Of a stretch of DNA of 50,001 nt, positions 1 through 50,001 are shown in pieces. A program made the translations under genes and the position numbers. The notes below the pieces were generated by a model. It ran no database searches. It was not told where the DNA came from and saw nothing but the letters and a program-made list of their open reading frames with translations. This DNA is from a virus, in IMG/VR virus record IMGVR_UViG_3300008267_000300, positions 1 to 50,001 of that record. The stretch is one strand, 5' to 3'. Numbering within the stretch: the stretch's first letter is position 1; each line of letters starts with the position of its first letter.

Positions 1-234
1 AAGCACTACGGCTTTGGTGATACTGTTCACGCAATAACAAAGGCCACTGGAATTGAAAAAGTCGTCAAAGCAGTTGCTGGAGAGGACTGCGGATGTGGTG
101 AAAGAAAAGAAATGTTAAATAATCCAAACCTATTAATTAATAAGATATTTTATGGGACAGAGCAAGACATCCAAGTACTACGCAGCAAACCCAACAGCAG
201 CGGAGAAGAGGAGAGAGTATCAGAGGGAGCTTAA
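1..234 (+). CDS. Conserved small phage protein, 5'-truncated by window edge
   Basis: The frame is open from the first base and stops with TAA at 232-234, so the start codon lies outside the window. The visible 77 residues contain GFGDTVHAITKATGIEKVVK followed by a cysteine cluster, EDCGCGERKE. I recognise this combination (amphipathic 'DT-ITKATG' helix, then CGC with basic residues) from small uncharacterised proteins of Bacteroidota and marine phages, where it usually sits beside structural genes. The function is unknown; the closely spaced cysteines could bind a metal. The last ~27 codons overlap the next gene in another frame by 83 nt, which is unusually long, so either start of the neighbour or the end of this gene could be slightly different from what is given. 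Confidence 0.6.
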   Translation, partial: KHYGFGDTVHAITKATGIEKVVKAVAGEDCGCGERKEMLNNPNLLINKIFYGTEQDIQVLRSKPNSSGEEERVSEGA

Positions 235-412
235 CAAGAGCGAGTCTGAGAAGAAGTACAGGGCAGAGCACACCAAGGAGAGAAGGAAGAGAGATATTGA
301 CGGGAAAGGTGGTAAAGACGTTAGTATGAAAAAAAATGGTAAATTTGTACTTGAGTCTCCTTCTATCAATAGGGGTAGAAACGGAGCTAATGGTAAAAGC
401 ACAAAAAAATAA
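152..412 (+). CDS. Small very basic conserved phage protein
   Basis: 86 residues, strongly basic. It starts MGQSKTSKYYAANPTAAEKR and continues with an Arg/Lys/Glu-rich helical region, then a Gly/Lys/Asn-rich tail (RGRNGANGKSTKK). The motif 'SKTSKYYAxNP-A--KRR' is one I recognise from small hypothetical proteins that are very common in Bacteroidota phages and some cyanophages. The composition suggests binding to nucleic acid or to acidic virion proteins, but no domain identifies a role. It is followed after 6 nt by the next virion gene, so it is probably a member of the late operon. Confidence 0.7.
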   Translation: MGQSKTSKYYAANPTAAEKRREYQRELNKSESEKKYRAEHTKERRKRDIDGKGGKDVSMKKNGKFVLESPSINRGRNGANGKSTKK

Positions 413-418
413 CTAAAG

Positions 419-679
419 ATGGCATATCAAAAATTACAAGTAGAAAGAGCAGCTCCAGTTACTCCAGATGATAACTTTAACATACCATACGTTGGATATC
501 CAACTGAAGTATGGCCTTGTATATTATACTCTGGATCTGGAGGTATAATTAGAGTTTTAACAGCAGGTGGTGATGACGTTACATTTACTAATGTTGCAGC
601 AGGTGCGTTTTTACCTGTTCAAGTTATTAGAGTATTTGCTTCTACTACATCAGCTACTGGCATTATAGCTCTTTGGTAA
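419..679 (+). CDS. Small virion-type beta protein (possible decoration protein)
   Basis: 86 residues starting MAYQKLQVERAAPVTPDDNF. The protein is rich in beta-forming residues and in Gly/Thr/Val, with almost no lysine after the N-terminus. It resembles small proteins of Bacteroidota and marine phages that share a 'MAYQKLQV-RA--VTPSD--NIP' opening and are found among structural genes. Gene position (late operon, upstream of fibre and lysis genes) supports a structural role such as a head decoration or accessory protein, but this is inferred. The next gene starts 1 nt after its stop. Confidence 0.6.
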   Translation: MAYQKLQVERAAPVTPDDNFNIPYVGYPTEVWPCILYSGSGGIIRVLTAGGDDVTFTNVAAGAFLPVQVIRVFASTTSATGIIALW

Positions 680-680
680 G

Positions 681-1028
681 ATGGGCACTTTTATAGGCAC
701 ATCAGCTGGTATAGGGTCTTCATCAAATGATGTTGAGTCTAAAAAACCTTCTCCTTCTATATTGGAAGTACTTCCTGTATTAACATTAGATACATCTGTA
801 GATCCTACTATATATGTATATTTTCTACTTAGCCCAGGGGTTACTCCTGTATCAATGAAAGGTACATTATATTGGGATGACAGATTTTATGGTGAGAATA
901 ATTACTACACTGATGGATTACAATGGGTGGCTGAATTCCCATATGGAGGGACATATTATTTAGATTTAGAGATAGTTATTGATTCAACAACTACTTATAA
1001 CTTTACATCTAATACATTAATCATATAA
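681..1028 (+). CDS. Hypothetical virion-associated protein
   Basis: 115 residues with a Ser/Gly-rich start (GTSAGIGSSSNDVESKKPS) followed by alternating hydrophobic/polar beta strands and many aromatic residues (YW-D-RFYGENNYY, FPYGGTYYLDLEI). The composition is typical of beta-sandwich accessory or fibre proteins. No family is recognised. It begins 1 nt after the previous stop and is followed by a gene 2 nt downstream, so it is translated as part of the same late transcript. Confidence 0.55.
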   Translation: MGTFIGTSAGIGSSSNDVESKKPSPSILEVLPVLTLDTSVDPTIYVYFLLSPGVTPVSMKGTLYWDDRFYGENNYYTDGLQWVAEFPYGGTYYLDLEIVIDSTTTYNFTSNTLII

Positions 1029-1030
1029 AA

Positions 1031-1360
1031 ATGGCTCTTATTAGCAACGAAGGATCTGTTGGCTTAACTGGCACAACGTTATACGAGTGTAGAACTCAGA
1101 ACGTGTGCGCCATAAACTATGTTAGATTCTCTAATGCCATTAGTAGCTACGAGGTACTTTTACAGAAGTATGACGCATCAACATCAACAACAACAGACAT
1201 ATATACGCTATCACTATCAATGGGTGACACTGTTACTGACGACATGGTTTACATACTACACAAGGATGACCAGTTAATAGCCACAACAAATGACGCTAAT
1301 ACAACATTTATAATTAGTGGTGAAGAAGGACCTAACTTATCTTTCTTACGATGCAAGTAA
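1031..1360 (+). CDS. Hypothetical beta-rich virion protein
   Basis: 109 residues, opening MALISNEGSVGLTGTTLYEC. It is Thr/Ser rich with a predicted all-beta character (strands around YEVLLQKYDAST, IYTLSLSMGDTV, TTFIISGEEG). The stop overlaps the start of the downstream fibre gene by 10 nt. Similar small beta proteins that mediate attachment of fibres or decorate capsids are common in this position, but no sequence motif proves a role. Confidence 0.55.
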   Translation: MALISNEGSVGLTGTTLYECRTQNVCAINYVRFSNAISSYEVLLQKYDASTSTTTDIYTLSLSMGDTVTDDMVYILHKDDQLIATTNDANTTFIISGEEGPNLSFLRCK

Positions 1361-2778
1361 CAGACAAGAATGGTAACATATTTGGCCCTCATGGACTACA
1401 GGTAAACGGGCCTGATGGTAAGCCTAAAGTTATTTCTAGCGGTGGTGGAGGAGGATCTATACCACAGGGAACCGCTAGTGGAATAGATACGTATACCGTT
1501 TCAATAACAGGGGTAACTGCATACAACGATGGTGACTCGTACCTAGTAAGATTTACAAATGGAAACACCACTGGATGTACACTAAATATAAATGGTCTAG
1601 GTGCAAACATATTGTACAGAAATAATGACGGTGAACTAATCGGTGGAGACATTATAGATGGTGCTGAAATGTTGTGTATTTATAACTCTACTATTAGTGG
1701 ATTCCAGGTCATAGGAACTGCACCAAACACACTTTTGGCATACGTAACAAATGCTGAGTCTATAACAATAAATAAGGGACAGCCTGTATATGCTTTTGGT
1801 GGACAGGGAGACCGTCTAAAGGTAAAGCTGGCATACAATACTCTTGACGCTACGTCAGCTCAAACTGTTGGTTTAGTTGTATCAAGTTCAATAGGAGCTA
1901 ATCAGAAGGGATTAATTATGCTTAACGGTCAGTTGGACGGTCTAAGTATATTTCCAACGTCAACGTGGGCAAACGGTGATCCTGTGTACTTAGGTGATAC
2001 GGCAGGATCAGTTACTAATATTAAACCATCAGCTCCTAATCACTTGGTATATCTTGGATACGTAACCACAGCCAATAACGGTAGCGCTGGTAGAATGTAT
2101 ATTAGGGTACAGAACGGATACGAGCTTAATGAGTTGCATGACGTTCAGATATCTGGACTTTTAGATAACGACATAATACAGTACGACCTAGCTACTGACC
2201 TCTGGCAGAACAAGTCACTATCAAGTGCTGGAGTGCAGCCTACCTTAGTAAGTAGTACCAACATCAAGACGGTTAATAACAACTCACTGCTAGGTAGTGG
2301 TAACTTAAACATCGGCCCAAGGCTACTTGGATGGAGTGGTATACTAGGCACACCAACTACAGGTAACGCAGTTACTATATGCCATTCATTAATGATACCT
2401 GCTAACACATTAAACAGCAACAACATTCTGCAGTTAGTGTTTAGAATGTACCGACAATCAGGTAACACAGGACAGATGTATGGTAGAATATATGTCAATA
2501 CTACTAACAGCTTAACAGGTGCTTTATTGATTGGTGGCATATTTACAATGAATGGTGGAGGTACTCAGTTCATTGGATATTGTGAACGCAACTATAGCTA
2601 TGATGGCACAAGTCTTAGGACTATGGTAGGTACTACATTCTCTGAATATACTACAGGTAATATACAAACCACTGCATTCAATAGAACAGTTAATCAATAT
2701 ATCTTATTTACCATGCAGGCACAATCAGTTGCAGAAGTGGCTAATGTAGATTTATTCAAAGTATTTGCATATGTTTAA
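1351..2778 (+). CDS. Tail fibre-like / virion structural protein, 475 aa
   Basis: The protein begins with a short collagen-free Gly-rich hinge (residues ~1-35, including SSGGGGGS), followed by repeated beta modules. Region ~50-125 (YLVRFTNGNTTGCTLNINGLG) resembles small trimerising fibre modules. Region ~130-255 contains AESITINKGQPVYAFGGQGD and VYLGYVTTANNGSAGRMYIR, a module I recognise from fibre proteins of Bacteroidota phages. Region ~255-320 (ELHDVQISGLLDNDIIQYD) is a typical linker preceding a C-terminal domain. The C-terminal ~150 residues form a beta-rich head, possibly receptor binding. It overlaps its upstream neighbour by 10 nt and its downstream neighbour by 8 nt. Exact location on the virion cannot be told from sequence. 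Confidence 0.75.
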   Translation: MQVTDKNGNIFGPHGLQVNGPDGKPKVISSGGGGGSIPQGTASGIDTYTVSITGVTAYNDGDSYLVRFTNGNTTGCTLNINGLGANILYRNNDGELIGGDIIDGAEMLCIYNSTISGFQVIGTAPNTLLAYVTNAESITINKGQPVYAFGGQGDRLKVKLAYNTLDATSAQTVGLVVSSSIGANQKGLIMLNGQLDGLSIFPTSTWANGDPVYLGDTAGSVTNIKPSAPNHLVYLGYVTTANNGSAGRMYIRVQNGYELNELHDVQISGLLDNDIIQYDLATDLWQNKSLSSAGVQPTLVSSTNIKTVNNNSLLGSGNLNIGPRLLGWSGILGTPTTGNAVTICHSLMIPANTLNSNNILQLVFRMYRQSGNTGQMYGRIYVNTTNSLTGALLIGGIFTMNGGGTQFIGYCERNYSYDGTSLRTMVGTTFSEYTTGNIQTTAFNRTVNQYILFTMQAQSVAEVANVDLFKVFAYV

Positions 2779-2908
2779 TTACAATGGAATAGAGTATACA
2801 ATCACAGGACCCATTGAGGTGGTTAGTGATACTCAGCTCCATGTGGAAACTGACAAGGGTATCATTCTAGTAGATGACACTATGGAAATATACTATGAAT
2901 TAAAATAG
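2771..2908 (+). CDS. 45-aa small protein coupled to fibre gene
   Basis: The frame starts with ATG at 2771, inside the last codons of the fibre gene, and ends with TAG at 2906-2908. It encodes MFNYNGIEYTITGPIEVVSD and continues with short alternating strands to YYELK. The translational coupling (8-nt overlap) and the exact filling of the gap before the next promoter support it as a real gene. No family is recognised; it could be a small beta-barrel or chaperone for the fibre. Confidence 0.55.
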   Translation: MFNYNGIEYTITGPIEVVSDTQLHVETDKGIILVDDTMEIYYELK

Positions 2909-2909
2909 T

Positions 2910-2917
2910 TATCTTTG
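2910..2917 (+). promoter_or_regulatory. Bacteroidota-type -7 promoter element (TATCTTTG)
   Basis: The octamer TATCTTTG fits TAnnTTTG, the -7 box used by the primary sigma factor of Bacteroidota. It lies 5 nt ahead of the ATG of the spanin-like gene, so transcription would begin at or just before the start codon. It would drive the lysis cassette. No clear -33 TTG was assigned. Confidence 0.55.
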
Positions 2918-2922
2918 TGAGT

Positions 2923-3411
2923 ATGAAATATATACTCGCATCATCTCTGTTTTTATTTCTTTTTTCTTGCTCTATGGAGCGAAGACTAGCCAAGTACTGT
3001 CCACTATGTACACAGAAAGATAGCACAGTTACAATTATTGCATATCGCGATACGACTATAAATATTCCAGGAGAAACTGTTTATATAGAAGATACATTAT
3101 TTTGCGATTCATTGGGTAATGTATACGCGAGTAGACTATCTGAGAAAGATGGTACAATACTAAAGCTTCAGTCTAGAATAAGAAACAACAAGTACAAGGT
3201 AATTGCTAGAACTGATACTATATACAGGACAATAAAAGGAAACACCATTTACAAGACGAAACTTGTAACTAAAACACAGAAACCAGAGCGTATAAAGTAC
3301 ATACCATGGTGGGTTAACTTCTTTGCTGTACTAGGTGGGATATTATTTATAATTATACTAATATATGTCATAGTAAAAATCATTAAGAAAAGCATTGTAC
3401 CTATCCCATGA
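2923..3411 (+). CDS. Spanin-like lipoprotein with C-terminal membrane anchor (lysis)
   Basis: Start chosen at ATG 2923 (the in-frame GTG at 2917 lies inside the promoter box). Residues 1-16, MKYILASSLFLFLFSC, are a lipoprotein signal with Cys16 as the lipidation site. The middle (~17-125) is polar and predicted periplasmic, with Asp/Thr-rich strands and several cysteines. Residues ~128-152 (WWVNFFAVLGGILFIIILIY) form one transmembrane helix followed by a basic cytoplasmic tail. An outer-membrane lipid anchor plus an inner-membrane helix in one polypeptide is the layout of unimolecular spanins such as T1 gp11, which fuse inner and outer membranes at the last stage of lysis. The gene is directly upstream of holin and endolysin, sharing ATGA with the holin. 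Confidence 0.7.
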   Translation: MKYILASSLFLFLFSCSMERRLAKYCPLCTQKDSTVTIIAYRDTTINIPGETVYIEDTLFCDSLGNVYASRLSEKDGTILKLQSRIRNNKYKVIARTDTIYRTIKGNTIYKTKLVTKTQKPERIKYIPWWVNFFAVLGGILFIIILIYVIVKIIKKSIVPIP

Positions 3412-3899
3412 AAATACAACTAATCATACTATCTGCATCATTTAAAAAATTTGCACCTCAAATTATAATGACAATAACAACATTCTTTATGCCTATATTT
3501 GGACTTTCTATGCTTATAGGTTTTGTTATAGGACTAGACACCGTAACTGGAATATGGAAAGCTAAAAAACACAAAATACCAGTAACAAGTCGTGGAGCCA
3601 GTGCCATTGCTTCAAAGATGGCACTATATCAAATTACACTATTTACATTCTTTTTGATTGATCATTTCATAATGAACGACATAATGAAACAATTCTTTTC
3701 AGTTGACCTAATGTTGACAAAGGTTGTTTCGTTAATACTTATAAGTATTGAGGTAATGAGCATTAACGAGAACTATAAGGCAGTTAAGGGATTGGATTTA
3801 TGGCAAGCAATGAAGAACTTGTTTGCCAGAGCAAGAGAAATTAAAAAAGATCTAGATGGAATTAGACATAACCAAGATAGTACAGGAGAGGCTATCTAG
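3408..3899 (+). CDS. Phage holin (holin_4-like family)
   Basis: 163 residues with three or four hydrophobic segments: ~18-45 (IIMTITTFFMPIFGLSMLIG), ~72-90 and ~100-118 separated by a basic cytoplasmic loop (TGIWKAKKHKIPVTSRGA). The 'GLDTVTGIWKAKK' segment between the first two helices is characteristic of phage_holin_4 proteins (LIxxxDxxTGxxKA). The C-terminus is charged and helical. It would oligomerise in the inner membrane and release the endolysin. The start codon overlaps the spanin stop (ATGA) and the end overlaps the amidase gene by 44 nt, which suggests translational coupling of the three lysis proteins. Confidence 0.8.
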   Translation: MKIQLIILSASFKKFAPQIIMTITTFFMPIFGLSMLIGFVIGLDTVTGIWKAKKHKIPVTSRGASAIASKMALYQITLFTFFLIDHFIMNDIMKQFFSVDLMLTKVVSLILISIEVMSINENYKAVKGLDLWQAMKNLFARAREIKKDLDGIRHNQDSTGEAI

Positions 3900-4503
3900 C
3901 GATCAGTACTTTGCTGAGGATAGCAAAAAAATTCAAGTATACTTACACCACACAGCTGGTGGAGGTAATCCTGTTGCTGTGTCTAAGTTCTGGAACAGCA
4001 ATGACTCAAGAATAGCTACAGCATTTGTTATCGGTGAGCGAGGAACGATTGTTCAGTGCTTCTCTTCTAGACACTGGGCATGGCACTTGGGTGTAGATGC
4101 TGAGGACTTTGTTGTAAATGGAGCAAAGTATCAGAACCTAAACAAACTTTCAGTGGGAATTGAGGTTTGTAACTGGGGACCACTAAAGCTTAAATACGGT
4201 AAGTTTTATAACTATGTAAAAGGAGTTGTCGATCCTTCAATGGTTACAACACTTGATAAGCCTTACAAGGGTAATATCTATTGGTATAAGTATACTGACG
4301 AGCAAATTGAGAGCACTAGACAGCTGGTAAATTACTTGTGTGATACGTACAAAATACCTAAGAACTACAGAGAAGATATCTGGAAGATAGACAAGGAGGC
4401 ATTTAAAGGAACTCCAGGTATATATACACATAACTCAGTTCGTAAAGACAAGGCCGACATATATCCATGTCCACGAATGATTCAAATGCTTAAGAACTTA
4501 TGA
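3856..4503 (+). CDS. Endolysin: N-acetylmuramoyl-L-alanine amidase (Amidase_2)
   Basis: 215 residues matching the T7 lysozyme/PGRP-type zinc amidase fold. The first zinc ligand lies in VYLHHTAGGG (H31/H32), and the C-terminal ligands are H192 in GIYTHNSV and C205 in DIYPCPRM. The core strand SVGIEVCNWGP (~99-109) is typical of the family. The enzyme cuts the bond between N-acetylmuramic acid and L-alanine in peptidoglycan. No signal peptide is present, so export depends on the holin. A long insertion (~110-150) between the core strand and the last helix is common in Bacteroidota phage endolysins. The stop overlaps the next start as ATGA-type coupling. Confidence 0.88.
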   Translation: MELDITKIVQERLSSDQYFAEDSKKIQVYLHHTAGGGNPVAVSKFWNSNDSRIATAFVIGERGTIVQCFSSRHWAWHLGVDAEDFVVNGAKYQNLNKLSVGIEVCNWGPLKLKYGKFYNYVKGVVDPSMVTTLDKPYKGNIYWYKYTDEQIESTRQLVNYLCDTYKIPKNYREDIWKIDKEAFKGTPGIYTHNSVRKDKADIYPCPRMIQMLKNL

Positions 4504-4652
4504 AATTCAAGAGTCACTGGTTTAGAGAGATCTGGGGACACGTAAGTATAAGAGTTATACTTGGTCCTGTAAGGTTCTTTGCTATTGATGTTGACGTATG
4601 TAGAAATTTTTATTCAATTACTTTTATTAACTTTACACTTAGAAACAGATGA
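4500..4652 (+). CDS. 50-aa conserved-looking small protein
   Basis: ATG at 4500 overlaps the amidase stop (TTATGA), and the TGA at 4650-4652 overlaps the next ATG. It encodes MKFKSHWFREIWGHVSIRVI followed by LGPVRFFAIDVDVCRNF. Aromatic and basic residues alternate with strands; no signal peptide or clear helix. The chain of start/stop overlaps on both sides argues that it is translated. A similar 'GPxRxFAxDVDVCR' small protein occurs in other Bacteroidota phages to my recollection; its role is unknown. Confidence 0.6.
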   Translation: MKFKSHWFREIWGHVSIRVILGPVRFFAIDVDVCRNFYSITFINFTLRNR

Positions 4653-4786
4653 GCAAGAAAACACTAGAGGTAAAATCATTTGAGAAAAAACATGTTGAAA
4701 GACCTGGCGTACATGCCAAGACTAAGACATCTTTTTTAAAGACATCAAAGAACTATAAGAAAAAATATAAAGGACAAGGACGATGA
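4649..4786 (+). CDS. 45-aa highly basic protein, RPGVHAKTKTS family
   Basis: The gene begins ATGAGC overlapping the previous TGA, and its own TGA overlaps the next ATG. Product: MSKKTLEVKSFEKKHVERPG, then VHAKTKTSFLKTSKNYKK and a GQGR end. The core 'RPGVHAKxxxSxxKxSKNYKKxYxGQG' is a pattern I recognise from tiny proteins repeatedly found in Bacteroidota phages. With about one third Lys/Arg it may bind nucleic acid or ribosomes, but this is inferred from composition alone. Confidence 0.65.
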   Translation: MSKKTLEVKSFEKKHVERPGVHAKTKTSFLKTSKNYKKKYKGQGR

Positions 4787-5187
4787 AAGCAGCAAACTAT
4801 CAGATAAAAGCACCAAGTGTAAATGACTTGTTGTTTGGTACTAAAAACTCAAGTGGTGATACCGTTAATTTTAGGGTGCAAGACGTGGTAAACTTAACTC
4901 AATCACCATCTATTGTATCTACCAATACTTTGATTGCTGCTACAATATCAAACATCAACACTTACTTTACTGGAACTGCTGGAGCAAACTTTGCTGTTAC
5001 ATTGCCAACCGCTAATGCTAATATTGACGGTCTTAAGTATGTGATCATGTCTACTGCAACTAGAGCTACTACTACTTGGGTAACACCTGGTGGATCTATT
5101 GTTGGAGCTCCATCTACACTAACAGCAAACACACCAGTTTGTTTTCAATACAATAATAGCGATACTACTTGGTACATATCTATGTAA
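4783..5187 (+). CDS. Small virion/fibre-associated protein
   Basis: 134 residues. The N-terminal part (~1-40, NYQIKAPSVNDLLFGTKNSS) is followed by a Thr/Ala-rich beta region with the pattern AGANFAVTLPTANANIDGLKY, a fold signature common in phage fibre accessory modules ('F-VTLP-A-A-IDG--Y-I-S'). The C-terminus (TPVCFQYNNSDTTWYIS) matches the closing strand of such modules. It is likely a virion protein. It ends the run of ATGA-coupled genes begun at the lysis cassette. Confidence 0.6.
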   Translation: MKAANYQIKAPSVNDLLFGTKNSSGDTVNFRVQDVVNLTQSPSIVSTNTLIAATISNINTYFTGTAGANFAVTLPTANANIDGLKYVIMSTATRATTTWVTPGGSIVGAPSTLTANTPVCFQYNNSDTTWYISM

Positions 5188-5205
5188 TTTGTCACTAAAT
5201 TTTAC

Positions 5206-5213
5206 TATATTTG
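5206..5213 (+). promoter_or_regulatory. Bacteroidota-type -7 promoter element (TATATTTG)
   Basis: TATATTTG (TAnnTTTG) lies in the 50-nt gap between two genes, 24 nt upstream of the next ATG. A TTTG at 5188-5191 lies 14 nt further upstream, which is somewhat close for a -33 element. It would start transcription of the packaging and head genes. Confidence 0.6.
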
Positions 5214-5237
5214 TGACGTAATTCTAAATTAAATAAA

Positions 5238-5483
5238 ATGGCAAAAGAAAAGAAAATTACTCAAGAAGAGTTAGACAAGCTTAGATCTTTAAATCAAACT
5301 TACAGAGATCTTAAATTCCAAATCGCTGACATTGAAGTTTCATTTGAACGAATGAAAAGCCAAAAGATGTCATCACTAGCTAATCTAGAAACATCTGCAT
5401 TTGATCTGTCACAGTTTCAAGATGAGTTAGTCTCTAAGTATGGAGACATTAAAATCAATCTTCAAACAGGTGAATATAATTAG
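5238..5483 (+). CDS. Small coiled-coil protein
   Basis: 81 residues, MAKEKKITQEELDKLRSLNQ followed by further heptads to about residue 55; no cysteines. The pattern (LRSLNQTYRDLKFQIADIEV) predicts one long helix pair. Proteins of this kind with a conserved 'LQxxLGxxE-QK' style helix are frequent in Bacteroidota phages and remain unassigned. The C-terminal DIKINLQTGEY may be a short beta hairpin. It is the first gene after a promoter and overlaps its neighbour by 14 nt. Confidence 0.65.
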   Translation: MAKEKKITQEELDKLRSLNQTYRDLKFQIADIEVSFERMKSQKMSSLANLETSAFDLSQFQDELVSKYGDIKINLQTGEYN

Positions 5484-5694
5484 AAAAATATCAGTAGGTC
5501 CTGACTACATGAAGTCAATGCACTATGTGGTAGGTCAAGACGTCCTAAGAGGAAACGGATCCATAGACACGATACTAATGGAGTCTGATTTATCTATATC
5601 TATTTATATACTAAATCAAGACAAAGAAATCGTAAAGTGGAAGAGTTTCTCTGCTTCAATGCCAGTATCTATTGAGTACAACATAGATTTCTAA
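5470..5694 (+). CDS. Conserved hypothetical protein, RKISVGPDY family
   Basis: I place the start at GTG 5470, giving VNIIRKISVGPDYMKSMHYV as the N-terminus, since family members I recall begin just before 'RKISVG-DY--AMHY-VGQ'. An ATG at 5440 in the same frame would add ten residues but overlap the upstream gene by 44 nt. The product is 74 residues, with beta strands (ISIYILNQDKEIVKWKSFSA) and a conserved end MPVSIEYNIDF. The function is unknown. It is located just upstream of the terminase block and shares its stop with the next ATG. Confidence 0.65.
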   Translation: MNIIRKISVGPDYMKSMHYVVGQDVLRGNGSIDTILMESDLSISIYILNQDKEIVKWKSFSASMPVSIEYNIDF

Positions 5695-6254
5695 TGAAGT
5701 CTCCACATCATTTTATCATAAAACCTTACAATAGTAGGCGTTATGACAACATACGTAAGTATGGTGAAGTTGATTTTTTTATAAGCACATCACAAGAAGA
5801 CCACACTGTATCTAACAGACTCGGTGTGGTTGTTTCTGTACCAATAAACTATGATGGACCAATAAAGAGTGGTGATCATGTGATAGTTCATCATAACGTA
5901 TTTAAGTTCTACTACGACATGAAGGGTAACCAGAAGAGCAGCTGGCATCACTTGTTTGATGATTACTTTATCATAGAGTCTGATCAGTTGTACTTGTATA
6001 AGGATCCAGAAGGTGAGTGGATGTCACCATATCCATACTGCTTTGTTAGATCTATAAAAAATCAAGATAAAGTTATTTCTTCAGCTGGTTCTAAAGAAGA
6101 TTTATGGGGTGAGTTGGTATACTTTAATGAGTTACTTACAGATGTTGAAAAGGGTGATATTGTTTCATTCTCTCCAGATAGTGAGTACGAGTTTAGAATA
6201 GATGATGAGATTCTTTATAGAATGTACAACAAGAATATATGTCTAAAAAAATAG
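5694..6254 (+). CDS. GroES-like (co-chaperonin-fold) two-domain protein
   Basis: 186 residues that read as two tandem GroES-type barrels. Barrel one (~35-95) contains RLGVVVSVPINYDGPIKSGD then HVIVHHNVFKFYYD, the 'GxVxxV------IKxGDxVxxxx' pattern of Cpn10. Barrel two (~130-186) contains LVYFNELLTDVEKGDIVSFS and EYEFRIDDEILYRMY, matching 'VxxGDxVxxxxxxxxxxxIDxExxxxxxxxxI'. T4 gp31 and RB49 CocO are precedents for phage co-chaperonins that help fold capsid protein. The location upstream of terminase, portal and capsid fits such a role. The recognition rests on motif pattern only, so the assignment is tentative. It overlaps the following gene by 16 nt. Confidence 0.5.
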   Translation: MKSPHHFIIKPYNSRRYDNIRKYGEVDFFISTSQEDHTVSNRLGVVVSVPINYDGPIKSGDHVIVHHNVFKFYYDMKGNQKSSWHHLFDDYFIIESDQLYLYKDPEGEWMSPYPYCFVRSIKNQDKVISSAGSKEDLWGELVYFNELLTDVEKGDIVSFSPDSEYEFRIDDEILYRMYNKNICLKK

Positions 6255-6520
6255 AGTTAATAGAGGCTGCAAAGGTAGCTGTTGATGAGTTGATAAAGGT
6301 TCTTAAGGAACCAATAATCACTCATGCTGAGGATGACATATCTGCTGATAAGCTAAAAAATGCTGCATCAGCAAAGAGACTTGCATTTGAGGATGCCATA
6401 TACATGTTAGGAAAGATTGACGAGGAGGAGAACAAGGACGTGCAACAACCCGTTGCGCAAATTGAATTTGGTAAGCATGGCTTTGCTGAGGGCAAGGCAA
6501 AAATAAAGAATGGAAAATAA
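6239..6520 (+). CDS. Putative terminase-associated small protein (TerS candidate)
   Basis: 93 residues, mostly helical: MSKKIELIEAAKVAVDELIK, then a predicted second helix ADKLKNAASAKRLAFEDAIY and a third (LGKIDEEENKD), followed by a flexible Lys/Gly-rich tail ending GFAEGKAKIKNGK. It overlaps the start of the large terminase gene by 11 nt. Position and helical composition fit a small terminase subunit, although no HTH motif is evident. A homologue-like protein ('AxxKxLA--DAxxIL-KIE-EE') accompanies this terminase type in other Bacteroidota phages. Confidence 0.5.
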   Translation: MSKKIELIEAAKVAVDELIKVLKEPIITHAEDDISADKLKNAASAKRLAFEDAIYMLGKIDEEENKDVQQPVAQIEFGKHGFAEGKAKIKNGK

Positions 6521-8729
6521 TCTATATACAGTTCTTGACGAGTACGTAAGCAAGTCAATAATCTCCAACAAGAATAGGAGAAAGAACTGGGAGTATGGAT
6601 ATAATAGTGAGTATGACCTTGTAGTTATATCTAAGGATGGAACCATCGGTGAGATATACAACATAAGCGGACTAAAGGTAGCTCTTCCGTCTGTACCAGA
6701 CAAGGTAGAGAACAGAGGATCTAGATGGGAGGCCATCGAGTATCCAAAAGAGCTTCAGAAAATAAAGAGTATATTCGACTGGAACAGAAAGGACAACGCG
6801 TTTAAGGTTCAGTACGTAGACTATATAGAGCAAGAGTTTGACAGAAGAGATAATGGTTTTTGGTTTGTAAATAATGGCAATCCAACATATATAACTGGAA
6901 CTCACTACATGTATCTACAGTGGACCAAGATTGACATTGGTCTTCCAGACTTTAGGGAGTCAAACAGGATATTTTACATTTTTTGGGAGGCATGCAAGGC
7001 AGACAACAGATCGTTTGGTATGTGTTACCTAAAGAACAGACGATCTGGATTCTCTTTTATGAGTTCTGCCGAGACGTGTAACACAGGTACAATCGTAAGA
7101 GACTCTAGAATAGGTATACTATCAAAGACTGGTAGCGATGCCAAGAAGATGTTTACCGACAAGGTTGTTCCAATCATAAGAAACTATCCGTTCTTCTTTA
7201 AGCCAATACAGGATGGGATGGACAATCCAAAAACTGAGTTGGCGTTTCGTGTACCTGCTAGTAAGATTACTAGAAAGAACATGGACGAGGAGAAGTCTGA
7301 TGACATAGAAGGTCTAGATACAACTATTGACTGGAAGAATACAGCGGACAACAGCTACGATGGTGAGAAACTATTGTTGCTAGTTCATGACGAGAGTGGT
7401 AAGTGGGAGAAGCCAGAGAATATTTTAAATAACTGGCGTGTAACAAAGACTTGTTTGCGTTTAGGAGCCAAGGTAATTGGTAAGTGTATGATGGGATCAA
7501 CGTCAAATGCACTACCAAAAGGAGGTGAAAACTTTAAAAAGTTGTATAACGATAGCGCTGTGTCTAATAGATCGGCTAATAATCAAACAAAGAGTGGATT
7601 GTATTCTTTGTTTATTCCAATGGAGTGGAACGTTGAGGGTTACATTGATGAGTTTGGATGGCCAGTATTTGAGAATCCAGAGAAGTCTATAAAAGGGATA
7701 GACGGAGAGATGATAAGCACTGGTGTGATAACCTGGTGGAACAACGAGGTTAACGCACTAAAGTCGGACTCTGATGCACTTAACGAGTTCTATAGACAGT
7801 TTCCTAGAACTGAGTCTCACGCGTTTAGAGACGAGTCTAAGCAGTCTATATTCAACTTGACTAAGATATATCAGCAGATCGACTATAACGACTCTCTAAT
7901 CAAGGAGAAGTTCTTGACTAGAGGATACTTCCACTGGAAGAATGGTGAAAAAGACACTGAGGTGATCTGGACTCCAGATAAGAATGGTAGATTCTTGGTG
8001 TCTTGGATACCAAAACAGAACTTAAGAAATAATGTTATAACTAAAAATGGGAAAAAATATCCAGGAAATGAACATATGGGAGCGTTTGGTTGTGACCCTT
8101 ATGACATATCGGGTGTTGTTGGAGGAGGTGGTTCTAACGGTGCTCTCCATGGTATGACTAAGTTTCATATGTCTGAAGGTCCAACCAATGAATTCTTTTT
8201 AGAGTACATAGCTAGGCCGCAGACAGCTGAAATATTTTTTGAGGATGTACTAATGGCTTGCCACTTTTATGGAATGCCAATACTAGCAGAGAACAACAAG
8301 GCCAGACTACTGTATCACTTCAAGAATAGAGGGTACAGGGGATTTGCTATGAACAGGCCAGACAAGAACATGAATAAGCTATCAAAAACTGAGCTTGAGA
8401 TAGGTGGTATACCAAACTCTAGTGAGGATGTTAGACAGGCTCATGCGTCATGTATAGAGTCTTACATCGAAGAGTATGTTGGATTTGATACAGAGGGTAC
8501 GTACAGAGATCCAGAGACTATTGGATCCATGTACTTTAATAAAACTCTTGAGGATTGGGCCAGGTTTGACCCTATGAATAGAACAAAGTACGATGCATCA
8601 ATTAGTTCTGGGTTGGCAATAATGGCAACAAGAAGACACATGTTTACTCCAGAGAGAAAAGAATCAAAAATTAGTATTAAATTTGTAAGATATAATAATC
8701 AGGGCAGTCACAGCAAAATTATAGAATAG
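6510..8729 (+). CDS. Terminase large subunit (ATPase and nuclease)
   Basis: 739 residues with the two-domain layout of TerL. ATPase domain: a degenerate Walker A in CYLKNRRSGFSFM (~173-184) and Walker B LLLLVHDESGKW (~288-299, D294/E295), then a coupling motif near GSTSNALPKGG. Nuclease domain (RNase H fold): D529 in GCDPYD, E594 in ILAENNKARL and D695 in KYDASISS are the expected metal ligands. The N-terminal ~150 residues form an extension with DRRDNGFWFVNNG, recognisable in Bacteroidota and marine phage terminases. It packages DNA into the prohead through the portal encoded 1 nt downstream. The unusual Walker A without GxGKT is a family trait, not an obvious defect. Confidence 0.9.
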   Translation: MENNLYTVLDEYVSKSIISNKNRRKNWEYGYNSEYDLVVISKDGTIGEIYNISGLKVALPSVPDKVENRGSRWEAIEYPKELQKIKSIFDWNRKDNAFKVQYVDYIEQEFDRRDNGFWFVNNGNPTYITGTHYMYLQWTKIDIGLPDFRESNRIFYIFWEACKADNRSFGMCYLKNRRSGFSFMSSAETCNTGTIVRDSRIGILSKTGSDAKKMFTDKVVPIIRNYPFFFKPIQDGMDNPKTELAFRVPASKITRKNMDEEKSDDIEGLDTTIDWKNTADNSYDGEKLLLLVHDESGKWEKPENILNNWRVTKTCLRLGAKVIGKCMMGSTSNALPKGGENFKKLYNDSAVSNRSANNQTKSGLYSLFIPMEWNVEGYIDEFGWPVFENPEKSIKGIDGEMISTGVITWWNNEVNALKSDSDALNEFYRQFPRTESHAFRDESKQSIFNLTKIYQQIDYNDSLIKEKFLTRGYFHWKNGEKDTEVIWTPDKNGRFLVSWIPKQNLRNNVITKNGKKYPGNEHMGAFGCDPYDISGVVGGGGSNGALHGMTKFHMSEGPTNEFFLEYIARPQTAEIFFEDVLMACHFYGMPILAENNKARLLYHFKNRGYRGFAMNRPDKNMNKLSKTELEIGGIPNSSEDVRQAHASCIESYIEEYVGFDTEGTYRDPETIGSMYFNKTLEDWARFDPMNRTKYDASISSGLAIMATRRHMFTPERKESKISIKFVRYNNQGSHSKIIE

Positions 8730-8730
8730 A

Positions 8731-11160
8731 ATGGAGAAACCATCCGTTGTCATATATCAAAATCCGTTTCCAAGCCAAATGGTATCGGATGAAGAGAAGC
8801 AAACAGTTAAGTACGGCTTAAGTGTTGGAAAGGCCATTGAAGGAGAATGGTTCAAAAGAAAAAACAATACATGTAGGTTTTATGATCAATGGGGTGAGTT
8901 CCATAGACTAAGACTTTACGCTCGTGGCCAACAGCCAGTACAAAAGTATAAGGATGAGTTGTCTATCAATGGCGATATGTCAATGATGAACTTAGACTGG
9001 ACTCCAGTTCCTATTATTCCTAAATTCGTTGACGTTGTAGTTAATGGAATGTCTGACAGACTATTTAAAGTTAGAACAGAAGCTCAAGACGTTATGTCTG
9101 CTGAGAATAAGAACATATTCCAAGAAATGATTGAGGCTGACATGGTGGCTAAAGATTTCTTAAAGATGACTCAAGATCAGTTCGGTGTAAACGCATTTAA
9201 TGTTGATCCAAACGAACTTCCAGATACTGACGAAGAGCTTGAGTTGTACATGCAGATCAAGTATAAGCCAAGTATAGAGATAGCCAACGAGATTGCTATT
9301 GATACTATATTTGAGATGAACAGTTACGATGAGTTAAGAAAACTAATGAATTATGATTTAGTAACGCTTGGCGTATCTGTTGTTAAGCACTCTTTCTTGG
9401 TTAACGATGGATTAAAGGTTGACTACGTTGACCCTGCTAACTGGATTCATAGTTATACTGAGAAGAATGACTTCTCAGATTGTTACTACTTTGGTGAGGT
9501 TAAGCAGATGCACTATACAGAGGTGCTTAAAATTGATCCTACACTAACTGACGAGCAATTAAACGAGATTAGAAACAGTAGTGCAGCTTGGTATACGTAC
9601 TTCCCTATCATTAGAAACTATCAAGACGATTACTTTACAAATGAGATCGTAACTCTTATTTACTTTAACTATAAGGCAAGTAAGAAGTTTGTTTGGAAGA
9701 AAAAGTTACTAGAGAATGGTGGAGAGAGAGTTATCAGAAAAGATGAAGGATTTAATCCACCAATGGAGGACGGAATGCCATTTGAAAGAGTAGAGGCAGT
9801 TAGAGATGTTTGGTATGAGGGTGTTCTTGTAGCTGGTACAAATATTGTACTTAAGTGGGAGATGATGCGTAACATGGTTCGTCCAAAGTCAGCATCTCAG
9901 AGAGCTTATCCAAACTATGTAGCATTTGCTCCTAGGATGTACAAAGGAGCTATGGAGTCTTTAGTTAGACGAATGATTCCATTTGCTGATCAGATTCAGT
10001 TGACACACTTAAAACTACAGCAAGTTACGGCAAGAGTTGTTCCAGATGGTGTATTTATTGATGCCGATGGAATTAACGAGGTTGACCTTGGAACTGGTGC
10101 TGCATACAATCCAGAGGATGCGTTAAAACTTTACTTCCAAACTGGTAGTGTTATCGGTAGGAGCTATACACAAGATGGTGAGTTTAACAACGCTAGAATT
10201 CCAATTCAAGAGTTGAGCACTAACAGTGGACAAGCCAAGATGTCTTCTCTTATAAATAACTACAATCACTATCTAAATATGATTAGAGATGTGACTGGAA
10301 TTAATGAAGCAAGAGACGGAAGCACGCCAAATCCAGACGCTTTAGTTGGCATACAGAAGATGGCTGCAATGAACTCTAACACAGCTACAAGACATATCTT
10401 AGAAGGAAACCTAAACATCACCAAGAGATTGGCTGAATGTGTTTCTATTAGAGTAGCTGATATACTAGAGTACTCTGACTTTGCTGAAGAGTTTGCAATG
10501 CAGATTGGTAAGTATAATATATCTATTCTCGATGAGATGAGAGATCTTTACTTATTTGATTTCGGTATATTCATTGACCTTGATCCAGATGAGGATGAGA
10601 GACAGATGCTTGAAGCTAATATTCAAGTTGCTCTACAACAACAAACAATTGATCTAGAAGATGCTATTGATATTAGAAACATCAAGAACATTAAGCTGGC
10701 TAATGAGTTGTTGAAGATGAAGAGAAAGAGAAGAATTGAGCAGCAACAAAAAGACAAGCAGATGGAGTACCAAATGCAAATGCAGACTAACATGCAGTCA
10801 CAACAAGCTGCTGCTGAGTCTAAAGCTCAATTGCTACAGATGGAGGCTCAAAGCAAGATTCAGATTAAAGAGGCTGAAGCCAATTATGATATAATGAGAA
10901 TGAGGGCTGAGGTTGATATGAAGAGAGAGCTAATGGATCTTGAATTCCAGTACAACATGCAATTAAAAGGCATGGAGTCACAAGAGCTTAAAAAGAGAGA
11001 TGAAGACAAAGAGAAAGCTAAAGATAAAAGAGTTGACATCCAGGCATCAAGACAGTCTGAACTAATTAATCAGAGAAAGAATAATCTTCCTCCAATTAAC
11101 TTTGAGAGCACTGAAGATTCTTTAGATGGATTTGACTTAGAGTCTTTCGAGCCTAAATAA
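8731..11160 (+). CDS. Portal protein
   Basis: 809 residues, directly after terminase. The core (~50-580) has the alternating helices and strands of a portal: wing region ~170-330 with PANWIHSYTEKNDFSDCYYF, and a stem/clip region ~420-560 with MESLVRRMIPFADQIQLTHL and MIRDVTGINEARDGS. The last ~160 residues form a long Gln/Met/Lys-rich coiled coil (RRIEQQQKDKQMEYQMQMQ) and end in an acidic tail; this is the extended barrel segment seen in large podovirus-type portals. It forms the dodecameric DNA channel at the capsid vertex and binds the terminase encoded next to it. Confidence 0.88.
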   Translation: MEKPSVVIYQNPFPSQMVSDEEKQTVKYGLSVGKAIEGEWFKRKNNTCRFYDQWGEFHRLRLYARGQQPVQKYKDELSINGDMSMMNLDWTPVPIIPKFVDVVVNGMSDRLFKVRTEAQDVMSAENKNIFQEMIEADMVAKDFLKMTQDQFGVNAFNVDPNELPDTDEELELYMQIKYKPSIEIANEIAIDTIFEMNSYDELRKLMNYDLVTLGVSVVKHSFLVNDGLKVDYVDPANWIHSYTEKNDFSDCYYFGEVKQMHYTEVLKIDPTLTDEQLNEIRNSSAAWYTYFPIIRNYQDDYFTNEIVTLIYFNYKASKKFVWKKKLLENGGERVIRKDEGFNPPMEDGMPFERVEAVRDVWYEGVLVAGTNIVLKWEMMRNMVRPKSASQRAYPNYVAFAPRMYKGAMESLVRRMIPFADQIQLTHLKLQQVTARVVPDGVFIDADGINEVDLGTGAAYNPEDALKLYFQTGSVIGRSYTQDGEFNNARIPIQELSTNSGQAKMSSLINNYNHYLNMIRDVTGINEARDGSTPNPDALVGIQKMAAMNSNTATRHILEGNLNITKRLAECVSIRVADILEYSDFAEEFAMQIGKYNISILDEMRDLYLFDFGIFIDLDPDEDERQMLEANIQVALQQQTIDLEDAIDIRNIKNIKLANELLKMKRKRRIEQQQKDKQMEYQMQMQTNMQSQQAAAESKAQLLQMEAQSKIQIKEAEANYDIMRMRAEVDMKRELMDLEFQYNMQLKGMESQELKKRDEDKEKAKDKRVDIQASRQSELINQRKNNLPPINFESTEDSLDGFDLESFEPK

Positions 11161-11166
11161 TAACTA

Positions 11167-11400
11167 ATGAATAAAAGAACAGTAGTTACAACGACAAGAG
11201 AAAAGATAAAAATAAATCCTTATCTGTCTGGTCACGCAGAAAAAAATATGTTTGATGCTAATTATGGATTACATATTGAAAGGGGTCCATTAAATTTAGA
11301 TGTTAATCAAAGTGTTGGAACTGGATATAGACCAGAAACTGAGTTTACTTTAGGCATAAACATACCAATAACAAGGCGAGTTAAACATCGCAATAAGTAA
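11167..11400 (+). CDS. Conserved hypothetical protein, 77 aa
   Basis: The protein starts MNKRTVVTTTREKIKINPYL and contains YGLHIERGPLNLDVNQSVGT then FTLGINIPITRR, a two-strand pattern with a basic C-terminus. I recognise a 'YGxHxKxGPLNLDVNxSVG---PETEFKLGINxPI' core from proteins lying between portal and capsid genes in related phages. No function is known. The spacing is 6 nt from the portal stop and 1 nt to the next gene. Confidence 0.65.
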   Translation: MNKRTVVTTTREKIKINPYLSGHAEKNMFDANYGLHIERGPLNLDVNQSVGTGYRPETEFTLGINIPITRRVKHRNK

Positions 11401-11401
11401 T

Positions 11402-12034
11402 ATGGCATACATAGAACATAACTTCTTTCCTCTCAAGGTGTTTGTTAGGAATGAGTACATGTATCAATTTAAGGAAGGTCATGGTGAGTTTACACCAGGA
11501 GTTATAATGTCTGTAAGATGCATGCCTGGACAAGCCGCGTTGTTCCAAGTTCTATTGGAGAATGGTGTGATGAGAGATAAACTTCCGTCACATGCATTGC
11601 TTACAGAGCCTAAGACTCCAGATCCAGACTTGCCTTTCCACTATTTACAGATATGGAACTGCTTTTCTTACAACTTTACATTGTTACATCTTTCTTATGT
11701 TTATGACACTAAGGTTGATGTATACATGAAGGATAGAAAGTGGTATTCTGGTAGCTATTATGCTACAATAAACTGGGGAGCTAATGACTTAAATACTGAT
11801 CTTTCATTGGCAGAGGATGGACTTGAACACAAGTCACACCACATCATACTTCTTGATAATGGTCAAATTGCATTACAACCTAACAATAGGATAAAGTGGT
11901 CTGAGCCTTCATTTGTAACTAAACCATTTCCAGAAAAACCAGACTATCTAGTAAACAACGAGTACTTTAATTGTGAGGGTTACGAGAAGTGGCACACAGA
12001 AGACTCGCAGTCAATGTTCTACGAAAATGAGTAA
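11402..12034 (+). CDS. Conserved head-region hypothetical protein, 210 aa
   Basis: The sequence opens MAYIEHNFFPLKVFVRNEYM and is rich in aromatic residues and beta strands (YLQIWNCFSYNFTLLHLSYV, VDVYMKDRKWYSG), with an acidic C-terminus. It lies between portal and scaffold, where related phages carry a conserved protein of the same size and opening ('FxPLxVFVRxEYLY---GHGE'). That conservation suggests a virion or assembly role. No enzymatic motif is visible. Confidence 0.65.
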   Translation: MAYIEHNFFPLKVFVRNEYMYQFKEGHGEFTPGVIMSVRCMPGQAALFQVLLENGVMRDKLPSHALLTEPKTPDPDLPFHYLQIWNCFSYNFTLLHLSYVYDTKVDVYMKDRKWYSGSYYATINWGANDLNTDLSLAEDGLEHKSHHIILLDNGQIALQPNNRIKWSEPSFVTKPFPEKPDYLVNNEYFNCEGYEKWHTEDSQSMFYENE

Positions 12035-12047
12035 TAAAATTATTTAT

Positions 12048-12055
12048 TAACTTTG
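12048..12055 (+). promoter_or_regulatory. Bacteroidota-type -7 promoter element (TAACTTTG)
   Basis: TAACTTTG, followed by TAAAAATTAAA, lies in the only gap between the 210-aa gene and the scaffold gene, 21 nt upstream of its ATG. This is a good position for a promoter for the scaffold and capsid genes, which need the highest expression. Confidence 0.65.
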
Positions 12056-12076
12056 TAAAAATTAAATTAAATTAAC

Positions 12077-13198
12077 ATGGAAGGAGAAATTAAAGTAAGA
12101 GCGGTAGACTTTGAAGAAAAGTCTGTTGCCGAAATAGAAGAGCAGTTATTAAAGCAACACGAGGAATCAACTGGTGTTGTTACTGAACCTTCAGAGACAG
12201 TAGAAACAATTGTGACTAACCCAGAAACAGTTGAGACTATTATTACGGAAACAAATGAGTCAACACCTGTTGATGAAATTGATGATAGTAAAGTTCTTTC
12301 ATATATTGGACAAAGGTACAATAGAGAGATAAACAACTTAGATGAGTTGTTTGAGCAGAGACAACAAAACGAGGAACTACCCGAAGATGTTTCTGCATTT
12401 CTAAAGTACAAAAAGGATACAGGACGTGGAATCGAAGATTTTATTCGCTTGAATAAGAACTACGATGAAATGGACGAAGAGTCTTTGCTTTTTGAATATC
12501 AACGTGAGCAGAATCCAGATCTAGAACCAGAAGACATTAAGTTTGATGTGTCAGATAGATTCGCTTATGATGAAGACTTCGATGATGAAAAAGAAATCAA
12601 GAAGAAACGATTAGCAAAGAAAAAAGAGCTCTCAAAAGCTAAGAAGTACTTTAACGACCTTAAAGAACAATACAGAGTTCCACTTGAGTCAAGGGAAACA
12701 TTTGTTCCACAGGAAGAAAAAGAAAACTACGATGCTTTCAAGAGATATAAAGAGTCTTCCAAGTCTATGGAGGAAGATAACGCAAGAAGGTCAGAATTCT
12801 TCTCTAAAAAAACACAAGAACTTTTCTCTGACAAATTTGAAGGTTTCAAATTTAATGTCGATGAGAACAAGAAGTTGGTTTATAAGCCAGGAGATAGTAA
12901 GAACTTACTGCAAGAACAAAATGACTTAAGGAGCTTTGTTTCACAATTCCTTGATGAAAACGGATATCTTGCAGATGCTGAAGCTTTCCACCGTTCTATT
13001 TCAATAGCTAGAAATCCCGACAAGTTTGCTAAATTCTTTTATGAAAAAGGTATGGCAGATGCGGTAGGAACTGTTGCTAAAGAGTCTAAAAATATTGACA
13101 TGACTCGGCAAGCAACACAGAGTACCCCAACAGAAGGTGTAAAGATTAGAGTAATAGATCCAGACAGAGGAAGCAGATTAGTAATTAAAAAACGTTAA
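12077..13198 (+). CDS. Scaffold-like acidic protein upstream of capsid
   Basis: 373 residues, highly charged and helical. The N-terminal ~90 residues are Glu/Thr-rich and likely disordered (SVAEIEEQLLKQHEESTGVV); ~130-250 is Lys/Glu-rich coiled coil (DEKEIKKKRLAKKKELSKA); the C-terminus ends KIRVIDPDRGSRLVIKKR, a short basic patch. Acidic helical proteins with a basic tail immediately before the major capsid gene are typically scaffolding proteins, the basic C-terminus binding the inner capsid surface. Sequence homology was not used, so the role is inferred from position and composition. Confidence 0.7.
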   Translation: MEGEIKVRAVDFEEKSVAEIEEQLLKQHEESTGVVTEPSETVETIVTNPETVETIITETNESTPVDEIDDSKVLSYIGQRYNREINNLDELFEQRQQNEELPEDVSAFLKYKKDTGRGIEDFIRLNKNYDEMDEESLLFEYQREQNPDLEPEDIKFDVSDRFAYDEDFDDEKEIKKKRLAKKKELSKAKKYFNDLKEQYRVPLESRETFVPQEEKENYDAFKRYKESSKSMEEDNARRSEFFSKKTQELFSDKFEGFKFNVDENKKLVYKPGDSKNLLQEQNDLRSFVSQFLDENGYLADAEAFHRSISIARNPDKFAKFFYEKGMADAVGTVAKESKNIDMTRQATQSTPTEGVKIRVIDPDRGSRLVIKKR

Positions 13199-13218
13199 AC
13201 TTTTAAAATTTTTAAAAA

Positions 13219-14661
13219 ATGAGTGGTACATTACAAACGAGCCCAGGTGTAGCAATTTCACCTAGCTCAGTAAAGGCAGCATTGCCTACAAACTACATTA
13301 CAAACTTTAACTTCTTGAATCAGTATCTTCCAGATACATACGAGCAAGAATTTGAGCGTTACGGAAACAGATCAGTTGCATCTTTCTTGCGTATGGTTGG
13401 TGCTGAACTTCCTTCTAACTCTGACATGATTAAATGGGCAGAGCAAGGTCGTTTGCATACAAAATACACGAATGTCGTTCCAAATGACGTAGCTGGTTCA
13501 GACACAGCAACTTTTGCTATGCCTATTACATCTCCATTAACTGTATGTAATTTTAGAGTAAATCAAACAGTATTTATTTCATCTCAATCAGTAGCTGCAA
13601 ACTCTGCTAAAGGTGTTATTAGTGCTGTATCTCCTTCTGGAACTACATTTACTGTTAAATTTTACAATGCATCTGGTTCTCCATTTACTCAAACTACTGA
13701 ACTTGTAACTGTATTTGTTTACGGTTCTGAATTTGGTAAAGGAACTCCTGGAATGGATAAATCATTAGAAGCTGAAGATTTATTCTTTGATGTTAAGCCA
13801 ATTATTATTAAAGATACTTACATTGTATCTGGATCTGATATGGCTCAAGTAGGTTGGGTTGAGGTAACTACAGAAAACGGAGCTACTGGATACTTATGGT
13901 ACATGAAATCTGAGCACGAAACTCGTTTACGTTTCGAAGATTATCTTGAAATGGCAATGGTTGAAGGCGTTCCTGCTCAAGCTGGTTCTGATGCATTAGC
14001 TTACCTTTCTCCTTCTACTGCTGCTGCTCCAGGATCTGGTGCTGGTACTACTGCTGCTGGTACTCAAGGTTTATTTAATGCTATTGAGACTAGAGGTAAT
14101 GTTTGGTCTGGTGGTAACCCATCTTCATTGGCTGACTTTGATACTATCATTCAAAGACTTGACAAGCAAGGTTCTATCGCTGAAAACGTATTATTCTTAA
14201 ATCGTCAGTTCTCTTTCGATATCGATGATATGTTGGCTGCTCAGAACTCTTACGGAGCTGGTGGTACTTCTTACGGTCTATTTGATAACAGTGAGGAGAT
14301 GGCATTAAATCTTGGTTTCTCTGGATTTAGAAGAGGATACGAGTTCTACAAAACTGACTGGAAATACCTTAACGATGCAACTCTTCGTGGAGGTTTAGTT
14401 GGTGGTGTAGTTAACGGTGTATTGGTTCCTGCTGGAACAATGACTGTTTACGATCAAGTTCTTGGTAAAAATGCTAGACGTCCGTTCTTACACGTTCGTT
14501 TTAGAGCTTCTGAGGCTGAAGATCGTAGATACAAAACTTGGATGACTGGTTCAGCTGGTGGTGCTGCAACTAGCGATCTTGATGCAATGCAAGTTAACTT
14601 CTTGTCTGAGAGAGCGCTTTGTACACTTGGTGCTAACAACTTCGTTATCTTCAAGGGATAA
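13219..14661 (+). CDS. Major capsid protein
   Basis: 480 residues between scaffold and a strong terminator. Features fitting an HK97-like capsid protein: an N-terminal arm (~1-45), an E-loop-like Gly/Thr-rich beta insertion (~105-175), a spine-type helix near EDYLEMAMVEGV (~235-250), and conserved C-terminal strands (RRPFLHVRFRASEAEDRRYK). A Ser/Thr/Ala/Gly loop at ~250-285 is likely surface-exposed. Codon use differs from its neighbours: Arg is often CGT rather than AGA and Gly/Val/Ala favour GGT/GTT/GCT, a usual sign of very high expression. It has its own promoter region upstream and a terminator 11 nt downstream. Confidence 0.85.
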   Translation: MSGTLQTSPGVAISPSSVKAALPTNYITNFNFLNQYLPDTYEQEFERYGNRSVASFLRMVGAELPSNSDMIKWAEQGRLHTKYTNVVPNDVAGSDTATFAMPITSPLTVCNFRVNQTVFISSQSVAANSAKGVISAVSPSGTTFTVKFYNASGSPFTQTTELVTVFVYGSEFGKGTPGMDKSLEAEDLFFDVKPIIIKDTYIVSGSDMAQVGWVEVTTENGATGYLWYMKSEHETRLRFEDYLEMAMVEGVPAQAGSDALAYLSPSTAAAPGSGAGTTAAGTQGLFNAIETRGNVWSGGNPSSLADFDTIIQRLDKQGSIAENVLFLNRQFSFDIDDMLAAQNSYGAGGTSYGLFDNSEEMALNLGFSGFRRGYEFYKTDWKYLNDATLRGGLVGGVVNGVLVPAGTMTVYDQVLGKNARRPFLHVRFRASEAEDRRYKTWMTGSAGGAATSDLDAMQVNFLSERALCTLGANNFVIFKG

Positions 14662-14671
14662 TTGAAAAATT

Positions 14672-14703
14672 AGGAGGGAGGCCAAGCGCCTCTCTCCTTT
14701 TTA
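14672..14703 (+). terminator. Rho-independent terminator after capsid gene
   Basis: Arms AGGAGGGAGGC (14672-14682) and GCCTCTCTCCT (14688-14698) pair over 11 bp with one G-U pair and a 5-nt loop; a T run follows. Placed directly behind the capsid gene, it would isolate capsid transcript levels from the downstream tail genes. Confidence 0.85.
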
Positions 14704-14728
14704 TTATTAATAAATTAAATTATATCAA

Positions 14729-15493
14729 ATGAAAACAACAAGAAAATCTGTGCTAGAACCAAAAGATAGAACATATCTTTTGAAGAATGGAGCTAGTCCA
14801 TTAACTTACTTCCTTGCTTCTAAGGATACTCCAAGAAAACGATTACTTTACTATGATGAAGAGCAAAATATAAACAGACCTCTTCGTTATGCCAGGAATG
14901 CAAATTCTCCTTTTCAAGATGAGCAAACTGAAAATGTAATAATTGAGCCAATTATTTTTGAAGATGGAACATTAATTGTACCTAAGAATAATCCAGTATT
15001 ACAAGAGTTCTTACACTACCATCCTGGAAATGGAACTGAGTTCTATGAGTTTGATCAAGAAAAGGATGCTCAACAAGAAATAAGACATATGTATGATGTT
15101 CTTGACGCTCAGTTAATTGCAAGAGAGATGCCATTTGAAGAGCTAGAGCCCATTGCTAGATTGCTTCTTGGTGGATCTGTTGATACAATGAAAGTATCTG
15201 AGATTAGAAGAGACATCATGATGTATGCTAGAAGATATCCTCAAGATTTTATGGAGGCAGTGAATGATCCTACAATTAAAGTAACTAGCTATGCAGCTAG
15301 AGCATTGTCTGATGGATACTTGGCATTTAGAAACAACAAAAAAGAAATCTTTTACAACCTAAAAGACAATAAAAAGAAACTTCTTACTGTTCCATTTGGT
15401 GAAGATCCTGTGTATTTATTGTCATCTTACTTGCAGTCTGATGAAGGTGTTGACCTATACAAATTCTTAGAAAATAAATTCTCAGAGAATTAG
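14729..15493 (+). CDS. Conserved phage protein, post-capsid, 254 aa
   Basis: The protein begins MKTTRKSVLEPKDRTYLLKN and contains NRPLRYARNANSPFQDEQ, EPIIFEDGTLIVPKNNPVLQ and a C-terminal KKKLLTVPFGEDPVYLL then SYLQSDEGVDLYKFLE. I recognise this set from a conserved protein of marine T4-like and Bacteroidota phages, usually located after the capsid gene, with no assigned function. Predicted alpha/beta, no membrane segment. A role in head completion or host takeover cannot be distinguished. Confidence 0.65.
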   Translation: MKTTRKSVLEPKDRTYLLKNGASPLTYFLASKDTPRKRLLYYDEEQNINRPLRYARNANSPFQDEQTENVIIEPIIFEDGTLIVPKNNPVLQEFLHYHPGNGTEFYEFDQEKDAQQEIRHMYDVLDAQLIAREMPFEELEPIARLLLGGSVDTMKVSEIRRDIMMYARRYPQDFMEAVNDPTIKVTSYAARALSDGYLAFRNNKKEIFYNLKDNKKKLLTVPFGEDPVYLLSSYLQSDEGVDLYKFLENKFSEN

Positions 15494-15501
15494 TATATTT
15501 G
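15494..15501 (+). promoter_or_regulatory. Bacteroidota-type -7 promoter element (TATATTTG)
   Basis: TATATTTG begins immediately after the TAG stop of the 254-aa gene, 31 nt before the next ATG. It would drive a single-gene transcript, as a terminator follows that gene. Confidence 0.6.
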
Positions 15502-15532
15502 CATCATTATTCACCCATTAATTTTTTACACA

Positions 15533-15817
15533 ATGGAAAAGTTTTTAAAATTCCCTATTTCTGGAGGTACATACCAATTGGTATCTGTTACAGATATTGC
15601 TTTAATTCAGCAAGCTTCTGCAACTACCACTACTATTGCTTATAAAAGCGGTGGTTCTGCTACTGACATTTTAACAATTACTCACGCATCTGTTGCTAAC
15701 GATGATTTTCGTGACTTTGTTCAAAATCAAGTAATTGGTGCATTAGAGACATCTTGGACTAATGTTTCTTATTTAGTTGCTCCTCCAGTAGCTGTATCTA
15801 GTATTGCTATTGCTTAA
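15533..15817 (+). CDS. Small structural protein, monocistronic
   Basis: 94 residues starting MEKFLKFPISGGTYQLVSVT. It is Ala/Thr/Ser-rich with beta strands and has a helix in the segment NDDFRDFVQNQVIGALETSW. It stands alone between its own TAnnTTTG promoter and a terminator, which suggests that it is needed in many copies. Codon use is capsid-like (GCT, TCT, GTT). A decoration or head-joining protein would fit. Family not confirmed. Confidence 0.65.
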   Translation: MEKFLKFPISGGTYQLVSVTDIALIQQASATTTTIAYKSGGSATDILTITHASVANDDFRDFVQNQVIGALETSWTNVSYLVAPPVAVSSIAIA

Positions 15818-15838
15818 TATTAGTTACTTTTCATTAAG

Positions 15839-15867
15839 AAAGGCACTCTCACAAAGTGCCTTTTTTT
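15839..15867 (+). terminator. Rho-independent terminator
   Basis: Perfect 9-bp stem AAAGGCACT (15839-15847) / AGTGCCTTT (15855-15863), 7-nt loop and seven Ts. It ends the transcript of the 94-aa structural gene. A new promoter box follows 4 nt later. Confidence 0.9.
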
Positions 15868-15870
15868 ATT

Positions 15871-15878
15871 TATCTTTG
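15871..15878 (+). promoter_or_regulatory. Bacteroidota-type -7 promoter element (TATCTTTG)
   Basis: TATCTTTG lies directly behind a terminator and 14 nt ahead of the next ATG. The terminator/promoter pair marks a clean transcription unit boundary, which makes the promoter call stronger than for the other boxes. Confidence 0.7.
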
Positions 15879-15892
15879 TAAAAAGCATTTCC

Positions 15893-16657
15893 ATGATCAA
15901 CGAAGTTCGCAATAACGTCATGTTTATATTGAACAAGGATAATAGGGGTTATATCACTCCTATGGAGTTCAATACATATGCTAGACAAGCGCAGTTAGAT
16001 ATATTTCAAAAGTATATGTATGAGTATAGCAACGCTATAATCAAACAGAATTCTCGTTATCATGGTGAGGGGTACTCAAACATTGCTAAAAGACTTTCAG
16101 AAACACTAGATAGATTATCTGAATATCAAACAATGCTATATAATTCAATAAGCGGAATATTAAATGTTCCTTCTGATTGTTATTATGTCGAAAAAATAAT
16201 ATATAATAATAATGTAGAAGTAGATAGGGTTGACCATAGTAAGATTTTAAATCTTATTAACTCAAATTTAACTGCACCTACAGCTGGTTATCCAGCGTAT
16301 ATAATGACATCTGATCCTGCTGTTGGTTCTACTACTGGGTCATTGACAGTTTATCCAAACTCATTGATGAATCCAGTAGTACCACCTGCTCCACCTTCTA
16401 CTACTGCTCCAAGCAATGTTCAGATAAGATATATAAGATATCCTAAAGATCCAGAATGGACTTATAACACTATATCTGGTGGTGAACCAATATTTGATCC
16501 AACAAATGCTCAGTTTCAAGATTTTGAGATACCATACGAGGAGCTACCTAATCTTGTTTCTAAAATATTACAGTATGCTGGTCTATCTATTAGAGAGTCT
16601 GAAGTTGTTCAAGACGCTAAGGCAGAGGAAATTCAAACAGCACAACAAACACAATAA
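15893..16657 (+). CDS. Head-tail connector-type structural protein, 254 aa
   Basis: The N-terminal region INEVRNNVMFILNKDNRGYI is a helix-turn segment that I recognise from proteins of Bacteroidota phages just behind the capsid gene. Residues ~25-85 are helical (TYARQAQLDIFQKYMYEY), followed by a beta region (~90-190) with a Pro-rich loop (NPVVPPAPPSTTAPSN), then a C-terminal helix and a Gln/Thr tail. Helices flanking a beta domain fit a gp10/ring-type connector that binds under the portal. The next gene begins 3 nt downstream. Exact position in the connector stack is inferred. Confidence 0.65.
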   Translation: MINEVRNNVMFILNKDNRGYITPMEFNTYARQAQLDIFQKYMYEYSNAIIKQNSRYHGEGYSNIAKRLSETLDRLSEYQTMLYNSISGILNVPSDCYYVEKIIYNNNVEVDRVDHSKILNLINSNLTAPTAGYPAYIMTSDPAVGSTTGSLTVYPNSLMNPVVPPAPPSTTAPSNVQIRYIRYPKDPEWTYNTISGGEPIFDPTNAQFQDFEIPYEELPNLVSKILQYAGLSIRESEVVQDAKAEEIQTAQQTQ

Positions 16658-16660
16658 CAG

Positions 16661-17569
16661 ATGCCATATATAACTAACTATCAGTACTATACAAATAATG
16701 GAGCTCAACCTCAAGATGCTAACTGGGGTAGCTATCAGTATGTTACACTAAAAGATATAATCAACAACTTTATGTTGATGTATGTAGGTAACGATAAGTT
16801 AGTTAATAATGTTGACATATATAATGTTAGATTTCACGCAAAAAGAGCTATACAAGAGATAAACTATGATGCTCTTAGGAACATTAAAGTTATGGAGCTT
16901 GAACTAGGAGAAGAACTTAAAATGGTGCTTCCTCCAGACTATGTTAACTATGTTCGTATCTCAATGTTAAAGGGTAATGTCCTTATTCCTTTAGTTGAAA
17001 GTAGAAACGCAATTACTGCAACAGCATACATTCAAGACAACAACTTAGATATTGTTTTTGATTCAAACGGTGAGGTTGTTACTGGTACATCAAAGCTAGA
17101 CATACTAAGACAAGATAAGCAGTTATACACTGGTGCTGGACCATATAACGGTTACTATGGATGGTCATTCGAGGGTGACTGGTACTTTGGATATAACATT
17201 GGTGGAAGATTTGGATTAAACACTGAAGATGCGAATCGTAATCCTAGATTCACAATCAACAAAGCAGCTGGTGTAATTGATTTCAGCACTGGTGTTGAGA
17301 ATGGACATATCGTGTTGGAATATATTTCTGATGGGATGGAAAACGGTGATGATGCATTAATCAGCATTAACAAATTAGCAGAAGAATATATATACTCATA
17401 CTTAAAGTGGGCTGTATTAAACAATAAGACAGGCGTTCAAGAGTATATTGTAAGAAGGGCTAGAGACGAGAAGTCTGCTAACCTAAGAAACGCAAAAATT
17501 AGATTAAGCAATATTCATCCGTCTAGACTATTAATGAGTCTTAGAGGTCGTGATAAATGGATTAAATAA
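16661..17569 (+). CDS. Conserved tail/connector structural protein, 302 aa
   Basis: The sequence contains ANWGSYQYVTLKDIINNFML then MYVGNDKLVNNVDIYNVRFH, AKRAIQEINYDALRNIKVME and LPPDYVNYVRISMLKGN, all segments I recognise as strongly conserved in Bacteroidota phage genomes just before the stabilization protein. Middle region ~165-205 is a Gly/Tyr-rich loop. The C-terminus is basic and helical (YIVRRARDEKSANLRNAKIR). Conservation and position suggest a ring or tail hub protein analogous to podovirus tail tubular proteins; no direct evidence of function. Confidence 0.65.
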   Translation: MPYITNYQYYTNNGAQPQDANWGSYQYVTLKDIINNFMLMYVGNDKLVNNVDIYNVRFHAKRAIQEINYDALRNIKVMELELGEELKMVLPPDYVNYVRISMLKGNVLIPLVESRNAITATAYIQDNNLDIVFDSNGEVVTGTSKLDILRQDKQLYTGAGPYNGYYGWSFEGDWYFGYNIGGRFGLNTEDANRNPRFTINKAAGVIDFSTGVENGHIVLEYISDGMENGDDALISINKLAEEYIYSYLKWAVLNNKTGVQEYIVRRARDEKSANLRNAKIRLSNIHPSRLLMSLRGRDKWIK

Positions 17570-17571
17570 TT

Positions 17572-20500
17572 ATGGCTGATATTAGAAGAACATTTCAAAA
17601 AGGAGTCATGAATCAAGACCTCGATGAGAGGTTATTGCCTAATGGTTCTTATATATCAGCAGAAAACGTAACTGTAAATAGTTACGCATCTGGTGATGTT
17701 GGTGCTATTCAGAATGCATATGGAAACTCATTAAAGGGAGATATCTCTTTAGCTACAAATATTCAAACAATAACAAATCCTATTGTTATTGGTGCTGTTG
17801 CATACGAGCCAAAAGGATTAATATACTGGCTTGTAACAACTGATCAATTTGATGGTGTTTTTGAGTATAATATTCAGAGTGGACAAACAACTAGAGTATT
17901 GCAATGTTCTAAGCCAAATCCAGGAAGTCCTCTTAACTTTAACTCTAACTACATTGTTACTGGAATAAATTATTTAGAGAGTCAAGACGGAAACAATTAT
18001 TTATTTTGGACAGATAATTATAATGCTCCAAGAAGAATAAACATAAATAGATGCAAGGGATATACCGCTGATGATACGTCAATTGCTGATGATATTAGCG
18101 TTATAATGGCTCCTCCGCTAAATGCGCCATACATTTCTTTGTCACAAAATAATAACCCAGACTCCACTAACTTAAAAGAAAAGTTTGTATACTTTAGCTA
18201 TAGATACAAGTACATTGACAACGAGTACAGCTCAATGTCTCCATTTTCTGGTGTTGGATTTGAGGCTGGTGCTTTTGCTATTGATTATGAGACAGGTGAC
18301 AACACAGGAATGATCAATCAGAAAAACTTAATAGACATTCACTTTGAAACTGGAAATGAATTTGTAAAAGAGATACAACTTTTAGTTAGAGATACTAGAA
18401 GTTTAAACGTAATGGTAATTGATAGTTTTGATAAAAGTAAACTATCTATTCAAGACAATACTACATATTCATTTACATTTAGAAATAATAAGATATACAC
18501 CACACTATCAAACGAACAGGTAACTAGATTGTTTGACAATGTTCCATTAAAGGCATTAGGACAAGATATTATTGGCAACAGGTTAATTTATGGTAACTAC
18601 TTGCAGTTTAGAAACATAACTAACGAAAATGAAGTAGACATAAACATAAATTTTAAAGTAAGTTATGTATCTGATCCAATATCTGGAAACAAACCGAAAA
18701 GATCATTTAGAAGTGATAGAGACTACGAGGTAGGAATTGTGTATACAGATGAGTATGGTAGGATGACAACAGTGCTTACTCCTGCATTGAGTAATGCATC
18801 AAATATACTTAGTAATACTGTATATATACCTTCATCATCATCCGACAAAGCAAACAGCTTACAGGTAGAGATAAATAATGAACCTCCGTCATGGGCTACA
18901 AACTATAGACTTGTTCTAAAACAAAACAGACAAGAATACTACAACATATTTCCAAGACTGTATGAATCTGTTGGATTATTTAGATACTTTTTGATTAATG
19001 AGTCAGACAGAGATAAGTTCGCAGTTGGTGACTATATAATAGTAAAAAGAGGTGGAAATGGAGTTACATACTCAAATAAACAATTTAAAATATTAGAGAT
19101 TGATCTTAAAGGTCCAAATGCTATAGGAAATTCAATTGCAGGATTGTACTTTAAAATAAAGATAGATTCTTCAGATGTTCCAATTTTACCTGTAGTTGCA
19201 AATAATATAACATATCAATATTCAAGTAAAGGAACAAACAAAACAAATTATAGTGGAGCATTTTGTTTTGTTGGTCTTCAAAGAAATTCAGTACCAGTAT
19301 TAGTTAGTAATAATAATTTACTTATAAACTCATACACATCTGATCCAACATTTTACGGAGCAAATTCCTCATCATCTACTGCGTTAAAGACAATAACTAC
19401 ATTGCCATTTACCGATGGATCTCCAACACAACCTCAAGTACCAGCATCATTATTTAGTGGAAGATACTTTGGTCAAAAAGATTTAAGATATACAATAGAA
19501 ATACAATCCAACAATACATTTAGATATACTGTAAATGTAAATGGATCAGGAGGATGGATTGCTCAAAACATACCAATAATACCTAATAAGGTATACTCAC
19601 TAAAGTTACAGCCTGGAATAAATTCATTGCTTGCATGGAACAATACAAATGCTACAAATACTGCATTTTTTATTGTCTTTGACTCATTAAATTTTTCAGT
19701 AGGAGACAAGTGGAAGGTGAGTTGTAGATCTTTAAATGGAGGAAATTACTGGTCTCCAACAACAACAAATCAGTTTAATGGTTTACTAAATAATCAAGCC
19801 AATCAAAATGGTGGATTTGCTATAGTTACAGGGAATTTTAAAGATCCAATATATGATGGAGCAACTATAAGAATAAATATAGTTGAAGATTCTCAAAATC
19901 AAAATTCATCAACACCAATAACTAATACGTATACAGCTACAAGTACATATAAAAATATAGAGGAGTGGTTTATTGAATCTGGAGCTTATAGTACATTTGT
20001 TCAAAGAAATCAAAATGGTCAAAATATTGGAGCCAATGGTGTATGGTTTAGAAATGTTAAAGTATCTCCTAGTGGTCAAATAGTTACTATTAATTATCCT
20101 CTTGATGGTAACACTACAAATTCATGCATTGATGATAAAACATCAAATGCTATAGCAATGATATTACGTGGATATGGAAATAATAATGGATGTGTACAGA
20201 ATATAGTAAGGGCATACTTTCAGATAGATTATATAGATCCAGAAAAAGCTCCAATACTAGAGACTGTTCCGTTAGATGCTGAAACAGAAATATTTCATGA
20301 ACTATCAAGAACTTATCCAATTAAAAATGGAAAACATATATCAAGATGGTTTTTCACTGGAAAGTCAAATGGTTCAGCTGGAAGTACTAGATTAAATCAA
20401 TCAACTAAAGAGTGGCCTCATTATTTTAGCGTAGGAGATACCGTATACATAAATACTAATGGTGTATCGCCTACTACAGCACATACTATAACTGGTATAA

Positions 20501-21624
20501 TAAATAGATATTCTATAGATGTTTTTCCGTCTATACCTATACTTCCGCCTTCTGGAGGATCAGTTTCATATACAACATACGAACAAGATCAAACATCAGT
20601 AACAAATGGTGCTAAAATACAAATAAACTATCCGAACTATCCAAATGGTGACTACAACTCATTCACTTATAGTGGTGGTTTAGAAACATATAGAATAAAA
20701 GACTCTTTTAATGCTCCAGTAATGAAGTATAGTCCAAGAGTTACAACAGTTATAGAGGATTACGAGCAGGAATATAAGTTTGCTTCTTTAACGTATAGCG
20801 GAGTTTTTCAAGGTTCAACATCATTAAATAGATTAAATGAGTTTAACCTGTCTTTAGCTAATTTTAAGAATCTAGACATGAGATATGGCAGTGTTCAAAA
20901 GCTCAAGGCTAGAGATACGGATTTATTAGTTTTACATCAAGACAAGATAACTTCAGTTCTTTATGGTAAGAATTTACTTTATGATGCTGTTGGTGGAAGT
21001 CAGATAGCATCAATACCAGAGGTTTTAGGTAATCAGATAGCATATCCAGGTGAGTTTGGTATCAGTGATAATCCTGAAAGTTTCGCTACGTGGAGCGATG
21101 TGTGTTACTTTGCAGATGAAAAAAGAGGTTCCGTAATTAAATTAATAGGAAATGAAGTTATTCCTATATCTACACAAGGAATGGGATCATTTTGGATTGA
21201 CACAATGAGAGTTAATCCTACCAACTTTAAGTTTGGTGGGTTTGATCCATACAATGGTACATATGTAATTAGTGTATCAAACAGACAAAAACAAAACTGT
21301 CAGTTAGATATAAGTCCATCAATAAAAAGTGTTACATCAAGCCCATCTAATGGACCAGCATTTATGTTTGCAGTAAATACGCTATCTCCATCATGGACAA
21401 TATCTATAGTTGATAATGGATTTGGAACTAGCTGGGTTAGCTGTCAAACATTAAACGGTTCATATTCTCAATTTGTATATGCTTCTTATGCTGTTAATGT
21501 TTCTGGAGCACCTAGAAGTGTTGTATTTAGAGTTACTTATTGCGGTACTTTATTTAAAGATTTTATTTTAACACAAGGCGTTTTTAATTCTCCAACACTT
21601 GTAATTCCAATGGTAAACGGATAA
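17572..21624 (+). CDS. Tail stabilization / muzzle-type protein with BACON-like C-terminal domain
   Basis: 1350 residues. The N-terminus (MADIRRTFQKGVMNQDLDER, then LLPNGSYISAENVTV, GDVGAIQNAYGN) is the hallmark of the 'stabilization protein' family of Bacteroidota podoviruses, including crAss-like phages ('KGxMNxDLDERLVPNGxYxDALN'). The body is a long series of beta domains; ~1130-1230 returns to conserved core segments such as YGSVQKLKARDTDLLVLHQD and NPESFATWSDVCYFADEKRG. The final ~85 residues (~1253-1336) look like a BACON immunoglobulin-type domain: W in SPSWTISI, W in TSWVSC, RSVVFRVTY and a closing ILTQG. It probably plugs or caps the tail channel. The next gene starts 3 nt downstream. 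Confidence 0.8.
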   Translation: MADIRRTFQKGVMNQDLDERLLPNGSYISAENVTVNSYASGDVGAIQNAYGNSLKGDISLATNIQTITNPIVIGAVAYEPKGLIYWLVTTDQFDGVFEYNIQSGQTTRVLQCSKPNPGSPLNFNSNYIVTGINYLESQDGNNYLFWTDNYNAPRRININRCKGYTADDTSIADDISVIMAPPLNAPYISLSQNNNPDSTNLKEKFVYFSYRYKYIDNEYSSMSPFSGVGFEAGAFAIDYETGDNTGMINQKNLIDIHFETGNEFVKEIQLLVRDTRSLNVMVIDSFDKSKLSIQDNTTYSFTFRNNKIYTTLSNEQVTRLFDNVPLKALGQDIIGNRLIYGNYLQFRNITNENEVDININFKVSYVSDPISGNKPKRSFRSDRDYEVGIVYTDEYGRMTTVLTPALSNASNILSNTVYIPSSSSDKANSLQVEINNEPPSWATNYRLVLKQNRQEYYNIFPRLYESVGLFRYFLINESDRDKFAVGDYIIVKRGGNGVTYSNKQFKILEIDLKGPNAIGNSIAGLYFKIKIDSSDVPILPVVANNITYQYSSKGTNKTNYSGAFCFVGLQRNSVPVLVSNNNLLINSYTSDPTFYGANSSSSTALKTITTLPFTDGSPTQPQVPASLFSGRYFGQKDLRYTIEIQSNNTFRYTVNVNGSGGWIAQNIPIIPNKVYSLKLQPGINSLLAWNNTNATNTAFFIVFDSLNFSVGDKWKVSCRSLNGGNYWSPTTTNQFNGLLNNQANQNGGFAIVTGNFKDPIYDGATIRINIVEDSQNQNSSTPITNTYTATSTYKNIEEWFIESGAYSTFVQRNQNGQNIGANGVWFRNVKVSPSGQIVTINYPLDGNTTNSCIDDKTSNAIAMILRGYGNNNGCVQNIVRAYFQIDYIDPEKAPILETVPLDAETEIFHELSRTYPIKNGKHISRWFFTGKSNGSAGSTRLNQSTKEWPHYFSVGDTVYINTNGVSPTTAHTITGIINRYSIDVFPSIPILPPSGGSVSYTTYEQDQTSVTNGAKIQINYPNYPNGDYNSFTYSGGLETYRIKDSFNAPVMKYSPRVTTVIEDYEQEYKFASLTYSGVFQGSTSLNRLNEFNLSLANFKNLDMRYGSVQKLKARDTDLLVLHQDKITSVLYGKNLLYDAVGGSQIASIPEVLGNQIAYPGEFGISDNPESFATWSDVCYFADEKRGSVIKLIGNEVIPISTQGMGSFWIDTMRVNPTNFKFGGFDPYNGTYVISVSNRQKQNCQLDISPSIKSVTSSPSNGPAFMFAVNTLSPSWTISIVDNGFGTSWVSCQTLNGSYSQFVYASYAVNVSGAPRSVVFRVTYCGTLFKDFILTQGVFNSPTLVIPMVNG

Positions 21625-21627
21625 ATT

Positions 21628-24471
21628 ATGATGACAAAACAATCTTTTGAGTATACTGGTAGTAATGTCTATGACATAGACAATGTTGTTATTAGTAATA
21701 ATAATATCGCTGTATTTGATCAATTAACTGGAATAGGTGGGATTGGATATATGCCGTACAATGGATCTACTGTAGTTATTAAGGCAGGAGATAACACTGG
21801 TTCATTTCAAGAATTAGCACCAACATTAAATAATAAGCTTTATTATTATGTTTCTGATGTTTTATATGGACCAAATGATAGCAATATAATAAGAGCAGAC
21901 TCTACTGAAATTCCAGTTATATATTCATCTGGAGAGTTTACTGGTACTTTTGTGTTTAATAATCCAAATGATTTTCCATATTTATATTTATTTTGGGATT
22001 ATAATGATACTATTGACGGATCTACAAACATATCATACATTGGCGTTACAGATGAAAGGATTATTAATTGGACTATTGGAACTGGTATTGGTGTCGCTGG
22101 CATTAATTATAATTCCGTTGACACTCCAACGAGATTTCAAGTAAATTGGAATGGATCTATAGTTGCAGACTCTGGATATGTAGGACTTAATAGTTTGACA
22201 AATTACAATGACTTAATTGCTGCTGGAGTAGATCCAGAAGATATTAACTTGGTATTTCCGTATGATGGACTAGTAAATAATGGCAATAGTGCTCTTAGAT
22301 TCAAGAAGACAAATGCTTCAGTAGATACTGCTGAAATTTTAGTTTCATCTCCAATATCAACATCAACATGGATTATAAATAAAGTTGATCCATATCTTAC
22401 TCCTTTTTATATTGACATAACAGATGGTGATCTTACAAATGTTTGTTCTCAGTGTCCAACAACACTTTATTATCATGATGGATTTAATTTAACACCTCAA
22501 GCAGGAGATATTATATATATCGATATAATTGGGTCAACTGCTTATAATGGAAACAATGCGTACCACATGGTAGATATTACTACGTGTACTGTTCCAAGTC
22601 CAACAAACAAGTCATATGTTTTGGTAGATGAAAATGGATCCGTAAGATCAATAGATACTTGTAACTGCGGTAATACAGCTGTGCCTATAATAACTCAAGG
22701 AGACATATATATTACTGTAAATGAACAGATAAATATACCGCTATCAAGCTTAGGAGATCCAACAGAATTTAATTTAGTTGGAACATGTTTTAATTATATA
22801 TTAAACGGAGGTACAAAATCTAGTTTATTTAGCTATATTGATTGCAATAGTAATCAAAGATATTCAAGTGTTAGCTCAGATATACAAAGATCAATATGTG
22901 CATCAAGTATACCTATAGTTATATCTGGTGATGGATCGTTTGAAAACAATGGACCATGTGATGAATATTTAATTAATCCAGGAATGTCTTTAGATTCAAG
23001 CGGAACGCTTAACGGAATTGTTCCAGAGATTAAAAACTTTTCATTTTCAGTAACTGCTACTAATTGCTTTGGTACATCTCTTCCAGTTGATATAAATGTA
23101 TTTGTATCTGAGGCAGGACTAATACCATTTTCTGTTGATATAGAGCAGTATAAGGAGACGTCTTTAGATTGTTGTAGTATAACTCCATCTTTTTCTATAT
23201 TATACTCAGACGGAAGCAATAATGTTCCTACACTAAGGAATAGAATATACAGAGATCAGAACGCTGAAGAATACTTTAATGGAGGTAACTTCTGGTACTT
23301 TATAGATAAGTCTGACTACGTTATTAGGATAGATAATGATGGATATGTTGTTGACTACTCAGTATGTGCTGGTAGTACGACAACTACTAGTACAACAAGT
23401 ACTACGACAATACCAGTTGTTGGTTTATACTACCATGCTGTATCTTGCATTGACAACAGCACTACAGCTATATTGTTAGACATAACAAGTGCTGCAATAT
23501 CAAGTGGTGACATAATAAAAACTCAAGATGGTAATTGTTGGGAAATAGACTCGATATCTCCTGGTGGATTCCCATACTTTTATATGGAGAATCCTGTAGT
23601 TATATATGCTGACTGCACAACATGCACTGGTACAACTACTACTACCACTAGTACAACTACTACTACACTGCCTCCAATAGCTAGTTTCAATATGGATGAT
23701 ATGACTTCATTTAATAGTGACTATGTTGCTTGTTATATGGGATCAGCTATATCTACTTACTATTTCTTTGGGTTGTACTCAATGCCTCTTATTGGAGATA
23801 TAGTGTATAAAGATGCTTTATGTACAATACCATTTGATGGTCAGTTTTATTGGTATTATGCCACAGATAGTTTATATAATTACGCCATACAGATAGCAAA
23901 TACAGGACAGGTATTACATGTAAATCCTTGTAGCATTGTTACAACTACTACTACTACAACCACAATACCAACTTACTACTACGATGCAGAAATATGCAGC
24001 AATCCTGGAACGACATACCTAATTAAAGATACAAATTTAGTTGAGTTTGATCCTGGAACAATTGTTAAGTGTGACGATGGTATTTGTTATGAGATATTAT
24101 CATCAGCAACTCCAGGAACTCCAGATGCCAACATATTATTTTTGTTTGATAATTGTTCAAGTTGCGTTGGTACAACTACTACCACTAGTACAACTACTAG
24201 TACAACTACCACTACTACTACAACAACTAGTACAACCACAACTAGGCCAATATTTGCATCACTAATGAATTTTGGATCATCTTCTGAGGTTTGCTCTTCA
24301 CCAGTTGTAACGTTCTATATTGACGGACCAATTGGAATTCCAGGAAACAACATATATGATAGTATATTTACTACTGATCTTGCTCCAGTAAATTTTTATA
24401 AATTAGCAACTGGAAGCATTGCTTACGAGTGGGATGGAATTGAATGGACTGGAACTAGTAAAAATTGTTAA
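21628..24471 (+). CDS. Large modular tail adhesin with four Thr-rich linkers
   Basis: 947 residues. The N-terminal ~560 residues are beta domains (possible attachment to the tail). From ~residue 583 the protein alternates compact Cys-containing modules with Thr/Ser linkers at ~583-596, 668-682, 771-781 and 848-873. Two module types alternate: type A (YY---C---TT, GDIIKTQDGNCWEI, then a final C--C; ~597-667 and 782-847) and type B (G--VYKDALCTIPFDGQFYW type; ~683-770 and 874-947, with a related copy before the first linker). Thr linkers of this kind resemble mucin-like O-glycosylated stalks. It is probably a receptor-binding fibre. TAATG overlap with a glycosyltransferase-like gene suggests joint expression. 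Confidence 0.75.
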   Translation: MMTKQSFEYTGSNVYDIDNVVISNNNIAVFDQLTGIGGIGYMPYNGSTVVIKAGDNTGSFQELAPTLNNKLYYYVSDVLYGPNDSNIIRADSTEIPVIYSSGEFTGTFVFNNPNDFPYLYLFWDYNDTIDGSTNISYIGVTDERIINWTIGTGIGVAGINYNSVDTPTRFQVNWNGSIVADSGYVGLNSLTNYNDLIAAGVDPEDINLVFPYDGLVNNGNSALRFKKTNASVDTAEILVSSPISTSTWIINKVDPYLTPFYIDITDGDLTNVCSQCPTTLYYHDGFNLTPQAGDIIYIDIIGSTAYNGNNAYHMVDITTCTVPSPTNKSYVLVDENGSVRSIDTCNCGNTAVPIITQGDIYITVNEQINIPLSSLGDPTEFNLVGTCFNYILNGGTKSSLFSYIDCNSNQRYSSVSSDIQRSICASSIPIVISGDGSFENNGPCDEYLINPGMSLDSSGTLNGIVPEIKNFSFSVTATNCFGTSLPVDINVFVSEAGLIPFSVDIEQYKETSLDCCSITPSFSILYSDGSNNVPTLRNRIYRDQNAEEYFNGGNFWYFIDKSDYVIRIDNDGYVVDYSVCAGSTTTTSTTSTTTIPVVGLYYHAVSCIDNSTTAILLDITSAAISSGDIIKTQDGNCWEIDSISPGGFPYFYMENPVVIYADCTTCTGTTTTTTSTTTTTLPPIASFNMDDMTSFNSDYVACYMGSAISTYYFFGLYSMPLIGDIVYKDALCTIPFDGQFYWYYATDSLYNYAIQIANTGQVLHVNPCSIVTTTTTTTTIPTYYYDAEICSNPGTTYLIKDTNLVEFDPGTIVKCDDGICYEILSSATPGTPDANILFLFDNCSSCVGTTTTTSTTTSTTTTTTTTTSTTTTRPIFASLMNFGSSSEVCSSPVVTFYIDGPIGIPGNNIYDSIFTTDLAPVNFYKLATGSIAYEWDGIEWTGTSKNC
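23371..23412 (+). repeat. ACT/ACA-rich Thr linker repeat 1
   Basis: In-frame low-complexity tract of ACN/AGT codons encoding STTTTSTTSTTT. It separates the first type-B module from the first type-A module of the adhesin. Synonymous codons (ACG, ACA, ACT) are mixed. Confidence 0.8.
23630..23671 (+). repeat. ACT/ACA-rich Thr linker repeat 2
   Basis: Tract built from the word ACAACTACTACTACCACTAG and a partial second copy, encoding a Thr-rich linker with one Ser and ending in LPP. Shares the ACAACTACTA word with repeats 3 and 4. Confidence 0.8.
23938..23969 (+). repeat. ACT/ACA-rich Thr linker repeat 3
   Basis: The shortest tract: eight threonines followed by Ile-Pro. It separates a type-B from a type-A module. 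Confidence 0.8.
24170..24246 (+). repeat. ACT/ACA-rich Thr linker repeat 4 (longest)
   Basis: 77 bp of ACAACTACT and ACTAGTACA words, encoding about 25 Thr/Ser residues. The ACTAGTACAACTAC word recurs several times, giving an imperfect 9-15 bp minisatellite pattern that could change length by slippage or recombination while keeping the frame in steps of three. Confidence 0.8.
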
Positions 24472-25385
24472 TGAATAAAATTAAATTTTTATCAGCTCAA
24501 CCAGCTATAGATTATTACGCTTGGCAAATTGAGGTGCAAATTATTAACCTCATGTTGACTGGATATGATCCAGAACAAATTAATGTTGTTGCAGGATATC
24601 AGGAAAATATACCAGAGTGTTGGTTAAAGTTACAGAAAGTTCACTCAAGAGTTAACTTTTTCTTTTACGAGGACACTCTTGGTGAATGCAAATATCTTCC
24701 TGCAATACAGGCACACATACTAAAGAAACACTTCAAAGAAAACCCAGATAATACACCGTACTTTTTTGTTGATGCTGACTTCATATTTACTAGACATCTA
24801 GATTTTACACCGTACTTAAATGATGACAAGTGGTATTTCTCAGATACTATCTCATACATAGGTCATGACTATATAGTTAGCAAGGGAGAAGAGGTCTTAT
24901 ATGCCATGTGTGACGTTGTTGGAATATCTAAAGAACTTGTCAAGTCAAACCAAGAGAATAGTGGTGGAGCTCAGAAGCTAATGAAGAACTTGAATCATGA
25001 GTATTGGGAGATGGTTGAGAAGTACTCTTTTGAGCTGTATGATGTTATGATGCAGCTACAACACGTTAGAAATGACGGAAGTAATCATGGTATACAGGCA
25101 TGGACAGCAAGCATGTGGGCCGAGCTGTGGACAGCTTGGAAGTTAGGCATAGAGGTTGTTGTTCCAAAAGAGTTTGACTTCTGTTGGGCTACCTGTAACA
25201 TTAAAAGATGGGACGAAGTATTTTTCTTTCATAATGCAGGTGTTATGTCAGATAAAGATGGAATGTTTCACAAGGCAAAATATATGGACAAATACCCATT
25301 TAATTTTAATGAAATAGTATCGGGTCATAAGTGTTCATACAACTACTATAAGCTATTAAAATCAATAGACAGCTGTTTGGTTTAA
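24471..25385 (+). CDS. Glycosyltransferase-like protein (DxD, GT-A type candidate)
   Basis: Start taken as ATG 24471, overlapping the adhesin stop (TAATG); an in-frame TTG at 24465 is not needed. 304 residues. PYFFVDADFIFTRHLDF places a DxD-type motif at D101-D103 after a hydrophobic strand, as in GT-A nucleotide-sugar transferases. NSGGAQKLMKN (~163-173) resembles the GGAQ motif of protein O-glycosyl/arabinosyltransferase-like families. Late conserved histidines (FFFHNAGV) fit a metal or phosphate site. No membrane segment. Direct coupling to a Thr-rich fibre makes glycosylation of that fibre, or of other virion proteins, a reasonable hypothesis. Substrate is unknown. Confidence 0.6.
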   Translation: MNKIKFLSAQPAIDYYAWQIEVQIINLMLTGYDPEQINVVAGYQENIPECWLKLQKVHSRVNFFFYEDTLGECKYLPAIQAHILKKHFKENPDNTPYFFVDADFIFTRHLDFTPYLNDDKWYFSDTISYIGHDYIVSKGEEVLYAMCDVVGISKELVKSNQENSGGAQKLMKNLNHEYWEMVEKYSFELYDVMMQLQHVRNDGSNHGIQAWTASMWAELWTAWKLGIEVVVPKEFDFCWATCNIKRWDEVFFFHNAGVMSDKDGMFHKAKYMDKYPFNFNEIVSGHKCSYNYYKLLKSIDSCLV

Positions 25386-25391
25386 TTTCAT

Positions 25392-25399
25392 TAAATTTG
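25392..25399 (+). promoter_or_regulatory. Bacteroidota-type -7 promoter element (TAAATTTG)
   Basis: TAAATTTG in the 18-nt gap between two genes, ending 4 nt before the ATG. A transcript from here would have essentially no leader. Confidence 0.55.
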
Positions 25400-25403
25400 T
25401 ACT

Positions 25404-26216
25404 ATGTTTGCACCATTAACTATATCATATTCTGACGATGTTCAAGGATGGACATCATTTTGGACATTCAAGCCAGACTTCATGATATTTGCTTCAAATA
25501 ATTTTTATACATTCAAGAATGGAAATTTATTTTTGCATAATGACCCATCAGCTACAAGAACTGTATACTATCCAAACACACCATTTTCGAATTCACCATT
25601 TTGTTCTGTAAGAACAGTGTTTAACGATGACCCATTGGAGGTTAAATTATTTAAGACACTATCTTTAGAAAGTACATCAGCATGGGATGCATATATATTT
25701 ACTGATCTTATATCTGGAAATATTGATGAAAGTTGGTTTCAGTTAAAAGAAGGTGGATTCTTTGCACACATAAGAAGAAACCCTAACTTACCTGGAGCTA
25801 CATTAATAAGCACAAGTCAACTTGACGATTCATTATCAACAAGAATTGTTGGAGTAGGATCAGTATTGAGCACAGGTGCTGGATACATAGAGTTCAGTAG
25901 CTTTCCAAGTCAATCATTCAAGATAACAAATATAGCATTTCCAGATCAACTATATGCGTACACTAACGCTGGTGCATTAACTTATGTTGGTGATGTGTCT
26001 ATTGTTGATAATTCATCAGCAAATCCAAAGATATTTGTTACTGGAGCTGGAGCTGTTGTTCCAAACGTAGGAGACACCATACTGGCTGTTAAAAACTCAA
26101 CAGCTGAGTCTTATGGAGCTAGGGGATACTACATGGATACAACACTAGTATATAATAGTGGTGCTCCAGTTGAATTATTCTACACAGGCGCTACAGTATT
26201 CAAAAGTTTTATGTAA
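25404..26216 (+). CDS. Virion structural protein (tail region), 270 aa
   Basis: Beta-rich protein starting MFAPLTISYSDDVQGWTSFW. The first half contains FYTFKNGNLFLHNDPSATR and WDAYIFTDLISG, a pattern I recognise in structural proteins of Bacteroidota phages ('GWxSFxSFxPD-M---NN-FYTFKxGxLYxH'). The second half is Gly/Ser/Ala-rich with strands and ends in VFKSFM. Probably an accessory tail or fibre protein. It has its own promoter box and is followed after 9 nt by a GNAT gene that also has a promoter box, which overlaps this gene's stop. Confidence 0.65.
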   Translation: MFAPLTISYSDDVQGWTSFWTFKPDFMIFASNNFYTFKNGNLFLHNDPSATRTVYYPNTPFSNSPFCSVRTVFNDDPLEVKLFKTLSLESTSAWDAYIFTDLISGNIDESWFQLKEGGFFAHIRRNPNLPGATLISTSQLDDSLSTRIVGVGSVLSTGAGYIEFSSFPSQSFKITNIAFPDQLYAYTNAGALTYVGDVSIVDNSSANPKIFVTGAGAVVPNVGDTILAVKNSTAESYGARGYYMDTTLVYNSGAPVELFYTGATVFKSFM

Positions 26217-26221
26217 ATTTG
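26214..26221 (+). promoter_or_regulatory. Bacteroidota-type -7 promoter element (TAAATTTG)
   Basis: TAAATTTG overlaps the TAA of the structural gene and ends 4 nt before the next ATG. Same geometry as the box at 25392, which makes it less likely to be chance. Confidence 0.55.
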
Positions 26222-26225
26222 TGAT

Positions 26226-26624
26226 ATGGAAGTCCGATACCTAGTTGAAGACGATTATCATAAGTTATGTGACTGGTGGAAGGATTGGAGATGGCCTGTC
26301 ATATCGAAAGACTTCTTGCCAGAGAATGGTATAGGAGGGCTTATGGTGTCAAGCAATGGAGTTGATGTATGCGCTGGATTTGTGTACATGACAAACTCAA
26401 AGGTTGCTTGGATTGAGTTCATAGTTTCGAACTTCCATTACAGAGAAAAAGACAGAAAGGAGGCCATAGAGTTCTTGATATACTCTCTTTTAGAGATTTG
26501 TAAACAAAAGGGTTTACTTTATGCTTTTTCAACGTTAAAGAGTCCATCTCTAGTAAAGATGTACGAAGAGTGCGGATTCCAAAAGGGGTCAGCAAACACA
26601 ACTGAAATGATAAAGATTTTATAA
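26226..26624 (+). CDS. GNAT-family N-acetyltransferase
   Basis: 132 residues with the GNAT layout: substrate-side helix EDDYHKLCDWWKDW, strands DVCAGFVYMTNSKVAWIEFI (beta 2-4), then the acetyl-CoA helix region REKDRKEAIEFLIYSLLEIC, and a C-terminal strand/helix SLVKMYEECGFQKGS typical of GNAT proteins ('-YEKxGF'). The usual Q/RxxGxG/A loop is degraded (HYREKDR), as in many phage GNATs. Similar small GNATs lie among structural genes of Bacteroidota phages. The target could be a virion or host protein; not identifiable here. Confidence 0.75.
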   Translation: MEVRYLVEDDYHKLCDWWKDWRWPVISKDFLPENGIGGLMVSSNGVDVCAGFVYMTNSKVAWIEFIVSNFHYREKDRKEAIEFLIYSLLEICKQKGLLYAFSTLKSPSLVKMYEECGFQKGSANTTEMIKIL

Positions 26625-26625
26625 T

Positions 26626-26676
26626 ATGGCAGCAGTAACAGGAACAATAGTAGCTTTAGGTGGTTTGGGTGTATAA
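26626..26676 (+). pseudogene. 5' fragment of the ejection-protein gene (frame-shifted)
   Basis: ATG at 26626, one nt after the GNAT stop, reads MAAVTGTIVALGGLGV then TAA. The hydrophobic Gly/Ala/Val start resembles the N-terminus of the internal virion proteins of this type. A minus-one change at 26673 joins it directly to ISEQNAFKQLQVPTLGTQLA, the open frame upstream of the next gene. I read this as the original start of the 198-aa gene, separated by a frameshift or a small deletion. Programmed frameshifting is less likely because no slippery heptamer is present. Confidence 0.5.
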
Positions 26677-26705
26677 GCGAGCAAAACGCATTCAAACAAC
26701 TACAA

Positions 26706-27302
26706 GTGCCAACACTTGGTACTCAGTTAGCACAACAGTCTCAAGCACAAAGAGAGGCGCAGGCAGTCAACATGCTTCAAGGAGCAGGAGCTGAGGGTGT
26801 TATTGGAGGTGTTGGTCAACTTGCACTTGCAGGAGAGCAAGGAGACCTTCAAAATGCAGCTCAACTTGAAAACTTGAAATTTGAGAGAGACGCAATGCAG
26901 GCTCAAGCACAGCAGGGTATTAATCAAAGAAAACAAGATAGAGACTTTAATATTTCATTTGGAGAAAAACAAGACGCTGAAATGAGAAGAGCTCAAGCTG
27001 AAGCTAATAGAAACGCAGCAATTGAAGGAGCAGTTGGGTTTGCTGGTAGTGCACTTACATCTGCATCTAAATTAGTTGGTCCATATGGAAAGAAAAATTT
27101 AGGTCAAGGCGAACTAGGTAAAACTCAATGGACTCCAGAGCAATTTGCTAAATTTGGAAATGTAGGAAAATCTGGAGGAGTAGGGTTAGGAGAAACAACA
27201 GATTTGGACTTTGAATCAATAGGAGGAATGTCCAATCAAAAATTCAAGCAATTTATGAAAGGACTTACTCCAGAACAAAGACAAATGTTATTTAATCAAT
27301 AA
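26706..27302 (+). CDS. Internal virion / ejection protein, N-terminus possibly displaced
   Basis: GTG 26706 is the first candidate start in this frame, but the frame is open to ~26640 with coding-like sequence (ISEQNAFKQLQ). The protein is Gln/Ala/Glu-rich and helical: LAQQSQAQREAQAVNMLQGA, a Gly-rich segment GVIGGVGQLALAG and a coiled coil (~45-105), then a small hydrophobic stretch AVGFAGSALTSASKLVG. This layout (N-terminal PTLG, GVIGGVG and a Q-rich helix) matches a family of podovirus ejection proteins that I recognise from Bacteroidota phages. The true product probably starts at 26626 with a frame change. Confidence 0.65.
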   Translation: MPTLGTQLAQQSQAQREAQAVNMLQGAGAEGVIGGVGQLALAGEQGDLQNAAQLENLKFERDAMQAQAQQGINQRKQDRDFNISFGEKQDAEMRRAQAEANRNAAIEGAVGFAGSALTSASKLVGPYGKKNLGQGELGKTQWTPEQFAKFGNVGKSGGVGLGETTDLDFESIGGMSNQKFKQFMKGLTPEQRQMLFNQ

Positions 27303-27305
27303 TAA

Positions 27306-28739
27306 ATGGCAACAACTAGAAATAATTACGGAACATTCGTGCCAGTTGAAGCAGTTGACTGGGGTAAGGCAATTGGTGGCTTATATAATACCATTGATAA
27401 AATAGGTCTTGACAGAGAGCAACAAAGACAAGAATTAGATAAGTTGATGACTGACTCAATATCAGCCATCAATAACTCTGAATTATTTAAAACACAAAGT
27501 CTACAGGACTATGTATTGGCTGGAGCAGAGAACGGAAGAAACGTCATAAATGACGCTAATAAGAGGCTAAAGGCAGGACAAATAAAACCAGCTGAGTATA
27601 GATCTATTATTAATAACGTAAACTCTTACTGGTCGAACATGTCTAACAGTATGAAGAACTTTGATTCTGTAAACCAAGAGTTACTTCAAAGACAACAACC
27701 AGGAGAGGATGGATCTGCACCTGCTGGGTCAGAGTTTGAAGAGTTCTTGCTTCAAAAACATGCAGGTTTATCTGATTTAAGAAACTCTAACTACATGTTC
27801 AGTCCAGATAGTGGCGAGGGATACATGGTTAAGATTGATCCAGCTACTGGCCAAACTAAAAAAGTTATGAATAGTTTAGCTATAGCTGACAAGTCAAACA
27901 TTATGGACCAAAGATATGACTTTGAAAAGGAAATAGTAACTGCTACCAGAGGTATGAAGCAAGCATACACAATGGAGGATGGGACCGTTACAATAAAAGA
28001 TCCAATGAAAAATCCAGCTGTTGCAAATTCTGTTGTTGCACTAATAACTGGTATGACAAACAACTCAAGAACAACCGCACAGGCACTAGCTAGATATGGA
28101 GGTTATGATTTTTATGAAAATGATGAAGACAGAATGCAGATAATTCAGTCAGCAATAAATGAAGAGGAGCAGTCTAGAAGTATTCTAGGTAAAAAGCCTT
28201 TGACTGAAAGTGAGAAAGAAAACCTTGCTAAAAATGTTTCTGACAGAATGATAAAAGTTTCACTAGATCAAAACAATAGATACCAACCACAGATTACTCC
28301 AGAACAACAGAAGGATGCAGAAGACATTCTGAGAGATTTAATCGTGGCTCAGTTCCCAATGAGCAGAACTGAAGATGAGCCAAGAGCTCCAAGAACAGGT
28401 AGGGGAGGCTCTAAAGATACAGTTGACAAGAAAGCGTTAGGTCTTGCTCAAAGAGTTAAGACAGCACTATCAACTGAAGATAAAAATAAAGCCGTAAATT
28501 CATTAAATGATATTTTTGGAGGTAAAACAACAAAGGTTATTTGGACTGGAAATAGTTTTGCCATTCAAGAATACGACCCTAAAGGACAAAAAAATAGAAG
28601 AGGAGAAGTAACTGGTGGAGCATGGGTCACTAAAATACCAAACATAGGATGGAGTACGTCTGACTTTGGACCAGCACTAGGTTACGGATCTGGTGCGAAT
28701 TTAGAAAAATGGAGCGAAGCTGTTGAATCTTTAAAATAA
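27306..28739 (+). CDS. Internal virion protein (ejection-type), 477 aa
   Basis: Starts MATTRNNYGTFVPVEAVDWG and continues with a long alpha-helical region of charged and Gln-rich segments, with loops containing GEDGSAPAGSEFEEFLLQ and PRAPRTGRGGSKDTVDKK. No membrane segment or catalytic motif. The C-terminus is Gly/Trp-rich (TGGAWVTKIPNIGWSTSDFG). It is located between the 198-aa and the giant ejection-protein genes (4 and 3 nt away), so it is probably one of the set of proteins released from the capsid with DNA. Function beyond that is unknown. Confidence 0.65.
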   Translation: MATTRNNYGTFVPVEAVDWGKAIGGLYNTIDKIGLDREQQRQELDKLMTDSISAINNSELFKTQSLQDYVLAGAENGRNVINDANKRLKAGQIKPAEYRSIINNVNSYWSNMSNSMKNFDSVNQELLQRQQPGEDGSAPAGSEFEEFLLQKHAGLSDLRNSNYMFSPDSGEGYMVKIDPATGQTKKVMNSLAIADKSNIMDQRYDFEKEIVTATRGMKQAYTMEDGTVTIKDPMKNPAVANSVVALITGMTNNSRTTAQALARYGGYDFYENDEDRMQIIQSAINEEEQSRSILGKKPLTESEKENLAKNVSDRMIKVSLDQNNRYQPQITPEQQKDAEDILRDLIVAQFPMSRTEDEPRAPRTGRGGSKDTVDKKALGLAQRVKTALSTEDKNKAVNSLNDIFGGKTTKVIWTGNSFAIQEYDPKGQKNRRGEVTGGAWVTKIPNIGWSTSDFGPALGYGSGANLEKWSEAVESLK

Positions 28740-28742
28740 AAA

Positions 28743-29015
28743 ATGAAAGATATCTTTTCACAATCATCAGATGCATTGGTAGATGGATCTGCCAATCCAC
28801 CAGAAGGACTGCCTGATGGTATATATACATATGAAGGCGTTGATGCCTTGTACAAAAAAGAGAACGGCAGATGGTTTAAAAAGATTGGTCAAGCTAACTA
28901 TGCTCCATTGCAGTCTGGTGATGTTCAAGAGAGGATAAAACTACTTGAAGAGAAGGCCGTAGCAGTTCCGTCCAACAGTATAAAGATGTATTTGAGGCAA
29001 AAGAGAGCCCTCTAG
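28743..29015 (+). CDS. N-terminal fragment of giant polyvalent ejection protein
   Basis: 90 residues starting MKDIFSQSSDALVDGSANPP then DGIYTYEGVDALYKKENGRW, a small folded domain (GIYTYEG--ALYKK--GRWFKK) that recurs at the N-terminus of giant phage virion proteins. After ~residue 77 the frame runs into RQKRAL and a stop. A minus-one change at 28976 would instead read NQYKDVFEAKESPLVKQVEP and continue without a stop into the 1917-aa frame. The two are therefore best treated as one gene broken here by an indel, a sequencing error or, less likely, a programmed shift. Confidence 0.6.
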   Translation: MKDIFSQSSDALVDGSANPPEGLPDGIYTYEGVDALYKKENGRWFKKIGQANYAPLQSGDVQERIKLLEEKAVAVPSNSIKMYLRQKRAL

Positions 29016-29143
29016 TTAAACAGGTTGAGCCAGTAAAAAAAGCTGATGAGTATAAGATAGACGAGAACAATGGAGTTCAGACATGGCAGAAAAAGAAAGA
29101 GGTAAAGATTCAAGAAAGAATTGACCCTAAGACTGGACAGCCA

Positions 29144-32100
29144 ATGGGTATGTCGTATGTAAATGTATACGAAGACGTTACCGATCCAAAAAAGGTAGCT
29201 GAACTAAACAAGAAGAACGGAACACAGGCATCAACAGATAAGGAGCAACAAATATTTACTGGATATCCAGGTCAAGAAGGAAGTGAATACCGTATTAATG
29301 ATGACGGACTATGGGAGACAAAGAGACCAGGTTCAAACGAGTTCTTAACTATAGTTAACCCAAAATCTGTTAGCGCATTAAACGCACACTTCAAGCAAAA
29401 TGCTGAGGTGTTTGATGACAAGAAAGCTGAAGAGATAAAAGAAAAGAACGAGTACATCAATAATTTTAATATTAGATTAAATAATATTAATAAAGACCTT
29501 ATAGGTGGAAGCGAGGAAAATGCTGTTGAAACATTAAGTAAATTATTTCCAGAGTTTAAGTTTGAAAAGACTGGAATAATGACCGACAACATTAAAGTGT
29601 CTAAGATAAATAATGGTGTTACTGTTGCTAGTGATGAGATTTCTTTAGATAATTTCTTTGATAATGCAGATAAGCAAAATGCTAAAGTACTAAAGGACTG
29701 GTTAAGAACTAATGTTATATCAGACTTAAACAATTCTTACAAGGCGTACAACGAGGCTGTGGCTGGTGTAGAGAAAAGAATATCTGAAACAATATACGGT
29801 CAAGATCCTGAGATATCAAAGGTAGTATCTGACGCAACATCTTTAGATAAAACAATACTAAACGAGCAGATCAGAAGAGATGTATCTGGCCTATCGTCTG
29901 TGTTCTTTCCAGAAGAAACAAAAAAAGCTAAAGAAGCTGGAGAACAACTAACAAAGGACTATGCTAAGGTAGTAAGAGACACGTATGCCAGAGTAAAGGA
30001 CAAGTCAAAAGAAGAGCAGGCAACTGCGTTCATGGCTATTAAGACTGACGACATTATAATCAATGCCGCAAACAATTACTCTAATGAGGTTAAGGACAAC
30101 TACAATACGTTTGTATCTCAACAAAAAAACTTCAATCAATACGTAAATGACATAAACGCTAAACTTAAGTCTGGAGAAATATCGCAAGAGGAATACGACA
30201 ACAACTACAGACAGAAAATTAAGGATGGTGCTGCTGACTTAGAGATGAAAGGAGAAAAGGTAAAGGGAGACCTTACCTCATTAAACTATTACGTAAAGGG
30301 TTCAGAGAAGGCTATTGCTTCTAACCTTATGATAAAGGAGATGACTGGAACGACTGCTGGTGCATTTGGCAGAAGTATAGTTGACGGAGCTATGTCTGTT
30401 CCAACTTTTATAGCTGGAATGAACAAGGAGCAGAGAACAGAATTTGTTAACTCTATCGTTGGTGTTGGAACTACAGAGCAGTACATGCAGTCAAAAGATA
30501 GATCTATTCTAACTACCGCAGCACTATCAATTGTTAAGTCAATTTCTGCAATGACAGTAGGTAAAGCCCTTGGTTCATTGACAGGTGTTCCAGGAGCAGC
30601 AGAAGTAGGTTCATACATATCATTATATGCAATGGGGTATAATGAGATGAGAGACAGTCTAGATGGAATCGGTGACATATCATCAGAAGATAAGGTATTA
30701 ATGTCATCGCTATATGCACTAGTTGGTGCTGGCCTTGAGAACTACGGATTAAGTTATTTAACACAAAAGACTGTAGCTAAAAGAGCTGCATCAAGCTGGA
30801 TACTAAAGAATGCATTTTCTCAGCTATCAAAGAATGCTAGCAAAGAAATGATCGAGGCACAGATCATGAACAGTACAAAGCTATATGCAACCAGAGCTGC
30901 CATAACAACAGCAGGCAGTTCTGCTGTAGAAGCTGGAGTAGAGATGTCACAGGCTGCTGCTCAAAAATTAGTTCAAGAAGCTTACGATCAAATAAAAGGA
31001 ACTGAATACTTTAATAATGAATCGGCTTGGAAGATAGCTGGAGATATTTTATATGAAGGTGAAATAGGTCTATTAGGTGCTGGTATGGTAGAGTCTGCTC
31101 AACAATCTGTAGACGTACTATCTCGTGGAGTAAACGCACTAAAAAATAACGATCAGATAAAGCTATTAATTACATCTGCTAACGTTGAAGGAATTGACAA
31201 TGCACTACTTACAAACTTAAAGGCAAGTATGCTTAGTGGCAAAATGTCAAAGGGCGAGGCGAAAGAAATTGTAGAGTCATTCAAAGAGATAAAAGGAAAA
31301 ATAAACTCTATGCCAGAGGATATGTCTATTGACAATAAGTCTGTGGCACTAGATCTAATGATAGAGAGAGACAATCTAAATAAAAAGATTGAGGGTAAGG
31401 ATCCTTTCCTTGTTGTAAAGGAGAAGGAGAGAATAGGTCAGATTAATGAACAACTTAAAAATTTAGGAAATGCCGTACAAGAGCCAAGCACAGAGGGCGT
31501 TCTTCAACGCGAACAGGAAGGAGTTACAGAAGCAGGGGGTGAACGTGGAGGAGTGGAACCAATCGTCCAAGGGGAAGAAGTTACCAAAGAAGGTGAAGCC
31601 ACCCAAAAAGAAGTAGTTCCAGGAGCTACTGCAAAGATTGCTGACGTAGACATCGTATATCCAACAGAACCACAGGCAGAAGAGAGAAAAGCGTTTAGAT
31701 CTACCAGTGAGTACGTTGAGAACGCATCTAAAGAACTTCCAGTTGAAGACGTAGAGACGTTGACAAAAGAACTTGACGGTGATTTCGGTTTACTTACCGC
31801 TGAAAACCCAATGGCCCAACCTCTTACCGAGGAAGAAAACAAACAGCTAAACCAAAAGGCTGAGGAGTGGCTTACTGGAAGAGGATACAATCCAAGACGT
31901 GTAACTGGAAAGTATGGACAGGCAGAGAACTCTTTCTTTGTTCCTAACCTAACAAGACAGGATGCCATTGACTTTGCTAAACAGTTCAACCAAGAGGCTG
32001 TCGCACACTCTGACGGATTGGTGTACCAGGACGGTTCAATGAATCCAAGGGTAAAGGCTGACGACAATCTAAGCTTTACTGAGAGCTATAGTCCAGACTC

Positions 32101-34897
32101 TGACTTTGTTTCTGTAGTGAATACAAAGGATGGCCTAAAGACATTCTCTATTGGATACAACTTTGACCAGAAGGTAATGCCAGAGCAACAGGCTGCTACT
32201 CAAAAACCAATGACTGGAACTGTTGTTTATGGAACAAGTAAAGAGATAGACGAGATATCTTCTAGGATACCAGAAAAAAGAATGTCTAAGATAATATCAA
32301 ATGCAGCAAAGTCTATATCAAAGATAATACCTAACACCAAAATAATAGTTCATGATACAGACGAATCATTTTCAAGTGCTACTGGTGTTAATGACTCGGC
32401 TGGATTTTATAGCAATAATGAGATACACATAAACTTAAACAAGGCAAACTCAAGAACAGTTGCTCACGAGGTGTTTCATGCTTTGTTGCTTAACTCAGTA
32501 AAAACAGACGAACGTGCCGCAGTTGTAACTAAAAAAATGATTGATGCGGTTTCGCCTAAATTAGCAAAGAATCCAACCATAAAAAAATACTTAGATGATT
32601 TTGCTAGTAATTACGAAGAAAATATAAAGGATGAGGAGAAGTTGGCCGAACTAGTTGGAAAACTAGCAGAGCAGTACAACTCGTTCCCAACATCACTAAA
32701 AGATATAATAAAAAGATGGTTAGATAGTTTAGCTAAGATCGTAGGAATAAATCAAATAAACAATAACGAAGTTTATGATGTATTAAATACTATAGCTAAA
32801 AAAACAACCACAGGAAATGAGATAACAGAATCTGACTTAAATATAATAAAGTCTATTGATGATGGAAGTCTTTTTGATAATGAATATGTACATACTAACG
32901 GTGTTGTTGTAGACAAACCTTCAGGAAGAAAGTCTATAACAACTAACACAGTAATAAAAGAGTCTGATATAATAGATCAAAAAACTTTAGAAGGTAAACC
33001 ATTAGAGGTATTTTATTATGACAACTTTACAAGTTCACCATATAAAGTAAAAAATAGAGTTTCTGGAACTGAAGTAGAAAGACAAGGAGAGGGGGGACCA
33101 GGTTATTCATATAGAGAAGAAATCAAGAAAGCTGGAATAATAGCTGCATTTACTACAGTAACAAAAGTATTAAATATAATAGATGGCATCAGATCAAGAA
33201 ATGAAATAGCTGGACAACCAGCAGTTATTGGAGTTACACTTCAAAATAAAGAAACTGGACACTTAGGAAATAAAACAACAGCAAGAGACTTTTATGATCC
33301 TAAAGATGGTGCTATAGTAACGGCAATAAATGATGGTATTATTACAGAAGAAGATGCCGTTAAGATGTTAAAAGGTGCTGTATCGTCTTACGAATCAACA
33401 AAAAAAGGTAAGGATCCTAAGTCATCATTAGGATTTAGTTCAAATGATTTTAATTCAATAAGTGAATTCTTTGATAAGATATACTCTATATCTTTTGAAA
33501 GAAGAGGCACATTTAACTCAATAATAATACCATCAAAATCAGATTTAAAAATTAATAAGTCAACAAAGCCATATATAATAAAATGGCTAGATTCTGGAAT
33601 TCCAACACTTAATGATTACTACGAGGAAACTTCAGAGTCATATACAAAAAATGCTGAACCACATGACATAGTAAAGTACTTAAGTCCTAACTTAGATAAA
33701 ATAGGAATAAGTAGTTCAGTTGAAGTATCTGATGCTGAATTATCTAGGGCAAAAAAGATGGGAATTGAAATAGTTACCATTGATGATAATTTATCTCATA
33801 CGTCATATCCAGTTGCTCTATTTGGTGAAAACATTGGTATACCTTCAAAGTTTAACTCTGTAAGAGAAATGGCTAATGACTGGGATGTACCTAATCCATT
33901 CTTTAAAGCTGGAAGAAGATCAAATAAGGCTACTCCAGTTATAGTTGGTAAGTTAGGTGATACTAGTAGAACTCCTTCTCCTAGAAAACAGAAAGTACTT
34001 ACAGAAAGTGTAGAGAAAAGACTTACTGAAGATGGAAATGGTAACTACGTATTCCATCACTACTCAAGCTCAAAGAGAGACTCAATAAAACCAACTACTG
34101 GTGACGGTAGCTTTATGGTTTCTAAGGAAGAAGCATCTGCACTAGCTAGTGTAAACGGTGTTGCACAGTACTACGCAATGGCTGATCAAAAAGAACAGGG
34201 GACTGGTAATGTTCAGCATACAGTACTTGTTCCTATGGATGAGGTATACTACCTACAAGAAGACAAGTTAAACCTATACGATAAGGCAAAAGAAGAGTTC
34301 CAAAAGGCTAGACCAGGACAGGCTTTTAATCCTAACTATCAAGCTGCATGGATTGGAAAGGTAGCCAACGACATGGGATATAAGATGCTCGTTAGCGAGT
34401 GGAGAAATGGAGAACTTAGAGCTCAAACAACACTAGAGTTAAAGCCAGAGGCCAATAATATAGAGATGAAACCTAGAGAAAAGGTGACGTTTAATGTTGG
34501 TGACAAGGTAAATGTATTTGGTGACGATGCTGTTGTGACAGAAGTGAACGGTGATATCGTATCCTACAAGGGAGACAGATCATCAGGATCTATTAATGTA
34601 GTTCGAAGCAAGCAGTCAATAAAAAAGATAACATCTGCTAGATTTCAGAAACAATCTAAAGACGAGGCATTCCAAGATGCCAAGGATATACACGAGAAGT
34701 CATTCAAAAGATTTAAGGACGATAAAAGAGCAATAGCAAACGCTGTAAATAATCTTGAGAAGTCAAAGTGGTACAGAGATGCTGACGATATGCAGAGAGA
34801 AGAGGCCGTAAGAGAAATAAGAAAGTTCTTCGGAGAAAAACTAAAGGCTGGCTGCCGCAATTCGCGACCAGGTAAGACTACAGGCACGATCATCTAG
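29144..34897 (+). CDS. Giant polyvalent virion protein, middle section (HExxH peptidase-like)
   Basis: 1917 residues from the first ATG, but the frame is open from 28949 and coding-like from ~28976. Visible parts: helical region ~90-330; a hydrophobic/Ala-rich helical stretch ~400-650 that could insert in membranes (e.g. SLTGVPGAAEVGSYISLYAM); coiled coil and linker ~690-890; a small alpha/beta domain ~900-1030; a zincin-like motif SRTVAHEVFHALL (H1108, E1109, H1112; candidate third ligand E1165 or E1169); a mixed domain ~1260-1620 with DPKDGAIVTAINDG; a domain ~1630-1765 starting VFHHYSSSKRDSIKP; a barrel-like KVTFNVGDKVNVFGDD segment. Arrays of this kind match the 'polyvalent protein' concept for virion-delivered effectors. 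Ends in CRNSRPGKTTGTII after a second frame change near 34850. Confidence 0.7.
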   Translation: MGMSYVNVYEDVTDPKKVAELNKKNGTQASTDKEQQIFTGYPGQEGSEYRINDDGLWETKRPGSNEFLTIVNPKSVSALNAHFKQNAEVFDDKKAEEIKEKNEYINNFNIRLNNINKDLIGGSEENAVETLSKLFPEFKFEKTGIMTDNIKVSKINNGVTVASDEISLDNFFDNADKQNAKVLKDWLRTNVISDLNNSYKAYNEAVAGVEKRISETIYGQDPEISKVVSDATSLDKTILNEQIRRDVSGLSSVFFPEETKKAKEAGEQLTKDYAKVVRDTYARVKDKSKEEQATAFMAIKTDDIIINAANNYSNEVKDNYNTFVSQQKNFNQYVNDINAKLKSGEISQEEYDNNYRQKIKDGAADLEMKGEKVKGDLTSLNYYVKGSEKAIASNLMIKEMTGTTAGAFGRSIVDGAMSVPTFIAGMNKEQRTEFVNSIVGVGTTEQYMQSKDRSILTTAALSIVKSISAMTVGKALGSLTGVPGAAEVGSYISLYAMGYNEMRDSLDGIGDISSEDKVLMSSLYALVGAGLENYGLSYLTQKTVAKRAASSWILKNAFSQLSKNASKEMIEAQIMNSTKLYATRAAITTAGSSAVEAGVEMSQAAAQKLVQEAYDQIKGTEYFNNESAWKIAGDILYEGEIGLLGAGMVESAQQSVDVLSRGVNALKNNDQIKLLITSANVEGIDNALLTNLKASMLSGKMSKGEAKEIVESFKEIKGKINSMPEDMSIDNKSVALDLMIERDNLNKKIEGKDPFLVVKEKERIGQINEQLKNLGNAVQEPSTEGVLQREQEGVTEAGGERGGVEPIVQGEEVTKEGEATQKEVVPGATAKIADVDIVYPTEPQAEERKAFRSTSEYVENASKELPVEDVETLTKELDGDFGLLTAENPMAQPLTEEENKQLNQKAEEWLTGRGYNPRRVTGKYGQAENSFFVPNLTRQDAIDFAKQFNQEAVAHSDGLVYQDGSMNPRVKADDNLSFTESYSPDSDFVSVVNTKDGLKTFSIGYNFDQKVMPEQQAATQKPMTGTVVYGTSKEIDEISSRIPEKRMSKIISNAAKSISKIIPNTKIIVHDTDESFSSATGVNDSAGFYSNNEIHINLNKANSRTVAHEVFHALLLNSVKTDERAAVVTKKMIDAVSPKLAKNPTIKKYLDDFASNYEENIKDEEKLAELVGKLAEQYNSFPTSLKDIIKRWLDSLAKIVGINQINNNEVYDVLNTIAKKTTTGNEITESDLNIIKSIDDGSLFDNEYVHTNGVVVDKPSGRKSITTNTVIKESDIIDQKTLEGKPLEVFYYDNFTSSPYKVKNRVSGTEVERQGEGGPGYSYREEIKKAGIIAAFTTVTKVLNIIDGIRSRNEIAGQPAVIGVTLQNKETGHLGNKTTARDFYDPKDGAIVTAINDGIITEEDAVKMLKGAVSSYESTKKGKDPKSSLGFSSNDFNSISEFFDKIYSISFERRGTFNSIIIPSKSDLKINKSTKPYIIKWLDSGIPTLNDYYEETSESYTKNAEPHDIVKYLSPNLDKIGISSSVEVSDAELSRAKKMGIEIVTIDDNLSHTSYPVALFGENIGIPSKFNSVREMANDWDVPNPFFKAGRRSNKATPVIVGKLGDTSRTPSPRKQKVLTESVEKRLTEDGNGNYVFHHYSSSKRDSIKPTTGDGSFMVSKEEASALASVNGVAQYYAMADQKEQGTGNVQHTVLVPMDEVYYLQEDKLNLYDKAKEEFQKARPGQAFNPNYQAAWIGKVANDMGYKMLVSEWRNGELRAQTTLELKPEANNIEMKPREKVTFNVGDKVNVFGDDAVVTEVNGDIVSYKGDRSSGSINVVRSKQSIKKITSARFQKQSKDEAFQDAKDIHEKSFKRFKDDKRAIANAVNNLEKSKWYRDADDMQREEAVREIRKFFGEKLKAGCRNSRPGKTTGTII

Positions 34898-34940
34898 AGA
34901 GACAGCCAAGAACATTAACGACAGACGTAAGGCTCTTGGA

Positions 34941-37900
34941 GTGGCTATAAAAGACGTTGTAAAGGAATACAAAGGAAAGATTACAGAGAGACAGCTGAAC
35001 GCTATCAACAGAAAGATTGCAAACGTTAATCTATTTAACCAAGAGATGGTTGAGAGAGTGATAGACTACGTGAACAAGGTGATGAACAATGCTGAGTATG
35101 CTACAAAAGTGAACAACGCATTTGCCGAAAGACGTGCCATCAGACGAATGATGAAGTCTGGAAATATGGCAGAGACTGTTGCTGTTGCAAAGGAGTTTAC
35201 TCAGATTGATCCGTCAATGGTTGATGACATAGACACATACCTAGAGATGGCTAAAACAATAAGAGGAGCCGTTAAGTCATCAAAACGTGTTAAAGACTCT
35301 GTGTCACTAAAAGAAATAGTAAACTTTGGAGAGGCATACGAGTACATCAATCCTATCCTTAAGGCTCAAGAAGAGTCCATGAAGAATATGCTATTGGCTG
35401 AGTACAACGATCTTGCTGAAGCTGGAGTTATCTCTAAGGATATGACTCTAAAGGATATCAATAATATAATAAAAAATATTAGAGCAGCAAAAGACGAAGA
35501 TGTAACAGCAGAGCAAGAAGAAACGGCAAGAGAATTCTTAAAGCAAAGACTTGAGTCAATTAAGTCAATCATCTCAATGGTTGCTAAGGGATACAACCCA
35601 CTTACTGGTGAGGTCATGGAGATTAGTGACCGAAACAAACAGATGATTGCAAAGGTTGTTAAGTCAGACATGAACAACATGTCTACAAAACAACTGATCG
35701 AAATGGTTGACTCTCTGTCTAACTTTGTAGAGAACGGAGCTGTAAGCGGAATAGAGGCTGCATACGAAACATATATTGGAGAAGAGAACGCAGCATCTCT
35801 TGAGAGAGAAGGTGTTGTTGCTAAAACTGTTAAGCTATACGCTAGCAAAAAAATAGGCGGTATCCAAGCATTTTCTTTTATGTCTCTACCAGAACTATTT
35901 AATAGAATGTTTGGTGGTGTACAGAATGGCATAAAGGTAATGACAAAGATGGGATTCTCTGATATTATACTAGGTGCAAATAAAGCTAAAAAACTAGCAG
36001 AACAAATTCAAAAAAGATACGTTGATAAATTTGGTGATGTAAAAGGATTCTTTGATAATGAAAACATATACGAGAGGGGAGCTCTAGCATTTTTAACTAG
36101 AAATGTAATAGGAAGTGAGGCTGAAATTAAGTCAGAATTTAACAGACGTGTTGACTGGTTATTTGAAAGCTTTGAAAGATTGAAAAGCGGAACAGCTGAG
36201 GAGCAAAAGATGGCTGTTGTATATGGTGAGATTATAGATAAGCTAGATATTAAATCTAGAGATTTAGAAAAGATATACTCAAACGCAGACAAGACAAATG
36301 TAGAGGCTGTAAACTGGTGGGTAGAAGAATGGTCCAAGCACTACTCTGATTTATCTGATGTATCTAGATCCGTTTATAATGCAATACTTGGAAAAGATAC
36401 TGGGTATACTCCAGACAGACTTAAGATGACTTCAAAAGAATCTTCAGACAAAACTACAAGTAAAGATTTAATGGATTTGATGGAGAGAAACTCATCATTT
36501 TTAATTAATACCGATGCCATTACCAATACCAATGAGTCTGGAGTTATGATAGCTTCTATTAGACCAGAAGTGAAAAATACAAAAGGAAGATACGTAAGTC
36601 TAGACTTTGAAATAAACAACATAGACTCACTTACTGGAGCACTTGTAGATATAAACACTGCTGGAGCAATTAGAAGACTAGATTCATTTATGAAGTCTAA
36701 ATCATTTGATAAAATTATACCAAATTCTGATGATCAAATAAGAATAAAAAAACGAATTAACAGGTACGTTAGAAGAATAAAAAATAAAATGCCTGCATCT
36801 AGTGATTCTATTCGTGATTTTAATAAAATTATAGATACAGCTGCATCATTAGGTGCATCAATAGGTCTTGGTGGAGCATTTCAAATAGTAAAACAAACAG
36901 TATCTGTTGCTATGAGTACTGCGCTACAGACAGGAGGTAACTTTAATATATATGCTGGAAAATCATTTAATGATTGGCTAGACACAACAGGTGCTACAGT
37001 TGCCAACAGAGGTCAAGAATCAATTTCAGCTATTGAAAGTGCAAACAAAAAAATACAATCATTTAGTGGAAACTTTGATAGAACACTTAAGGCGGTAAGC
37101 AAAGCAACTCAATGGCAGTTAAAATTGGTTTTATCTAGGCCAGACGTATTTGTAGCAAGGGCAGCATTTAAGTCTTATTATGAGCAGTTCCTTAAAAACA
37201 ACGGATACGATGTTTCTAAAATAAATTGGGACACGTGGGCAGATACAATTAAGAGAGAAGGAATAGAAGAATTAAATAAAGAGGCCGTAGTTTATGCTGA
37301 TACAATGGTGTCAAGACAGCAAAACGTATCTGACGAAAGATTAGCAGGAGAGGCTCTGGCTAGTGAAAATGATTGGGTAAAATTATCTAGAAAAGTATTG
37401 CTACCATTTGCATCTTTCAGTATAAACCAAAGAGCTAGACTTATAAATGATTTAATAACTATAAAAAACAACTTGTTTAACAAGACAGCATCAAAAGAAG
37501 ATGTATCTATTGCGTGGAAGTCTTTATTTGGTACACTAGTTGAACAAGCTACCTTTCAAGCAATAAACTATTCAATTGGAATGTTATTGTATTCTGCTGC
37601 ACAGGGAATAGCTGGGCATGATGACGATGAAGAAGAGTGGGAAAAAAGAAAAAAGAGAGCTACTCAGTATCCACTAAGATCACTAGCGGCTGATATTACA
37701 TCACCAACTCCTTTGGTTGATGACTTGTTTATTGATTTCTATGATTTGATTTTATCAAACATGGCAGCACCAAGCGAAAGCGAAATAAATAAAGCCATAA
37801 ATGATGAGAAAAAATTAAGAGAAGAGTTAGGAAAAGATTTTTCTGATTCTCAAATAAAAACTTTTAGAGAAAAATATATAGAAGACAATACGTATCAACT

Positions 37901-38456
37901 GTCTCCAAATTATATAAATACTGAAGATGGAAAGTGGGGTATGTTGTCAATTGCTTCAGATCAAGTAATGAGATTATCTGAAAACTCTGAGATGGCCACA
38001 AAAGGAACATTTACATCTGATTATCAAGGTAAAGAGACAACAAAATACCTTACCGATAAAGATAGAAGAATTGCTCAAGGAGTATTTTATATGTTAGATG
38101 TTCCATACACAACTGGTGCTGGCTTTAAAGAGATGGGTCAAGTTGCTAACAAGACATACTCAATCATAAAGAAGAGAGCACTTACAGAAAATCAGTATGA
38201 GACTTACAAGCAGTTTAAGAAAGACTTCAAGAGAGAACCTCAAGAATGGGAAATAAATCTTATCAAGTCAACAAAGTCAGACAATAAAGCTCTTGGAGAG
38301 CTTGACTTTATAAAAGAACAGGGTGGATTAAGTCCAAAACAAGGTGTAGAATATCTTAATGTGTTTAAAAAGATTGGTCCACTAAATCCAGAGGAGTACA
38401 GAATGATAATCAACGGTAAGAAAGCAGACCAAGTAATTAAGTCAGTACTAAAATAA
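34941..38456 (+). CDS. Giant polyvalent virion protein, C-terminal section
   Basis: The first start in this frame is GTG 34941, but the frame is open from 34845 and reads AAIRDQVRLQARSSRETAKN upstream, which fits naturally after REIRKFFGEKLK of the preceding frame. 1171 residues, nearly all helical: ~1-260 charged helices, ~290-420, ~560-760 with amphipathic Ala/Gly-rich helices (ASLGASIGLGGAFQIVKQTV), and a hydrophobic stretch ~845-885 (LVEQATFQAINYSIGMLLYS) followed by HDDDEEEWEKRKKRAT. Such helical, partly membrane-active C-termini are typical of podovirus proteins that form the trans-envelope channel. The stop overlaps the convergent metallophosphoesterase stop by 9 nt. Confidence 0.7.
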   Translation: MAIKDVVKEYKGKITERQLNAINRKIANVNLFNQEMVERVIDYVNKVMNNAEYATKVNNAFAERRAIRRMMKSGNMAETVAVAKEFTQIDPSMVDDIDTYLEMAKTIRGAVKSSKRVKDSVSLKEIVNFGEAYEYINPILKAQEESMKNMLLAEYNDLAEAGVISKDMTLKDINNIIKNIRAAKDEDVTAEQEETAREFLKQRLESIKSIISMVAKGYNPLTGEVMEISDRNKQMIAKVVKSDMNNMSTKQLIEMVDSLSNFVENGAVSGIEAAYETYIGEENAASLEREGVVAKTVKLYASKKIGGIQAFSFMSLPELFNRMFGGVQNGIKVMTKMGFSDIILGANKAKKLAEQIQKRYVDKFGDVKGFFDNENIYERGALAFLTRNVIGSEAEIKSEFNRRVDWLFESFERLKSGTAEEQKMAVVYGEIIDKLDIKSRDLEKIYSNADKTNVEAVNWWVEEWSKHYSDLSDVSRSVYNAILGKDTGYTPDRLKMTSKESSDKTTSKDLMDLMERNSSFLINTDAITNTNESGVMIASIRPEVKNTKGRYVSLDFEINNIDSLTGALVDINTAGAIRRLDSFMKSKSFDKIIPNSDDQIRIKKRINRYVRRIKNKMPASSDSIRDFNKIIDTAASLGASIGLGGAFQIVKQTVSVAMSTALQTGGNFNIYAGKSFNDWLDTTGATVANRGQESISAIESANKKIQSFSGNFDRTLKAVSKATQWQLKLVLSRPDVFVARAAFKSYYEQFLKNNGYDVSKINWDTWADTIKREGIEELNKEAVVYADTMVSRQQNVSDERLAGEALASENDWVKLSRKVLLPFASFSINQRARLINDLITIKNNLFNKTASKEDVSIAWKSLFGTLVEQATFQAINYSIGMLLYSAAQGIAGHDDDEEEWEKRKKRATQYPLRSLAADITSPTPLVDDLFIDFYDLILSNMAAPSESEINKAINDEKKLREELGKDFSDSQIKTFREKYIEDNTYQLSPNYINTEDGKWGMLSIASDQVMRLSENSEMATKGTFTSDYQGKETTKYLTDKDRRIAQGVFYMLDVPYTTGAGFKEMGQVANKTYSIIKKRALTENQYETYKQFKKDFKREPQEWEINLIKSTKSDNKALGELDFIKEQGGLSPKQGVEYLNVFKKIGPLNPEEYRMIINGKKADQVIKSVLK

Positions 38457-39569
38457 GTGAGTCAGTCTAGCAACCTGTCCGTTTAACGGATGGTGTATGA
38501 ATGCCTCTACAGCCTTTGGAGCGTGCTGGTATCCATTTCTGTGATGCCAGCTGTCAGTGCCAGATGGTGATCTTAAAGTCTCAACGTTTACAGACATGTA
38601 GTCCTTTGATGTCTTGTGGTGGATGTGATGTCCGTATATGTATCTATGGCTACACTTGTGCCACTTGTCAGAAGCCTCGTGAGCCATAAGTAGTGGTAGG
38701 TCTTGAACCTTAGCTCCGTCCATGTGAGTTGAACCGATTAGGTTCTTACCATAAACGGTGTACTTCCTGTGCTTCATGTCATTATCAAAACTTACATTGT
38801 CGCACTCGCTAAACCACGCCTCAACACACTGCAACAACATGAACCCAGACATGAAGTCGTGGTTACTTGGGTTGAATACCACGTGAACGTCAGCTATAGT
38901 CATAAGCGACTCAATAACATCAATCAATAGCCTCTTTGCCATTATAAAGTTGTCGTACCACATTCCGTCAGTGTCCTGCGGTGTACCAGACGTTGTCTGT
39001 CTTCTTGGATTGTCTATGTGTAGTATGTCGTTGCCAGCTATAAATATCACCTTGTCGATATTGTATCCAGATGCTCTACTGATTATACCACTCATTCCGT
39101 CCATAACTCTTTGAACAGCAATCTGTTGGTTGTAGTCTTCTCCAGTCTCAAATGCAGATGAAAGCTTTCCGATGTGAACGTCAGCTGGATCAAACACCAA
39201 GCAGTGTGGATCCTTTAGCTTGTCTCTTTTTAGTTTCTTGTACGATGGAGCCCAACTCTTTATCTCAGCTATAAGCTCAGTCTTGAACTCTTCTAAATTA
39301 ACATCAGAAGACTCACCCTTAACGTTAATACTGAAGTGCTGACCCTTGTGCCAGTAGTGTTTTACGTCTTCAACTGGAATTCCTACTCTTTCACACTCAT
39401 CATAGATAGCTTTATTATTTTCGTATCTGCTAACAACTCTGCGCACAGAACTTCTGTTCATTTCACTGTTATCACCAAAAACTCTTCTAGCTATTTCTGT
39501 TTTGTTTGTTATACCAGACCTATAAAGGTCCAATATCTCCTGGGTTTGATTCGTGACTTTTTTTGACAT
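38448..39569 (-). CDS. HTH-containing metallophosphoesterase (calcineurin-like)
   Basis: 373 residues. N-terminal ~1-50 is an HTH-type segment (ILDLYRSGITNKTEIARRVF with DNSEMNRSSVRRVVSRYE), then a linker, then a calcineurin-like phosphoesterase: D130-x-H132 in FDPADVHIGK, GND at 179-181 in IAGNDILH, N236-H237-D238 in PSNHDFM and GHHIHH at 313-318. All four metal-binding blocks are present, so activity on a phosphodiester (nuclease or nucleotide) is plausible. The HTH would direct it to DNA. Last gene of the leftward early operon; converges with the late operon. Related proteins are common in Bacteroidota phages. Confidence 0.85.
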   Translation of the reverse strand: MSKKVTNQTQEILDLYRSGITNKTEIARRVFGDNSEMNRSSVRRVVSRYENNKAIYDECERVGIPVEDVKHYWHKGQHFSINVKGESSDVNLEEFKTELIAEIKSWAPSYKKLKRDKLKDPHCLVFDPADVHIGKLSSAFETGEDYNQQIAVQRVMDGMSGIISRASGYNIDKVIFIAGNDILHIDNPRRQTTSGTPQDTDGMWYDNFIMAKRLLIDVIESLMTIADVHVVFNPSNHDFMSGFMLLQCVEAWFSECDNVSFDNDMKHRKYTVYGKNLIGSTHMDGAKVQDLPLLMAHEASDKWHKCSHRYIYGHHIHHKTSKDYMSVNVETLRSPSGTDSWHHRNGYQHAPKAVEAFIHHPLNGQVARLTHLF

Positions 39570-39705
39570 CCTTTAAAATTTTGATTAAAATATCGATTGT
39601 TTTATTTAATTCGTCTATGTCATTATCAACCAACGACTCGTATATAGTGTCAGTCAAGTCGTTGATGTCAGCCATCAGCACATTAATGTAAGTTAGTTTA
39701 CTCAT
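39520..39705 (-). CDS. Small helical acidic protein, 61 aa
   Basis: MSKLTYINVLMADINDLTDT followed by further acidic helix and LIKILKDVKKSHESN. It overlaps the start of the phosphoesterase gene by 50 nt and follows a minus-strand promoter box by 20 nt, so it would be the first gene of a separate two-gene transcript. No family recognised. Confidence 0.55.
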   Translation of the reverse strand: MSKLTYINVLMADINDLTDTIYESLVDNDIDELNKTIDILIKILKDVKKSHESNPGDIGPL

Positions 39706-39725
39706 CTTTTTTTATAACAACAAGA

Positions 39726-39733
39726 CAAAGATA
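39726..39733 (-). promoter_or_regulatory. Minus-strand -7 promoter element (TATCTTTG)
   Basis: The plus strand reads CAAAGATA, so the minus strand reads TATCTTTG, a full TAnnTTTG match, in the 37-nt gap upstream of the 61-aa gene. It is the clearest internal promoter of the leftward region. Confidence 0.6.
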
Positions 39734-39742
39734 ACATTTTAT

Positions 39743-40024
39743 CTATAGCTCCGCAATCCAATTGTGAAAAATTGTTCCCATATTTATAACTTCGTTATAA
39801 AATTCACCCACTTCTTTATCATTTTCACTCTCCATCTTCTCGTATATCTGATTTCCAAGCTTATATACCTCATCTACAAAGTCATTACCAGACTTCTTAA
39901 TTTGTTTTTTGTACAGCTTAGGAAAGTCATCCTTCACGTCTTCCATGAAGTCCATCATGATTGGCAAAATACCTACCAAGCACGCCAGTTTTTTCTCTTT
40001 CGAGATAGATTTGTTGTTCGTCAT
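39743..40024 (-). CDS. Small helical protein, 93 aa
   Basis: MTNNKSISKEKKLACLVGIL then PIMMDFMEDVKDDFPKLYKK and more amphipathic helix; acidic C-terminus. All-helical, no cysteine pair, no signal peptide (the N-terminus is basic but the hydrophobic stretch is short). A similar small protein ('KK---LI-ILPLVLDYVEDL') is common in Bacteroidota phages, with no function known. It overlaps the upstream gene by 98 nt, which is long, so one start of the pair may be misplaced. Confidence 0.6.
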   Translation of the reverse strand: MTNNKSISKEKKLACLVGILPIMMDFMEDVKDDFPKLYKKQIKKSGNDFVDEVYKLGNQIYEKMESENDKEVGEFYNEVINMGTIFHNWIAEL

Positions 40025-40295
40025 AGCTTAAATCATTAAAGTTAAAATTGAAATTTTGATTAATTAGTTCCTCCTCAGTGAAGTATGTATCGTTTTTGTG
40101 TCCTAATATGTTACTTGTTATTTTATTAGAACCAAACAACATACTTAACGTATAGTTCTGAACACCTAGTTTTTTTAGTATGTCATTGACGTGTACTCCA
40201 TCAATTAACATCTTCATGATTTGAACCTTGTTGTCGTAGACATATAGGTTCTTGTCATGCGAATTCTTGTACCGAAGATTTAATTCCATGTTCAT
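39927..40295 (-). CDS. Putative small DNA-binding protein, 122 aa
   Basis: Start at ATG 40295 (or the next ATG, 40289). Residues ~20-60 (VQIMKMLIDGVHVNDILKKL, then GVQNYTLSMLFGS) look like an HTH: helix, turn 'GV', helix. The C-terminus (LSYDEQQIYLEREKTG, VLGRYFANHDGLHG) resembles small phage proteins that follow nuclease genes. It overlaps the nuclease gene by 41 nt upstream and the 93-aa gene by 98 nt downstream. The DNA-binding idea is from pattern only. Confidence 0.5.
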   Translation of the reverse strand: MNMELNLRYKNSHDKNLYVYDNKVQIMKMLIDGVHVNDILKKLGVQNYTLSMLFGSNKITSNILGHKNDTYFTEEELINQNFNFNFNDLSYDEQQIYLEREKTGVLGRYFANHDGLHGRREG

Positions 40296-40497
40296 TTAGT
40301 TCTTTCATTCTGTATACCTGCAAAGGACTAGGCTTCTTTCCTGGTCGCTTTACCTCTATAAATTCAACGTTTGAGTCTTTTGGAATGGCGATTAGATCTG
40401 GAATCCCAGGCTTGTTAGTCTGTACAAGTTTAATGACATAGTATCCCTGTGCCTCAAGCTTCTTTATTATCTTCGCCTGTATCTGTTGTTCTGTCAT
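40255..40497 (-). CDS. VRR-NUC domain nuclease
   Basis: 80 residues covering a complete VRR-NUC (PD-(D/E)XK) domain: MTEQQIQAKIIKKLEAQGYY, NKPGIPDLIAIPKDS with D34, VEFIEVKRPGKKPSPLQ with E48, K50 and Q60. These are the expected catalytic D-E-K-Q residues. Stand-alone VRR-NUC proteins in phages are believed to act on branched or mismatched DNA, e.g. Holliday junctions or flaps, often together with SNF2 helicases, as here. The gene overlaps both neighbours by about 40 nt. Confidence 0.88.
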   Translation of the reverse strand: MTEQQIQAKIIKKLEAQGYYVIKLVQTNKPGIPDLIAIPKDSNVEFIEVKRPGKKPSPLQVYRMKELNEHGIKSSVQEFA

Positions 40498-40714
40498 TGA
40501 AGTTACAATAGTACTTGCTAAGGTACTTAGTTACCTTCTCAAGATTGGCAAATCTAACAAAATTTAATTCAGAATCCAAGACTTTTATTTTTTTTATCAC
40601 AATAACACCATCATTGTACTCGTAATCACATATCTCTAGTACCTGTTGATCTGGTGTCTCTAGATCAAACGTGTCAACCAACAGCTTGATCATCGGATCG
40701 TTTATCATCTTCAT
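40454..40714 (-). CDS. Hypothetical protein, 86 aa
   Basis: MKMINDPMIKLLVDTFDLET followed by short beta strands (YNDGVIVIKKIKVLDSELNF) and a helix NLEKVTKYLSKYYC, ending in an acidic tail. No recognised domain. Its start overlaps the small upstream gene as ATGA, and its end overlaps the nuclease gene by 44 nt. It is likely expressed with the helicase and nuclease. Confidence 0.55.
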   Translation of the reverse strand: MKMINDPMIKLLVDTFDLETPDQQVLEICDYEYNDGVIVIKKIKVLDSELNFVRFANLEKVTKYLSKYYCNFNDRTTDTGEDNKEA

Positions 40715-40824
40715 ACTATTCTAATTATTAATGACTTGTTAAACCATCCAATAACTAGCATTCCTTCTCCTTGAACTTTGCTGTAAGCAATCACTGGCAG
40801 CAAAAAAAACATTTTATCTTCCAT
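40711..40824 (-). CDS. 37-aa hydrophobic small protein between helicase and hypothetical gene
   Basis: ATG at 40824 lies inside the last codons of the helicase gene and the TGA at 40711-40713 overlaps the next ATG. Product: MEDKMFFLLPVIAYSKVQGE then GMLVIGWFNKSLIIRIV. Coupling at both ends and a conserved-looking 'LLPVIAxSK-xG-GMLVIGWF' sequence support it. It could be a small membrane peptide or a two-strand beta protein. Confidence 0.5.
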   Translation of the reverse strand: MEDKMFFLLPVIAYSKVQGEGMLVIGWFNKSLIIRIV

Positions 40825-42049
40825 AATCTTTTTTAAAAATATTTAACGTATAACTCTTCTTTGATTTGACAGCCTTGTAGATCTTGTCCTCTATGCTGCC
40901 ATCTGTGAATATCCAGTACACCTTGTTGTATAGCCTGTCCATTGTTGTCATCCTGTCTCTGGCCTGCCAGTAGCTAACAGCACTGAAGTCAATGCTGTAA
41001 AAAACTAGGTAGTCAGCATTTTTTAATGATATACCCTCACGACCAGACACAATTTGCAATGCAATAACCTTAAACTTACCAGTGTTAAAATCATCCAACT
41101 CTGTAGTCATGTCATCTCCGTACACCTGCTTGAGCGCGTTTAACTCCTCCTTGAACTTGTAGAACACACCTATCTTTGAGGTCGCAAATTGCGACTTCAA
41201 GAACTCAGCCTTAAAGGTTGACAGAATCATTGACTTGCCACTCTCAAACTTAATAGTTCCACCTGCAAGTTGGTGCATTTTTTGCATCAACTTAGCTGGA
41301 GTGTCCGCAAGTATCACCTCGTCCTTACCCTCAACTACAAGGTCTCTCTCTAGCTTCTTAGATATGTTCTTTATAACATCTGGCATGTCAACGTATAGTA
41401 TCTCCTCTTCAATCTCAGTAGAAAATCCTGCCTGCCTCTGCGTGTACGTTATCATGTACGGCGACACTACAGACATTATCTCTTTCTCTCGTCCTCTTGA
41501 GTAGTCGTTAACCATTAGCCCGTTAATCTTTCGCTGGAACTTGTCAACGTACATGTCGGACCATCTATAGAAGTTAGCGAACTCCTTGAACATGTTATAC
41601 GGGTGCACCCAAAACTGGTGGTATATCTGAGAGTACGACTCTGGGGTTATAGTACCACTAAGTAGTATCACCTTTGGAAACTGGCAATCAATCACCATCT
41701 TTCTTACCTGTTTGGCTCTTAGGCTAGGCTTAGGAAATGCGCTCATGGTGTGTGACTCGTCACATATAATCACGTCAAAGTCCTTTCGGTCTATCTTGTG
41801 TATGCTCTCATAGTTAGTAATAACTATATCATGGCCAGGAAGTATCTTATCAGCATCAGACTGAATGGATGATATCGCCTTCTTCTTTGTGAGAAACAAT
41901 ATAGAGGTAAACCCTAAAACTCTACATATATCCAAAGAGGTGAAGGTCTTACCAAGCCTAACTTCCATGGCCAGACATAGTATATAACTCTTGCTCAATA
42001 TATCTACACCTTTCTTAGATATATCGATCTGATAGTCACGCAGTTGCAT
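40814..42049 (-). CDS. SNF2-type DNA helicase / translocase (SF2)
   Basis: 411 residues with SF2 motifs in order. Q-like LRDYQ (3-7); motif I MEVRLGKTFTS (28-38), where the usual MGLGKT reads EVRLGKT; motif II DESH (97-100); motif III LSGT (130-133); motif V QIVSGREGISLKNADYLVFY; motif VI SYWQARDRMTTMDR. The second lobe is complete, so the protein is probably active. Compact, phage-type SNF2 proteins are found beside VRR-NUC nucleases in Bacteroidota phages and may remodel recombination or replication intermediates. Overlaps the neighbouring small genes at both ends. Confidence 0.9.
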   Translation of the reverse strand: MQLRDYQIDISKKGVDILSKSYILCLAMEVRLGKTFTSLDICRVLGFTSILFLTKKKAISSIQSDADKILPGHDIVITNYESIHKIDRKDFDVIICDESHTMSAFPKPSLRAKQVRKMVIDCQFPKVILLSGTITPESYSQIYHQFWVHPYNMFKEFANFYRWSDMYVDKFQRKINGLMVNDYSRGREKEIMSVVSPYMITYTQRQAGFSTEIEEEILYVDMPDVIKNISKKLERDLVVEGKDEVILADTPAKLMQKMHQLAGGTIKFESGKSMILSTFKAEFLKSQFATSKIGVFYKFKEELNALKQVYGDDMTTELDDFNTGKFKVIALQIVSGREGISLKNADYLVFYSIDFSAVSYWQARDRMTTMDRLYNKVYWIFTDGSIEDKIYKAVKSKKSYTLNIFKKDYGR

Positions 42050-42326
42050 TCGTCAGTAGTAAAATGCAGTCATCAAGCTCCATCTGTACGTCAATGTAGT
42101 GGTGGCCGTAGAACCTACGTTTACCCTCACGAAGAACCATGATGCTGTATATTGGCCTATACCTCAACAACGTCCTGTCCATTGTCTCTATAAACCTAAT
42201 GGTCATCTTAAGATCGTCAATCTTATTTGTTATTGAGTCATAATCCCTGTGATTATTGAACGTTACCTTTAGAAGCAACTCATAGAAGTCTAAACGACTC
42301 TTTAAAAGCGATTTACTTAGTTCCAT
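42036..42326 (-). CDS. Hypothetical protein, 96 aa
   Basis: MELSKSLLKSRLDFYELLLK, then a helical region with DYDSITNKIDDLKMTIRFIE, then a beta region (YSIMVLREGKRRFYGHHYID). No domain is recognised. It overlaps the helicase start by 14 nt and ends 2 nt before the primase-helicase stop, so it is part of the same operon. A role in replication is guessed from position only. Confidence 0.6.
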   Translation of the reverse strand: MELSKSLLKSRLDFYELLLKVTFNNHRDYDSITNKIDDLKMTIRFIETMDRTLLRYRPIYSIMVLREGKRRFYGHHYIDVQMELDDCILLLTNATA

Positions 42327-42328
42327 AA

Positions 42329-44683
42329 TTAAAAATTTAATTCAGTTTGATCTTCAAATTTAATAAACTCAACAGTCTTACCATGTGCGTTCCTGTATAT
42401 CTTTGGCTTCTCACCAAACTTGTACTCTCCAAGAACCTCTATCCATCGGTAGAACCTGTTGTGTGACAACTTAAACCTTCCGTAAGGCCCGTAGTCTGGG
42501 TACTCCTCAGTGAACTTGTTGTACATCGTTTGCCCAGGACTTGCGCTTCCTATCTTGATGTAGTCGTTATCATTTGACGTAGCCCACTCCCAAAAGTCAG
42601 CAGATGTCTCAGCGATGAACTTACGTGTCTTAAGGTTCATGAAGTCACAACGTATAAGACCTTTAGATAGGTAAAGCTGAAGGTTGGATATCATGTAGTT
42701 GTCAAACCTTGACCACTCGCTACCACCCCAACCTGCAAACAACATGTGTCCAAACTCAGTCTCTGGAGTAAACATCTTGGAGTAGTACTGCTTGAACTCT
42801 AGGTCCCACTTCCTTCTCTCAAAGCTGTTACCAGCACCCTTGATGGCATAGTTTGTCGTGATGACAATCTTTGGTGAACTCTCGAACGGAATGTGTATCT
42901 CATCCTTGTTCTTCTTCTCAAGAGTTATACCCTCAGTGATAACCGAGAACAACCTCTCGAAGTCAAAGTTCTTACTAACGTCATCAAAGACAAGCGTCTG
43001 AGTGTCTACCTGCACACGTTGGTACGGGAATGACTTCTGGAAGCTGAACCCCTTTCCGTCAATAATAACCATCTTCTTTATAAACGATATCGACTTGACG
43101 AAGATCCCTTTCCCCGTACCACCTTCAGGATTGTCGCTAATAACCTCGTCATTAAGTATGACAGCAGGGCAGTAGCTAGCAGGCTTGTAACTATGCAAAA
43201 GGTAACCAATAGTTGACTCCATCGACTGAAGTCGGCTCGAATTGTTTCCAGAAATGTTTTTAACGAATCTCTTAAATTCACAATCATCAGTATTTAATTT
43301 ATTAAAGTCTCTATCTATCTTTTGTTTCTCCCACACGTAACCACCTAGGTCCTTGTAGTCTATCATATCAATGTTGTCCTTTGTCACACGAACAGCGCAG
43401 TTACGATAGTACAGGTACGCCTCGTTGATGGTATCAACCATGAAGTACGGCTCTACCTTGGCTACATAGTTTAGGAATGCCTCTTGGAAGAACTTCGTGT
43501 TGATCGCAAAGAAGTTGTACACCGACATGTCGTTAATACCCATCAGATAGTCAAGCACAAAGTCCTTGATCATGTCCTCGTTTGTGTCGCTAATGATGTT
43601 GTCAACTATCCGTACAAACACAAAGTTATTCGATCCGTTAGGGTAGTACTTGTAGAATCCGTTACCCTTTAGGTAGTCCCTAAACAGGTGAGGCACTAGA
43701 TCAATCTTACCCTTGCTACTCTTGGACCAGAACGTGTTGTACTCCTCAGTCTCAACCATCTCGTTGATGATGTTCTCGTCAATGTCGGTAAAGTTCTGCT
43801 TTATCTCCTTAACTGGAACACCTCTAAGTATGTCGTTCTTAATATTGGTCGTCTTGTCAACGTCCTCGTAGAACTTAGTGGCGTGCTCGTGAACGTTCTT
43901 GTATGCAGACCAAACAATCGTGCTAATCTCAGAGGCCATGTCACCATCGTCATAAGACATTAGTACATCAATAGCCTCATCCTTAGATATTCCGTACTGG
44001 TTGAGTGCTGATGCAAATATGAACAGGTTATTGTTTCGCTGTCCCTTGACCATGCCATGCTTCTTGTTCCACCACAAAGACAATCGTCTAACAACCTCAT
44101 TGGAGTCGTTAATGATTATCTTCGGCCTTGGCTTAACAAAGTCATCGCTGTTGTCCATTTCTACCCACGTCTCAGACAGCTCGTTAATGAATATGTCAGG
44201 GTCGTAGCTCTCGTAACACACACGTGATATGTTCTTGCAAGACTTGTCAAACTCATCGCAGTTGTAGTACTTCTGCAATGCAACAAAGTACTTCTTGTGG
44301 TTGGACGCATCCTTTGGAATTCTAACAAGAACCTTCAGTCCATCACCAGATGGTGACGTGAACACAGAGTACGAGTACTTGTCGTTGCACAGGTCTTGTC
44401 TCATCTGATACAACGACTGATCGTCCTTGAACCCGTCAAAGTCTATGCATATCAGTCCGCTGTGCTCGATGATAGCATTGTCAGCACGTCTAGAGAACTG
44501 ACCAGAAAATAAAATTGAAGGAAGACCTTTCTTTAGGTTGTTACGTTGCTCCTTGTCCTCGGCAGAACGTATCATCTCAACTAGGTCCTTTGATACACCA
44601 TCTCTAATTCTATCTAATGCAACTAGTACGTCTACGTGGTAAGGCTTGTCAGTTTCATTGATTGATTTAAAGTAGGTTATCAT
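42329..44683 (-). CDS. Primase-helicase (VirE_N primase-like domain plus SF3 helicase)
   Basis: Start chosen at ATG 44683, which overlaps the previous stop (ATGA); 23 further codons exist upstream in frame but lie inside the neighbouring gene. 784 residues. The N-terminus (~1-180) has GLPSILFSGQFSRRADNAII, HSGLICIDFDGFKDD and SPSGDGLKVLVRI, hallmarks of the VirE_N/BT4734-like primase-type domain. SF3/VapE ATPase: Walker A GGTGKG at 521-526, Walker B LVFDD with D567-D568, sensor KIVITTNYAIKG. The C-terminal ~130 residues are a wHTH-like DNA-binding segment. It probably primes and unwinds phage DNA. No separate polymerase is visible in the window. Confidence 0.85.
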   Translation of the reverse strand: MITYFKSINETDKPYHVDVLVALDRIRDGVSKDLVEMIRSAEDKEQRNNLKKGLPSILFSGQFSRRADNAIIEHSGLICIDFDGFKDDQSLYQMRQDLCNDKYSYSVFTSPSGDGLKVLVRIPKDASNHKKYFVALQKYYNCDEFDKSCKNISRVCYESYDPDIFINELSETWVEMDNSDDFVKPRPKIIINDSNEVVRRLSLWWNKKHGMVKGQRNNNLFIFASALNQYGISKDEAIDVLMSYDDGDMASEISTIVWSAYKNVHEHATKFYEDVDKTTNIKNDILRGVPVKEIKQNFTDIDENIINEMVETEEYNTFWSKSSKGKIDLVPHLFRDYLKGNGFYKYYPNGSNNFVFVRIVDNIISDTNEDMIKDFVLDYLMGINDMSVYNFFAINTKFFQEAFLNYVAKVEPYFMVDTINEAYLYYRNCAVRVTKDNIDMIDYKDLGGYVWEKQKIDRDFNKLNTDDCEFKRFVKNISGNNSSRLQSMESTIGYLLHSYKPASYCPAVILNDEVISDNPEGGTGKGIFVKSISFIKKMVIIDGKGFSFQKSFPYQRVQVDTQTLVFDDVSKNFDFERLFSVITEGITLEKKNKDEIHIPFESSPKIVITTNYAIKGAGNSFERRKWDLEFKQYYSKMFTPETEFGHMLFAGWGGSEWSRFDNYMISNLQLYLSKGLIRCDFMNLKTRKFIAETSADFWEWATSNDNDYIKIGSASPGQTMYNKFTEEYPDYGPYGRFKLSHNRFYRWIEVLGEYKFGEKPKIYRNAHGKTVEFIKFEDQTELNF
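42355..42362 (-). promoter_or_regulatory. Possible minus-strand -7 element inside primase gene end
   Basis: The minus strand reads TAAATTTG here, 29 nt before the start of the 96-aa gene. It lies within the last codons of the primase-helicase, so it may be chance in AT-rich coding DNA. Confidence 0.25.
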
Positions 44684-44895
44684 AGCATTGATTTTAATTT
44701 TTGTAAATAAATTACTGCGTCCATCAACTCCTCCTGCAAGTGGGTCATCCACTGCTCGGTAGACAGATCATTTCGGTCCATTGTTGTGTTATACTTCTTG
44801 ATTCCTACGGCTGATCTGTGCCGCATTTTAGAGACCACAGCCTCTACTACACTGTCAACTTTGATGTCGGCGGTGGACGTTGATTTCCATTCCAT
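44680..44895 (-). CDS. MazG-like helical protein, 71 aa
   Basis: The start is ATG 44895 (MEWKSTSTADIKVDSVVEAV); the upstream open frame runs through the tRNA and cannot be coding. The core MRHRSAVGIKKYNTTMDRND followed by LSTEQWMTHLQEELMDAVIY matches a phage family I recognise as 'KYNTTLER-DLS---WL-HLQEELMDA--YLEKL', with an EExxD-type pattern of all-alpha NTP pyrophosphohydrolases (MazG-like). A single helical pair is short for an active enzyme; it may act as a dimer. Ends in an ATGA overlap with the primase gene. Confidence 0.65.
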   Translation of the reverse strand: MEWKSTSTADIKVDSVVEAVVSKMRHRSAVGIKKYNTTMDRNDLSTEQWMTHLQEELMDAVIYLQKLKSML

Positions 44896-44923
44896 ATGTT
44901 TGAGTTTAATTTTACTTAATAAA

Positions 44924-44950
44924 GCACACACTACCCATGCGCATGTGTGC
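44924..44950 (-). terminator. Hairpin downstream of tRNA (possible terminator or processing site)
   Basis: GCACACA (44924-44930) pairs with TGTGTGC (44944-44950); an inner palindrome CATGCGCATG gives an alternative fold. On the minus strand it is followed by TTTATTAAG, a weak T run. It sits 53 nt behind the tRNA 3' end and before the MazG-like gene. Confidence 0.4.
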
Positions 44951-45002
44951 AGAGTTTTTACCTGCATGGCGGCTAACCACAGAACCCTAACTGTAACTAT
45001 GT

Positions 45003-45077
45003 GTGATCCCGTTTGGATTCGAACCAAAGACCTACTGCTTAGAAGGCAGTTGCTCTATCCAGCTGAGCTACGGGACC
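45003..45077 (-). tRNA. tRNA-Arg (anticodon UCU)
   Basis: Read on the minus strand. Acceptor GGTCCCG pairs with CGGGATC (one G-U); D arm GCTC...GAGC; anticodon arm ACTGC-CTTCTAA-GCAGT with TCT at positions 34-36; variable AGGTC; T arm TTTGG-TTCGAAT-CCAAA; discriminator A. The 3' CCA is not encoded. All canonical bases (T8, GG in D loop, TTCGA) are present. It decodes AGA/AGG, the dominant arginine codon in most genes of the window. Lies 5 nt behind the 73-aa gene stop. Confidence 0.95.
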
Positions 45078-45082
45078 AAAAA

Positions 45083-45304
45083 CTATTTATTTAGTTTTAT
45101 CTGATGATCGTCTAGTATCTCGTGGAACTTATCTCTAATTTTTTCTACCATCTTCCACTCCTCATCACTAAGTTCTTCATACTTCCATAGTGTTCTTAAC
45201 TCTTGAGAGATGTCCCATAGAGCTGAGTACATCTTGCCACCATGCACAGCAAAGTCAAACTCTATCTGGTCTTCTGGCATATTGAATTCAAGTGTTGCTT
45301 TCAT
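45083..45304 (-). CDS. Conserved small phage protein, 73 aa
   Basis: MKATLEFNMPEDQIEFDFAV then HGGKMYSALWDISQELRTLW and an acidic helical end (EEWKMVEKIRDKFHEIL). The opening 'ATLEFNLPEE--EF--AxxGxxx-xALWD-DQ-LR' is a widespread phage protein pattern that I recognise; its function is unknown. Located directly upstream of the tRNA in the leftward operon. Confidence 0.75.
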   Translation of the reverse strand: MKATLEFNMPEDQIEFDFAVHGGKMYSALWDISQELRTLWKYEELSDEEWKMVEKIRDKFHEILDDHQIKLNK

Positions 45305-45305
45305 A

Positions 45306-45324
45306 TTATTCTGATTTAAAGGTT
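45306..45324 (-). repeat. Intercistronic direct repeat, copy 1
   Basis: TTATTCTGATTTAAAGGTT on the plus strand, present just upstream of the 73-aa gene start. Here it overlaps the end of the 58-aa gene. The same 19-mer recurs at 45501 and 45760. Confidence 0.8.
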
Positions 45325-45499
45325 AATAACTATCCCATTTATTTTTTCTTCGTTGTTTTTTAATTATTTTATTCCAGTATTCCTCATATGTTAATCTTAT
45401 TTTTTTATTGCACTTAAGGCAATCTGTTGAATGCACATACATAAAACGATGATTACAATGAATATACTTTCTCCAAAACCTTATGAATTCTTTAAACAT
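45323..45499 (-). CDS. 58-aa Cys/His small protein (zinc-ribbon-like)
   Basis: ATG at 45499, TAA at 45323. Product MFKEFIRFWRKYIHCNHRFM then YVHSTDCLKCNKKIRLTYEE, ending basic. C15, H17, C27 and C30 (CLKC) form a zinc-ribbon-like set. Small proteins of this design in phages often bind DNA or other proteins. It fills the gap between flanking genes and its start is 2 nt from the intercistronic repeat used by its neighbours. Confidence 0.6.
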   Translation of the reverse strand: MFKEFIRFWRKYIHCNHRFMYVHSTDCLKCNKKIRLTYEEYWNKIIKKQRRKNKWDSY

Positions 45500-45500
45500 C

Positions 45501-45519
45501 TTATTCTGATTTAAAGGTT
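45501..45519 (-). repeat. Intercistronic direct repeat, copy 2
   Basis: Identical 19-mer TTATTCTGATTTAAAGGTT on the plus strand. On the minus strand it spells the end ETFKSE and stop of the paralogue at 45501-45758 plus the leader of the 58-aa gene. Confidence 0.85.
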
Positions 45520-45758
45520 TCTAATAAGTCTATTGTTCTTTCAGCACCATCATATTTAGACTTTGCATGTAACATCTCCCCATTTATATTTATATTTTTG
45601 TCAGGATATGTTGCTACAAATTCTGCAAAACTACACATTTGTTCCTTCTCCATTTCTATAGCTTTATCCCAACAATCAGAGTTGTAATTAAATTCTTCTT
45701 CACTATATGGTTCTGAATTTAAGTTTTCTAATAGCCACTCTACTGCTGTTTGTTTCAT
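45501..45758 (-). CDS. MKQTAVEW-family small protein, paralogue 1
   Basis: I use ATG 45758, since the homologous N-terminus MKQTAVEWLLENLNSEPYSE begins there; 14 further codons upstream belong to the neighbour's repeat. 85 residues, acidic, helical, with DKAIEMEKEQMCSFAEFVAT and the shared end LLETFKSE. 'MKQTAVEWL' plus 'QAKxMEKEQI' and 'YYNETF' is a family I recognise as abundant in Flavobacteriia phages, often in tandem copies. Function unknown. Confidence 0.7.
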   Translation of the reverse strand: MKQTAVEWLLENLNSEPYSEEEFNYNSDCWDKAIEMEKEQMCSFAEFVATYPDKNININGEMLHAKSKYDGAERTIDLLETFKSE

Positions 45759-45759
45759 C

Positions 45760-45778
45760 TTATTCTGATTTAAAGGTT
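45760..45778 (-). repeat. Intercistronic direct repeat, copy 3
   Basis: Third copy of the 19-mer, encoding ETFKSE and the stop of paralogue 2 and lying 2 nt before the ATG of paralogue 1. Confidence 0.85.
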
Positions 45779-45978
45779 TCGTTGTAGTATTGTTCGGCAT
45801 TCAATTCGTAATAATCCTTTGGTAATGGATCGGGCAAGTCATCTAAATACCCCGTTAAAAATGCATCTATTATCTGCTCTTTCTCCATTGCTTTGGCTTG
45901 GTCAATATCCCCCTTTGTAAACTTACCAAGTCTATCAAAAAGTCGTTGTTCCAACCACTCTACTGCTGTTTGTTTCAT
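45760..45978 (-). CDS. MKQTAVEW-family small protein, paralogue 2
   Basis: 72 residues: MKQTAVEWLEQRLFDRLGKF, then QAKAMEKEQIIDAFLTGYLD, ending EQYYNETFKSE. It shares start, MEKEQ core and end with the downstream paralogue. The middle differs, so the pair has diverged by point change and indels while flanking repeats stayed identical. The classical family layout is complete here. It is transcribed leftward with the rest of the early operon. Confidence 0.75.
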   Translation of the reverse strand: MKQTAVEWLEQRLFDRLGKFTKGDIDQAKAMEKEQIIDAFLTGYLDDLPDPLPKDYYELNAEQYYNETFKSE

Positions 45979-46020
45979 ATAAAGGATGTTTTTATAGGTT
46001 TTTGTTCTTTTTATGACCAG

Positions 46021-46038
46021 TTATGCTGTTTGTTTCAT
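46021..46038 (-). pseudogene. Remnant of a third MKQTAVEW copy (MKQTA-stop)
   Basis: The minus strand reads ATGAAACAAACAGCATAA: the first five codons of the family followed at once by a stop. The leader also matches: TTATAGGTTT occurs upstream here (46042-46051) and upstream of the intact paralogue 2 (45992-46001). It looks like the stub left after deletion of a third copy. Confidence 0.55.
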
Positions 46039-46086
46039 AACTTATAGGTTTAAAATTTGTCAAGTTTTTTAAGCTCATAGGTTGAC

Positions 46087-46101
46087 ATCACAAATTGTGA
46101 T
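46087..46101. promoter_or_regulatory. Perfect dyad ATCACAA-A-TTGTGAT (possible operator)
   Basis: A 7-bp inverted repeat around a single A, spanning the last codons of the 87-aa gene and the start of a 109-nt gap that leads to the MKQTAVEW genes. The symmetry and size fit a repressor site; a coding coincidence is possible because half of it encodes D-H-N-L-stop. Confidence 0.3.
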
Positions 46102-46351
46102 CTCTAGCGTCAAAGTCTTTTGGAACGTCATTGAAGTTAGGTATCCGTATACCCATTGCGTCCTGTAGCGTGCCCATTATCGAGTCAGCCGTTGCTCCCC
46201 AGTACATCTCACAAGAGAACCCACCATCGTTGATGTGGTATGGTGGGTCAAGGAAGTATGCCTGTCTAAATTTATTTGCTGGTGCTGTAAACCTTCTACA
46301 GCTCTCCTTCATCGGGCAGTCAAAGCCACCGCACTTAGTTATATCGCTCAT
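46088..46351 (-). CDS. Cys-containing conserved small protein, 87 aa
   Basis: MSDITKCGGFDCPMKESCRR, then FRQAYFLDPPYHINDGGFSC and EMYWGATADSIMGTLQDA. Four cysteines (C7, C12, C18, C47) suggest a small metal site. The pattern 'CxGxxCPxKxxCxRYTAP----QSYFxxPPxxxxxxxxxCxMYWG' is one I recognise from many phage genomes, with no function assigned. Starts on an ATGA overlap with the upstream lipoprotein gene. Confidence 0.75.
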   Translation of the reverse strand: MSDITKCGGFDCPMKESCRRFTAPANKFRQAYFLDPPYHINDGGFSCEMYWGATADSIMGTLQDAMGIRIPNFNDVPKDFDARDHNL

Positions 46352-46602
46352 TTTATTTTAAATTTAATTGTTTCTACGTTGCCATTGTCAAACATTCGCA
46401 CCTTGTATCGTCCACTCTTTATGTCGTGGAAGTATATCGTGGTAGCTCCATCAAGAGATATCTTTGGCATGTACGTCTCGTTGTATCTTAGTACCATCAG
46501 TGAGTCATACCTGCTGTCTAGCTTCATTGAGTATGCGTCACACTTTGATGCTGTCTTGCATGACAACGCAATAACAGGAATTAGTAACAATAATTTTTTC
46601 AT
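46348..46602 (-). CDS. Small lipoprotein, 84 aa
   Basis: The start is ATG 46602, just after a hairpin; the longer open frame upstream runs antisense-like through the DUF3127 gene and is not used. MKKLLLLIPVIALSC is a lipoprotein signal with Cys15. The mature part contains KTASKCDAYSMKLDSRYDSL and beta strands up to NVETIKFKIK. An early, membrane-anchored phage lipoprotein could act in superinfection exclusion, but nothing in the sequence proves it. Confidence 0.65.
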   Translation of the reverse strand: MKKLLLLIPVIALSCKTASKCDAYSMKLDSRYDSLMVLRYNETYMPKISLDGATTIYFHDIKSGRYKVRMFDNGNVETIKFKIK

Positions 46603-46617
46603 TTTGGTTAAATTAAA

Positions 46618-46638
46618 GTGGGTAGCGTGACTACCCAC
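46618..46638 (-). terminator. Hairpin between DUF3127 gene and lipoprotein gene
   Basis: GTGGGTAG (46618-46625) and CTACCCAC (46631-46638) form a perfect 8-bp stem with a 5-nt loop. On the minus strand TTTAATTT follows, a moderate T run. Likely an attenuating terminator within the early operon. Confidence 0.65.
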
Positions 46639-46654
46639 CTTGGTTAGTAGTAGA

Positions 46655-46975
46655 TTAAAACGGTAGAGAATCGTCCTCTTTTGTTGCCTTTGGAGGTGTG
46701 ATCTCTCCAATCGCCTCAATTCGCCATGCCTCAATGTTATTGAAGTACTTGCCGTTGTACTCTCGTCCTCGAATTCTAAACGATACCTCAACCTCTTGTC
46801 CCTCAACAAACTTGTCCAAAACGTCAACGTTCTTCTGCGTTAACTGGAACAAGATGTCCTGTGGATACTGATCGTGTGGCTCGTTCAATACGAACTCTCT
46901 CTTTGTGAACTTCTCGCTCACCTGTACTGCTGGGTTTATAACCTTTAAAACCCCTTTCATTTTAAAATCACTCAT
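46655..46975 (-). CDS. DUF3127 protein (single-strand DNA-binding-like)
   Basis: 106 residues: KMKGVLKVINPAVQVSEKFT, then KREFVLNEPHDQYPQDILFQ, LTQKNVDVLDKFVEGQEVEV and RIRGREYNGKYFNNIEAWRI. This is the full DUF3127 pattern, an OB-fold family of Bacteroidota and their phages. The acidic end KEDDSLPF mimics the C-terminal tip of bacterial SSB, which recruits partner enzymes. It lies immediately after an exonuclease gene (4-nt overlap) in the recombination set. Confidence 0.85.
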   Translation of the reverse strand: MSDFKMKGVLKVINPAVQVSEKFTKREFVLNEPHDQYPQDILFQLTQKNVDVLDKFVEGQEVEVSFRIRGREYNGKYFNNIEAWRIEAIGEITPPKATKEDDSLPF

Positions 46976-47757
46976 TTGTTTTTATTGTTTAGGTAATTAA
47001 AATACATTATTGCATAACTCTCAGCCTTCATTAGTTGGCCGTCCATCCAGCTGATGTCATCGTCCGTCAGCTCTACTTTCACAATCGTCACTCTTAGCTC
47101 ATCAGCTAAGTCGTCCATGTAGTGAAGGTTGTCTGACTCGTTGTCTGGAATCAACTCCTCTGGTGTGTTACTAAGTACGTACGCCACCTCGCCATCTGTC
47201 CACTTCTTTCCAGTAGTCTTGGTCAGCATGTACAGGTAGTGCTTGACCTGCCAGTCATACCCTGCCTCCTTAACCTTCTTCTCAGCCTTCTTCAATGTCT
47301 TTGGCATTGTCTTCTTAGACCATGGACTCTTGATGTCGATAACCTTCATCATCTCAACGTCAACAATGTCTGGATGACCTACAGATATGCCATGCTTCAG
47401 CTCGTAGTAGTCGTCAAACTCAGCCAGCTTGTGGTGACTTCTAAAGAACAACCTGTTGTAAACATCGATTGATTCGTCCTCAACGTTAGTCCCCTTGGTC
47501 ATCTCACGTGAGCTGATTGATGTCTTGTACTCGTACACCATCTCGTCAACCATCTCCTCAATGTAGGTCTTAGCACCCTCGCTCAAGTCGTCAGATAACA
47601 TGGCCTTCATCTCAAGCTCATCTCTCTCCTCAGCCTGCTTCTCAGTCAGCTTAATCTTCATCTTCAGTCCGTCAAGCTTCTCTCTCTGCTTGTCAGTTAG
47701 ACCGCCCTTACGTCCCGTAAATAGCGGTGAGCATCCTGATGATCGTACCTTAATCAT
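46972..47757 (-). CDS. PD-(D/E)XK exonuclease (phage recombination type)
   Basis: Start at ATG 47757 (MIKVRSSGCSPLFTGRKGGL), which overlaps the upstream stop as ATGATTAA. 261 residues. Catalytic motif: GISVGHPDIVDVEMMKVIDI then KSPW, giving D130, D141 and K143; Q170 in YDWQVKHYLYML is the conserved late glutamine. The N-terminal ~75 residues (KQREKLDGLKMKIKLTEKQA) are a charged helical region also found in related phage exonucleases. It probably resects DNA ends to give single strands for the DUF3127 protein and an annealing partner. Confidence 0.82.
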   Translation of the reverse strand: MIKVRSSGCSPLFTGRKGGLTDKQREKLDGLKMKIKLTEKQAEERDELEMKAMLSDDLSEGAKTYIEEMVDEMVYEYKTSISSREMTKGTNVEDESIDVYNRLFFRSHHKLAEFDDYYELKHGISVGHPDIVDVEMMKVIDIKSPWSKKTMPKTLKKAEKKVKEAGYDWQVKHYLYMLTKTTGKKWTDGEVAYVLSNTPEELIPDNESDNLHYMDDLADELRVTIVKVELTDDDISWMDGQLMKAESYAIMYFNYLNNKNK

Positions 47758-48229
47758 TACCAAACATCTTTAGTTGGTCCTCAGTGATCGTGTACTGCTT
47801 CTTGATCTTGTCGATCGTTGTGCGTCCAGTCTTCACCGCGTCAATCGCCTTCTCCAACTGCTCGTCAGTTAGCTTAGGTAGTTCCTTCTTAGGTACTGGA
47901 CGAGTGCTGAATCTCAGCGCATCGACCAGACCTTGAGGACTCTTTACCTTCTCAGTTGTGATTACGATCGTCTTGCCTACGTAGTCGTTAGGATCGAACG
48001 AACCAAAGAACGTTTCCATTCTCTTAAAGTTTGATCGGTTGCAAACCATTGGCTTATCAAACTCCTTGAGCTTAACAAAGACCTTGTCCTCCTTGCCCAT
48101 CTCACCTACGAAGGTGTCTTGATAGATCTTCTCGATCGTTACTTCTCTCGGCTCGTACTTGCCGTTGACCTCCAAGTCCCATGCTCCCATGTACTTGTTG
48201 TCTTTCATTAGATTTCTCCAGTGTGCCAT
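47750..48229 (-). CDS. Conserved partner of phage exonuclease, 159 aa
   Basis: MAHWRNLMKDNKYMGAWDLE, then VNGKYEPREVTIEKIYQDTF, DKPMVCNRSNFKRMETFFGS and IGKT-like YVGKTIVITTEKVKSPQGL. The 'W--LM----Y-G-WDLE--GKY---VTIxKx--E----GEMGKxE-K-F-K-KEF-KPM--N--N' pattern is widespread upstream of exonuclease genes in Bacteroidota phages. Possible OB-like beta core and a helical C-terminus with 'TDEQLEKAIDAVKTGRTT'. It could be the DNA-binding or annealing partner; not proven. Confidence 0.7.
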   Translation of the reverse strand: MAHWRNLMKDNKYMGAWDLEVNGKYEPREVTIEKIYQDTFVGEMGKEDKVFVKLKEFDKPMVCNRSNFKRMETFFGSFDPNDYVGKTIVITTEKVKSPQGLVDALRFSTRPVPKKELPKLTDEQLEKAIDAVKTGRTTIDKIKKQYTITEDQLKMFGND

Positions 48230-48246
48230 ATATTTAATTGAATTGA

Positions 48247-48642
48247 TTACAAAGTTTTTAATATTTTTTCTAATTTCCTAGCGTATTTCTGTTTTTTTTC
48301 CAACATTTTAGTTAATCTTTCATCAATTGTCTCAGATTCGTACAATGCTTCGTCATCTTTCGATAGCTCAGACAGCTTCTCAAGAACCTTGACCTTCCTG
48401 TCCAAGCTGTCTACGTTCACCTTATAACAGCCTGCCTCCCATCCAACGTTGGTGAAGAAGTGCATCTGCTCGTCAGTTACTGGCTCGTGGAAGTCGGAGG
48501 CCGTCATTGTGTTCATCACCTCAATGCGGCCATCCTCGTCAAAGCACTCGATCTTTACTCCATGGTCTATGTACCATGAGCTGTTCATTGTTCTGAATAT
48601 TCTGTTGTCCTCGTTAGCGGACACCTGTTCCCATGACTTCAT
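48247..48642 (-). CDS. Hypothetical protein, 131 aa
   Basis: I use ATG 48642, placed 1 nt after the upstream stop (TAGTATG), giving MKSWEQVSANEDNRIFRTMN; an in-frame ATG at 48660 would add six codons. It contains SSWYIDHGVKIECFDEDGRI, a middle beta segment, and a C-terminal coiled coil (VKVLEKLSELSKDDEAL to KYARKLEKILKTL). No family recognised. Co-transcribed with the recombination genes. Confidence 0.6.
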   Translation of the reverse strand: MKSWEQVSANEDNRIFRTMNSSWYIDHGVKIECFDEDGRIEVMNTMTASDFHEPVTDEQMHFFTNVGWEAGCYKVNVDSLDRKVKVLEKLSELSKDDEALYESETIDERLTKMLEKKQKYARKLEKILKTL

Positions 48643-48643
48643 A

Positions 48644-49060
48644 CTACTTAATTTTTTCATGATAAAAAGTGTAACCATCACTATTGAATAGAGTGAACTC
48701 TACGTTCTTTGCCTCTAAGAAATAGCTTGTGTACATACCCTCATCGTTCATGCGAACATAGGTTATGATTGCTGTCTTGTTGTCCTCTCTTAAAAGAAAG
48801 CTAGAGAATACTGGTGTCTCCCAATCCATTTTGACACTCGTATAGTTTGTGTCAATTTCTAACCAATCTAGAGACTTTAAGTGAGCAGACACTGCCTCTT
48901 CCTTGGTGTCGAACGAACAGCTATGTTCATAGCTTACAGGATAGACTCCAGATTTTTTGGTTTCATAAAAGTCTGGAAGAGATATCTTCTGAGACATAGA
49001 CAAGAAGGTAATTGCTACCAACATAACTCCCACTAGTAGTGGCTTTAATAAACGTTCCAT
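48644..49060 (-). CDS. Membrane-anchored or secreted small protein, 138 aa
   Basis: MERLLKPLLVGVMLVAITFL is a signal peptide or N-terminal anchor. The rest is periplasmic-like: strands with YPVSYEHSCSFDTKEEAVSA, FLLREDNKTAIITYVRMNDE and FTLFNSDGYTFYHEKIK. One cysteine, no lipobox. Early expression and export suggest an action at the cell envelope such as exclusion, but this is only a possibility. Confidence 0.65.
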   Translation of the reverse strand: MERLLKPLLVGVMLVAITFLSMSQKISLPDFYETKKSGVYPVSYEHSCSFDTKEEAVSAHLKSLDWLEIDTNYTSVKMDWETPVFSSFLLREDNKTAIITYVRMNDEGMYTSYFLEAKNVEFTLFNSDGYTFYHEKIK

Positions 49061-49071
49061 AATAATTAAAT

Positions 49072-49233
49072 TTAAAATAACATAATAAAATTGTAAATAA
49101 TTCCTGCCGTTGATAGTGCACTAATAACAAACAACGGAAAGAGCGCAATCCTCAGCTTGCAAATACACCGCAAGCCTAGATAGTAGGATAACCAAAAGGT
49201 TATACCCGATAAGATTAGATTAACCATAGGCAT
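49072..49233 (-). CDS. 53-aa hydrophobic membrane protein
   Basis: ATG at 49233 directly follows the upstream stop and the TAA is at 49072. Product MPMVNLILSGITFWLSYYLG, then LRCICKLRIALFPLFVISAL and STAGIIYNFIMLF: two predicted transmembrane helices joined by a basic CICK loop. Zero spacing to the upstream gene supports coupled translation. Function unknown. Confidence 0.6.
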   Translation of the reverse strand: MPMVNLILSGITFWLSYYLGLRCICKLRIALFPLFVISALSTAGIIYNFIMLF

Positions 49234-49425
49234 TTATTTTTTTTGTTCGTCAATATAACTCAACACGAATCCAACAGCCACTAGTATGTTCATCCCCATG
49301 GATGCCAGTATCTCATATATGTCGTCATAGATATGTACAGATAGATGTACATGACCGACCATCCAAAACGGAATGCTTAGATTCTGACTGATCCAAATGA
49401 TGGTGTACCTTACTAGTTTAAGCAT
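49234..49425 (-). CDS. 63-aa small membrane protein
   Basis: MLKLVRYTIIWISQNLSIPF, then WMVGHVHLSVHIYDDIYEIL and MNILVAVGFVLSYIDEQKK. Two hydrophobic segments (~5-25 and ~43-58) flank an acidic His-rich loop. It overlaps the upstream 58-aa gene by 13 nt and abuts the next gene. Part of a run of three very small hydrophobic or envelope proteins. Confidence 0.6.
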   Translation of the reverse strand: MLKLVRYTIIWISQNLSIPFWMVGHVHLSVHIYDDIYEILASMGMNILVAVGFVLSYIDEQKK

Positions 49426-49589
49426 GGCTTCAGTGTTATTATTTGTACTACCGCCTTCTCAATCGATAGAAATATCGCTCCTTCAAATGCTATCTCAAAG
49501 AACACCATTGCGTGCTCCTCGTCACGACAGCATATGTATATGTTGGACTCCTCGCCATTCTGTATGTATTTAATGTTGTACCTGTTCAT
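49413..49589 (-). CDS. 58-aa small protein
   Basis: ATG at 49589 overlaps the previous stop (ATGA) and TAG is at 49413. Product MNRYNIKYIQNGEESNIYIC then CRDEEHAMVFFEIAFEGAIF and LSIEKAVVQIITLKPCLN. Alternating strands and a helix; a Cys-Cys pair at 20-21. Fills the gap between its neighbours with coupling at both ends, so probably real. No family recognised. Confidence 0.6.
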   Translation of the reverse strand: MNRYNIKYIQNGEESNIYICCRDEEHAMVFFEIAFEGAIFLSIEKAVVQIITLKPCLN

Positions 49590-49861
49590 AAATCTAGCTT
49601 TACTTCAGTTATTAGGTTTCGTGAGTAGTACTCCTCGTCAGTGTAATCACTCACCAAATATACGGAGACTAATGAATCTAACCAATCCTGCCTATTCCTA
49701 AATGACTCAACAGGCTCGTAGCTCATGTGAACGTCATACATCTTGCCATTGATTGCTACCGATTGCCACTCGTCTGTGTAGTCGAAGACTATTTCTGCTA
49801 CCTCTTGATTGTCTACCGACAGGACTACTGACCGATAGAACGGATTTACTTTTGCTTTCAT
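49586..49861 (-). CDS. First leftward (early) gene, hypothetical, 91 aa
   Basis: MKAKVNPFYRSVVLSVDNQE, then VAEIVFDYTDEWQSVAINGK and a helical region around NRQDWLDSLVSVYL. Acidic, beta then alpha. It is the promoter-proximal gene of the early operon in this window and begins 3 nt from the phased pentamer array described next, so its translation or transcription is the most likely target of that array. Confidence 0.65.
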   Translation of the reverse strand: MKAKVNPFYRSVVLSVDNQEVAEIVFDYTDEWQSVAINGKMYDVHMSYEPVESFRNRQDWLDSLVSVYLVSDYTDEEYYSRNLITEVKLDL

Positions 49862-49863
49862 AA

Positions 49864-49908
49864 TGTTGGTTTTTGTTAAAATGTGTTAATAAATGTCGGT
49901 TTGTGTTG
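49864..49908. repeat. Five TGTYR pentamers at exact 10-bp spacing (operator-like array)
   Basis: On the plus strand TGTTG, TGTTA, TGTTA, TGTCG and TGTTG start at 49864, 49874, 49884, 49894 and 49904. The 5-nt spacers differ. On the minus strand the same region is YRACA repeats lying just before the ATG of the first early gene. It could be a helically phased protein-binding array on DNA or a repeated RNA site in the leader. Confidence 0.6.
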
Positions 49909-50001
49909 ATTTTTTTTTGAGTTGACACTCTGAAACCCTTGATTTTACTATGTTAGTGTTGAAATGTTAATTTTTATACCCTAATTCAAAATAAAAAAAA
50001 A
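49909..50001. other. AT-rich control region at right edge with further TGTTR motifs
   Basis: No gene is seen here. The stretch contains T9 and A9 tracts and three more TGTTR words at 49951, 49957 and 49965, not in 10-bp phase. On the minus strand a GGGTATAAAAATTAAC segment could be part of an early promoter, but no TAnnTTTG match was found. The window ends inside it. Confidence 0.4.

Follow-up and report, generated by a model that had tools for sequence, protein, structure and literature searches.

The repeat array at the end of this viral DNA is probably, with a rough probability of 0.78, the right arm of a replication origin, in which two helically phased sets of iterons flank a melting region and would be bound by the phage primase-helicase. 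The window, i.e. the whole stretch of 50,001 bases that was analysed, is an IMG/VR fragment that terminates mid-element at position 50001. It holds only the right arm and the adjoining 32 bases of the centre, and the remaining centre and the left arm are seen in relatives only (Table 1).

Table 1. Position and supporting evidence of the features of the window that are relevant to the proposed origin
Feature	Position	Strand	Evidence or remark
784-aa primase-helicase, proposed initiator	42329..44683	-	Pfam, co-occurrence, AF2 model, Foldseek
91-aa gene	49586..49861	-	Start codon 3 bp from the array
Right-arm iteron array, 5 YRACA pentamers	49864..49908	-	Sequence; 3–6 copies at 10/11 bp in relatives
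A-tract separating doublet and array (A9, minus-strand reading)	49910..49918	-	Kept on both arms in close relatives
Core doublet TAACA-TTT-CAACA, pentamers 8 bp apart	49957..49969	-	Alignment; borders the AT-rich centre; distances on the helical grid are counted from here
AT-rich centre, right end only (putative melting zone)	49970..50001	.	Alignment of relatives

Five TGTYR words at 10-bp steps had been described in the first-pass annotation, and their starts at 49864, 49874, 49884, 49894 and 49904 were confirmed. On the minus strand these are YRACA words at 49908, 49898, 49888, 49878 and 49868, in the order CAACA, CGACA, TAACA, TAACA and CAACA; their steps are exactly 10 bp and they lie 61, 71, 81, 91 and 101 bp away from the inner doublet copy. 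When 2,560 patterns of pentamers, each with two R/Y positions, were scanned, the array was the sole five-copy site with a fixed step (6–15 bp) in the window. The array also withstood comparison with shuffled sequence: a five-copy run at step 10 was found in none of 150 order-2 Markov sequences and at any step from 6 to 15 in 2 of 150, while no TGTYR run occurred in 20,000 sequences whose base composition was that of the corresponding gap of a relative. For the three-copy stretch there were 3 matches against 0.02 expected. Three copies next to the array had been called unphased, which is incorrect for two of them, since 49965–49969 and 49957–49961 constitute the strictly conserved doublet; the third, at 49951–49955, shows no conservation.

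The array indeed ends 3 bp from the start codon of the 91-aa gene, as had been noted, but the claim that this is the first leftward gene at the start of the early operon does not stand, and it arose because the window contig ends within the element. In the complete relative G004 (64,267 bp with a 69-bp terminal repeat) the early and late genes diverge at ~41.3–41.9 kb, and the array is placed at 35.57–35.62 kb, ~6 kb downstream of this divergence. There, the leftward gene block is interrupted by a noncoding gap that has small early genes on one side and replication and recombination genes on the other, and the gap is thus the front of the replication block. Genes flanking the gap point in the same direction, which rules out a divergent early promoter. 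Sixteen IMG/VR contigs carry a relative of this 91-aa gene; the gene is not a core part of the element, because other genes are found in its place in several relatives. The minimum of the GC skew in G004 and G012 coincides with the divergence of gene directions, away from the element, which is a weak point of the origin reading; as the skew tracks gene direction, it is of no help as origin support.

The large terminase shows 70% identity to that of MW202828 and 44% to those of the Flavobacterium elemo phages, and the window is therefore placed among phages of Bacteroidota. A conserved 168-aa gene of G004 (45685–46191), located on the strand opposite to its neighbours in the late region near groEL/groES, gave no Pfam match; it is also present in elemo and in MW202828, where it is annotated as a repressor. 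At the end of the leftward block of the window (38448–39569, minus strand) there is a conserved 373-aa phosphoesterase-like protein with a helix-turn-helix-like stretch at its N terminus. Contigs break inside or at the edge of the element in the window (49970–50001), in L004 (1–32) and at the start of L016, and its AT-rich centre seems to interrupt assembly.

The whole element, seen in about 30 contigs whose primase identity ranges from 51 to 91%, is mirror-symmetric; it spans 35.6–35.9 kb in G004 and about 4,690–5,000 in L007. Read from the right, aligned relatives contain the array, an A-tract, the doublet YRACA-N3-YRACA, an AT-rich centre of about 77–109 bp with 13–23% GC, an inverted doublet, an A-tract and an inverted array. 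The conservation on which the earlier interpretation depended is there: the pentamers and their spacing are kept, with 3–6 array copies at 10/11 bp. The number of copies per arm varies from 4 to 8, and a simple count of one hexamer per arm therefore does not follow. Better folding than that of shuffled sequences was found for the centres of L157, L164, L195 and L229, with a combined z of -5.5 over 19 centres, many of which show no signal and which come from related rows; for the same reasons a central hairpin is at most a possible universal part of the element. The centres of L157, L164, L189, L195 and L198 contain palindromes or hairpins that differ in sequence, for example a GC-containing 9-bp stem in L164 and CCCCTATAGGGG in L198.

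The spacing follows the DNA helix. Measured from the inner doublet copy on both arms of 16 representatives, array copies are found near 39, 50, 61, 72, 82, 92, 102 and 112 bp, and the best period for 125 distances is 10.6 bp (mean vector R 0.77). When each distance is counted once, the best period is 10.85 and none of 500 random sets of distinct distances is as periodic. Relatives differ by whole 10-bp units through loss or gain of copies, or else by a change in a middle copy that leaves the next one in phase. L198 has the same architecture built from another word, CGTCA, with steps of 21, 21 and 21 bp in the left array and 21, 20 and 20 bp in the right one; the recognised word would have been switched at least once from YRACA to CGTCA with the grid kept. 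The proposal of helical phasing, with all pentamers on the same face, gains from these comparisons, the spacing being conserved in relatives at a mean of 10.6 bp and changing by jumps of whole turns. Such whole-turn spacing fits a protein on one face of duplex DNA, not RNA.

The alternative offered earlier, a TRAP-like RNA leader in which a ring-shaped protein represses translation by binding to the YRACA repeats of the transcript, can accordingly be given almost no weight. It shares with TRAP leaders the short, regularly spaced repeats in front of a start codon, as the window has them, and a 74-aa WYL_2 protein with an Sm-like barrel is encoded just upstream of the element in G004 (36177–36401) and also in G012. 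However, the WYL_2 gene is present in only 3 of 20 array-bearing loci, the array is sometimes away from a start codon, and the spacing is a mixture of 10 and 11 with a mean of 10.6 and jumps of 20–21, as expected for the helical repeat. TRAP acts in RNA, on (G/U)AG-type repeats that are close together and confined to the transcribed strand, whereas here YRACA words are spaced by 10–11 nt and are accompanied by an equally conserved mirror set on the untranscribed strand, beyond which most relatives have no gene start. The leader RNA folds no better than its shuffles (z +0.91), and an Rfam search returned no family.

Phased direct repeats are the targets of many oligomeric regulators. An operator or promoter without origin function, where an oligomeric phage or host regulator on the pentamers would control transcription of the replication genes, is consistent with the position of the right array, whose end usually coincides with a start codon, either that of the first replication-block gene or that of the primase gene. 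The array also stays put when the downstream gene is switched: the first downstream gene is swapped in L006, L017, L018 and L019, and the array is still there with its gap. The gene directly after the right array is C5-cytosine methyltransferase-like in L017 and L018 and a small gene of unknown function in L006 and L019. This explanation is nonetheless rather unlikely, as the inverted left arm is as conserved as the right one and in most relatives it is followed by no gene start on that strand. The array does not adjoin a start codon in several relatives, and in L195, L198 and L212 the first gene is 164–200 bp from the inner doublet copy. The TAnnTTTG -7 element of Bacteroidota promoters, which goes with a -33 element, is not conserved and was found on the gene strand of 1 of 20 elements, which counts against an operator. 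Moreover, a single element is present per complete genome (G004) rather than a regulon, and mirror arms separated by a long AT-rich centre are a typical feature of origins.

Where array and operon start overlap, a role as an operator in addition to that of an origin is plausible. In one version of this, an addition to the origin reading and not an alternative to it, the primase-helicase bound at the overlapping origin arm would repress its own operon. In MW202828 and some nine further relatives the array and the start codon of the primase overlap, and in the clade of the window the array adjoins the gene that opens the replication block; however, it is unchanged where genes are inserted between it and the start codon. 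Autoregulation is possible, if slightly more doubtful than not.

The candidate binder for the origin is the primase-helicase itself. Among the early genes of G004, only those of the primase-helicase and an SNF2-like helicase are found in all 20 array-bearing loci, with a small nuclease in 19 of 20, while the exonuclease, SSB-like and 159-aa genes are absent from 6 of the 20. ParR-type centromeres also consist of helically phased direct repeats in two clusters, which brings to mind another nucleoprotein site, such as a centromere-like partition, packaging or recombination site. The linkage, however, tracks the primase-helicase and not a terminase, partition or integrase gene, and an AT-rich centre of about 75–110 bp has no role in those systems, making such a site very unlikely.

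The 784-aa protein contains BT4734-like_N and DUF5906 domains, a sub-threshold match to PriCT_1 (all from Pfam) and a C-terminal winged-helix-like domain. Its AlphaFold model has a mean pLDDT of 78, with a poorly modelled helicase core, and Foldseek matched it to AsfvPrimPol (E 3e-10) and to the SaPI5 primase-helicase (7ola, E 6e-9), while a sequence search of the PDB with the primase gave nothing relevant. The C-terminal domain, confidently modelled when taken alone (pLDDT 86), has a helix-helix-strand-helix-helix-strand-strand order, which is winged-helix-like; its fold search against the PDB gave no significant match, the P4 origin-binding domain 1ka8 ranking 31st with an E of 2.5. Together with the analogy to related initiators, the linkage and the model suggest that the primase-helicase binds the pentamers. 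A weak point is that the C-terminal helix region of the L198 protein, which would read CGTCA, is nearly the same as in L195 and L197, which are YRACA readers, so that the determinant of specificity for the pentamer may be located elsewhere.

The origin-binding protein proposed among the earlier options thus holds up well, given the conserved spacing, the 10.6-bp mean and the whole-turn jumps; of that interpretation as a whole, helical phasing and origin binding are retained, while the start of the early operon and the TRAP-like leader are not. In the proposed mechanism, two mirror-image iteron sets (YRACA, or CGTCA in one lineage) would surround the AT-rich centre, each arm having a doublet spaced by 8 or 9 bp at the edge of the centre and an outer array on the same face of the helix as the doublet. 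An AEP-type primase joined to an SF3/D5-type helicase would bind each pentamer through its C-terminal winged-helix-like domain, with each helical turn taking one molecule, all on one face. An oligomer would then assemble on each arm, and the two would melt the AT-rich centre and be loaded for bidirectional unwinding and priming. The sequences themselves display the architecture, the phasing, the mirror symmetry, the conservation, the lineage-specific pentamer and the linkage to the primase-helicase, whereas origin activity, the binder, the melting of strands and the number of molecules belong to the proposal.

The element extends beyond the close relatives of the window. An alignment of primase-helicases provided at least 80 further loci, and a two-arm score of at least 8, which none of 240 Markov sequences reached, was obtained for 18 of these at least 80 loci listed; many of the remaining primase-bearing loci are short contigs unable to contain the site. 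In deeper lineages (MW202828 from GenBank, L222, L223, L225–L227, L229–L231 and L233) the element is positioned on the start of the primase-helicase gene, its right array overlapping the start codon, while elsewhere it is ~4.5–10 kb upstream of this gene. On the right these lineages have a 9-bp doublet, and on the left there is usually a doublet but no clear array. A de novo search for the element with an 8-bp doublet found none in MW202828, where the doublet is 9-bp, or in elemo. The element was not found in Flavobacterium phage elemo, which is related only in the N-terminus of its primase, and some relatives with long upstream sequence, such as L224 and L232, show no clear element; these cases count against the origin reading. 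In a collection-wide scan for four phased YAACA words, many of the matches listed are likely due to chance, and only overlaps with primase-bearing contigs were used.

Replication origins are unknown for nearly all uncultivated phages. For an entire lineage of aquatic podoviruses of the Bacteroidota type, the element provides a sequence-defined candidate origin and names a candidate initiator, and it is recognisable in metagenome contigs by a simple rule. It would extend to autonomous-looking phages an origin design thought to be special to phage satellites. Its natural variants, namely whole-turn insertions, copies lost in phase and the switched pentamer, permit direct tests of helical-phase reading by the primase-helicase. 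If the explicit grid is truly kept through the switch from YRACA to CGTCA, the lineage could tentatively be regarded, at a little below even odds, as a candidate relative or source of satellite replicons.

Among known replicons, every PICI origin has an AT-rich region with a set of iterons on either side (PMC6092414). Cch2 of SCCmec, which is similar to SaPI5 Rep, uses its C-terminal domain to bind 5-nt iterons (AAGTG), on which its helicase activity depends, and the SaPI origin appears to be bound by two hexamers of Rep (PMC7581432). The relatives of the window likewise have symmetric iteron sets around an AT-rich centre, of which the window has the right half only, and the same replicon encodes a pri-rep initiator of the SaPI5 Rep/D5 kind, in line with the fold match to 7ola. 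Unlike the SaPI/PICI origin, which is immediately 3' of rep, the element is 5' of the initiator gene; it belongs to autonomous-looking tailed phages of 60–64 kb rather than satellites, and its iterons follow a strict helical grid with an extra 8–9-bp doublet at the border of the centre.

The α protein of P4 binds origin repeats with its C-terminal winged helix (PMC4234260, PMC10516667). The annotated type 1 repeats of P4, GGTGAACA, are found at 9310/9320/9331 and 9396/9406, i.e. 10 and 11 bp apart, and are similar to the 10/11-bp spacing here in being direct iterons at about one helical turn by an AT-rich stretch; in both cases the primase is fused to an SF3 helicase. The iteron, however, is GGTGAACA in P4 and YRACA or CGTCA here, P4 needs a second region, crr, as opposed to the single element of G004, and the P4 primase is of the TOPRIM type, while BT4734-like_N and PriCT_1 domains are found here and the C-terminal domain has no significant fold match to 1ka8.

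Plasmid pRN1 and phage BIP-1 have the same combination of AEP primase, SF3 helicase and winged-helix tail domains, but for their proteins assembly is proposed at a large stem-loop that lies 3' of the gene, without the iterons that are present here (PMC4234260). Because of its place 5' of the initiator gene, its different iterons and the putative nature of its binding by the initiator, the element is not filed as a member of the SaPI/PICI or the P4 origins, yet by analogy it would work like either of them.
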